Shown here in pieces: positions 1-38,088 of a DNA stretch of 38,088 nucleotides (positions are counted from its first letter, which is position 1; the number at the start of each line of letters is the position of its first letter). The translations under genes were made by a program, and so were the position numbers. The stretch covers positions 1 to 38,088 of the forward strand of contig JAMXLJ010000025.1 of assembly GCA_024281095.1 (NCBI GenBank). Direction: 5' to 3'. The stretch is from Acidimicrobiia bacterium. GTDB lineage: Bacteria > Actinomycetota > Acidimicrobiia > IMCC26256 > JAMXLJ01. The notes beneath the pieces were generated by a model that made no database searches, was not told the origin of the DNA, and was given only the letters and a program-made list of their open reading frames with translations.

Positions 1-250
1 TCGGCATGTCCGCGAGGAACAGTGCCATCACACCGTCGCCGACATACTTGTCGATGATGGCGTCGTGCGCCATCAACGCGTCCGCGGCCAGACGATAGAA
101 CTCCGCGCAGCCAGCCGCGACCTGCTCAGGCGTTCTGTCGCCCGACCATGCAGTGAAGCCGCGCAGGTCCGCGAAGAACACCCCGACTTGGCGGTGGTGA
201 CCACCTTCAGGTACCGATTCGAAGCACGCGTACCAACACGCACGCATCAT
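1..250 (-). CDS. Class III adenylate/guanylate cyclase, 5' part (runs off the left edge)
   Basis: Reading the minus strand from 250 gives about 83 codons that continue past position 1. The family converts ATP or GTP to the cyclic nucleotide. The visible part carries the cyclase catalytic start: a first metal-binding Asp in VFFADLRGFT, and further on KYVGDGVMALF, with the purine-selecting Lys and second metal-binding Asp region. The frame is closed by a TGA at 323-325; the ATG at 248-250, directly followed by a second ATG, is the first good start. This leaves only about 25 residues before the catalytic domain, so there is no N-terminal sensor domain unless the gene starts at a non-standard codon. 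The Trp/Cys-rich lead-in (ACWYACFESVPEGG) may be a short linker. The C-terminal half and any downstream domains are outside the window. Confidence 0.82.
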   Translation of the reverse strand, partial: MMRACWYACFESVPEGGHHRQVGVFFADLRGFTAWSGDRTPEQVAAGCAEFYRLAADALMAHDAIIDKYVGDGVMALFLADMP

Positions 251-518
251 GCCCACCCGGTGCTCGCTATGCGAGCGGCTGTCCCTCCCAAGTGCTCGGA
301 GCGACAGACCAGTAGGGACGTCTCACAGGTACGGGGTAGATGCCATGCGACTCCCTCGTCCACGCACCACGGAGGAGGAGATGCTCGCCACCATGCTGGT
401 GGCCGAACTCGCCTTTGCGATCAACTCGTTGGTCGCATTCGCGTGTCCGGCCCGGCGCAGCGTCGGGTGTCGACACTGCGGACGGCCGTCGCGTTCCATG
501 TCGGCCTGTCGTGGTTCG

Positions 519-656
519 TCAGGATCGTTGCACCACCTCGGCGACATGGCCTTCCGGGTCGCCGATGAACCCGACGAGCTTTACGCCGGCCAGCTGGGGA
601 TCGTGCGGTTCGGCGAGAACGTCGGCGACGGCGTAGCGGGGCACGTACTCAGTCAT
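519..656 (-). pseudogene. Possible remnant of a VOC (glyoxalase-like) gene, C-terminal half only
   Basis: A 45-codon frame starting at ATG 656 has strong third-position G/C bias. It ends with a stretch resembling the last strands of vicinal-oxygen-chelate proteins: an AEPHDP segment, then GVKLVGFIGDPEGHVAEVVQ, where DPEGH...E matches the usual DPdGn/h..E metal-binding end of the fold. The N-terminal half of such a domain is missing, and upstream sequence in the same frame looks non-coding. Either this is a decayed fragment or a very short real gene. A complete VOC gene lies about 1.3 kb away at 1927. Confidence 0.35.
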
Positions 657-884
657 ACCCGTGCCGTTGCGACACAACGCGAGGTGCGCCCGGCCGCCCG
701 TTGGCCGAGGCCCCACAACCCTCGGCCTTGGGCGGTTACCCACTCGACTCTGTCGACCCTGCGTGCGACGTTGCGATGACCTGCTCGCCATTGCCGCGTT
801 CCAGCAACGCGACGCCATCATGTTCGACTCTGGTCCGCCCTCGCTGGAGTAGTGGCGGCTGTCGCAGGCGGCCGGGTTCGGTCA

Positions 885-890
885 TAGGCT
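885..890 (+). promoter_or_regulatory. -10 element TAGGCT of a probable leaderless transcript
   Basis: TAGGCT fits the actinobacterial TANNNT -10 and ends exactly 6 bases before the GTG at 897, so transcription would begin at or within a base of the start codon. No good -35 is visible. The same arrangement recurs at several other genes in the window. Confidence 0.5.
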
Positions 891-896
891 GCGGCC

Positions 897-1832
897 GTGG
901 CCGACGACCTCGCGGTCCAACTGGTGGACGGGCTCAACGCCACCTACGGCGTGCACCCGGGGCACAGGGCCGCGCACGCCAAGGGCGTGCTCTGCTCCGG
1001 AACGTTCACGCCGACACCGGCCGCAGCCGCGTTGAGCCGCGCACCACATCTCGCGGGGCCTGCAGTCCGGACGCACGTGCGGTTCTCGAACGGGAGCGGC
1101 AACCCGGATGTCGCCGACGCCGTGCGCGATGCACGCGGCATGGCGATCAAGATGTACCTCGACGGCGGCGCGACGACCGACATCGTTGCGTTGTCGATTC
1201 CGGTCTTCTTCAGCCGGACGCCTGCGGATCTCGTCGCGTTCAACGCCGCGCGCCGTCCCGACCCGGCCACTGGCGGACCGGATATGGCCAGGGTCGGCGC
1301 GTTCCTCGCCGAGCACCCGGAAACCGTGCCCGCAGTGACCGCGGCGGTCACGCATCCGATCCCGGCGAGCTACGCGACGCTCGAGTACCACGCGTTGCAC
1401 ACGTTCGGTTTCGTCGACGACGCGGACCGCCTTCGCTACGCTCGGTATCACCTGCGCCCTACCGCCGGGCCGGCGTACCTCAGCGACGCGGACGCGGCCG
1501 GGTGCGCGCCGAACTACCTCGCCGAGGAGCTCGCGGAACGACTCGGGCGCGGCCCGGTGGGCTTCGGCCTTGAGCTCGTGCTCGCCAGCCCCGGCGACCC
1601 GATCGACGATCCGACCGCGCAGTGGCCCGACGGCCGGGAACGCGTCGTGATCGGCCGCGTGGACGTCGTCGCGCTCGCGCACGACCGCGAGGTCGGCGAC
1701 GACGTGCTCGTGTTCGACCCGACCCGCGTGCCTGACGGGATCACACTCAGCAACGACGCGATCCTCCGCGCGCGTCCCGAGGCGTACTCCGTATCGGTCG
1801 CGCGTCGAACCTCGACGGCCCCGACCGTTTGA
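897..1832 (+). CDS. Catalase-related haem peroxidase
   Basis: This 311-residue protein belongs to the small catalase-related group that uses haem to remove peroxides. The distal His lies in HAKG (about residue 27). The stretch RFSNGSGNPDVADAVRDARG corresponds to the conserved catalase strand with its Asn. PASYATLEYHALHTFGFVD matches the region lining the haem. The proximal end is FDPTR...DGITLSNDAILRARPEAYSVS, where R-x-x-x-Y (Tyr near 296) is the expected axial haem ligand. The length fits the roughly 300-residue stand-alone group rather than the 480-700-residue true catalases. It starts with GTG and has no ribosome binding site but a -10 six bases upstream. A VOC gene follows 94 bases later under its own promoter. 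A cytoplasmic peroxide-defence role is inferred. Confidence 0.88.
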   Translation: MADDLAVQLVDGLNATYGVHPGHRAAHAKGVLCSGTFTPTPAAAALSRAPHLAGPAVRTHVRFSNGSGNPDVADAVRDARGMAIKMYLDGGATTDIVALSIPVFFSRTPADLVAFNAARRPDPATGGPDMARVGAFLAEHPETVPAVTAAVTHPIPASYATLEYHALHTFGFVDDADRLRYARYHLRPTAGPAYLSDADAAGCAPNYLAEELAERLGRGPVGFGLELVLASPGDPIDDPTAQWPDGRERVVIGRVDVVALAHDREVGDDVLVFDPTRVPDGITLSNDAILRARPEAYSVSVARRTSTAPTV

Positions 1833-1914
1833 CCTCCGATCCGGATCGGGCGGCGGGCCGCCATCGCCCCGTCGACCGGGATCAAGTTCCGGGACCGCCG
1901 CGCCGCCCGGACAG

Positions 1915-1920
1915 TACGAT
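1915..1920 (+). promoter_or_regulatory. -10 element TACGAT of a probable leaderless transcript
   Basis: TACGAT sits 6 bases before the GTG at 1927, the same spacing as at 897, 7117, 14623 and 28735. There is no ribosome binding site between it and the gene. Confidence 0.5.
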
Positions 1921-1926
1921 CGCCGC

Positions 1927-2310
1927 GTGGCTGAGCCCGCGTCCGCCCGACCTGCGGTCACGCTGCGGACGTTCGCACCAATCTTCCCTGTCAGCGACCT
2001 TGCCACGTCGCTGGCGTATTACGCGCGCCTCGGGTTCGCGACGAGCGAGTACACGGGCGACAGCGCGGCCGGTGGGTACGGTTTCGCCCGCCGCGACGGC
2101 GTCGAGCTCCAACTCGGCACCGTCCCCGCCGGTCGAACGACGTCGCCAACGACCGCCTACCTGTACGTGGATGATGCCGACGCGCTCGCGGCCGAGTGGC
2201 GCGAGACCGGCGCGGACGTCCGAGCGCCCGAGGACACGCCGTGGGGTCAGCGCGAAGGCGTGGTGATCGACCCGGACGCCAACATCATTCGCTTCGGCTC
2301 ACCGCTCTGA
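1927..2310 (+). CDS. VOC-family (glyoxalase/bleomycin-resistance fold) protein
   Basis: A 127-residue single-domain protein of the vicinal oxygen chelate superfamily. APIFPVSDLATSLAYYARLGF is the typical first beta-alpha unit (paired domain start, Y-x-LGF). GFARRDGVELQLG, AYLYVDDADALAAEW and the closing DPDANIIRFGSPL follow in the expected order. Family members bind a divalent metal and act as lyases, isomerases, dioxygenases or drug-binding resistance proteins; nothing here fixes the substrate. The bleomycin-binding-like subgroup is a reasonable guess from the length and the FARRDGVELQL segment. The GTG start is chosen because the -10 hexamer lies 6 bases ahead of it. Confidence 0.82.
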   Translation: MAEPASARPAVTLRTFAPIFPVSDLATSLAYYARLGFATSEYTGDSAAGGYGFARRDGVELQLGTVPAGRTTSPTTAYLYVDDADALAAEWRETGADVRAPEDTPWGQREGVVIDPDANIIRFGSPL

Positions 2311-2504
2311 AGCCGACGCGACAGGGACATCACAGCGGTGGAGCCGTCGGCCGTCATGCGTCGCGACCGCGCTTCGCACCGAGGCGCGTGGGCAATGGAC
2401 GTAGGGTCCAATGTCTCACCGCATGGGCTTGAGGTTGGTGACCGGGACCTCACATGTGCGTTGACGACTTGACGATGGCGGCGTAACAGCAGCAGCATCC
2501 GGTG

Positions 2505-3356
2505 ATGAAGCGTCGGTTGCTGCTCGCGGTGGGTGTTGTCGCAATACTCGCAGCCGGATGCGACTGGCCGAACGTCGTCCCGCCCGGCGCGGCGCCGTTG
2601 CGGTACCGGGACCCGATCTTCAACGCGGTCACGGTGACGTCCAACGTGACGTACGGCAGCGCGGTGAATCTGGAGAACCAGACGGTCACCTTGCATCTCG
2701 ACGTGTACCAGCCGGCAGGCGACACGGTCAGTCTTCGGCCGGCGATCGTGTGGGTTCACGGCGGCTCGTTCTGCTGCGGCGATAAGACCTCGCCCGAGCT
2801 CGTCGACGAGGCGACGACATTCTCCAAGGAGGGCTACCTCAACGTCTCGATCAACTATCGGCTCGAGTCGCCGGGCTGCTCAGGGTCATTCTCAAATTGC
2901 GTCGCCGCGATTCAGGAGGCCGCGGCTGATGCGCAGACCGCGGTGCGCTTCCTTCGAACGAACGCAGCAACCTACGGCATCGACCCGGACCGCATCGCGA
3001 TCGGCGGCTCGTCCGCGGGTGCGATCACCGCGCTGAACGTGGGCTACTCATCTTCCGAGGATCCATCCGCGCGGGTGCGAGCCGCGGTCTCGCTGTCGGG
3101 TGCGCAACTCGTCGTCGGCACGATCTCGCCGGGCGACGCTCCGGCCATCGACTTTCACTGCACGACCGACCCACTCGTGGCGTATCAGTGGGCGGTTACC
3201 ACGATCAACACGGCACGAGCTCAGGGTCTGGATGCGTTCCTCGAGTCGTGGAACGAGACGTGTCATGTGCCCTATTCCGAGCACCGGCAACAGATCCTCG
3301 ATCAATCTCGGAACTTCTTGTGGTGGGAGATGGACCTTGCCCACGCCGCAACCTAA
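2505..3356 (+). CDS. Exported lipoprotein carboxylesterase (alpha/beta hydrolase)
   Basis: A 283-residue protein with a basic N-terminus, hydrophobic core and lipobox LAAGC (Cys about residue 19), so it is predicted to be lipid-anchored outside the membrane. The mature part is an esterase/lipase-type alpha/beta hydrolase: oxyanion-hole motif VWVHGGSF, then the nucleophile elbow GGSSAG. A His in the C-terminal CHVPYSEH region is the probable catalytic base. DVYQP before the oxyanion hole is typical of the feruloyl-esterase/carboxylesterase (BD-FAE-like) group. ATG 2505 is preferred; GTG at 2502 is directly in frame before it. No strong ribosome binding site is seen. The substrate is unknown; extracellular ester hydrolysis is inferred. 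Confidence 0.85.
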   Translation: MKRRLLLAVGVVAILAAGCDWPNVVPPGAAPLRYRDPIFNAVTVTSNVTYGSAVNLENQTVTLHLDVYQPAGDTVSLRPAIVWVHGGSFCCGDKTSPELVDEATTFSKEGYLNVSINYRLESPGCSGSFSNCVAAIQEAAADAQTAVRFLRTNAATYGIDPDRIAIGGSSAGAITALNVGYSSSEDPSARVRAAVSLSGAQLVVGTISPGDAPAIDFHCTTDPLVAYQWAVTTINTARAQGLDAFLESWNETCHVPYSEHRQQILDQSRNFLWWEMDLAHAAT

Positions 3357-3944
3357 CGACCCCACCGGGTAGCCGACATAGCGAGCAGCACGCCGCTGCC
3401 TGGCAACGCGTGCCGATGGGACAGCTTGCCGATCCTGGGCGTGTTGGGACGATCCGCTGCAACGCTGCAATGTCCATGCCGGTCGACATCACCGGGGCAA
3501 GCTGCCACATTCGGATCGACCGTTCGTCGTAAAACCGGCTGCCCCGCGTGTCCCTGCGGGGCATACCCGTTTCCGCACTGGCCCGCCAGCGGCAGGTGTA
3601 CCTGGCCCGACCCGTATGTCGGTCGTGCGATCAGGGCTGAGGAGTATCAGGGGAACGCGGGCCGAACGTGGATCTCTGCCTGGCGCAGAAGTACTGGCCT
3701 CGTGCGCTGGCGAGCGTGACTGACGGCGCTCTCAGGGAGACCGCGTCGATAGAGGCGCTGGCAGGGACTCCGTACCCGTGCGCGCACGCTCCAAGCCTTC
3801 GAGAGTGGGCGACGTGCCGCCGCCGGGCCGATGCCGAGACCGTGACGCGGTTTCACCGCTCGAGCGACAGGCTGGTCTGAACAGGCAAGGTTCTGTGCTG
3901 AAAGAGCGATGTGCAAGGCTCTCGGAGCCTATTTCCGCTGGTCG
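3357..3944. other. Gene-poor stretch, no gene recognised
   Basis: About 590 bases between the esterase and the tRNA. Short open frames occur in several phases but none shows a known motif, ribosome binding site or sustained codon bias. An 8-bp stem (TGCCCCGC/GCGGGGCA, 3540-3563, 8-base loop) is present without a T-run. I looked for a duplicated tRNA 3' end that would mark an integrated element and did not find one. Confidence 0.5.
3916..3930 (-). terminator. Small hairpin just downstream of the tRNA
   Basis: AGGCTC/GAGCCT (6-bp stem, 3-base loop) begins about 15 bases past the tRNA 3' end on the minus strand. It could help end or process the tRNA transcript, but there is no T-run, so this is a weak call. 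Confidence 0.25.
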
Positions 3945-4017
3945 TGGGCGTTGAGGGTCTCGATCCCCCGACCTCCTCCTTGTAAGGGAGGCGCTCTTCC
4001 AACTGAGCTAAACGCCC
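3945..4017 (-). tRNA. tRNA-Val (anticodon UAC)
   Basis: On the minus strand a complete 73-base cloverleaf can be folded. It has a 7-bp acceptor stem (GGGCGTT/AACGCCC), D stem GCTC/GAGC, anticodon stem CCTCC/GGAGG around loop CTTACAA (anticodon TAC, reading GUA valine codons), a five-base variable loop, a 5-bp T stem with one G-U pair, and discriminator A. CCA is not encoded. The T loop reads ATCGAGA, i.e. A rather than the usual T at position 54, a mild oddity. A TAACGT -10 lies 10 bases upstream of the 5' end. Confidence 0.95.
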
Positions 4018-4027
4018 GAGCGCGATC

Positions 4028-4033
4028 ACGTTA
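4028..4033 (-). promoter_or_regulatory. Probable -10 of the tRNA-Val gene
   Basis: On the minus strand the hexamer is TAACGT, ending 10 bases before the first base of the tRNA. The -35 region is GC-rich and unconvincing. Confidence 0.4.
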
Positions 4034-4087
4034 GTGGTGCCGCGCGCCGCCGCGACTCGACGCGTCGGGCCCGTGCGATTGACCGCC

Positions 4088-4158
4088 GGCGGGCCGGGGC
4101 TCGTAGGTGGAGCGACGGGGGGACGCGCCCCACGACGTCGACGTCACCCCGGCCCGCC
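4088..4158 (-). terminator. 12-bp inverted repeat downstream of whiB7
   Basis: GGCGGGCCGGGG (4088-4099) is perfectly complementary to CCCCGGCCCGCC (4147-4158), with a 47-base middle that itself contains a GGGG/CCCC pair. It lies 25-95 bases past the stop of the WhiB gene and before the tRNA promoter. A very stable structure at the end of the whiB transcript is plausible. No T-run follows, so it would be a U-less terminator or mRNA-stabilising structure. Confidence 0.4.
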
Positions 4159-4182
4159 TTGGCGGTTGATCCGGGTGCCGCG

Positions 4183-4497
4183 TCACGCGATCTGCGGCAC
4201 GGGCAACTCGGTTGGCTCGGGACGGACCTTCGGCGGCCGGCCCCGTTTCCGCTTCTGCGCGAGGACCTTCCCGTTGGCGAGCAGCTCCCCGCCCCAGACG
4301 CCCCAGGGCTCACGCCGAGCCAGCGCCGCGTCGAGGCATTCCTCGCGCACGGGGCAGGCCCGGCAGAACTGCTTCGCCGCGGCGATGTCGTCGAGCTGCT
4401 CGGAGAAGAACAGCTCCACCAACGACGCGGCACCGTCGCGGCACAAGGCATCGGCCCGCCACGGTTCCTCGGTTGTGATCAAGTCCAGGGCGAACAT
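4183..4497 (-). CDS. whiB7: WhiB7/WblC-type transcriptional regulator
   Basis: A 104-residue WhiB-family iron-sulfur protein. The four cluster-binding cysteines are at 19, 45, 48 and 54 in the C...CxxC...C pattern, followed by the turn EPWGVWGGE (63-71), which in this family contacts the primary sigma factor. After it comes KRKRGRPPK, an AT-hook (RGRP core at 85-88). The AT-hook is what separates WhiB7/WblC from other WhiB proteins; in mycobacteria and Streptomyces WhiB7 activates ribosome-protection, efflux and drug-modification genes in response to translation inhibitors. The tail (residues 91-104) is longer than in the mycobacterial protein. The ATG at 4497 has a clear AGGAG 8 bases upstream. 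The 5' leader holds an upstream ORF, antiterminator and terminator, the architecture known for whiB7. Assignment to WhiB7 is by motif and leader, not by tree. Confidence 0.85.
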   Translation of the reverse strand: MFALDLITTEEPWRADALCRDGAASLVELFFSEQLDDIAAAKQFCRACPVREECLDAALARREPWGVWGGELLANGKVLAQKRKRGRPPKVRPEPTELPVPQIA

Positions 4498-4583
4498 CGC
4501 CTCTGCTCCTGTCGGTCGGTTCGGTGCTCGGTGTTCCTGTGCCTTGGAGTTCCTTGCTTCGGGTCAGGGCGGCGATTTCGGGC

Positions 4584-4618
4584 AAACAAAAAGGCCGCCG
4601 GGTTGTCCCGACGGCCTC
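4584..4618 (-). terminator. Intrinsic terminator (attenuator) in the whiB7 leader
   Basis: On the minus strand GGCCGTCGGG - ACAA - CCCGGCGGCC forms a 10-bp stem (one G-U pair) with a 4-base loop, directly followed by TTTTTGTTT. This is the strongest Rho-independent terminator in the window. It lies between the upstream ORF stop (4642) and the WhiB start (4497), so it must be read through for WhiB to be made. Confidence 0.9.
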
Positions 4619-4672
4619 GGTGGGTTGCTGTAGCGGGAGCGCTACGGCGAGTCGACCCGGGACCGTCGGGAC
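4605..4672 (-). promoter_or_regulatory. Antiterminator pairing in the whiB7 leader
   Basis: In the transcript, GTCCCGACGG (4672 to 4663) is a perfect 10-base complement of CCGTCGGGAC (4614 to 4605). The latter covers most of the 5' arm of the terminator stem and the first loop bases, so the two pairings exclude each other. The upstream partner lies inside the upstream ORF, at codons 48-51 (Pro-Ser-Arg-Arg), so ribosome position could decide which structure forms. A second small hairpin, GTAGCG-CTCC-CGCTAC, spans the upstream ORF stop codon. Confidence 0.75.
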
Positions 4673-4815
4673 GGGTGGTGCTTCGGGTCGGTCGTGACGC
4701 CGAGAATCGGCAGCGCCGACCACGAAGCCGAGGGCATACGGCACGCGGCGAACGGCCGGACGCGCGCGCCACCCGCGGCGGCCATGTTCTGGCGCTGTGC
4801 CGCAGGTGCCGTCAT
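4642..4815 (-). CDS. Upstream leader ORF (57 residues) of whiB7
   Basis: ATG at 4815, preceded by GGAGGG with about 10 bases spacing, opens a 57-codon frame that ends with TAG 24 bases before the terminator stem. It is rich in Ala, Arg, Ser and Pro (start MTAPAAQRQNM, end SRVDSP) and resembles no enzyme or regulator. Its value is positional: it has a better ribosome binding site than many real genes here and contains the antiterminator strand. In known whiB7 leaders, drug-slowed translation of such an ORF lets the antiterminator form. The same role is inferred here. A longer in-frame reading upstream to 5184 exists but overlaps the divergent gene and lacks a start signal. Confidence 0.7.
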   Translation of the reverse strand: MTAPAAQRQNMAAAGGARVRPFAACRMPSASWSALPILGVTTDPKHHPSRRSRVDSP

Positions 4816-4923
4816 TGCGGTGATCCCTCCGTCTCGTTCCGTCTGGGGCGCGCCGTCTCGGACGCGGACTGTTGCTCGGCCCAAAAAGGCCGTGGACAGA
4901 GGCAACCAGAGCCCACCCATGGG

Positions 4924-4938
4924 TGTCAACCGAATATT
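4924..4938 (-). promoter_or_regulatory. whiB7 promoter: AT-rich box plus TTGACA
   Basis: On the minus strand AATATT (4938-4933) lies exactly 3 bases before a perfect -35 hexamer TTGACA (4929-4924). For mycobacterial whiB7, autoactivation depends on an AT-rich sequence 3 bases upstream of the -35, bound by the AT-hook; the match is exact in spacing. No canonical -10 follows at 17-18 bases (GTTGCC or TTGCCT), as expected of an activator-dependent promoter. The leader from here to the WhiB start would be about 400 bases. Confidence 0.7.
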
Positions 4939-5071
4939 CGGCGCCTCCCCACCCGCAGCGCTGGTCAGGCGTCGAATCCGCAGTTTGAAGGCCCCCGGAG
5001 CTCGGAACGCTGTAGGTGAGGACTCGGGCCGAGGTCGGCGGCCCACTGCGCGCGGCGGCGGAGAGCCTGTG

Positions 5072-7066
5072 ATGCCAGACGAAGGGGGGAGAGGCACGGA
5101 GTTTTCGCGCGCTCCGGGCGTCCACCGGCTCGGGTACCGGCCGGCCCTCGACGGCATCCGCGCCCTGGCGGTGCTCGCGGTCATCGCCTACCACTACGAC
5201 TACAGCTGGGCGAAGGGCGGCTTCCTCGGCGTCGACGCCTTCTTCGTCCTGTCGGGCTTCCTGATCACCACACTCCTCGTGCTGGAGTTCCGCGAGCACG
5301 AGACCATCCGCCTCGTCGCCTTCTGGGGCCGCCGGGCGCGGCGCCTCCTTCCGGCGCTGTTCCTCGTCCTGCTCTTCGTCGCGCTCTACACCCGACACGA
5401 TGTCGCGCCCTGGCAGCGGCCGGTGTTTCGCAACGACGGGCTCGCGAGCCTCTTCTACGTCGCCAACTGGCGGTTCATCTTCACGAAGCAGTCGTACTTC
5501 GAGCTGTTCACCGGCGCTTCACCACTGCGGCACATGTGGTCCCTCGCGATCGAGGAGCAGTTCTATCTGATCTGGCCGCTCGTGGTGCTGCTCTGCGTGC
5601 AACTCGGCCGCGGTTCACTTCGGTTGCTCACGACGGTGTGCGTGACCGGAGCCTTGGCCTCGATTGCGGTGATGGCCGCCACGTACAACGCCGGCGATCC
5701 CACACGCGCCTACTTCGGCACTGATGCGCGAGCCCACAGCCTTCTCGTCGGCGCGCTCCTGTCGATCGTCCTCCTGGTGCGCGCGCCGCGCCCGCGATCC
5801 CGGCGGGTCGTTCAGCCACTCGGGATCATTGCCGCGGCGGCGATCGTCGTGTCATGGACGCTCGTATCCGGTTCGTCGCGGGGCTACTACCACGGCGGCT
5901 CGGCCGTCTACGCGCTCGCGGTCGCGGCAGTGATCGCGGCAACGCTGCAAGGCGGTGTGTTGGGCCGCGCCCTTGCCGCGCAACCGCTCGTGTGGATCGG
6001 TCGCATCTCGTACGGGCTGTATCTGTGGCACTGGCCGATCAATGTCTGGCTCACACCGACACGGGCGGGAGCGCACGGCGATGCGCTGAACCTGTCCCGG
6101 CTCGGCGCGACATTCGCAGCGGCAACCGTCTCGTACTACGTCGTCGAGCGACCCGTCCGGATGCGGCGCTTCAGCTTCCCGGGCCGGCCCGCCGTCGCCG
6201 CCGCAGCTGCCGCGGGTGTCGCGTTCGCCATGGCCACGGCAGCCGCAGGAGCGGGCGCCGTGCAGGCGCCCCGATATATGTGGGTCTTCGGTCAGCCGAC
6301 CGCCTGCGGCGGGCCGTCCCGAGCGGAGCACAACGAAGCAGTCGCGGCGGCGCAACACATCGGCACTCCCGCCAAACCGTTGGCACGTCGTGTCCTGCTC
6401 GTCGGCGACTCACTCGCGTGCAGCCTGTTCCCGGGCATGTCGGTGATGGGACAACTCGCGGGCACAACCGTCGACCAAGGCGTCGTGACGGGTTGTGGGG
6501 TCGTGAGCGAAGCGACTGTCGACACCAACGGCGAGAGGAGCATGGCGACCACCGAGGTGTGCCACGACCTCGTCCAACATACCGAAGACCGTGCGCTGGC
6601 CCGCTCGCGCCCGGACGTCGTCGTCTGGTTCAGCGAGTGGGAGCGATTCAACATGAAGGTGGGTGGAAGCGTCGTGACGGCGGGAACACCCAACGCCGAC
6701 ACGTTGCTGCGGTCACGCATGGATGCGGCGTTCGCACGTCTCACGGCCGGGGGGGCCCATCTCGTGATCCTGACGGTGCCGTCGTTCACCGAGGGCACCG
6801 CGCTCGGGATCCAGACGACCCCCAACCCGACCCGCGACGCCGCCATCCTCCACTTGAACCGCCTGCTCCGGCGCTTCGCCGTGGCCCATCCCGGCCAGAT
6901 CTCCGTCGTCGACCTCGCCCGTCACGTCTGTCCGACCTTGTCGCCATGCACACCCGACGTCGACGGGCGCCGACCGCGCCCGGACGGGGCGCACTTCTCC
7001 CCCGCCGGTTCGGCGTGGGCGAGCAAGTGGGTCTTCGAACAGCTGGCCGCGTGCCTGAAGCGCTGA
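5072..7066 (+). CDS. Membrane O-acyltransferase with C-terminal SGNH domain (OatA-like)
   Basis: A 664-residue protein. Residues about 15-370 are an acyltransferase-3 domain: YRPALDGIRALAVL, then a His in YHYDYSWAKGGFLGVDAFFVLSG, the RRARRLLPAL basic loop, LRHMWSLAIEEQFYLIWP, and several hydrophobic helices up to GRISYGLYLWHWP. Residues about 440-664 form an extracytoplasmic SGNH/GDSL domain with VGDSLA (Ser near 444) and DGAHFSPAG (Asp/His pair). Such two-domain proteins move acyl groups across the membrane onto peptidoglycan or surface polysaccharide. ATG 5072 is chosen because GGAG lies 8 bases upstream (GTG 5069 is adjacent). An in-frame extension back to 4694 would run over the whiB7 leader. 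The gene diverges from whiB7. Confidence 0.87.
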   Translation: MPDEGGRGTEFSRAPGVHRLGYRPALDGIRALAVLAVIAYHYDYSWAKGGFLGVDAFFVLSGFLITTLLVLEFREHETIRLVAFWGRRARRLLPALFLVLLFVALYTRHDVAPWQRPVFRNDGLASLFYVANWRFIFTKQSYFELFTGASPLRHMWSLAIEEQFYLIWPLVVLLCVQLGRGSLRLLTTVCVTGALASIAVMAATYNAGDPTRAYFGTDARAHSLLVGALLSIVLLVRAPRPRSRRVVQPLGIIAAAAIVVSWTLVSGSSRGYYHGGSAVYALAVAAVIAATLQGGVLGRALAAQPLVWIGRISYGLYLWHWPINVWLTPTRAGAHGDALNLSRLGATFAAATVSYYVVERPVRMRRFSFPGRPAVAAAAAAGVAFAMATAAAGAGAVQAPRYMWVFGQPTACGGPSRAEHNEAVAAAQHIGTPAKPLARRVLLVGDSLACSLFPGMSVMGQLAGTTVDQGVVTGCGVVSEATVDTNGERSMATTEVCHDLVQHTEDRALARSRPDVVVWFSEWERFNMKVGGSVVTAGTPNADTLLRSRMDAAFARLTAGGAHLVILTVPSFTEGTALGIQTTPNPTRDAAILHLNRLLRRFAVAHPGQISVVDLARHVCPTLSPCTPDVDGRRPRPDGAHFSPAGSAWASKWVFEQLAACLKR

Positions 7067-7104
7067 GACCGCGCACTGGTCGGCGGGCGCTTGTCGTCGC
7101 GTCG

Positions 7105-7110
7105 TAGCCT
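7105..7110 (+). promoter_or_regulatory. -10 element TAGCCT of a probable leaderless transcript
   Basis: TAGCCT ends 6 bases before the ATG at 7117. It lies in the 50-base gap after the acyltransferase, so the hydrolase gene can be expressed independently. Confidence 0.5.
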
Positions 7111-7116
7111 GCCGCG

Positions 7117-8271
7117 ATGCAGATCACCGCATCGACCGACCTCTCCACGCTCGTCGACCTGCTGACGCGACAACGCGATCAGAACCTGCACGACTGCGCG
7201 CAGGTCTACGTCTCGGTGGATGGCAACGTCCTCCTCGACGCGGTGATCGGCGAGACCCGGCCCGGGCGGCCCCTGCGTGACGACGATCTCATGCTGTGGT
7301 ACTCGTCGAGCAAGCCGGTGACGACCGTCGCGGTCATGCAGCAGTGGGAGCGCGGCAATCTCGCGCTCGACGATCCGATCTCGCGCTTCGTCGAAGGGTG
7401 GGGCGCCGGCAAGGAACGCTGCACCGTCCGGCACGTGCTCACGCACACCGGCGGCTTCCCGCTGTTGCGCGGCGGCGAGACCTTCGACCAGGACATCGCC
7501 TACGACGAAGCAGTCGCGCGCATCGCCGCGCACCCGGCCGAATGGGAGCCCGGCACCGCGGCGGGCTACCACGCGGCGAGCGGGTGGAAGATCCTCGGTG
7601 CCGTCGTGGCCGCCGTCGATGGCCGCCCGATCCAGCAGTACGTGCGCGACGAGATCTTCGAACCACTCGGCATGGACCACTGCCGGCTCGGGATCCCGGT
7701 CGACGAGCAGCAGGAGCTGGGTGAGCGGGTCGTCCCCGTCGCATGGAAAGGACACGGCCTCATCCGTACGGTCGACGGGGCGTTGCAGATGGTGCCGTAC
7801 CGGATCGACCGGATCCACAACGAGCCGTGGCACATCGCCAAGGTCGAACCGGGCGGCGGTATCCGCGGCCCGGCGCGCGAGCTCGGCCGGTTCTACGAGT
7901 CGCTGCTCGGGTTCGGGCCGCCGATCCTCGACAATCGCACGATCGAGGCGATGATCGCTGTCCATCGGCGGGGCCTGAAGGACGTCACGTTCGGCCTGTC
8001 GTTGCCGTGGGGTCTCGGTGTGCAACGTGCGTTCACCGGCGGCCCGAGCCGCCGCGCGTTCGGCCACAACGGCATGGCGTCATCGCGCGGGCTCGCCGAC
8101 CCCGAGATCGGGCTGGTGATGGTGATCGTCTGCAATGGACTTCCCGGCTACCTGGAGAACGAACAGCGGTTCCTCGAGCTCACCGACGCGACCTACCGCG
8201 CGCTCGGAGACGACGTCGCGCGCGTACGACAAGAGGTGCGTCCGATCGCGGGCGGCCTCTTCAGCAGCTGA
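7117..8271 (+). CDS. Beta-lactamase-fold serine hydrolase (class C/EstB-like esterase)
   Basis: A 384-residue protein of the serine beta-lactamase-like family. The SxxK nucleophile motif is at 63-66 in WYSSSKPVTTV. HVLTHTGGFP is the conserved strand of the esterase/D-aminopeptidase group. GYHAASGWKILGAVV holds the Tyr motif (Y-x-A/S in place of Y-x-N), and FGHNGMASS near the end supplies the H-x-G motif that replaces KTG. No signal peptide is seen, which argues for a cytoplasmic esterase or amidase rather than a secreted beta-lactamase. These proteins cleave esters, amides or lactones; the substrate is unknown. It faces the inositol-phosphatase operon, with an inverted repeat between. Confidence 0.88.
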   Translation: MQITASTDLSTLVDLLTRQRDQNLHDCAQVYVSVDGNVLLDAVIGETRPGRPLRDDDLMLWYSSSKPVTTVAVMQQWERGNLALDDPISRFVEGWGAGKERCTVRHVLTHTGGFPLLRGGETFDQDIAYDEAVARIAAHPAEWEPGTAAGYHAASGWKILGAVVAAVDGRPIQQYVRDEIFEPLGMDHCRLGIPVDEQQELGERVVPVAWKGHGLIRTVDGALQMVPYRIDRIHNEPWHIAKVEPGGGIRGPARELGRFYESLLGFGPPILDNRTIEAMIAVHRRGLKDVTFGLSLPWGLGVQRAFTGGPSRRAFGHNGMASSRGLADPEIGLVMVIVCNGLPGYLENEQRFLELTDATYRALGDDVARVRQEVRPIAGGLFSS

Positions 8272-8290
8272 CGCCGGTTGCCCATCCTTT

Positions 8291-8337
8291 CAGTTGGGAC
8301 AATTCGTTGGCCTGTGAGCAGCAAACCGTCCCAACTG
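8291..8337. terminator. Inverted repeat between convergent genes
   Basis: CAGTTGGGAC (8291-8300) and GTCCCAACTG (8328-8337) are perfect 10-base complements around a 27-base loop. They sit in the 77-base gap between the convergent hydrolase and phosphatase genes. The position suggests a shared terminator, although no T-run follows on either side and the loop is long. Confidence 0.4.
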
Positions 8338-8348
8338 CGGGAGGAGGG

Positions 8349-9167
8349 TCAGCGGCCGGATGCGCGCGCGATGTCGAGGAGCTGCCCGTGCACCTCGGGC
8401 GACGCGGCCAGGATGTCGCCGGAGTCGATCCAGCTCGCGTCGTCGCCGCGCCAGTCGGTGACGACCCCGCCCGCTTCGCGCACGAGCAGCGCGCCGGCGG
8501 CGACGTCCCACGGGCCGAGGCCGAGCTCGAAGTAGCCCTCGAACGTGGCCGACGCCGTCCACGCGAGGTCGAGGCTCGCCGCCCCGGCGCGGCGCAGGTC
8601 CTCGAAGCGTGCGATCGCGTCGTCGAACGCACGGAGATACGTCGGCAACCATTCCTTGTGCCGGAAGGGAAACCCGGTCGCGCAGATCGCCTGTTCCGGG
8701 TTACGGCGGCTGACCTCGAGCCGCTCCTTGCCGCGGAACGCGCCGCGATCGCGCACGGCGACGTAGGTGTCGCCGAGGAACGGCGCGTGCACCACACCGA
8801 CGACGGGGCGGCCCGCCTCCACGAGCGCGACGGACACACCGACCGCGGGGAACCGGTGCAGGAAGTTGCTCGTGCCGTCGAGCGGGTCCACCAGCCAGCC
8901 GACGTCACTGCGACGCCCGTTCCCGGGTGTGCGGGCGTCGGCCCATGCCTGCGCGCCCTCGCCTTCCTCGCCGAAGAACGGGATGCCGGGCGCGGCGGCC
9001 TCGAGCACGTCGCGAATGGCGCGCTCGCTGGCGAGATCGGCCTCGGTCACCCAGTCGCCGGGGCCCTTGCCGTGCACGTCGCGCGCGGTACCGAAGCGTT
9101 CGGAGACGACGAGCCCGCCTGCGCACGCGGCCGCGAACGCAGCATCCGACAGCGCGTCGAGATCCAT
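8349..9167 (-). CDS. Inositol monophosphatase-family phosphatase (first of two)
   Basis: A 272-residue member of the Mg2+-dependent IMPase/FBPase-like superfamily, which removes phosphate from inositol phosphate, histidinol phosphate or similar small molecules. Metal-binding motifs are present in order: DWVTEAD (38-44), GEEGEG (66-71), WLVDPLDGTSNF (91-102), and GLGPWDVAAGALLVREAGG near residue 210. ATG 9167 is used (GTG 9170 is directly upstream). It begins 13 bases after the stop of the paralogue, so the two are surely co-transcribed. Which of inositol-1-phosphate, histidinol phosphate or PAP is the substrate cannot be read from the sequence. Confidence 0.9.
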   Translation of the reverse strand: MDLDALSDAAFAAACAGGLVVSERFGTARDVHGKGPGDWVTEADLASERAIRDVLEAAAPGIPFFGEEGEGAQAWADARTPGNGRRSDVGWLVDPLDGTSNFLHRFPAVGVSVALVEAGRPVVGVVHAPFLGDTYVAVRDRGAFRGKERLEVSRRNPEQAICATGFPFRHKEWLPTYLRAFDDAIARFEDLRRAGAASLDLAWTASATFEGYFELGLGPWDVAAGALLVREAGGVVTDWRGDDASWIDSGDILAASPEVHGQLLDIARASGR

Positions 9168-9180
9168 CACCCGCGTCCGG

Positions 9181-9927
9181 TCACGCGCCCGCCGAGTTCA
9201 GCAGGGCGCGGAACAGATCGTCGGTGGAACCGGCGACGAGCTGACGGCGAGCGTCGAACTCGAACACGTCGAGCGGCATCCGGTGCGCGTCCTGCACCTG
9301 TGCGCCCGCTTCGCGGCACGCGAGCACGCCGGCGAGGTAGTCCCACGGCGCGTGGTACCGGCCCGCGTCGACGTAGCCATCGAACGCACCGGTCGCGACG
9401 TCGCACAGGGCGAGCGCGGCCGAACCCATGGCACGGAACTGTCGCCACGGCAGCACGCGCGGCGGCAGGCTCGAGATCGCGATCACTGCGTCCTCCAGCC
9501 TGCGCACCGACGACGCATGGATCGGGCGGCCGTCGCGCCACGCGCCCTTCCCGCGCACCGAGGTGATCGCGCACCCGGTGGCCTGGTTCACGACGAGACC
9601 GGCCGACGCACCCTCGCGGTCCATCGCACACAGTGACGTCGCCCAGTACGGCAACCCGCGCGAGCAATTCGTCGAGCCATCGACTGGGTCGAGCACCACC
9701 GTGATCCCCGCATCGTGACGACCGGTGAGCGCCGACTCCTCGCTCATCACCGCGACCGGGGCCTTCGTGAGCACCTCGAGTGCCGCGGCGTCGGCGACGA
9801 GGTCGAGCGCGTACTGGCCGGGCCGGTCGGTGCGCGCTCGCAGCTCGTCGGGCGGGATTCGACCGACAGCCAACCGCACGGCCTCGGCGGTCCGCTCGAA
9901 GAGGTCGAGCAGGTCGTCGGGCGTCAT
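9181..9927 (-). CDS. Inositol monophosphatase-family phosphatase (second of two, upstream gene)
   Basis: A 248-residue paralogue of the adjacent gene, clearly diverged. It keeps DLVADAAA (the T/E-A-D position is altered to V-A-D), MSEES (61-65), VVLDPVDGSTNCSRGLPYW (78-95) and HAPWDYLAGVLACREAGA. It also begins with a shorter N-terminal region. The family role is Mg2+-dependent phosphomonoester hydrolysis in the cytoplasm. In the usual motif 1 the Glu/Asp pair after Thr binds metal; here only the Asp remains, so kinetics or substrate may differ. The start at ATG 9927 has no ribosome binding site; a weak -10 (GACTTT) lies 6 bases upstream, which may indicate a leaderless mRNA. Confidence 0.86.
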   Translation of the reverse strand: MTPDDLLDLFERTAEAVRLAVGRIPPDELRARTDRPGQYALDLVADAAALEVLTKAPVAVMSEESALTGRHDAGITVVLDPVDGSTNCSRGLPYWATSLCAMDREGASAGLVVNQATGCAITSVRGKGAWRDGRPIHASSVRRLEDAVIAISSLPPRVLPWRQFRAMGSAALALCDVATGAFDGYVDAGRYHAPWDYLAGVLACREAGAQVQDAHRMPLDVFEFDARRQLVAGSTDDLFRALLNSAGA

Positions 9928-10026
9928 CGGGGCAAAGTCTGGCAGATCACCGGCGGGTCCCTGCTATCCCGCGCCTCCACAGCAAAGATGAGAGCGAAAT
10001 CACGCACGAGCGGGGAGGTACCGGCC

Positions 10027-10434
10027 ATGTGGAAGGACTTCAAGGAGTTCGTCTTGCGGGGCAACGTCGTGGATCTCGCGGTGGCGGTCGTCCTCGGGGC
10101 CGCGTTCGGCGCGGTCGTCACCGCGTTCGTGGCCGATCTGTTGACGCCGTTGATCGCGATCCCCGGCAAGGCCGACTTCTCCGGGCTCACCTTCACGATC
10201 CATGGCAGCGTGTTCCGCTACGGGCACTTTTTGAATCTGCTGATCTCGTTCGTCGTGGTCGCTCTCGTGGTGTTCTTCCTCGTGGTGCGTCCGCTCAACG
10301 TGCTCATGGAACGGCGAAAGACCGGACGTGACATCGAGACCGAGACACGCGACTGCCCCGAGTGCCTCAGCTCCATCCCCGTCGGCGCGCGCCGGTGCGC
10401 CTTCTGCACCGCGGAGTTGACGCCAACCGGCTGA
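10027..10434 (+). CDS. mscL: Large-conductance mechanosensitive channel MscL with C-terminal zinc ribbon
   Basis: A 135-residue channel subunit that opens under membrane tension to release solutes during osmotic downshock. WKDFKEFVLRGNVVDLAVAVVLGAAFGAVV is the signature N-terminal amphipathic helix plus TM1. TM2 is LISFVVVALVVFFLV, followed by RPLN. The C-terminal part carries C110-x2-C113 and C124-x2-C127, a small zinc ribbon common in actinobacterial MscL but absent from the enterobacterial protein. ATG 10027 has a GGGGAGG ribosome binding site 8 bases upstream. It converges with fdhD, the stops being 7 bases apart. Confidence 0.96.
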   Translation: MWKDFKEFVLRGNVVDLAVAVVLGAAFGAVVTAFVADLLTPLIAIPGKADFSGLTFTIHGSVFRYGHFLNLLISFVVVALVVFFLVVRPLNVLMERRKTGRDIETETRDCPECLSSIPVGARRCAFCTAELTPTG

Positions 10435-10441
10435 GCGCCCT

Positions 10442-11281
10442 TCAGCGCGCGACGTCCACCCGTTGCGCGTGCGAATACACGTTGAAGCGGCCGGGACGGA
10501 CGAATCCCACGACGGTCTGGCCGAGCCGGGTTGCGGCCTGAACCGCGAGGCTCGACGGCGCGGAAACCGCGCACAGCACCGGGATGCCGGCGACCGCCGC
10601 CTTCTGCACGATCTCGAAGCTCACGCGCCCGGAGACGAGCACCACGTGCGCGCGAAGCGGCAGGCGCCGTTCGAGCGCGGCATACCCGACGAGCTTGTCG
10701 AGCGCGTTGTGTCGGCCGACGTCTTCCCGCAGCGCCATCAACTCACCGTCGTGGTGGAACAGCGCGGCTGCGTGGAGGCCGCCGGTGACGTCGAACACCT
10801 GTTGCGCCTCACGCAGACGCTGCGGGAGCTCGAGGATCGTCGAACCGTCGACACGGACGTCGTCGTCGACCGGCGCGCACTGAACCTCGACCTGCTCGAG
10901 CGCGGCCTTGCCGCACAACCCACAGCTCGCGTTCGCCGCGAAGCTGCGCTCGTGACCGTCGAGCGACACCGGCTCGCGCAACCGGACGGTGACGACGTTG
11001 TAGCGCTGCTCGCCTCCCTCGACGCAATACGCCACTCGGGCAACCGCATCCGGAGAGGTGACGATGCCTTCGGTGATGCAGAACCCGACCGCGAGCTCGA
11101 AATCGGCGCCGGGCGTGCGCATGGTGACCGCGAGCGGCATGGGGTCCTGGCCCGGCCCGTGCACGCGGATCTCCATCGGTTCCTCGGTGACGAGCCGATC
11201 GGGGCGCTCGACGACCCGGCCTCCGTCGAGCGCGTGCACGCGCACCTGCGTGGTGGGGCGACGGACCACGACGTTGTTCAC
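10442..11281 (-). CDS. fdhD: FdhD, formate dehydrogenase sulfur-carrier/maturation protein
   Basis: A 279-residue protein matching FdhD, which passes sulfur from a cysteine desulfurase to the molybdenum cofactor so that formate dehydrogenase becomes active. The catalytic CxxC is in ASCGLCGK (C120 and C123). Other family features are TEEPMEIRVHG, RTPGADFELAVGFCITEGI, DVTGGLHAAALF, REDVGRHNALDKLVG and VSGRVSFEIVQKAA. The start is GTG 11281, nine bases after the mobA stop, so it is the second gene of a mobA-fdhD operon. No formate dehydrogenase gene is in the window, so its client must be elsewhere. Confidence 0.95.
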   Translation of the reverse strand: MNNVVVRRPTTQVRVHALDGGRVVERPDRLVTEEPMEIRVHGPGQDPMPLAVTMRTPGADFELAVGFCITEGIVTSPDAVARVAYCVEGGEQRYNVVTVRLREPVSLDGHERSFAANASCGLCGKAALEQVEVQCAPVDDDVRVDGSTILELPQRLREAQQVFDVTGGLHAAALFHHDGELMALREDVGRHNALDKLVGYAALERRLPLRAHVVLVSGRVSFEIVQKAAVAGIPVLCAVSAPSSLAVQAATRLGQTVVGFVRPGRFNVYSHAQRVDVAR

Positions 11282-11290
11282 GAGCGCAAC

Positions 11291-11878
11291 TTACCCATCG
11301 ACGTCGGCCAGCCATCGGGCAACGTCGTCGGGCGTGTCGACATCGGCGAACGAGTGCGCGTTCGCGCCGGCGACCGCCCGCCAGCGGGTCTCGCCGACCA
11401 TCTCGGCGGGCACCCGATCGATCAGGCCTACCAGTGAGCGGCGCCCCTCGGCGAGCAGACCGGCCGCCGCGCCGACCACACCGGTGCCATAGCGCGCGCA
11501 GAGGACCTGCAGGTGCCCGTCGGCCGTGGGCACCACCGTGCCGTCGCCGGGCCAGTCGGCGAGCAGACGGACGAGCTCCGGGCCGACGAAGGGAAGATCG
11601 ACCGCCAACACCACGATGGGGCCGTCCGGGGCACCGCTGCGCACCAGTTCGTGGTGACCGGCGACTAGGGCCGCGAGCGGGCCCCCGCCGGGCGGCTCTT
11701 CGACGGTGGCCGGAAGCGCGGTGTAGCCCGGTCCGACTTCGATGACCGGATCGCAGACCGCCGTGAGCACGCGGGCGGCGCGGTCGGCCAGACGCTCCCC
11801 GCGCCATGTGATCTCCGCCTTCGGCGCGCCCATACGACGGCTGCTGCCACCAGTGAGCAAGAGCGCGGCTCGCGTCAC
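11291..11878 (-). CDS. mobA: MobA-like molybdenum cofactor nucleotidyltransferase
   Basis: A 195-residue protein of the MobA/nucleotidyltransferase family, which joins GMP (or CMP) to molybdopterin. The N-terminal nucleotide-binding loop is LLLTGGSSRRMGAPKAEI, and the metal-binding Asp lies in VLAVDLPFVGPELV. GPLAALVAGHHE and the FADVDTPDD ending are typical of MobA. The GTG start at 11878 is chosen because TACCGT lies 7 bases upstream and the family begins exactly here. An in-frame extension to 12247 is antisense to the next gene. It is the first gene of the operon with fdhD; together they support a bis-MGD enzyme such as formate dehydrogenase. Confidence 0.9.
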   Translation of the reverse strand: MTRAALLLTGGSSRRMGAPKAEITWRGERLADRAARVLTAVCDPVIEVGPGYTALPATVEEPPGGGPLAALVAGHHELVRSGAPDGPIVVLAVDLPFVGPELVRLLADWPGDGTVVPTADGHLQVLCARYGTGVVGAAAGLLAEGRRSLVGLIDRVPAEMVGETRWRAVAGANAHSFADVDTPDDVARWLADVDG

Positions 11879-11885
11879 GGCAACG

Positions 11886-11895
11886 ACGGTATCGT
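11886..11895. promoter_or_regulatory. Overlapping divergent -10 elements for mobA and the PPOX gene
   Basis: On the minus strand TACCGT (11891-11886) lies 7 bases before the mobA GTG. On the plus strand TATCGT (11890-11895) lies 7 bases before the GTG at 11903. The two hexamers share bases 11890-11891, so the promoters should compete for polymerase. Both would make leaderless mRNAs. Confidence 0.5.
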
Positions 11896-11902
11896 CCGCG
11901 TG

Positions 11903-12322
11903 GTGGACGAGAACGGGATCCGCGCACGCTTCTCGGGCGCGCGCGTCGCAAGGCTTGCCACCGTCGACGCCGGCGCGCGTCCGCATCTCGTGCCGGTGTG
12001 CTTCGCCGTCGAGCGCGACACGGTCTTCACAGCGGTGGACGCGAAGCCCAAGACGACGAACGCGTTGCGTCGCCTCGACAACATCGCCGCCCATCCTGCG
12101 GTGAGCCTTCTCGTCGACGAGTACTTCGACGATTGGACGAAGCTGTGGTGGGTTCGCGCCGACGGCGACGCACATGTCGTGCATTCGGGGTCGGATCACG
12201 ACGACGCGATCGCGCGCCTCGTCGCGAAGTATCCGCAGTACCGGCACCGACCTCCGCAGGGCGCCGTGATCGTCGTCGACGTGCGGGCCTGGCGCGGCTG
12301 GGCCTGGGCCGAGCCGCGCTGA
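11903..12322 (+). CDS. PPOX-class, probably F420-dependent, split-barrel oxidoreductase
   Basis: A 139-residue flavin/deazaflavin split-barrel protein of the pyridoxamine-phosphate-oxidase superfamily, of the actinobacterial group annotated TIGR03668. Landmarks are FSGARVARLATVDAGARPHLVPVCFAV, VDAKPKTTNALRRLDNIAAHPAVSLLVD, DDWTKLWWVRADG and the end QYRHRPPQGAVIVVDVRAWRGW. Members bind F420 or FMN and reduce small organic substrates; the physiological reaction is not known. GTG 11903 is used because it is 7 bases from the -10; GTG 11900 is the other possibility. It diverges from mobA with a shared promoter, but I see no functional reason for the link. Confidence 0.85.
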   Translation: MDENGIRARFSGARVARLATVDAGARPHLVPVCFAVERDTVFTAVDAKPKTTNALRRLDNIAAHPAVSLLVDEYFDDWTKLWWVRADGDAHVVHSGSDHDDAIARLVAKYPQYRHRPPQGAVIVVDVRAWRGWAWAEPR

Positions 12323-12355
12323 CGCCCGACGGCGAGTGGGAGCAACGGCGGGTGG

Positions 12356-12775
12356 TCAGCCGGCGGCGGGAGTGCGCAGCGTGTAGGTGAGCACCTGCCA
12401 CCGGCCACCCCGGCGCACGAGCTTGAGCTCGTCGCGCAGCCGCGAGCCGTCGTGCAGCTCGACTGACGTGATGACGACGGCGACGTGCGGCCCCGCCGTC
12501 GCTTCCTCCACTGCGACGTGCCGTGCGAGGCGCCGAAGCTCCGGCCGATCGCGATACGCGGTGCGCTTGTCGGCGATGAAGTCGCCGCGCGTGCGCCCGT
12601 CGCGCAACTCCGACGTGGACAGCGACCACAGGGTCTCGAAGTCGAGCCGGTCCCAAGCCTGCTCGTACCCGAGCGCCACCTCGGAGGGGCTCGGACCGGG
12701 ATCGCGACTGATCGCGACGCCGGCGGCCACGATGAGCACGACCACGAGCACCGCGACGATCGCGAAGACGATCAT
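12356..12775 (-). CDS. Membrane-anchored protein with NTF2-like domain
   Basis: A 139-residue protein. Residues 3-23 are one hydrophobic helix (VFAIVAVLVVVLIVAAGVAI). The rest (about 30-139) is a compact soluble domain starting PSEVALGYEQAWDRLDFETLWSLSTSELRDG, the typical helix pattern of NTF2-like or DUF4878-type domains, and ends in strands ELKLVRRGGRWQVLTYTLR. No catalytic residues are evident, so a binding or scaffolding role outside the membrane is possible. Its ATG overlaps the stop of the pterin dehydratase gene (ATGA), so translation is coupled. It converges with the PPOX gene. Confidence 0.72.
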   Translation of the reverse strand: MIVFAIVAVLVVVLIVAAGVAISRDPGPSPSEVALGYEQAWDRLDFETLWSLSTSELRDGRTRGDFIADKRTAYRDRPELRRLARHVAVEEATAGPHVAVVITSVELHDGSRLRDELKLVRRGGRWQVLTYTLRTPAAG

Positions 12776-13071
12776 CGGGCGGCATCCGGCGCGACCGCCT
12801 CGATCTCACGCGCCAGCTCGAGGTCCTTCGCGGTGATGCCGCCCGCGTCGTGTGTGCTGAGCGTGACGTGCACCGTCCGCCAACGCACGTCGAGATCCGG
12901 ATGATGGTCTTTGGCCTCTGCGAGGAATCCGACCCGCACCACGAACGCGATCGCGTCCGCGAACGAACCGAGCTGATACGAGCGGCGGATGGCGTCTCCC
13001 TCGCGGGCCCACGTGCCGAGCCCGCTCAGGCCCGTCTCGATGTCGAGATCGCTGAGCTTCGGTGTGGCCAC
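12772..13071 (-). CDS. Pterin-4a-carbinolamine dehydratase
   Basis: A 99-residue protein of the PCD/DCoH family, which dehydrates 4a-hydroxytetrahydropterin; bacterial members also act on molybdopterin-related or unknown pterins. The active-site motif is KDHHPDLDVRWRTVHVTLSTHDAGGITAKDLELAREI, with the paired His and the later His all present. SYQLGSFADAIAFVVRVGFLAEA forms the preceding helix. The GTG at 13071 begins VATPKLSDLDI; an in-frame extension upstream is antisense to the radical SAM promoter. A NANNNT hexamer (GACAAT) lies 6 bases before it. The gene is translationally coupled to the membrane protein. No phenylalanine hydroxylase is nearby. Confidence 0.92.
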   Translation of the reverse strand: MATPKLSDLDIETGLSGLGTWAREGDAIRRSYQLGSFADAIAFVVRVGFLAEAKDHHPDLDVRWRTVHVTLSTHDAGGITAKDLELAREIEAVAPDAAR

Positions 13072-13132
13072 ACCGCCATTGTCGCCGACCGAAGCGGGGT
13101 GGGTGGCATTGCCTCGGCGAACGTGTGTTCGA

Positions 13133-13138
13133 TATGGT
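13133..13138 (+). promoter_or_regulatory. -10 element TATGGT of a probable leaderless transcript
   Basis: TATGGT ends 7 bases before the GTG at 13146, and this decides the start chosen for the radical SAM gene. An alternative ATG at 13134 lies inside the hexamer itself. Confidence 0.45.
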
Positions 13139-13145
13139 GTGCGTC

Positions 13146-14210
13146 GTGGGAGCACGTCACCGCTGGGCTTCGCTCGACGCCGGCCCGGGCGCGCAGACCA
13201 CCCTGTTCGAGCTGCCAGAGCGCGAGATCGGTACTGGTGAGTTCCGCGGGCTCGAGTTCCTGCACGTGCGGGCTCGCCGGATCATCAACGAGGTGCCCGA
13301 CCGGTCGCCGGTGCCGTTCCGCCACACGATCAACGCGTACCGCGGTTGCAGCCACGCGTGCACGTACTGCTTCGCGCGCCCGACGCACGCCTATCTCGAC
13401 CTCGATCCGGGCACCGACTTCGATCGCGTGATCGTCGTGAAGGTGAACGCGGTCGAGCGGCTGCGTGCGGAGCTCGCGCCGAAGCGCTGGCAGGGCGAGC
13501 CGATAGCGATGGGCACCAACACCGACCCGTATCAACGGGCGGAGGGCAAGTACCGGCTCACTCGGGGGATCATCGAGGTGCTCGCCGAGGCCCGCAATCC
13601 CTTCTCCATCCTCACGAAGGGCACATTGATCACGCGCGACCTCGACCTTCTCGCCGACACGGCCCGGCGCACGTCGGTGGAGACGTGCTTCTCGATCGGC
13701 ACGCTCGACGAGGACGTCTGGCGGGCCACTGAGCCAGGCACGCCCCATCCGATGCGAAGGGTCGAAGCGGTCGCGCGACTCAACGAGGCGGGGGTGCCAT
13801 GCGGCGTGCTGCTGGCACCGGTGCTGCCCGGGCTGTCGGACCGCCGCGATCAGCTCGATGCGGTCGTGCGCGCGTGTGTGGAGGCCGGGGCACGGTCGAT
13901 CTCACCGGTGCTGCTGCACTTGCGGCCGGGCGTGCGGGAGCACTACCTCGACTGGCTGCACGGCACACACCCCGAGCTCGCGGACGACTACGCCCGCCGG
14001 TACCAGCGCGCGTACGCGCCGAACCGGGAAAGGGCCGAGCTGGCGCATACCGTCCGTGAGCTCGTCGACCGTCATCGTCGTCGGGGCGGTTCCACCACCC
14101 GCATGTCCACCCGGTTCGACCGCGTGTCACGGGAAGCCGACGGCTTTCCTCCTGTTCCGCGTTCGCGATGGAGTGCGGCACGGCGGCAGCAGCCAGACTC
14201 GCCTGCATGA
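13146..14210 (+). CDS. Radical SAM protein, Rv2578c family
   Basis: A 354-residue radical SAM enzyme. The 4Fe-4S-binding cysteines are in YRGCSHACTYCFARPTH (CxxxCxxC). The block around it, PFRHTINAYRGC...THAYLDLDPGTDFDRVIVVKVNA, then GTNTDPYQRAEGKYRLTRGIIEVL and FSILTKGTLITRDLDLL, is the signature of the Rv2578c/spore-photoproduct-lyase-like group widespread in actinobacteria. The reaction is not established. Start: GTG 13146, because a TANNNT hexamer is 7 bases upstream; ATG 13134 would add four residues. The TGA overlaps the ATG of the DUF971 gene, so the two are coupled. The C-terminal 40 residues are basic and of low complexity. Confidence 0.9.
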   Translation: MGARHRWASLDAGPGAQTTLFELPEREIGTGEFRGLEFLHVRARRIINEVPDRSPVPFRHTINAYRGCSHACTYCFARPTHAYLDLDPGTDFDRVIVVKVNAVERLRAELAPKRWQGEPIAMGTNTDPYQRAEGKYRLTRGIIEVLAEARNPFSILTKGTLITRDLDLLADTARRTSVETCFSIGTLDEDVWRATEPGTPHPMRRVEAVARLNEAGVPCGVLLAPVLPGLSDRRDQLDAVVRACVEAGARSISPVLLHLRPGVREHYLDWLHGTHPELADDYARRYQRAYAPNRERAELAHTVRELVDRHRRRGGSTTRMSTRFDRVSREADGFPPVPRSRWSAARRQQPDSPA

Positions 14211-14542
14211 CCCGACCCGACGACGAGGTCGAGCCCCCGGTCGACGTGGCAGTCGACCGCGAGCAGGGCGTCACGATCACGTGGGTCGACGGCACCGTGT
14301 CGCGCTACGGCCTCGAGGAACTCCGCGTCAACTGTCCGTGCGCTGCGTGCCGGACGCGGCGCGACCGGGGCGAGCCGGCCTGGCGCCCGACGCCCGGGCA
14401 GCCGCCGCTGCGAATCGCCGACGCGGAGCTCGTGGGTGCGTGGGGTCTCGGGCTCGCATGGAACGACGGGCACACGACCGGCATCTATCCCTGGGTGATC
14501 CTGCGCGTCTGGGCGGGGCCTGACGCGGGCGCGCAGCGGTAG
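14207..14542 (+). CDS. DUF971 domain protein
   Basis: A 111-residue protein made of one DUF971 domain, also found at the N-terminus of gamma-butyrobetaine hydroxylases and in iron-sulfur assembly-linked proteins. Features are ITWVDGTVSRYGLEELRVNCPCAACRTRRDRG (Cys-Pro-Cys-x-x-Cys, a probable metal site), then ADAELVGAWGLGLAWNDGHTTGIYPWVILR, the typical G...W.DGH..GIY end. It overlaps the radical SAM gene by 4 bases. Because DUF971 proteins are linked to Fe-S handling, a helper role for the upstream radical SAM protein is a reasonable but untested inference. Confidence 0.88.
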   Translation: MTRPDDEVEPPVDVAVDREQGVTITWVDGTVSRYGLEELRVNCPCAACRTRRDRGEPAWRPTPGQPPLRIADAELVGAWGLGLAWNDGHTTGIYPWVILRVWAGPDAGAQR

Positions 14543-14610
14543 AGGCGCGTCCGAGGCGGTGTGAAGACGTCCGGACGGTGAACAGGTCGTCCTGACGCGC
14601 CGGGCGCCTC

Positions 14611-14616
14611 TATCCT
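14611..14616 (+). promoter_or_regulatory. -10 element TATCCT of a probable leaderless transcript
   Basis: TATCCT ends 6 bases before the ATG at 14623. The 80-base gap after the DUF971 gene gives room for a separate promoter. No ribosome binding site is visible. Confidence 0.5.
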
Positions 14617-14622
14617 TGCGTC

Positions 14623-17600
14623 ATGCCGTGCCCCGCCTGCGGGACGCCGGCACCCGACGGCGCCCGCTTCTGCTCGAGTTGTGGGCGCGCGCTCGTTTTC
14701 CGGCAGGACGAACGCAGAGTGGCGACCGTGCTGTTCGCGGACCTCGTCGGCTTCACGTCCTTCTCGGAGGGTGCGGACCCGGAGCACGTGAAGGGCCTCG
14801 TCGACCGCTGCTTCCAGCGCCTCGTGGCCGACGTCGCCGACTTCGGCGGTCAGGTCGACAAGATCGTCGGTGACGCCATCGTGGCCTTGTTCGGCGCGCC
14901 GCTCGCCCACGAAGACGACGCGGAACGGGCGGTGCGGGCCGCGTTGCGCATGCAACGAACCCTCGCCGATCTCCGGCGGGAGCACTCGATCGCGGTGGAG
15001 ATGCGCATCGGCGTGAACTCGGGCGAGGTGCTCGTCGGCGCGCTGCGGGCCGGAGGCGAATACACCGCGATGGGTGACGTGGTGAACACCGCGAGCCGGC
15101 TGCAGACCGAAGCCGCTCCCGGCGAGGTGCTCGTGGGGCCGGACACGTACGCCGTCACCGCCGGTGTCGTGAAGTACGAGCCGCGGGGCCTGGTTCCGAT
15201 TCGCGGGCGCGAGGCCGCGGTCGAGGTGTGGCGCGCGGTCGCGGAGGTCGTGCCGCCCGGCCAGAGGCGCGCCCGATCCCGTGCGCCGCTCGTCGGCCGG
15301 ACCGTCGAGCTCGAGCTCCTCAGCGGTGCGCTGCGCAACGCGATGGCTCGCCACCGGGCGCAGCTCGTGCTGCTCACCGGCGAGGCGGGCGTCGGCAAGA
15401 CTCGTCTCGCGCTCGAGCTGCGCTCAGTGGCCGAGGAGGAGCACCAGGCCCGGGTCCTGCTCGGTCACTGCGTCCCGTATGGCGAGGCGAACGTGTGGTT
15501 CCCGCTCGCCGACGCGTTGCGGGCGTTGTTCGACCTCGATGCGCAGGCCGGTCGCGACGAGACCGAGGCGATGTGCCGCGCGGGTGTGGCTCGCATCACC
15601 GGGCTCGCCGCCGACGAACCCGAGCTCACCCGTCTCGTCGAAGGTCTGCTCACCATGCTCGGCTACGTCGACGACGCGGTCGAGCCGTCACGGGCACGCG
15701 ACGAAGCGGAACGCGCGGTGCTGGCATGCTTGGACGCGATCACGTCGGAGCAGCCCCTCGTGCTCGCACTCGCGGACCTCCACTGGGCCGACGACGCCGT
15801 GCTGGAGTTGGTGGAGCGCCTGCTCTCCCGCATGCGAGCACGGCCGTTCGTGCTCTTCGCCACCTCGCGACCGGAGTTGGCCGGCCGTTTCACGCCGAAG
15901 CTGGCCGGATACGACGCATTGCTGCTGCAGCTCGAAGCGCTGGACGCGGCCGCGAGCGAAGAGTTGTCGCGAGCCTTGTTGGGCCCCGACGCACCCGAGG
16001 ACCTCGTCGTCATGCTGCGCGACCGCAGCGGTGGGAACCCGTTCTTCATCGAGGAGCTCGCCGCCGTCATCTCGGAGCGCGACGACGGCCTCGGCGGCGG
16101 CCCCACGGTGCGCAGCCGTCATCCAGCGGTGCCCGCGACGCTGCGGGGCCTCGTGGCATCTCGTCTCGACGCGCTGGACGAGGTCGACCGCGTGGTGCTC
16201 GAGGACTGCGCGGTCGTGGGGGCGAACGGCAAGGTCGCAATCGTGCAGGCGCTCGGGCATCGCCGCGAGATCGACGTCGGCGCCGCGCTCGCACGACTGG
16301 CCGAGAAGGACCTCGTCGAGATCGACGACGGGAAGTTCACGTTCCGCAGCGAGCTCATCCGTGACGTGGCGTACAACACGTTGACAAAGGCGGAGCGGGC
16401 CCGTCGCCATCTCGCGGTCGCGCAACATCTCACACACTGGGCCGAGGAGAGCGAGCGACTCGAGATGGTGCTCGACCTCCTCGCCCGTCACTACGGCGCC
16501 GCGGCCGGCCTCGCCGACGAGCTCGGCACCGTCGAAGGTGTACCAAGCGACCTCGACGCCCGTGCCGTCGAGTTCCTCGAACGGGCCGCGGCGCGCTCCG
16601 AACGCCAGGAGCGATGGCGCAACGCCGCGGAGCTCCTCACGATCGGGCTCAAGCTCGCCGGGAACCTGCACGCCCGTCGGGCCGAGTTGCTCGTCGCACG
16701 CGCGCGGGCGTTGGCCGAGCTGCGCGATCTCGACTTGGCCCGGGCCGACGCGCAGTCTCTTCTCGACGACGCCCGGGCGCGCGACGACCGGCGCGCCATC
16801 GCCGGCGGCCTCACCGTCATGGGCAAGATCGAGAGCAAGGACGGCAACAACAGCGCTGCGGCCGCGACGCTCGACGAAGCGGTGCGCTGCTGGCGCGAGA
16901 TCGGCGATCGGGCGCGTCTCGCGGAAGCGCTGCGCGAACAGGGCATGAACCGACTCTTCCTCGGTGGGCTGTCGGACGCCGAGACGCCGATCGCGGAGGC
17001 ACTGGAGCTTTCCCGAGCGGAGCACGACCAGCGCGGCGAGGCCTGGGCGCTGCAGAACCTCGCGTGGATCGCGTTCAACGAGGGGAACCTCGGCCTCGCC
17101 GACGAGCGGCTGCACGACTCGGCACACACGTTCGGCGAGATCGGCGACTGGGGCGGCCTCGCCTGGGCACTCGGCCTGCTCGCATGGGTGCGATGGATGC
17201 AGGGGAACCACGCCGAGGCCGAGACGCTGGCCCGTCAGGCCTTTGGTCGCACGGGCGAGTCCGGCGATCCGTGGGCGTCGTCGATGATGCTCGTGCTGCT
17301 CGCCAACGTCGCGTTGTGGCGCGGTGAGCTCGACGCGGCGATCGAGCACGCGGAGCGCGCTCGGAGACGGTTCCAGGACATCGACAATGCCTGGGGCGAG
17401 CTCCAGTCGACGATCCCCATCGCGCTGGCGTCGCTCGCGCTCGGACACATCACCGAGGCGCGGGCGCAGTCACGCCGCACATATGAGCTGAGCGAGCGGA
17501 TCACCGATCCGATGCGATCCGCGGCCGCGTCGCTCGAGAGCGCGATCGCGGTGCGGCTCGGCGACGCCGATGCGATGCCGGTTGCGCTCGCGGCATTGAA

Positions 17601-18114
17601 CCCCGACCTGCAGATCTTCGACGACCAACGTCTCGCGGCCGGAGTGGCGCAGCTGCAGGCCGGCGCGGTCGACGCCGCGATCGCGACGCTCGAGCACGGG
17701 CTCGGGGCGGCGAGCCAGTCCGGGGTCTCCGCAGCCCTCGCCGCTGCGCTCGGGCTCGCGTACGTGGCGGCGGGCCGGGTGGGCGAGGCGCTCGAGCTGT
17801 ACGAGGAGCGCGCCGAACGGGCCATCACGTATCTCGACGGCATCCAGTTTGCGCTGCTGCGCGCCTTCGCGTCGGTGCGGAAGGGCGACGCCGAAGAGGC
17901 CCGCATCGCGGTCGACGAGGCGGTGGCGATCGCGGATGCCACGCAGTCGCGCCTCGAACAGGGGATCACGCGCCTCGCGCGCGCCGCGGTGTTGACGCGC
18001 ACCGGCACGGGGGATGCGGCGGCAGCACGCGACGACGCGGACCGGCGGCTGCACGAGATCGGCATCGACGCCGTGGGGTGGCGCCGCCTCTTCGCCCTCC
18101 TGGCGCACGCCTGA
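14623..18114 (+). CDS. Zinc ribbon-nucleotide cyclase-AAA ATPase-TPR signalling protein
   Basis: A 1163-residue multidomain protein. Residues 3-20 form a zinc ribbon (CPAC...CSSC). Residues about 30-205 are a class III cyclase with metal Asp40 in LFADLVGF, Lys80 and Asp84 in DKIVGDAIVALFGAP, and the catalytic Asn/Arg in VVNTASRLQ, so activity is expected. Next is an AAA/STAND-type ATPase: LVGRTVELELL, P-loop GEAGVGKT (about 253-260), Walker B-like LALADLHWADD near 380 and an arginine-bearing LFATSRPEL. From about 630 to the end are TPR-like helical repeats. The layout resembles MalT/LuxR-type STAND ATPases with a cyclase instead of a C-terminal HTH. Ligand or protein binding to the TPR part may control cyclic nucleotide synthesis. 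The ATG 14623 start is supported by the -10 six bases before. Confidence 0.93.
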   Translation: MPCPACGTPAPDGARFCSSCGRALVFRQDERRVATVLFADLVGFTSFSEGADPEHVKGLVDRCFQRLVADVADFGGQVDKIVGDAIVALFGAPLAHEDDAERAVRAALRMQRTLADLRREHSIAVEMRIGVNSGEVLVGALRAGGEYTAMGDVVNTASRLQTEAAPGEVLVGPDTYAVTAGVVKYEPRGLVPIRGREAAVEVWRAVAEVVPPGQRRARSRAPLVGRTVELELLSGALRNAMARHRAQLVLLTGEAGVGKTRLALELRSVAEEEHQARVLLGHCVPYGEANVWFPLADALRALFDLDAQAGRDETEAMCRAGVARITGLAADEPELTRLVEGLLTMLGYVDDAVEPSRARDEAERAVLACLDAITSEQPLVLALADLHWADDAVLELVERLLSRMRARPFVLFATSRPELAGRFTPKLAGYDALLLQLEALDAAASEELSRALLGPDAPEDLVVMLRDRSGGNPFFIEELAAVISERDDGLGGGPTVRSRHPAVPATLRGLVASRLDALDEVDRVVLEDCAVVGANGKVAIVQALGHRREIDVGAALARLAEKDLVEIDDGKFTFRSELIRDVAYNTLTKAERARRHLAVAQHLTHWAEESERLEMVLDLLARHYGAAAGLADELGTVEGVPSDLDARAVEFLERAAARSERQERWRNAAELLTIGLKLAGNLHARRAELLVARARALAELRDLDLARADAQSLLDDARARDDRRAIAGGLTVMGKIESKDGNNSAAAATLDEAVRCWREIGDRARLAEALREQGMNRLFLGGLSDAETPIAEALELSRAEHDQRGEAWALQNLAWIAFNEGNLGLADERLHDSAHTFGEIGDWGGLAWALGLLAWVRWMQGNHAEAETLARQAFGRTGESGDPWASSMMLVLLANVALWRGELDAAIEHAERARRRFQDIDNAWGELQSTIPIALASLALGHITEARAQSRRTYELSERITDPMRSAAASLESAIAVRLGDADAMPVALAALNPDLQIFDDQRLAAGVAQLQAGAVDAAIATLEHGLGAASQSGVSAALAAALGLAYVAAGRVGEALELYEERAERAITYLDGIQFALLRAFASVRKGDAEEARIAVDEAVAIADATQSRLEQGITRLARAAVLTRTGTGDAAAARDDADRRLHEIGIDAVGWRRLFALLAHA

Positions 18115-18130
18115 TCCCGCCACCGCCTCG

Positions 18131-19126
18131 TCAGTTGTGGGTGGGGTCAGGTGCGGTGGCGCGCAGCTGGTCGAGGACGCGGGCACACGCGACGCCGTCG
18201 ACGAAGGTCGCGGCATCGGGTGGTGCAGCTCCGGTGCGCAGAGCATCGCGTACGACCTCGGCCCAGCGGATCATCGGCAGCGCGTGCCGATCGCGGCCGG
18301 GCGATCCGTCGAACCTGCGTTCCTCGCGTTCGCGGTCGACGCGCCGCAACACGAGTCGCGTGTCGCCGACGTTCTCGATCGCTCCCGTCTCTCCGAGCAC
18401 CACGAGCCGGGGCGGGAGCGAGACGGGCGCCGCGAACCCCGAGTCGATCGCGACGGTCGCACCGCCCGCCGTCGAAAGCGCGGCAACCATGCCGTCCTCC
18501 GCGTCGCAGCGGCGCATTGCGCCGTCATGATCGGGCCGTTCCACGATCGTGGTCGACAGGTGTGCACGCGCGTGCGTGATCTCCGTGTCGAGCAGGAACC
18601 GCAAGGTGTCGACGGCATGCGAGGCCCAAGCGCCGAGCCAACCGCCCCCGCGCGAGCGGTCGAACAGCCAGCCGTAGGGGCGTAACGGCACCCGGGTCCC
18701 GGCGCTCAGATGGGTCCAACCGACGTGCTCGACCGGGCCCAGGGCACCCTGCGCAATCCATTCGCGCATCTGGGCACGCGCCGGATCACAGCGGAACTCG
18801 AAGTTCACGAGATGCACGACGCCGGCCGCTTCGGCCGCGGCCAGCATCCCTTCCGCCTCCCCCGCGGTGACGCCGAACGGCTTGTCGCAGAGCACGGCAC
18901 GCCCTTCAGCGACCGCGAGACCGACGTGACGTGCGTGCATGAACGGCGGCGAGTGCACCGACACGAGGTCGAGGTCCCCGCGCCGGCAGAGCCGCTCGAC
19001 CGCGTCGTCGTCGCGCGCGGAGACGACGTCGACGACCTCACACCCTTCGGTCTGCGCGAAGGTCGGCGCGACGACGCGACGGCCGAATCCCGTGCCGATC
19101 ACCCCGACTCGCACGGGCGACGTCAC
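18131..19126 (-). CDS. Gfo/Idh/MocA-family NAD(P)-dependent oxidoreductase
   Basis: A 331-residue sugar or inositol oxidoreductase of the Gfo/Idh/MocA family. The dinucleotide-binding loop is VGVIGTGFGRRVV near the N-terminus. SVHSPPFMHARHVGLAVAEGRAVLCDKPFG holds the conserved catalytic Lys in DKP (usually EKP). VNFEFRCDPARAQMREWIAQGALGPVEHV begins the substrate-binding C-terminal domain, and WLGAWASHAVDTLRFLL carries the usual G...H.D motif. The GTG start at 19126 overlaps the upstream stop (GTGA). It is the last gene of a four-gene operon with GH4 and a NagB-like protein, so it probably oxidises a sugar or sugar phosphate released there. It ends 16 bases from the convergent cyclase gene. 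Confidence 0.9.
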   Translation of the reverse strand: MTSPVRVGVIGTGFGRRVVAPTFAQTEGCEVVDVVSARDDDAVERLCRRGDLDLVSVHSPPFMHARHVGLAVAEGRAVLCDKPFGVTAGEAEGMLAAAEAAGVVHLVNFEFRCDPARAQMREWIAQGALGPVEHVGWTHLSAGTRVPLRPYGWLFDRSRGGGWLGAWASHAVDTLRFLLDTEITHARAHLSTTIVERPDHDGAMRRCDAEDGMVAALSTAGGATVAIDSGFAAPVSLPPRLVVLGETGAIENVGDTRLVLRRVDREREERRFDGSPGRDRHALPMIRWAEVVRDALRTGAAPPDAATFVDGVACARVLDQLRATAPDPTHN

Positions 19127-19806
19127 TCGCCCAGCGCCGCGTCGGGATCGGGGTCGCCGGCGACGCCGAGGTGGAGCCGGGCGAGGAAGAAGTGTCCGAG
19201 CGGACCGATCGCGAAGGCGAAGATCACGGTGCCCGCACCCACGTCGCCGCCGAGAAACCAACCGCAGACGAGCACGGCCAGCTCGAGGCCGGTGCGCACG
19301 AGCCACAGCGGATACCCGCGTGCGGTGATGCCGGTCATCAACCCGTCGCGGGGACCGGGCCCGAGCCCGGCGCCGATGTACAGCCCCATGCCGAACGCGA
19401 TCACGACGACGCCGCCGAGGAGCAGTGCCCAGCGCGCCGCGAGGTAGTCGGGCCGTGACAGCACGGTGATCGTCGCGTCGGCGATATACCCGACGGTGAG
19501 CGTGTTGACGATCGTGCCCAACCCCAGACGCTGGCCGAGCGGGATCCACAGCACGAGCACCGCGAGCCCGACGAGGACCACGACCGTGCCGAACGACAGC
19601 GGCGAGTGACGGGCCAGACCCTGGTGCAGGACGTCCCACGGGCTGACGCCCAAATGCGCGGTCACCGTGAACCCGATGCCGATACCGAGCGACAGACAGC
19701 CGAGCGCGAGGCGCGGGACCCGCCGCCGGAGCTGCGCGATGTCGGGAAACGTGACAACCGCGAGCTCCGCTCGGGAAGCGGCGCGCCGCGGGTGCAGACG
19801 GCTCAC
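19123..19806 (-). CDS. YczE/YyaS/YitT-like integral membrane protein
   Basis: A 227-residue membrane protein with about five hydrophobic segments, beginning RVPRLALGCLSLGIGIGFTVTAHLGVSPWDVLHQGL, the signature start of the YczE/YyaS/YitT group. GLGPGPRDGLMTGI is its other conserved block. Function in the family is unclear; permease-like roles have been suggested. GTG 19806 overlaps the nagB stop by 4 bases (GTGA), and its own stop overlaps the Gfo/Idh start in the same way. The first 25 residues are basic and less conserved-looking, so a later GTG at 19755 is possible. Its tight operon position suggests a transporter or exporter for the sugar handled by its neighbours. Confidence 0.82.
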   Translation of the reverse strand: MSRLHPRRAASRAELAVVTFPDIAQLRRRVPRLALGCLSLGIGIGFTVTAHLGVSPWDVLHQGLARHSPLSFGTVVVLVGLAVLVLWIPLGQRLGLGTIVNTLTVGYIADATITVLSRPDYLAARWALLLGGVVVIAFGMGLYIGAGLGPGPRDGLMTGITARGYPLWLVRTGLELAVLVCGWFLGGDVGAGTVIFAFAIGPLGHFFLARLHLGVAGDPDPDAALGE

Positions 19807-20570
19807 GTCGCGAGGAGCGACGACGATCCGGCGTCGAGGTAGAGCGTGGCGTGCGGCTTCAGGCGCAGGATCGACGCGGGACATTCGGTGCTCAGCGGAC
19901 CTTCGAGCGCGCGGCGTACCGGCTCGGCCTTGCGCTCCTCGGGCACGATCGCGAGCACCCGGCCGGCCCGCAGCAGTGCAGGGATCGTCACCGTCACTGC
20001 ATGCGTCGGCACGTCGTCGAGGGCGGCGAAATGCCCCTCGCCCACCTGCTGTGCGCGACAGACCGCGTCGAGCTCGACCACCTTGACGTCGCGCGGGTCG
20101 TCGAAGTCGGCCACACCCGGATCGTTGAACGCGAGGTGCCCGTTCTCACCGATGCCCAGACAGCACAGGTCGAGAGGATGGTGCCCCAGCAACGCGGTGT
20201 AGCGCGCCGCTTCGGTGTCGAGGTCGGGGGCGTCGCCGCCGATCTCGTGGAACGCACCCAGGTTCACCCGTCGCACGACCCGTTCGCGCATGTAGCGGCG
20301 GAAGCTCGCGGGATGGTCCGGCGTCATGCCGGCGTACTCGTCCATGTGGAAGCCGACGACGCGGCTCCAGTCGACGTCGCGGCGGTGCGTGAGCACGTCG
20401 AGGAAGGCCACCTGCGAGTTGCCGGTTGCGAGCATCACGTTGGCGATGCCGCGTGCGGCCACGGCGCGATTGATCGCATCGGCGGCGTCGTCGGCCGCCG
20501 CGACGGCGAGTTGCCGGGCGTCGGGAAAGACACGCACTTCCAATTGGTCCACGTGGGTCGGCGTGCTCAT
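19803..20570 (-). CDS. nagB: Glucosamine-6-phosphate deaminase-like (NagB family)
   Basis: A 255-residue protein of the NagB/6-phosphogluconolactonase superfamily. Motifs present are LATGNSQVAFLDVL (phosphate-binding loop, TGNSQ instead of the common TG.TP), VVGFHMDEYAGM with the DEY pair, GIGENGHLAFNDP with the catalytic Asp and His region, and THAVTVTIPALLRAG. NagB converts glucosamine 6-phosphate to fructose 6-phosphate and ammonia. The ATG start overlaps the GH4 stop (ATGA), so the deaminase is coupled to a glycosidase that could supply an amino-sugar phosphate. The unusual phosphate loop leaves room for a different sugar phosphate. Confidence 0.88.
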   Translation of the reverse strand: MSTPTHVDQLEVRVFPDARQLAVAAADDAADAINRAVAARGIANVMLATGNSQVAFLDVLTHRRDVDWSRVVGFHMDEYAGMTPDHPASFRRYMRERVVRRVNLGAFHEIGGDAPDLDTEAARYTALLGHHPLDLCCLGIGENGHLAFNDPGVADFDDPRDVKVVELDAVCRAQQVGEGHFAALDDVPTHAVTVTIPALLRAGRVLAIVPEERKAEPVRRALEGPLSTECPASILRLKPHATLYLDAGSSSLLAT

Positions 20571-21934
20571 GCGAATTGGGGCAGCCAGGGCAGCGTCGCG
20601 TCGATCAACTCGTCGGTCATCATCGCGAGCTGCTCGAAGTCGGCCCGGCCGGCGAGAGGATCGGCGAGCATTGCCTCGAACGCCTTTTCGCGACTCCCCG
20701 AGAGCGCGGCGTCGACGGTGAGCTCCTGCGCGGCCGACACGCGGCGCAGGTATTCCGCCAACAGCGGCGGTGCGACCGCACGATCGCGGCCTCGAATGCC
20801 GTCGCGGTCGGCGACGCCGATGCTCTCGACCACGACGTCGGGAGGGAAGTCGGGGCACTGCCCGGTATTGGGCAGGTTCACCGGGAGCTCACGGCGTGTG
20901 CCGGTGAGGAAGCAGTCGATCAGCGGCGCGACGATCTCGCCCGATGGTGTCGTGGGCACGTCGTCCATCGCGAGCAGCTCCTCGAACCGGTCGATGTCGC
21001 CTCCGCGGTCGTTCTCACGGTCTTCGATCGTGGTGAGCTTCACGCCCCACTGCTGGCCCCAGCCCGACGCCTCCGTGAGGAAGCCTGGGAAGAATTCCGC
21101 GAGATGCCGGTCGCCGGCGCCGGGGAGGGCACCGAACCGGCGGAACAGCTCGAACTTCAGGAGGTTGCTCGAGAGCACGGGGCCCTTGGTGAGCTGCGCG
21201 CGGATGCTCTCGTCGAGATCGTCGGGCAGGTCGAGCTCGAGCAGCTCGCCGGCGTGATCGTCGGGGTGCTCGACCAGCTCGCGCAGGCGCTCGAAACCGT
21301 CCTCGCCGTCGACACGAAGCTCGGTGATCACCGGCAGATGGTTCACACCGGTGATGGTGAGGTCGATGGCGTCGTATCCCCCGCCGAGCAAATTCGAAAG
21401 CGTCCAGCGGGTCGTCGCGATCTCGTGACACAGCCCCACGGTCTTCACCGACGTGGTGCGCGTGACGGCGCGACACAGCGTGGTCATCGGGTTCGTGATG
21501 TTGAGCAGCCACGCGTCCGGGCAGAGCTCCTCCATGTCACGCGCGATCCCGAGCAGTACGGGGATGTTGCGCAACGCGCGGTTGATGCCGCCGGGGCCGA
21601 CGCTGTCACCGACCGACTGCCGGATGCCGTAGCGCTCCGGTATCGCGAGGTCGTGGCGCATGCTCGCGAAACCACCCGTCGAGATCGTGACGACCACGAA
21701 GTCGGCGCCGTCCAACGCTTCGCGCTGGTTCGTGGTGCCCCGGGCCCGCAATCCGATGTTGCGCAGCTTCGCGATCCGCTCCACGAGCTGCACCATCGCG
21801 GGCAACGGTCGGGGATCGAGGTCTTCGAGGACGATCTCGGCGTCGTGGAGGGAGGGTGTGTTCGCGATGTCGATCAGCAGCTTCGGCGCCCACTGGTAGC
21901 TGCCGCCACCGATGATGACGATCCGCGGAGCCAT
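20567..21934 (-). CDS. Glycoside hydrolase family 4 (NAD+- and metal-dependent)
   Basis: A 455-residue GH4 enzyme. This family cleaves glycosides by an oxidation-elimination route needing NAD+ and a divalent metal. The NAD loop is VIIGGGSYQWAPKL (6-19), then NITNPM (145-150), Cys169-His170 in GLCHE and His199 in TGVNHLP, which are the metal-binding Cys and His expected for GH4. Family members act on 6-phospho-alpha/beta-glucosides, alpha-galactosides or alpha-glucuronides; this sequence does not decide which. ATG 21934 has GGGAGG 5 bases upstream. It is the first gene of the operon and the only one of the four with its own ribosome binding site, and it is preceded by a strong hairpin at 22024-22056. 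No PTS gene is in the window, so phosphorylated substrate would need another source. Confidence 0.9.
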   Translation of the reverse strand: MAPRIVIIGGGSYQWAPKLLIDIANTPSLHDAEIVLEDLDPRPLPAMVQLVERIAKLRNIGLRARGTTNQREALDGADFVVVTISTGGFASMRHDLAIPERYGIRQSVGDSVGPGGINRALRNIPVLLGIARDMEELCPDAWLLNITNPMTTLCRAVTRTTSVKTVGLCHEIATTRWTLSNLLGGGYDAIDLTITGVNHLPVITELRVDGEDGFERLRELVEHPDDHAGELLELDLPDDLDESIRAQLTKGPVLSSNLLKFELFRRFGALPGAGDRHLAEFFPGFLTEASGWGQQWGVKLTTIEDRENDRGGDIDRFEELLAMDDVPTTPSGEIVAPLIDCFLTGTRRELPVNLPNTGQCPDFPPDVVVESIGVADRDGIRGRDRAVAPPLLAEYLRRVSAAQELTVDAALSGSREKAFEAMLADPLAGRADFEQLAMMTDELIDATLPWLPQFA

Positions 21935-22023
21935 GCCCGCCTCCCTCAGGTCCCTCGACGGGTGCCCCGTACCCGTACCTGATGCGCGTGTCAGGGTTGC
22001 ACGCTACACGCACCGCCCCGGGT

Positions 22024-22056
22024 GTACCGGCGTCGCTTTTGCGACGCGTGCGGTAC
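22024..22056. promoter_or_regulatory. Two-part hairpin/palindrome upstream of the GH4 operon
   Basis: GCGTCGC-TTTT-GCGACGC (22030-22047) is a perfect 7-bp stem with a 4-base loop. It is enclosed by GTACCG (22024-22029) and CGGTAC (22051-22056), with a 3-base bulge, giving 13 base pairs in total. It lies between the RidA stop (22081) and the GH4 start (21934). It could terminate the RidA transcript (no T-run) or be an operator for the sugar operon. Confidence 0.5.
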
Positions 22057-22080
22057 GAAAGCGACGCCCGAATCCCGGAG

Positions 22081-22557
22081 TTACCCGGGGACCACCAGCG
22101 CGACCGCGACCTCGATCTCCACGGCACCGCCCCGGGGCAGCGCGGCGACGCCGATCGCGGAGCGCGTGTGACGGCCTGCCTCGCCGAACACGTCGAACAG
22201 CAGCCGGCTCGCGCCGTCCACGACCGCGGGCTGCTCGACGAATCCCGGGGCCGAGGCGACGAACCCGAGGACGGTGAGCACGCGCTCGACCCGCTCGAGC
22301 GAGCCGAGCGACGCCCGCAGGACCGACAAGGCGTTCAGCGCGCACCAACGCGCCGCATCGGCGCCCTGCTCGACCGTGACGTCGAGGCCGAGGACACCGG
22401 GACGCACGAGGTTGCCGTCGTGATCACGAGGGAGCTGTCCCGACGTGCGGGCAACGCCGGCGTGGGTGACCACCGCAGCGAGCGGCTCGTGCGGCGGGTA
22501 CGGACCGGGCAGGGTGAGGCCGAGCTCGGTGAGGCGCGCGTCGATGCGGTCGGGCAT
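22081..22557 (-). CDS. RidA/YjgF-family protein
   Basis: A 158-residue RidA-family protein. RidA members hydrolyse reactive enamine/imine intermediates; others act as deaminases. The signature is near the end: HTRSAIGVAALPRGGAVEIEVAVAL, where the Arg before S-A-I-G-V corresponds to the catalytic Arg. The N-terminal LGLTLPGPYPPHEPLAAVVTHAGVARTSGQLPRD marks it as the longer RidA subgroup (about 150 rather than 130 residues). It starts 11 bases after the stop of the alpha/beta hydrolase gene and is probably the third gene of the ThuA-hydrolase-RidA transcript. A TAGAGT hexamer overlapping the upstream stop could give an extra promoter. Confidence 0.88.
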   Translation of the reverse strand: MPDRIDARLTELGLTLPGPYPPHEPLAAVVTHAGVARTSGQLPRDHDGNLVRPGVLGLDVTVEQGADAARWCALNALSVLRASLGSLERVERVLTVLGFVASAPGFVEQPAVVDGASRLLFDVFGEAGRHTRSAIGVAALPRGGAVEIEVAVALVVPG

Positions 22558-22568
22558 GGCGCAGGACT

Positions 22569-23564
22569 CTACGACCCGACGTCGGACGACCCGATGCTGC
22601 GACCGAGGAACCGCGGCACGGTTGCGCCGTCGTAATGGTGGTCACCCCCGACGACGTGGTGCTCCACACGATCGGGAGGCGCGCCCAGCGCCTCGTAGAT
22701 CTCCGCGAGGGACGCAAGGCTCTCTCGCGCCGTGTCGACCGGAAACAGCGGGTCCTCGGCTGCACTCTCGACGAGCAGGTGACGGGGCGCCACGAGCGCC
22801 GCGACATCGACGTGCTCGAGCCGACCCATCATGTCGAACATGACCTGGGAGCCGCACATGTTCCACGGCATGCGGTGCGACTCGCGCCACGACGAGAAGT
22901 AGCCGCTCACAACGGCGGCGCGTATCCGCTCGTCTATCGCGGCGAGCAACAACGTCACCGTCGCGCCGTAGGAGAACCCCACCGCGCCAATGCGTTCGGG
23001 ATCGACGAGGGGATGCCCGCACAGCGCGTCGACGGCGACCGTCATGTCCCAGAGATTCTCGGCGAGCGGGTTGACTCCGAACATGACTGCGCTCACCAGG
23101 TTGGTGTCGCAGCCGTAGTGGTCCGGCGGGTTCCAATCCGCGCGCTCACCGAAGCAACGCAGATCGGGCGCGAGCACGACGTACCCACGCGATGCCAGCT
23201 CGTGCGCGTACCGGCCGCCGGCGTCGTGCCCGTCGTCGAGATCGAGCGCGCAAATCGCTTCCTTGCCGGAGCCGTGGCCGTGCACCGCGAGCACCGCGGG
23301 CCCCGGTACGGAGCGCTCGCGCGGCACGAGCAGAAACGCGGGAACCGACATCGTGGGATCCGCGTCGAACACCACACGCTCGCGTCGATACGACCCACAG
23401 TCGACGGTCTCGGTGCTCTCGAGCTCGAGCGGCACCCGCGATGGACGCTCGCCGAGCAGCCGGCCCAACCGGTCCCGCGCGCGGTCACGCCACGCGAGGA
23501 GCTCGTCGCGGCGCGCACCCGCCGGGAACGGGTCGACCGAGGTGACGTGTTCGAGCCGCAGCAT
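22569..23564 (-). CDS. Alpha/beta hydrolase (dienelactone hydrolase/acetylxylan esterase-like)
   Basis: A 331-residue cytoplasmic hydrolase. PAVLAVHGHGSGKE supplies the oxyanion-hole HGHG. GAVGFSYGATVTLLLAA holds the nucleophile Ser, LLVESAAEDPLFPVD the acidic residue, and GGDHHYDG the catalytic His, so the triad is complete. The long insertion between the oxyanion hole and the elbow (APDLRCFGERADW) is typical of the acetylxylan-esterase/cephalosporin-deacetylase-like group. ATG 23564 is the first standard start; in-frame codons between 23603 and 23564 (SRTGRNFSPWASW) look coding, so a rare CTG start overlapping the ThuA stop is possible. Its place after ThuA suggests an ester or lactone step in sugar breakdown. 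Confidence 0.86.
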   Translation of the reverse strand: MLRLEHVTSVDPFPAGARRDELLAWRDRARDRLGRLLGERPSRVPLELESTETVDCGSYRRERVVFDADPTMSVPAFLLVPRERSVPGPAVLAVHGHGSGKEAICALDLDDGHDAGGRYAHELASRGYVVLAPDLRCFGERADWNPPDHYGCDTNLVSAVMFGVNPLAENLWDMTVAVDALCGHPLVDPERIGAVGFSYGATVTLLLAAIDERIRAAVVSGYFSSWRESHRMPWNMCGSQVMFDMMGRLEHVDVAALVAPRHLLVESAAEDPLFPVDTARESLASLAEIYEALGAPPDRVEHHVVGGDHHYDGATVPRFLGRSIGSSDVGS

Positions 23565-23602
23565 CCACGACGCCCATGGCGAGAAGTTGCGGCCGGTGCG
23601 GC

Positions 23603-24304
23603 TCAGGAGCCCGCCCCCAACGCCCAACCCATGCCCCCGGTGAGGTGGCGCAGGTACGTGACGTTCTCCCACGCGCCCGGAAAGTGACCGAGGCTGGTGG
23701 AGAACACGCGGCCCTCGCCTTCGGTGAAGCACCAGGAGAGCGGGAAGCCGAACGGCGGCTGCTTCGCGCCCGGCGCGTCGAGATCGAGTTGGCCCTCGGG
23801 GACGCGCAGCAGCACACGTGCGTCGGGCCGCAGATCGCGGAACTGGTACACCTCGTCCATCCACCGCCACGAGCGATCGAGATGCTCCGTCGCCGGATGA
23901 TCCGGCTCGACGACTTCGAGGTCGCACTCCTGCGTCCACGGATGGCCGTCGAACCGGGCGCCGACCACCGCGCCGTACTCGGGCCAGCCGTAGCAGGAGT
24001 CGGTCGCGGAGTGGATTGCGACGACTGCGACCCGACCCGCGCGCAAACCGTCGAGCAGGTCGGCGCGTTGTGTGGAGCTCCATGGCGTTTCGCCGATTGT
24101 GAACAGCGCGACGGCGCGCGCGTTCGCGATCGCATGGGGCTCGAGGTCGCGGACGTCGTCGACCCGTTGCGTGTGCAGCCCGTGCATCTCGGCGACCTGA
24201 CTGACCGCGGTAGCGGCCTGGCCGAGCACACCGTGCACGCCGGCGGGACCGTCGCCGTACGGCGCCACCTGCGTCACGAACAACAAGGTGTCGCGTTCTT
24301 TCAT
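23603..24304 (-). CDS. ThuA-like domain protein
   Basis: A 233-residue protein of the ThuA family (glutamine-amidotransferase-like fold), found in trehalose and related sugar catabolic clusters. The core is VVAIHSATDSCYGWPEYGAVVGARFDGHPWTQ, with the HSA and G..F..HPW motifs that define the domain. Later landmarks are DEVYQFRD and the C-terminal GRVFSTSLGHFPGAWENV, the FYTSLGH-like end. ATG 24304 is preceded by GGAGGA about 4 bases away. Its biochemical role is thought to be sugar 3-keto isomerisation or oxidation in some clusters. It diverges from the oxidoreductase-kinase pair and leads a three-gene set. Confidence 0.88.
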   Translation of the reverse strand: MKERDTLLFVTQVAPYGDGPAGVHGVLGQAATAVSQVAEMHGLHTQRVDDVRDLEPHAIANARAVALFTIGETPWSSTQRADLLDGLRAGRVAVVAIHSATDSCYGWPEYGAVVGARFDGHPWTQECDLEVVEPDHPATEHLDRSWRWMDEVYQFRDLRPDARVLLRVPEGQLDLDAPGAKQPPFGFPLSWCFTEGEGRVFSTSLGHFPGAWENVTYLRHLTGGMGWALGAGS

Positions 24305-24338
24305 TGCTCCTCCGCCGAGTGGCCTGCGACCCCGGCGC

Positions 24339-24364
24339 ACCGTACGGAGGGGTGCTGGTACCGT
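24339..24364. promoter_or_regulatory. Divergent promoter region between ThuA and oxidoreductase genes
   Basis: On the minus strand TACGGT (24344-24339) and on the plus strand TACCGT (24359-24364) both fit TANNNT. They would give leaders of about 30 and 40 bases to genes that each have a GGAGG-type ribosome binding site. The palindromes CCGTACGG and GGTACC occur here and could mark a shared operator. Confidence 0.35.
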
Positions 24365-24411
24365 CAAGGGTTTCCTCACACGCCTTGTCGACGTCGGACA
24401 CGGAGGCCGCG

Positions 24412-25296
24412 GTGGACATTGGATTCGTCGGGCTCGGCGCGATGGGACTTCCGATGACCCGTCACCTCGTCGACGCCGGTCATCACGTGACGGTTGCCTC
24501 GCGCAGCCGTGGGCCGATCGACGCGGCGGTCGAAGCCGGCGCGGTCGAGGGCGACGGCCCGCGCGGTGTCGTCGAGGCGAGCCAGGTCACGATCCTCTGC
24601 GTCCCGAACTCTCCCGAGGTGGCCGAGTGTGTCGACGCCGCGCTCCCGGTGTTGGGACCGGGGAAGACGATCGTCGATACGTCGACGATCGACCCCGACG
24701 TCGAGCGCACGCAGCACGAACGGGTCACTGCAACGGGCGCGGCGTATCTCGAGGCTCCGTTGTCGGGAGGCACGGTCGGCGCGCAGAAGGGCACACTCAC
24801 GTTGATGGTGGGGGGCGACGCCGCGGTGCTGGACGGGGTGCGCCCTGCACTCGAGCCGTTCGCCGGGCTCATCGTGCACGTCGGTGGCCCCGGAATGGGT
24901 CAGGTCGTGAAGTTGTGCAACAACCTGATCTACGCCGCGCAGATGCTCGCGACCGCGGAGGCAACCGTGATGGCGACGAAAGCGGGCGCGGATGCGCACC
25001 AGCTGTTCGAGGTGCTCACCCACGCCACGGGTGACTGCGTCGCAGTGCGGACGCGACTCCCCGTCGAGGGTGTCGTACCGGACAGCCCGGCGTCGAACGA
25101 CTGGGCGCCCGGCTTCATGACCGACCTTATGGCCAAGGACCTCGACCTTGCGATCCAGTACGCGGCGAAGTCGCGTACGCCGCTGTTCACCTCCGGAGTC
25201 GTGCGCCAGATCCTCGGCGCGGCGAGCGAGGCCGGGTACGGACGGGAGGACTTCTCCGCGCTCGCCAAGGTCATCCGGCAGCTCGCCGGGCAGTGA
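24412..25296 (+). CDS. 3-hydroxyisobutyrate dehydrogenase-family NAD(P) oxidoreductase
   Basis: A 294-residue beta-hydroxyacid dehydrogenase. The N-terminal dinucleotide motif is IGFVGLGAMGLPMTRHLVDAGH. EAPLSGGTVGAQKGTLTLMVGG is the substrate-binding SGG motif, and GMGQVVKLCNNLI holds the catalytic Lys. KDLDLAIQYA lies near the C-terminus. Family members oxidise 3-hydroxyisobutyrate, tartronate semialdehyde, 6-phosphogluconate-like or sulfolactaldehyde substrates. The GTG at 24412 has GGAGG 5 bases upstream. It overlaps the FGGY kinase by 4 bases (GTGA). Together they look like the oxidation and phosphorylation steps of a four-carbon sugar acid route (as in threonate/erythronate pathways), which is inference. 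Confidence 0.9.
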   Translation: MDIGFVGLGAMGLPMTRHLVDAGHHVTVASRSRGPIDAAVEAGAVEGDGPRGVVEASQVTILCVPNSPEVAECVDAALPVLGPGKTIVDTSTIDPDVERTQHERVTATGAAYLEAPLSGGTVGAQKGTLTLMVGGDAAVLDGVRPALEPFAGLIVHVGGPGMGQVVKLCNNLIYAAQMLATAEATVMATKAGADAHQLFEVLTHATGDCVAVRTRLPVEGVVPDSPASNDWAPGFMTDLMAKDLDLAIQYAAKSRTPLFTSGVVRQILGAASEAGYGREDFSALAKVIRQLAGQ

Positions 25297-26723
25297 GCGG
25301 CGCTCGCGTCCTCACGCTCGACCTCGGCACCAGCGCGACGAAGGCGGCACTCTGGTGCGGGGGCCGCCTCGCCGGCATCGCCCGCGCGCCGGTGCCCACC
25401 GCGCATCCCCACCCCGGATGGGCGGAGCAGGCCCCGCCGGCCTGGTGGAGCTCCGTGGTAGATGCATGCGCGGAGCTGCGCGACCGCGAGCCCCGCGAGT
25501 ACGCCGACATCGACGCGGTGTGCTTCAGCGCGACGCGCGAATCGTTTGCGTTGTTCGACGACGCGTTGCAGCCGCTGCGGGCCGGTGTGCTGTGGTCGGA
25601 TCGGCGAGCGGCCGACGTCGCGTCCAAGCTCGGTGACGCCACCGAGTTTCGAGCCCGAACAGGTGTGGTGCTCAACGGTGCGTGCTGCGCGGCGAAGATC
25701 GTGTGGGTCGCGACGCACGAGCCCGAGCGATTCCGCGCGGCCCGCTGGCTCCTTGCCCCACGCGACTGGGTGGTGGCCCGGCTGACGGGCGACGTCGTCA
25801 CCGAGCCCACACTGGAGTCGCGCACCGGCTGCTCCTCGCTCGCCGGCGAACGCACGGGTGGCGCGACCGACATCGCCGGTTCCCGTCTGCCGAGCGTGGT
25901 GCCGACGACGGCGCTCCTGCGAGTCGCCGATGGTCCCGGCGCGGTCGCGCTCGGACTGCGGCCGGGAGCCGCGGTGATCCCGGGAGCAGGCGACCGGGCC
26001 TGTGAAGTGCTCGGCACCGGCGCGACGCCCGATGCCGTGATGGTGTCGTGGGGCACGACGACGAACGTCTCCGTCCCTCATCCGGGCCCGCTCCAGGACC
26101 TTCCGAGCCTGGCGGCCGTGTCGCGCGGAGCATTGGGCGGATTCGTCGTCGAGGCCGGGCTCTCCGCGAGCGGCGCCGCGCTCGCGTGGCTCGCGCGGCT
26201 GACGGGCCTCCATCACGACGAGCTCCTGGCGCGCGCGTCGACCGACTCACTCCCCGGCGCACGCGGCGTCGTCGCGCTCCCCTGGTTCAACGGCGCGCGT
26301 GCGCCGTTCTGGCGGGCCGATGCCCGCGCCGCGTTCATCGATCTCACCTCTGCGCACGGTCCGGCCGACCTCACGCGCGCAGTCGTGGAGGCGGTGGCGA
26401 TCGACGTCGCTCGCTGCGTCGACCTGCTCGCACCGAAGGCCGGTGCGCTCGTGCTCGCGGGCGGCGGCGCCGGCGTCGCGCTGTGGAGAGCCACCGTCGG
26501 TGCGGCTGCGGCGCGGCCGACCGTTCGTCGCCGTCATGACGACGCCGCATCCGTGGGTGCGCGGCTCGTGGCCGCCGCGGCCCTCGACGAGGCGCTCGAC
26601 GTCGACGTGCTGAACCCCGTCGTCGACGTCGAAGAGCCCGACGCCGACCTCGGTGACGTGCTGGCGACTCGACGAGCCCGCTCGGACGACGCCGCGCGCG
26701 CAATCCTCGACATCAGCGACTGA
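25293..26723 (+). CDS. FGGY-family carbohydrate kinase
   Basis: A 476-residue sugar kinase of the FGGY family (xylulokinase, gluconokinase, ribulokinase). The N-terminal phosphate-1 motif is LTLDLGTSATKAALW. WSDRRA lies where FGGY kinases contact the sugar. PGAGDRACEVLGTG contains the catalytic Asp, and SWGTTTNVSV the phosphate-2 Gly/Thr region. ALVLAGGGAGVALW is the adenosine-binding motif. A last part, VRRRHDDAASVGARLVAAAAL, matches the family's C-terminal helix. It is translationally coupled to the dehydrogenase. The sugar specificity is not visible. Cytoplasmic. Confidence 0.92.
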   Translation: MSGARVLTLDLGTSATKAALWCGGRLAGIARAPVPTAHPHPGWAEQAPPAWWSSVVDACAELRDREPREYADIDAVCFSATRESFALFDDALQPLRAGVLWSDRRAADVASKLGDATEFRARTGVVLNGACCAAKIVWVATHEPERFRAARWLLAPRDWVVARLTGDVVTEPTLESRTGCSSLAGERTGGATDIAGSRLPSVVPTTALLRVADGPGAVALGLRPGAAVIPGAGDRACEVLGTGATPDAVMVSWGTTTNVSVPHPGPLQDLPSLAAVSRGALGGFVVEAGLSASGAALAWLARLTGLHHDELLARASTDSLPGARGVVALPWFNGARAPFWRADARAAFIDLTSAHGPADLTRAVVEAVAIDVARCVDLLAPKAGALVLAGGGAGVALWRATVGAAAARPTVRRRHDDAASVGARLVAAAALDEALDVDVLNPVVDVEEPDADLGDVLATRRARSDDAARAILDISD

Positions 26724-26810
26724 CCACGCGCCGAACGAACCTTGCGTCGGGACGATTTTCCGGACATGGGGCGGAACATCGACCCGACTGGCGGATGATT
26801 ACTCGGCGGC

Positions 26811-27491
26811 CTACTCGTGGTGCTCGAGGCGCTCCACGTCGTCGCGGCGGGCCAGGCCGAGCAGACGGCCGTCGGGATCCGTCACGAGCACCGACATCAC
26901 GTCCAGCTTCAGCATCAGGGCGGCAAGCTCGTGCAGGGGCTCGTCCGCCCGCACGGTGGGCGGCGCTTCCTCGAGCAGGTCCGCTACGACCGCGCCGCGG
27001 CTGTCGAGCGCGCCTGCCGGAAGGAGGCCGAGAACGACACCGTCCGCGTCGACGACCACGACGGCTTCAGCCCGATACGGCCCGACCCTCGCCGCCACGT
27101 CGCCGACCGGCTCCATACTCCGCGCGGTCGGCACGTCGCGGCGGGCGACCGTGCCGGCGCGGGCGACGTTGCCGTCGCGGCCTTCTGTCGGCAGCCCGGC
27201 GGCGCGCCAGTCGGCCAGGCCGGTGACGTAGTGGTACAGCGTGCGCACGCCGAGCTCCTCCAGGAGTGCACCGGCACGCGCGCTCAGGTCGGAGCGGGCA
27301 TCGGAGTCGTACACGATGACCGCGCGGCTCGGATCGAGCCGATCGACGTCGTCACCCAGGTGTGCGAGCGGAAGGTTCGTCGCGCCGGGAAGATGCGATC
27401 GGCCGTACTGCTCGGTGCTGCGCACGTCGACCAACTGCGCGTGCTCGTCATCGAGGAGGCGCAAGACCTCGGCTCGATCGACGCGTTTCAC
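26811..27491 (-). CDS. Cysteine-less rhodanese-like domain fused to a CBS pair
   Basis: A 226-residue protein. Residues about 1-110 are a rhodanese fold (LVDVRSTEQYGRSHLPGATNLPLAHL, then VYHYVTGL-like ending ADWRAAGLP). The active-site position reads VYDSDARSDLS, where related actinobacterial proteins have Cys after VY; the entire protein has no cysteine, so sulfur transfer is not possible. Residues about 125-226 are two CBS motifs (EAVVVVDADGVVLGLLPAGAL and MSVLVTDPDGRLLGLARRDDV), usually adenine-nucleotide sensors. The GTG at 27491 has GGGGAGG about 5 bases upstream; an in-frame extension to 27605 lacks support. A nucleotide-sensing regulator is a better guess than an enzyme. It lies 163 bases downstream of ku. 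Confidence 0.83.
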   Translation of the reverse strand: MKRVDRAEVLRLLDDEHAQLVDVRSTEQYGRSHLPGATNLPLAHLGDDVDRLDPSRAVIVYDSDARSDLSARAGALLEELGVRTLYHYVTGLADWRAAGLPTEGRDGNVARAGTVARRDVPTARSMEPVGDVAARVGPYRAEAVVVVDADGVVLGLLPAGALDSRGAVVADLLEEAPPTVRADEPLHELAALMLKLDVMSVLVTDPDGRLLGLARRDDVERLEHHE

Positions 27492-27654
27492 GGTGACCCT
27501 CCCCAGCGACGCGACGGTCGCTCCCTTACCCACCCGGATCGACGGATCTTGCAGAGCCACCGAACGCCCACCGTGCCGGCCACGGGACGCGCCACATTCT
27601 CGCACCGCGGCCGGCGTCGCGCCGTGGCGCGACGCAATCGCGTCTGAATTCGGC

Positions 27655-28665
27655 TCAGGACGCCTTGCGCAGCGCCCGGACGAGCTCGTCCCGGCTCATC
27701 TTCGAACGGCCCGGGATGTCGCGCTTTCGTGCCTCGTCCTGGAGCCGGGTGCGCGGCCAATCGTGGTATTCGTCAGCCGAGCCCCTCCGCTTCGCGCCCG
27801 TCTGCTTCCGCGGTGCGGCGCGCTTGCCGTTGCCCGACCTGTGCCCTCCGGAGGGCGAGGCGGCCCGCGTGCCCGAGCGACCGTTGCCGCGCTGACGGGC
27901 CGACTGGAGGCTCTCTTCGAGCGCCGCCATCAGGTCGAGCACCGGAGCGCGCTGCTCCGGCTCCTCGCTGACGACCTCCTCGCCCTTCGCCTTCCGCTCG
28001 ATGAGGTCCAGGACACGCTCGCGGTACGTGTCGGCATAGCGCTTGGGGTCCCAGTCCGACGCCATGGAGTCGATGAGCTGCCGCGCGATCGTGAGCTCAC
28101 GTTCGCCGACGCGCGCATTCCGAAGCGGGCCGACGACCGACGCCGGGTCGCGCACCTCATCGGCGAAGTACAGCGTCTCGAGCACGAGATAGCCGCTGCT
28201 CGGCCTGATCGCAGCGAGGTACTCCTTCGTGCGCATGACGAACCGACCGATGGCAGCCTTCCCTGTGTCGCTCATGGCCTCGACGAGCAGCCGGTACGTG
28301 CGACCAGCGGCGTCGTCGGCCGGGCCCAGGTAGTACGCCCGGTTGAAGTAGACGGGATCGATGTCGCGCAGCTCGACGAAGTCCTCGATGTCGATCGTGC
28401 GGCTTCGACCCGGCGCAATGGCTTCGAGCTCGTCTGGCGTGACGATGACGAACTCACCCTTCTTCGCCTCGTAACCCTTGACGATGTCGTCGTATTTGAC
28501 TTCCCTGTCGCTGCCCTCGGCCACGCGCTTGTTGTGCACGCGGCGATTCGACTGCCGCTGGAACTGGTGGAAGCGGATGTCTCTTTCTTCCGTCGCGGTG
28601 TAGAGCTTTACCGGGACGTTCACGAGGCCGAAGGTGATCGAGCCCGACCAGATTGCGCGTGCCAT
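27655..28665 (-). CDS. ku: Ku, non-homologous end-joining DNA-end-binding protein
   Basis: A 336-residue bacterial Ku. It begins MARAIWSGSITFGLVNVPVKLYTATEERDIRFHQ, the hallmark N-terminus, and continues with VVTPDELEAIAPGRSRTIDIEDFV, YYLGPADDAAGRTYRLLVEAM and ASDWDPKRYADTYRERVLDLI. Ku forms a ring on broken DNA ends and recruits ligase LigD. The C-terminal extension is Lys/Arg/Gly-rich and finishes with a SAP/Rho-N-like motif, LQDEARKRDIPGRSKMSRDELVRALRKA, which adds DNA binding. ATG 28665 is preceded by GAGGAGG; GTG 28668 is adjacent. No ligD is in the window. It diverges from a coiled-coil protein gene. Confidence 0.96.
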   Translation of the reverse strand: MARAIWSGSITFGLVNVPVKLYTATEERDIRFHQFQRQSNRRVHNKRVAEGSDREVKYDDIVKGYEAKKGEFVIVTPDELEAIAPGRSRTIDIEDFVELRDIDPVYFNRAYYLGPADDAAGRTYRLLVEAMSDTGKAAIGRFVMRTKEYLAAIRPSSGYLVLETLYFADEVRDPASVVGPLRNARVGERELTIARQLIDSMASDWDPKRYADTYRERVLDLIERKAKGEEVVSEEPEQRAPVLDLMAALEESLQSARQRGNGRSGTRAASPSGGHRSGNGKRAAPRKQTGAKRRGSADEYHDWPRTRLQDEARKRDIPGRSKMSRDELVRALRKAS

Positions 28666-28722
28666 CACGCCACCTCCTCGGTGGGTGTGTACCCGGAGCG
28701 CCTGCTGGTGACCCATGACGGG

Positions 28723-28728
28723 TACCGT
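28723..28728 (+). promoter_or_regulatory. -10 element TACCGT of a probable leaderless transcript
   Basis: TACCGT ends 6 bases before the ATG at 28735, in the 69-base gap shared with the divergent ku gene. It decides the start of the coiled-coil gene, whose frame is open much further upstream. Confidence 0.5.
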
Positions 28729-28734
28729 GCCGGT

Positions 28735-29655
28735 ATGGCCGGTCGAACGAGCGGCGCGGGTCGCGACGGTCGGGCCGACGCGGAACACGAGATCGACCGG
28801 CTCTTCGAACTGCCCCCGGAGGACTTCGTCAAGGCGCGCGACGAGGCCGCGAAGCGGCTACGCGCCGCCGGAAATGCGGAGGCAGCCGCCGCCATACGGC
28901 GCGTGCGGCGGCCGACGGTTGCCGCGTGGGCGATCGACCAGCTCGCGCGGCGCGACCCGGACGCAGTTCGCGAGCTGATCGCGCTGGGCGAGCGGCTCCG
29001 CAGCGCCCAGCGACGGGCCATCTCGGGCGTCGGCGCCGACGACCTGCGCGAACTCGGTGCGCAACGGCGGCGGCTCGTGGAACAGCTCGCGCAGGAAGCC
29101 GACGACGTGCTTCGCGAGGCGGGCCGTCCCGCCTCGGCCTCGGTGCACCAGGCGATCACCAGCACGCTGGAGGCGGCCACCGTGTCACCCGAGGACGCGG
29201 CCGCGCTGGAACAAGGACGCCTCGAGCGCGACCTGACGCCGCAGAGCGGCTTCGACGCCGTAGGACCCTTCACCGTGGTGGAGACACCTCGACCTGCGAC
29301 GCGCACACGCGCCACGCGCGCCAAGGACGCCGGCCCGTCGGCCCGCGATCGTCGACACACGGAGGACGCGCGCACACGCGTACGCGAGTCGTCACAGCAA
29401 GCGCAGCGGCGCCGGCGCGAGCAGGAACACGCAACGGAAGCATTCCGCGCTGCCGAGCAAGAAGCTGCCGACGCGGCCACCCGGGTGGACGAGCTCGAGC
29501 GAGCACTTCGCGAGGCACGCACCACACTCGACACGGCGCGTCAACGCAGCCGCGAGGCTCGGCGCGCGCTCGAGGATGCCCGACGAGCCGGTGCGCGAGC
29601 GGAACAGGAGCTCGAGGCGGCCCGCGTCGCGCTCGAAGGTGTCGACCCGGAGTGA
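28735..29655 (+). CDS. Ku-adjacent coiled-coil protein, unknown function
   Basis: A 306-residue protein without a known catalytic domain. The N-terminal 150 residues are helical and contain LFELPPEDFVKARDEAAKRLRAAGNAEAAAAIRRVRRPTVAAWAIDQLARR, a block I recognise from uncharacterised actinobacterial proteins. Residues about 155-200 are a Thr/Arg-rich linker. Residues about 200-306 are almost only Glu, Arg, Ala and Gln with heptad spacing, a long coiled coil. The gene is divergent from ku, across 69 bases. A role in DNA-end handling or nucleoid organisation is possible but rests on position only. Confidence 0.78.
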   Translation: MAGRTSGAGRDGRADAEHEIDRLFELPPEDFVKARDEAAKRLRAAGNAEAAAAIRRVRRPTVAAWAIDQLARRDPDAVRELIALGERLRSAQRRAISGVGADDLRELGAQRRRLVEQLAQEADDVLREAGRPASASVHQAITSTLEAATVSPEDAAALEQGRLERDLTPQSGFDAVGPFTVVETPRPATRTRATRAKDAGPSARDRRHTEDARTRVRESSQQAQRRRREQEHATEAFRAAEQEAADAATRVDELERALREARTTLDTARQRSREARRALEDARRAGARAEQELEAARVALEGVDPE

Positions 29656-29746
29656 CCGCGACGCGACCGCAACGGTGCCTGCCATGTTTTTGCGAACGGC
29701 ATGCTGGGCACCCCTTCCCGCAACGCCCGTTACCGAGGAGGTCACG

Positions 29747-30271
29747 ATGTCGACGATCGAAGAGTCCATCGATGTACACGTACCGGTGACGACGGCCTAC
29801 AACCAATGGACGCAGTTCGAGGAGTTTCCGCGGTTCATGGAGGGCGTCGAAGAGGTGCGTCAACTCGACGACACGACGATGCACTGGCGAGCCGAGATCG
29901 GTGGCCAGGAGCGCGAGTTCGACGCGCGCATCACCGAGCAACGCCCCGACCAGCGAATCGCCTGGTGCACGATCAACGGCCCGACTCAGTCGGGTGTCGT
30001 CACGTTCCACCGACTGAACGAGGACACGACCCGCGTCATGCTCCAGATGGAGTTCGAGCCGGAGGGCGTGGCCGAGACCGTCGGCGACAAGCTCGGGATC
30101 ATCAGGCGCCGGACCCAAGGTGACCTGGAGCGGTTCCGGGAATACATCGAGGCCCGCGGCCGTGAGAGTGGCGCCTGGAGAGGTGAGGTGGGTTCGGACC
30201 GTGGTGCCCCCTCAGCCGCACCCGGACGCGGCGGACCCGAAGATGGTGCGGACCCATTCGGCGTCGTCTGA
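29747..30271 (+). CDS. SRPBCC-family (polyketide cyclase/START-like) protein
   Basis: A 174-residue protein. MSTIEESIDVHVPVTTAYNQWTQFEEFPRFMEGVEEVRQLDD is the typical start of the SRPBCC group called cyclase/dehydrase, with DVxVPVxxxYxxWTxFExFPxFM. HWRAEIGGQEREFDARITEQRPDQRIAWCT follows, and DTTRVMLQMEFEPEGVAETVGDKLG marks the later strands and helix. Such proteins bind small hydrophobic ligands in a deep cavity; many are stress-induced, ligand unknown. ATG 29747 has a strong GAGGAGG 6 bases upstream. The C-terminal 30 residues are Gly/Ala/Pro-rich and probably disordered. Confidence 0.88.
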   Translation: MSTIEESIDVHVPVTTAYNQWTQFEEFPRFMEGVEEVRQLDDTTMHWRAEIGGQEREFDARITEQRPDQRIAWCTINGPTQSGVVTFHRLNEDTTRVMLQMEFEPEGVAETVGDKLGIIRRRTQGDLERFREYIEARGRESGAWRGEVGSDRGAPSAAPGRGGPEDGADPFGVV

Positions 30272-30421
30272 CCCGGAAAGTCCGGCGGCCCGGACTACGC
30301 AGCGTAGGACAATTGCCCTCCAAAGGTGCCTGATCCATTTCACATGTGGAATCCGGCTGGTTGTCGGGTACGCTGCTCGGCACGGTGCATGGTGCATGTG
30401 GTCGTGCGGTAGTGCCCGGTT

Positions 30422-30449
30422 AGGAGGCGGCCCGCAAGGGCCGCCTCCT
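30422..30449 (+). promoter_or_regulatory. 12-bp hairpin with GCAA tetraloop upstream of the membrane protein
   Basis: AGGAGGCGGCCC - GCAA - GGGCCGCCTCCT is a perfect 12-bp stem closed by a GNRA-type tetraloop, 32 bases before the TTG start at 30482. A CCTTTT run follows about 11 bases later. It may end the SRPBCC transcript (stop 30271) or be a structured leader of the following gene. The stem contains AGGAGG, which would be hidden in the fold. Confidence 0.55.
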
Positions 30450-30481
30450 CGCGTGCGGGACCTTTTGCGGGAGATTTCAGT

Positions 30482-32161
30482 TTGCGGAAGCCCGAGGTGC
30501 GCGAACCTTTTCGCGTGACCCGGATGCTGCCCGAGCGCCCCTTCGCGTCGAGCGTGCGCCGAACGCCGGCGACGCCCGCGACGGCCGCGCTGCGCGTGCC
30601 TGACGCGTGGACGCAGTCGTGGTTCTGGGCGCCGCTGATCGCCGCATGTGGTGTCGTCGTGGTGTGGATCTTCGGGTTCCGCGGGCCCGACGTGCCGGCG
30701 CAGATGTACCTGTCCCAGCTGTTCCACACCCACGGATGGGTGTTGTGGAACAACGCGTGGTACGGCGGCCATTACGGGTTCTCGTATTCGGTGCTCTTCC
30801 CGGCGCTCGGCGCGAGCATCGGGCTCTACGGCGCGGCCTTGGTGTGCGCCGTGGCGTCGGCATGGGCATTCGAACGGCTCATGGTCGCCTACTTCGGTCG
30901 CGCCGGCATGCTCGCGGTCGTGCTCTTCGCGGCCGGGATGATCGTTCCGGCCGCGATCGGTCAACTGCCGTTCATGGCGGGCGAGGCAGCCGGGTTGCTC
31001 GCATTGCTCGCGGCGCGAGAGGACAGGCGCGTGCTCGCTGTCGTCCTCGCGGCCAGCTGTGCGCTGTTCAGCGAGGTCGCGGGGGTGTTTCTCGTGCTCG
31101 CCCTGGTGGCGTGGGGCCTCACGAGCGATCGCGCGAGCCGGCCCCGGGTCTTCGCGCTCGCCGCAGTGGCAGCACTGCCCGTCGCCGTGCTGAGCCTCAC
31201 GCTACCGAGGCTCGGCCCGTTCCCGTTCCGGGGTGCGGACCTCGCGCTCGTCATCGCGTTCTGCGCGGTGTGCGCCTTCGCGGTGCCGTCGCGGCACCGG
31301 GCGCTTCGTATCGGCCTCGTGCTCTATGGCCTCGCCGCGATCGTGGTGTTCATGATGCCGAACCCGCTCGGGGGCAACATGGGCCGGCTCGCGGCGTATT
31401 TCGCGCCACCATTGCTCGCGGTGCTCAGCACCATCCCCGGGCGCCGGATCCTTGCGGTCTTCGTGATTCCCCTGCTGGCCTGGCAATGGGTGGGCGCGCT
31501 TTCCTCGATCTCTGCCGCGACCGGCACCGATCCCTCCGCGAGTCGCAGCTACTACGCCCCGGTCGTCGACTACCTCAGCCATCAGGACGCGATCGGACGG
31601 GTGGAGATTCCGTTCACACGAAGCCATTGGGAGGCGGCGTATGTCGCGCCGAGCGTGCCGCTGGCGCGCGGCTGGGTGCGGCAGATCGACACGCTCGACA
31701 ACCCGCTCTTCTACAACGACTCGCTCACCGGCACCCAGTACCACGACTGGCTCCTCGCGAACGGCGTGACGTGGGTCGCGCTCCCCGACGTCCCGCTCGA
31801 CTACTCCGCCCTCGCCGAGGCGCGCCTGTTGAGCGCGGGACAGCCGTATCTCGAGCCGGTGTGGCACAACGGGCACTGGCGCGTATGGAAGGTAGCCGAC
31901 ACGCCGGGTCTCGTCACCGGCCCGGCGACGGTCACTGCGCTGCAACCGAACCGCGTGACGCTGAACGCCACCTCGGCCGGAACGGTCATGCTGCGCGTGC
32001 GCTACACCTCGCTGTGGACCGTCGAGAGTGGGGCCGCGTGCGTCCGCACGGCCGACGATGGATGGACCCGCGTCGTCGTGCGCCGCGCGGGCCCCGTCGA
32101 ACTGACCGCTTCGCTGCTCCACCGCGCGAGCGACTGCGACGCGACGGTTCCTCCGGGCTGA
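30482..32161 (+). CDS. Polytopic membrane protein, possible GT-C-type glycosyltransferase
   Basis: A 559-residue protein with about ten hydrophobic helices between residues 45 and 340, then a soluble C-terminal region of about 210 residues. The first loop (PDVPAQMYLSQLFHTHGWVLWNNAWYGGHYGFSYSVLFP) resembles the first extracytoplasmic loop of GT-C enzymes and related actinobacterial membrane proteins; I do not recognise a definite family. The C-terminal part (PVVDYLSHQDAIGRVEIPFTRSHWEAAYVAP) is reminiscent of soluble domains in such transferases. The start is TTG 30482, with GGAG 8 bases upstream; GTG 30515 and ATG 30524 are alternatives. Surface-glycan assembly is an inference. Confidence 0.6.
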   Translation: MRKPEVREPFRVTRMLPERPFASSVRRTPATPATAALRVPDAWTQSWFWAPLIAACGVVVVWIFGFRGPDVPAQMYLSQLFHTHGWVLWNNAWYGGHYGFSYSVLFPALGASIGLYGAALVCAVASAWAFERLMVAYFGRAGMLAVVLFAAGMIVPAAIGQLPFMAGEAAGLLALLAAREDRRVLAVVLAASCALFSEVAGVFLVLALVAWGLTSDRASRPRVFALAAVAALPVAVLSLTLPRLGPFPFRGADLALVIAFCAVCAFAVPSRHRALRIGLVLYGLAAIVVFMMPNPLGGNMGRLAAYFAPPLLAVLSTIPGRRILAVFVIPLLAWQWVGALSSISAATGTDPSASRSYYAPVVDYLSHQDAIGRVEIPFTRSHWEAAYVAPSVPLARGWVRQIDTLDNPLFYNDSLTGTQYHDWLLANGVTWVALPDVPLDYSALAEARLLSAGQPYLEPVWHNGHWRVWKVADTPGLVTGPATVTALQPNRVTLNATSAGTVMLRVRYTSLWTVESGAACVRTADDGWTRVVVRRAGPVELTASLLHRASDCDATVPPG

Positions 32162-32241
32162 CCGGGCGGTTTCACCTCATCGACACCCGGGAATGCTGCT
32201 GACGCGCTCAGCGGTGGGCGCGGCGTGGAACGCCTTGACCA

Positions 32242-33330
32242 TTGACCATCGCCGAAGCAGCCGAAGCAGCGACACCGGCGCGGCCGGCGAGCCGCACACG
32301 GTTCTGGATCCACCTGGCGATCGGCTTGGTGCTCGCAGCGGTGGGCCTGTCCGTCGCGGTGAGCCTCGCGGGCGGCTTCGAGGACGCGTTCGACGCACTC
32401 CGTGACGTCGACCCAGCGTGGCTCGGAGCCGCGCTCGCGTGTGAAGCGGTGAGTTACGTGCTGCTCTCGACACAGCTGCGCGTGCTCGCAGGGAGACAGG
32501 CCGATCTCTCTGTCGCGGCGTCGATGCGTCTCGGCCTCGTGGTGTACGGCCTCGGCATCATCACGCCGGCTTCGCCGGCAGAAGGCATGGTCCTCGCGAG
32601 TGCCGAGCTGAACCGGCGCGGACTCAGTCGACGCCGCGCGGTGCTGGCCCTCGGATTCTCGGAGTGGTTCAGCACGGGCGCGCTGTATCTCCTGGCCGCG
32701 ACGAACGTCTTGATCGCCGCAGCCCTCGGCGACATCCCGCGCGACGAACGCACCCCGTTCATGCTCGTCGCGGCAATCGTCATCGCCGTGCTCGTCGGCC
32801 TCGCCCTGGTGATGCGAAGGCAAGCAGTGATCGAAGCGGCGGCGATCGTCATCTGCGGTGTCCGGCCCGCCCGCTGGCGCAAGAGCGTCGAGGAGCGTCG
32901 CGCGATTGGAGCACGCTGGTACGCGGACGCACACGGTCTCATCCGCAACCGGCGACTCCAGGCCATCGCCATCTCACTCGCCCTCGCCGCGTGGATCGCG
33001 GACGCACTCTGCCTCTTCTGCGCCCTCGAAGCAGCGCGGGTGTCGGTCGACGCGGATGTGCTCCTCCTCGCGTACACCGCGGGCGTGATCGCGGCAGAGG
33101 TACCGCTCCTGCCGGGCGGGCTCGGTCTCGTCGAAGCCGCGATGCCCGCAGTACTGCGGGGCTTCGGGATTCCGTACGGCGCCGCGCTGGCAGGCGCGCT
33201 CGCCTACCGCGCGCTCGGCACGTTCCTGCCGGCGCTCGTGGGCGCGCTCATGCTGCCGACACTCCGGATCGTGAGGCGCGCGGACCCCGACGCGTCAGTC
33301 GCGACGTCGGTAGCCCGAAGTCAGGGGTGA
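32242..33330 (+). CDS. Lysylphosphatidylglycerol synthase TM-domain (UPF0104-like) membrane protein
   Basis: A 362-residue membrane protein with about eight helices. It matches the LPG-synthase flippase/TM family, found fused to MprF or alone. The key motif is AEVPLLPGGLGLVEAAMPAVLRGFGI (PGGLG..E), and earlier YGLGIITPASPAEGMVLASAELNRRGLSRRRAVLAL. Stand-alone members are thought to move lipid-linked material. The start is a TTG at 32242 (TTG-ACC-ATC). The 3' end overlaps the convergent lipoprotein gene by 10 bases. It follows the polytopic protein by 80 bases and is probably on the same mRNA. Confidence 0.84.
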   Translation: MTIAEAAEAATPARPASRTRFWIHLAIGLVLAAVGLSVAVSLAGGFEDAFDALRDVDPAWLGAALACEAVSYVLLSTQLRVLAGRQADLSVAASMRLGLVVYGLGIITPASPAEGMVLASAELNRRGLSRRRAVLALGFSEWFSTGALYLLAATNVLIAAALGDIPRDERTPFMLVAAIVIAVLVGLALVMRRQAVIEAAAIVICGVRPARWRKSVEERRAIGARWYADAHGLIRNRRLQAIAISLALAAWIADALCLFCALEAARVSVDADVLLLAYTAGVIAAEVPLLPGGLGLVEAAMPAVLRGFGIPYGAALAGALAYRALGTFLPALVGALMLPTLRIVRRADPDASVATSVARSQG

Positions 33331-34025
33331 TGCGCGGCGGCGTTCGCCTGCTTGAGCGCGTTGCGCTGTTGCATGGCTGCCACCGCCGCGTCGTGCGCCG
33401 CTCGCATCGCGGCGACCTGGTCGGCGTGAGCCTGCTGGCTCGCAGCCACCTGGGCAAGGTGGGCAGCGGCCGCAGCTTGGGCCTTCGCCGCGGCCGCGGC
33501 CTGCTCCTGCTGCAGCTTCTGCGCCTCCGCCGTCGCGACGTCCTGCGAGCGTTGCGCGTCAGCCTGTTGGATCTGCGCGACCTCTCTGGTGAAGTCGGCC
33601 GCGACGGTGCGATAGCGCGCGTCGTCGCCGGGCGAGAACGTCGTCGTGATGATCCGCGCACCCACCGGCGACCAGTCGAGGACCAGGTCCTGACCGCGGA
33701 ACGATCCGGACCACGGCGGGCCGGCTGAGTTCTGCAACGTGACGTTGGTGCCGTCGAGCCGGCCGGTGAGCGACAGCCGGCTCTGCACGACCGACGTGGG
33801 GTTCGCCGGGTCGGTGTGCGTCAGGTCCATCGTGACGGCCAACCGCCCGCCGTTGTTCGTCCACGCGATCAAGGCCGCGCCACCGACGTACCGTCCGACG
33901 AGATGGTCGGGCAGGCGGGCGGCGGAGCTTGCCCCGCCGCCCGACCCTCCGCCACACGAAGCGACCGCGATCGCCGCGACCGCACTCACGAGCAGACGCG
34001 CTCCCCAGCTGCGCATGTTCCTCAC
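33321..34025 (-). CDS. Secreted lipoprotein with Ala/Gln-rich coiled-coil tail
   Basis: A 234-residue protein. The N-terminus has a hydrophobic signal ending in AIAVASCGGG, a lipobox (Cys about residue 24) followed by a Gly/Ser linker, so export and lipid anchoring are expected. Residues about 35-140 form a beta-rich domain of unknown family (LVGRYVGGAALIAWTNNGGRLAVTMDL...). The remainder is an Ala/Gln-rich helical coiled coil with many AAAAKAQAAAAAH-like repeats. The start is GTG 34025; ATG 34016 is an alternative, and neither has a well-placed ribosome binding site. It begins 18 bases after the WGG-repeat gene stop, so the two are probably co-transcribed. Confidence 0.72.
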   Translation of the reverse strand: MRNMRSWGARLLVSAVAAIAVASCGGGSGGGASSAARLPDHLVGRYVGGAALIAWTNNGGRLAVTMDLTHTDPANPTSVVQSRLSLTGRLDGTNVTLQNSAGPPWSGSFRGQDLVLDWSPVGARIITTTFSPGDDARYRTVAADFTREVAQIQQADAQRSQDVATAEAQKLQQEQAAAAAKAQAAAAAHLAQVAASQQAHADQVAAMRAAHDAAVAAMQQRNALKQANAAAHHP

Positions 34026-34043
34026 CCCGCCCAGATCGTCGCG

Positions 34044-34910
34044 CTAACCGACGGTGTACGTGAAGGGGTGCATACCACCCCAGCCGTCGACGACGACACC
34101 GTTGCCCTCTTGCCCCGTGCCCGACGTTGCGGTGCCGTCGATGGCGACGCCGCGGGCGATGTTCCACGCCTTCACGCCGGCGCGCGGGCCCCAGTACGAG
34201 TCGGGCGGCGTCGCGAGGTGAGCATTGCCCCAGGCGTGCACGCCGCCCCAACCGTCGAGCGTGAACCCACCGGTGCCGCCGGGGAGGACGGCCAGGCCGT
34301 TCACGATCTGCCAGTTCTGCCAGTACGGCGCGCCGCTCGTGTCCAGCGTGTACCCCTGGCTCGGCGTGCAGAACACGTGGATGCCGCCCCACGCGTCGAC
34401 CACCGCACCATTGAGGTTGTACTGGGTGCCGTTGACCGGCGTCGGGTCGAAGGAGATCCCGTGGATCGGGACGCCGAACTGCGCGGTGTTGTCACAGCCG
34501 GTCGACGGGTCTCGCAGGAGAGCACCCTTCGGGAACGCGAACGGCGTCGCAGACGCGTTGATCGTGTCGCCGTAGGCGTCGTCACCTTGCAGCGCGATGC
34601 CGTGGATCGTCGCGCTCCCCGGGTGATAGTGGCTCGGGTTCTTCGCGGGCGCACCACCGAACGGGTGGATCCCGCCCCACGCGTCGACGACGTAGCCGCC
34701 GATCTTGCCGCCCGGTGTCGCCGCGTGTGTCAGCGCGACGCCACGGACGATGTCCCAGCCCTGCCAGTACGGCGCACCGGAAGTGTCGAGAGCCGTAGCC
34801 GGCGGTGTGGTCGAGGTCACGGCGCCCGCATTGGGCACCGCCATCGCCGCGAGCGCGAGTGCCGCGACTCCGACCGCGACACGACTCGTTCGGAACAACC
34901 TGATCTTCAT
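34044..34910 (-). CDS. Secreted WGG-repeat protein, unknown function
   Basis: A 288-residue exported protein with a signal peptide (MKIRLFRTSRVAVGVAALAL..., probable cleavage near AGA-VTS at about 30). The mature part is built from four imperfect repeats ending VVDAWGGIHPF, VVDAWGGIHVF, TLDGWGGVHAW and VVDGWGGMHPF (WGG at 78, 174, 221 and 277). Each is preceded by a strand such as IVRGVAL, IHGISF, IVNGLAV or IARGVAI, which suggests a beta-propeller-like blade or other repeat fold. The segment LDTSGAPYWQ occurs twice. Two cysteines (139 and 181) could form a disulfide. ATG 34910 has GGGAGG 7 bases upstream. The motif is familiar from actinobacterial surface proteins; no function is assigned. 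Confidence 0.8.
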   Translation of the reverse strand: MKIRLFRTSRVAVGVAALALAAMAVPNAGAVTSTTPPATALDTSGAPYWQGWDIVRGVALTHAATPGGKIGGYVVDAWGGIHPFGGAPAKNPSHYHPGSATIHGIALQGDDAYGDTINASATPFAFPKGALLRDPSTGCDNTAQFGVPIHGISFDPTPVNGTQYNLNGAVVDAWGGIHVFCTPSQGYTLDTSGAPYWQNWQIVNGLAVLPGGTGGFTLDGWGGVHAWGNAHLATPPDSYWGPRAGVKAWNIARGVAIDGTATSGTGQEGNGVVVDGWGGMHPFTYTVG

Positions 34911-35229
34911 TGCCTGCCTCCCCAGAGGTCCCAGAGCACCGGGGGTCGCGTGAACCCGGACTAAAGGTACGGAGCGCCGCATTCGCCCGCCAGAGGCAAG
35001 ACCTAAAAATCCTCTCATTTGCCGCGCTCGTCCGCCAGTGCGAGGTGGCCGCACCCATGCTGCGGCGCTCCGCTGTCGAGAATCCAGCGCGCAAAATGAG
35101 ATTGCGATGAATGATGAAAAGACGGTGAGCACGGTCCGCTTTGATCTCGCGAATCGAGCCGTCGCAAATCATGAAAAATGGGTACAATCCCTGTTGCGCG
35201 CACGGTGACCGAAGTACGGTTTCCCGCGG
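34911..35229. promoter_or_regulatory. Divergent promoter region of the WGG-repeat and deacetylase-GT genes
   Basis: About 320 bases, partly much more A/T-rich than the surroundings (35085-35195). On the plus strand TACAAT at 35183-35188 is a good -10 with a leader of about 35 bases; no clear -35. A 33-codon frame (35107-35208) fills the A/T-rich part but has no ribosome binding site. Toward the minus strand a TACCTT hexamer is visible upstream of the WGG gene, again without a -35. Confidence 0.45.
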
Positions 35230-35255
35230 GTGCTCGGACTGGGGCGGGAAACCGT
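35216..35255 (+). promoter_or_regulatory. 12-bp inverted repeat spanning the deacetylase-GT start
   Basis: ACGGTTTCCCGC (35216-35227) and GCGGGAAACCGT (35244-35255) are perfect 12-base complements with a 16-base loop containing the GTG at 35230. In RNA the start would sit in the loop and nearby ribosome-binding bases in the stem. As DNA it would be a typical operator size. Confidence 0.6.
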
Positions 35256-37950
35256 GGGACGACGAATCGCGGGCCGGCTGCGCCGGTTTCGCTGGCGGAA
35301 GTTCGCATTCTTTTCGGCTCTGGCATTGTTCGTGCTCGCGTTCTTTACGAGCCTGAGCCTGACCGTCATCGCGCAGCATTTCACCGGTCATTCGGCCGCT
35401 GCCGGCGCGGACGTGCCTCAGAACGCAGCGCTTGCGAACGCCGGGCCTGTCTTGGACCTCTCACACCCCGGCGCGGCAGAGTGGTCGCAGCCGCCCGGAC
35501 GGACCGTCGCCCTCACCTTCGACGACGGTCCCGACCCTCAATGGACGCCGGCGATCCTGCGGGTCCTCGAGCGACGGCACATCCACGCGACCTTCTTCGT
35601 CGTGGGGTCGCGGGTGCTCCAGCATCCGGAGCTCGTGCGGCGGGAGCTTCACGACGGCAACGAGATCGGGCTGCACACCTTCTCGCACCCCCAGATGGGC
35701 GCGCTGGCGAACTGGCAGCAGGATCTCCAGCTGAGCCTGACCGACAAGGCTGTCGCCGGGGCGACCGGCATGCACACAAGGTTGTACCGGCCGCCGTATT
35801 CCAGCCGTCCCGTCGATCTGAGCGGCAGCGAGCTCGACTCGGCTCGTCGTGCCTCGACCGGCGGCCGCTACATCGTGCTGGCCGACGACATCGCGTACGA
35901 CTGGCTGCCGGGGTCGATCGGGAAGCTGACGACGAACGCGCTGCCGCCGACACAACAGAGCGGCATCGTCATGTTCCACGACGGCGGCGGGAACCGGCAC
36001 CACACGGTCGCCGCGGTCGACCGGGTGATCGACCTCCTGCAGCGGCGTGGGTACCGGTTCGCGACCGTGTCGGACTTCGCGGGCTTGCGCCGCAACGACG
36101 TGCTCGTCCGTGCATCCCTGGCGGAACGGGTACAGGGGCTCACACTGCTCTTGAGCAGTTGGTTCACTCACTGGATCACCACATTGTTCGGTGCACTGAC
36201 CGCACTCCTGCTCGTCGTGTGCGTCGCGCGCGGCGTCATCGTCGTCACGTTTGCGCGCCGGCATCGTCAACGCCAGCGGAGGGCCGTCATCGACCCATCG
36301 TTCACGCCGCCTGTGAGCGTCGTCGTACCGGCTTACAACGAGGCTGCGGACATCGGCGCGGCCGTGCGGTCGCTGGCTGCGAGCGACTATCCGGACTTCG
36401 AGATCATCGTCGTGGACGACGGCTCCACCGACGGTACGGGCGACGTTGTCACGGGGCTCGGTCTCGGCTCGGTGACGCTGATACGCCAGGACAACGCAGG
36501 GAAGGCGGCCGCGCTCAATACCGGGCTCGCGCACGCCCGCAACGACGTGCTCGTCCTCGTGGACGCGGACACGGTGCTCGACCCGCAGGCGTTGCGCGCG
36601 CTCGTGCAGCCGCTGCGCGATCCGACGGTCGGAGCAGTGAGCGGGAACGCGAAGGTCGCAAACCCGAAGAGGCTCATCGGGCGGTGGCAGCACATCGAAT
36701 ACGTCATCAGCTGCAGCGTGGAGCGCCGCATGTTCGACGTGCTGGAGTGCATGCCGTGTGTACCCGGTGCCATCGGCGCATACCGGCGGATCGTGCTCGA
36801 CACGGTCGGACGGGTGAGTCGCGACACACTCGCGGAGGACACCGATCTCACCATGGCCGTGCAGCGTGCCGGCTGGAAGGTGCGCTACCAGCCTGACGCG
36901 CGAGCATGGACCGAGGTGCCCGTGTCCATGAGGGATCTCTGGCGGCAGCGGTACCGGTGGTCGTACGGCACGCTCCAAGCGATGTGGAAGCACCGCCGCG
37001 CCGCCAGGGAGAACGGGCCGGCGGGCCACCTCGGCCGGCGCGGCATTCCCTACCTGATCTTCTACACGCTCGTACTTCCCGTACTGAGCCCGGTGGTCGA
37101 TGTGTTCGCCATCTACGGCGTGCTCGTGGTTGACGCCGTGCACGCGATCGAGATGTGGCTCGCGGTGAACCTGGTGACGATGGTGGTGGGTGCGTACGCG
37201 TTCCACCTCGACGAGGAGTCGCCGATTCCCCTCCTGCTCCTCCCGCTGCAGCAGTTCGTCTACCGGCAGCTCATGTACGGCGTGGTCCTGCATGCAATCA
37301 AGAGCGCGCTGCTCGGTGTTCGCGTCCGGTGGCAGCGCATCACGCGCACCGGCGACTTCCACACCGTGCCGGTGGACCTCGAGGCCGCTGCGTCGTCATC
37401 GATCGCATCGCTCTCTGCCGCCACGCCGGCGCGACGGACCCCTGAGCGGGCTCTCACACCCGCGTCGGCGTCCGCCGCGGCCGTGTTCGTCGACGACACG
37501 CGCCGGCGTACACGCCGTGGCATTCGGGTGGGTCTCGGCGCGGCGTCAGTCCTCGCGACCACCGCGCTCGCGGTCTTCGCGAGCCTCGCGATCCCGATCT
37601 GGACCCGGGGCGACCTTGGAGACCTCCCGGCGAGCTCGCGCCCGAGCGCGGTCACGCCGATCGCCGGGATGGACCCGACGACCTCGGCCCGGCCGCCTCG
37701 CCCGACATCGCCGGACCGCAACACGTCGCACGGCCTGACCGCGGCCGGATCAGCGGCGCGTGGCGTCACACAAGAGGCAGCAACGCCGCAAACGCGTCTC
37801 GCCGCGATCCGGCTCGCAACGGTCGATTCGGTCGATCCGCGCACCGTCACATCGCCGACCACCGCGCCGAAGCGGCATCGATCACCCTCCACCTCGACCA
37901 CGACCTCGACCACGACGACGCGCCCGCCCAAGCCCCAGCGGCGCCGCTGA
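35230..37950 (+). CDS. Polysaccharide deacetylase-glycosyltransferase 2 fusion
   Basis: A 906-residue membrane protein. An N-terminal helix (about 25-48) is followed by a NodB deacetylase domain: TFDDGP (96-101), HTFSH (149-153), RPPYSSRP and MFHDGGGNRHHT. After a second helix near 310-335 comes a family 2 glycosyltransferase: VVVPAYNEAADIGAAV (from about 361), DDGSTDG near 396, DADT near 443, EDTDL near 536 and QRYRWSYGT near 572. Several C-terminal helices and a long Pro/Ser/Thr/Arg-rich tail (about 720-906, one more helix near 775) follow. The layout is that of bifunctional enzymes making and deacetylating N-acetylglucosamine-type polysaccharide. The start may be GTG 35230 or GTG 35254. 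It faces the WGG-repeat gene across an A/T-rich promoter region. Confidence 0.92.
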   Translation: MLGLGRETVGRRIAGRLRRFRWRKFAFFSALALFVLAFFTSLSLTVIAQHFTGHSAAAGADVPQNAALANAGPVLDLSHPGAAEWSQPPGRTVALTFDDGPDPQWTPAILRVLERRHIHATFFVVGSRVLQHPELVRRELHDGNEIGLHTFSHPQMGALANWQQDLQLSLTDKAVAGATGMHTRLYRPPYSSRPVDLSGSELDSARRASTGGRYIVLADDIAYDWLPGSIGKLTTNALPPTQQSGIVMFHDGGGNRHHTVAAVDRVIDLLQRRGYRFATVSDFAGLRRNDVLVRASLAERVQGLTLLLSSWFTHWITTLFGALTALLLVVCVARGVIVVTFARRHRQRQRRAVIDPSFTPPVSVVVPAYNEAADIGAAVRSLAASDYPDFEIIVVDDGSTDGTGDVVTGLGLGSVTLIRQDNAGKAAALNTGLAHARNDVLVLVDADTVLDPQALRALVQPLRDPTVGAVSGNAKVANPKRLIGRWQHIEYVISCSVERRMFDVLECMPCVPGAIGAYRRIVLDTVGRVSRDTLAEDTDLTMAVQRAGWKVRYQPDARAWTEVPVSMRDLWRQRYRWSYGTLQAMWKHRRAARENGPAGHLGRRGIPYLIFYTLVLPVLSPVVDVFAIYGVLVVDAVHAIEMWLAVNLVTMVVGAYAFHLDEESPIPLLLLPLQQFVYRQLMYGVVLHAIKSALLGVRVRWQRITRTGDFHTVPVDLEAAASSSIASLSAATPARRTPERALTPASASAAAVFVDDTRRRTRRGIRVGLGAASVLATTALAVFASLAIPIWTRGDLGDLPASSRPSAVTPIAGMDPTTSARPPRPTSPDRNTSHGLTAAGSAARGVTQEAATPQTRLAAIRLATVDSVDPRTVTSPTTAPKRHRSPSTSTTTSTTTTRPPKPQRRR

Positions 37951-38041
37951 ACCCGCACTGACGCCGCCGACAATGTGATCGGCTTCTCCGCCACAATGAC
38001 GTACCCATACGTTGGCCATCGCCTCGGAGGTCGAGCAAGCA

Positions 38042-38088
38042 ATGCACCCTGACGAAGAGCAACTGATCCGCGACCTTGCCGGCAAGGT
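38042..38088 (+). CDS. Start of an unidentified gene (runs off the right edge)
   Basis: ATG 38042 with GGAGG about 11 bases upstream opens MHPDEEQLIRDLAGK and continues past the window. Too short to assign. The start signal and the 91-base gap after the glycosyltransferase make a real gene likely. The gap has a small ACGTA/TACGT inverted repeat. Confidence 0.6.
   Translation, partial: MHPDEEQLIRDLAGK

Follow-up and report, generated by a model that had tools for sequence, protein, structure and literature searches.

Probable ribosome-mediated transcription attenuation with WhiB7 autoactivation at the whiB7 leader of an acidimicrobial actinobacterium

Lee, Lee and Roe reportedly described, in 2022, uORF-mediated riboregulation of wblC in Streptomyces coelicolor (doi 10.1111/mmi.14834). 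The wblC leader is reported to hold a uORF, an intrinsic terminator and an antiterminator in which uORF sequence pairs with the terminator arm, with WhiB7/WblC encoded downstream. Attenuator leaders are typical of actinobacterial whiB7 genes (PMC10727445), and ribosome-mediated attenuation is a published mechanism for whiB7 and wblC (PMC11550727, PMC10727445, PMC13236596). Mycobacterial whiB7 is reported to have an attenuator together with an AT-rich motif (PMC3905903; Burian and Thompson 2018, as cited by PMC10727445). The WhiB7 motif is an AT-rich stretch 3 bp upstream of the -35 element (PMC10727445); it is bound by the AT-hook of WhiB7 and mediates autoactivation (PMC3905903). The EPW motif and the RGRP AT-hook are defined as WhiB7-specific (PMC10727445). 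In ribo-regulators found by Term-seq, such as Listeria rli53-lmo0919 (PMC11550727), a drug-stalled ribosome on the leader likewise favours an antiterminator; the genes and RNAs are unrelated to those described below, and a resistance gene is controlled directly there, whereas the gene controlled here encodes a global regulator.

We analysed one whole contig (C25; 38,088 nucleotides, hereafter the window) of an acidimicrobial genome of 4.39 Mb in 177 contigs. On its minus strand lie, in this order, an AT-rich box, TTGACA, a uORF, a hairpin around the uORF stop codon, a terminator, whiB7 and a tRNA-Val gene (Table 1). The layout is that of the S. coelicolor wblC leader; the differences are the uORF peptide, the class (here Acidimicrobiia) and the terminator, which is of the GGCCGYCGG type here and mostly of the GGCCGCGGA type in Streptomyces and its relatives. 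The attenuator, the AT-rich motif 3 bp upstream of the -35 element and the EPW motif are shared with mycobacterial whiB7, a likeness across lineages that was drawn from layout. An Rfam search at the gathering threshold returned the tRNA-Val alone in the window and no match to a whiB7 leader family, so the leader was not assigned to any Rfam family. The kind of attenuator is already known; what appears to be new is its occurrence in Acidimicrobiia with a lineage-specific peptide, terminator and pairing register. None of the papers searched names whiB7 together with Acidimicrobiia, and an earlier mention in Lee et al. 2022 is possible.

Table 1. Positions of the parts of the whiB7 leader unit in the window.
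Feature	Position	Strand	Remarks
AT-rich box AATATT, 3 nt ahead of the -35	4938-4933	(-)	predicted WhiB7 AT-hook site
-35 element TTGACA	4929-4924	(-)	spacing fits published WhiB7 motif (PMC10727445)
uORF, 57 codons + TAG, SD GGAGGG	4815-4642	(-)	length and stop position conserved
Antiterminator 5' strand, in uORF codons 48-52	4672-4661	(-)	pairs and covaries with 4616-4605
Hairpin around uORF stop codon (GTAGCG-CTCC-CGCTAC)	4645-4630	(-)	enclosed by antiterminator
Intrinsic terminator hairpin, 12-bp stem, 4-nt loop	4618-4591	(-)	followed by TTTGTTT
Terminator U-rich tail	4592-4584	(-)	
whiB7 (104 aa)	4497-4183	(-)	Fe-S cysteines, EPWGVWGGE, KRGRPPK AT-hook

The protein carries a WhiB-type Fe-S domain (Pfam PF02467, Whib, 8e-18), with four cysteines in the translation (ALCRD, FCRACPVREECL). 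Its top PDB match was M. tuberculosis WhiB7 (6.5e-18), and the best entry other than WhiB7 scored about 1e-8; an NCBIfam search with the protein returned no match. The EPW motif stands ahead of the G-V-W-G-G turn, and the C-terminal AT-hook (KRKRGRPPK) aligns to RGRPRK of the mycobacterial protein. Ten matches to WhiB proteins were found in the genome, of which seven were resolved by script and three left out; among the seven, no other protein carries either EPW or RGRP.

Two partly overlapping collections of relatives were used for comparison. The first comprised 80 loci from genome contigs, about 40 of them (L011-L050) mostly from Acidimicrobiia; the second, the order set, came from 44 of 58 genomes that belong to the window's order. 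Loci L015 and L049 come from records titled Bifidobacterium breve that hold whiB7 loci of the acidimicrobial type; these titles look mislabelled (MAGs).

The promoter box in the window reads AATATT-CGG-TTGACA, with a SigA-like -35, and is followed by a candidate -10 element, TTGCCT, at about 4905-4900 (-). Since this -10 is degenerate, a simple sigma-70 scan of the window found no promoter; the conserved box was recognised through comparison among relatives. Upstream of the uORF, a box of W4, N2-4 and TTGAC occurs in 25 of 30 order leaders, where shuffles predict 0.33, and in 60 of 67 leaders of the wider set, where 0.5 are expected. The promoter box at 4938-4924, at the outer end of the noted interval, is part of the whiB7 leader unit too. 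A divergent gene for an acyltransferase (SucT-like; 5072-7066, +) shares its intergenic region with the whiB7 promoter.

An earlier note on this DNA had described a uORF with its ribosome binding site, a strong terminator and a perfect 10-base pairing between them, all of which were recovered at the claimed positions. The GGAGGG sits 9 nt ahead of the uORF ATG. A uORF of 50-62 codons that has a Shine-Dalgarno sequence and ends 24-34 nt ahead of the terminator was present in 27 of the 30 order leaders, against 0.32 expected from dinucleotide shuffles. The peptide is weakly conserved, with pairwise dN/dS mostly between 0.3 and 1.5 and often between 0.5 and 1.5; what recurs is an Arg-x-Arg, a Trp at about codon 31 and, towards the C-terminus, K-P-x-P-R-R. 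Because the peptide is under weak selection by this measure, we infer translation of the uORF from the conservation of frame, Shine-Dalgarno sequence and stop position. The hairpin around the stop codon has 62.5% of its alignment cells paired and changes on both sides, and is absent in many relatives. The terminator is the only terminator-like site between 4000 and 5200. Its arms are nearly invariant in the relatives, where the hairpins mostly fall between -20 and -28 kcal/mol.

The terminator 5' arm, at 4616-4605, is common to the antiterminator. The 10 bases of 4672-4663 (GTCCCGACGG) match those of 4614-4605 (CCGTCGGGAC) as a perfect reverse complement, and the pairing reaches 12 through one G-U and one more pair. 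The best duplex in the window (-32.3 kcal/mol) was equalled by 0 of 200 shuffles, whose mean was -19.4; in the wider set, the best duplex fails to beat shuffles at p<0.05 in 25 of 69 leaders. Folding of the nascent RNA from 4690 to 4604 gave 12 of 12 antiterminator pairs, and folding with the terminator 3' arm added gave 12 of 12 terminator pairs. When the two structures were scored with the stop-codon hairpin, the energies were -30.5 and -31.2 kcal/mol, and the predicted best fold of the full untranslated leader contains the antiterminator. The two structures are predicted to be mutually exclusive and nearly equal in energy. This balance is the one expected for an attenuator, in which the order of transcription and the position of the ribosome would decide the outcome.

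Compensatory changes, which the earlier note had proposed to look for among related leaders, were found at two column pairs in an alignment of 33 leaders of the same order, 31 of them distinct. Standard pairs filled 88.4% of the antiterminator cells, 17 cells were double-sided, and the covariation score exceeded those of all 500 shuffles and of every slid register. Most of the covariation comes from column pair 42/102 (window 4666 x 4611), where the 31 distinct leaders have GC 16 times, AU 12 times, GU twice and another combination once; column pair 37/107 (CG 23, GC 3, UA 2, UG 1; UA in the window) is in support. About one leader in three lacks the pairs at columns 44/100 and 45/99. The left base of 42/102 sits at the wobble position of an Arg codon (CGG or CGA, a synonymous difference); it is A in leaders whose terminator arm carries U, and G in those whose arm carries C. 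The right base lies in the terminator 5' arm, where its terminator partner is always G. Because the wobble change is synonymous and the terminator partner constant, the antiterminator alone accounts for the match.

On the WhiB7 protein tree, a minimum of 7 changes is needed for the codon base, 8 for the arm and 9 for the joint state. Codon base and arm match in 30 of 32 leaders, a value reached in 4 of 20,000 phylogeny-aware simulations in which the 8 arm changes were placed at random on the whole best tree; the resulting p of about 2e-4 is approximate, as inner branches of this tree are often weakly supported. A test of independent pairs on well-supported branches did not reach significance with the few pairs available, which is why the whole-tree simulation was used. 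Together, these results are strong evolutionary evidence that the antiterminator pairing is real.

We put the probability that the whiB7 leader of this actinobacterium is a ribosome-mediated transcription attenuator combined with WhiB7 autoactivation at roughly 0.9. The attenuation logic claimed in the earlier note for this lineage is supported by the parts, which are present and conserved, by the covariation and by the folds; we infer the drug response. RNA polymerase would start at the AT-rich/TTGACA promoter, probably activated by WhiB7, and transcribe the uORF. With translation at normal speed, ribosomes would stand over codons of about 48-57 as the terminator 5' arm emerges; with these codons covered, the hairpin would form and transcription would end. 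Under ribosome-targeting drugs, a shortage of aminoacyl-tRNA or failed initiation, codons 48-52 would be free and would capture the terminator 5' arm in a pairing that encloses the stop-codon hairpin and keeps the terminator from forming. Read-through into whiB7 would follow, and WhiB7 would then boost its own transcription. The switch thus probably turns on WhiB7 when drugs slow the ribosomes. A simple footprint estimate for a ribosome at the uORF stop leaves most of the 10 pairing bases free, so timing, more than simple masking, may decide between terminator and antiterminator.

The codons that form the antiterminator admit a second reading, in which the leader is an amino-acid sensor that responds to slow decoding of Pro-Arg-Arg with a rare CGA, or of Ala or Trp, and to drugs secondarily. 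Codons 49-51 encode Ser-Arg-Arg in the window and Pro-Arg-Arg in most relatives, CGA makes up 9% of the Arg codons in nine window genes, the Trp and the K-P-x-P-R-R recur, and mycobacterial whiB7 also responds to amino-acid starvation (PMC11550727, PMC10727445). However, CGA gives way to CGG whenever the arm has C, so that the codon tracks the RNA pairing and no need of sensing; the uORF has no run of a single amino acid, and the regulated gene encodes WhiB7 and no biosynthetic enzyme. We consider this reading unlikely. Similarly doubtful is an elaboration of the attenuator reading, in which the lineage-specific nascent peptide or codon context (the Trp at about codon 31, K-P-x-P-R-R over the antiterminator) would selectively arrest the ribosome, and Acidimicrobiia would tune whiB7 to stresses other than those of mycobacteria and Streptomyces with the RNA switch unchanged.

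Transcripts that begin between the terminator and 4497 would bypass the attenuator, as the earlier note had pointed out. A search for a promoter-like site in this linker (4584-4498, -) found none, and it contains no TTG; the conserved box lies upstream of the uORF. The linker is T-poor and A/C-rich, with 4 T in 87 nt, and in 30 relatives (loci in L092-L133) the mean linker content is 7% T and 30% A, compared with 15% of each in the uORF regions. This skew persists in the relatives though the linker sequence is not conserved. Such a U-poor stretch could serve as a Rho site or free the Shine-Dalgarno sequence, so that translational or Rho-based control would dominate and the intrinsic terminator would be minor; against this stand the near-invariant arms and stable hairpins of the terminator in the relatives, and we regard it as highly improbable. 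Still harder to credit is an ordinary, constitutive terminator with uORF and complement arising by chance in GC-rich DNA: long ORFs are frequent at such GC content and GGCCG-type self-complementarity eases pairing (shuffled best duplexes average about -19 kcal/mol), but uORFs occur in 27/30 leaders against 0.3 expected, no shuffle attains the window duplex, the covariation exceeds the shuffles, the slid registers and the phylogenetic null, and the terminator has no co-directional gene to end because the nearest upstream gene is divergent (start at 5072, +).

All 39 Acidimicrobiia-type loci with upstream sequence carry a terminator of the GGCCGYCGG type or one closely similar to it. Loci of Acidimicrobiia outside the window's order (L017-L050) retain the terminator, and the conserved end of their uORF differs (QRPRGA, RPSGAPPG). 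In their leaders the terminator arm is often engaged at its foot (CGGCC-CGG with CCGAGGCCG), whereas in the window's order it is engaged at the top of the 5' arm. The pairing register shifts between groups of Acidimicrobiia, with the switch logic constant. Many whiB7 loci of Actinomycetes share this layout but differ in terminator (GGCCGCGGA...) and uORF; the terminator pattern fitted to Acidimicrobiia misses these terminators, and a general scan detects many of them. The uORF stop in these loci lies about 20-30 nt ahead of the hairpin, a spacing like that found here.

A scan of the genome gave 5 matches to W5N3TTGAC and 12 to W4N3TTGAC; whiB7 is among them, as are an SOS-like promoter and two efflux transporters of the DHA2 family. 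In two genomes of the genus, three of the few W4N3TTGAC sites (L143, G000:C41:8785; L148, G000:C107:7982; L156, G001:C8:74070) lie directly upstream of MFS efflux transporters, two of them of the DHA2 family by NCBIfam. These transporters are possible WhiB7 targets on the strength of their boxes. Palindromes resembling TetR sites are also present at L148 and L156. In three genomes, a WhiB7-like box upstream of a LysM-like protein adjoins a LexA-like palindrome (CGAACnnnnGTTCG; L135, G000:C28:27302; L164, G001:C70:54650; L162, G013:C270:6747). Because some boxes adjoin such TetR-like or LexA-like palindromes, we do not claim a WhiB7 regulon.

Natural covariation at a synonymous wobble base is cleaner evidence for an antiterminator than folding alone, because neither the peptide nor the terminator requires the wobble change. 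The finding brings a well-studied way of controlling the intrinsic response to antibiotics into a branch of the phylum distant from mycobacteria and Streptomyces, a class whose members are mostly uncultured. This suggests an early origin of the switch in the phylum, or its repeated retention.
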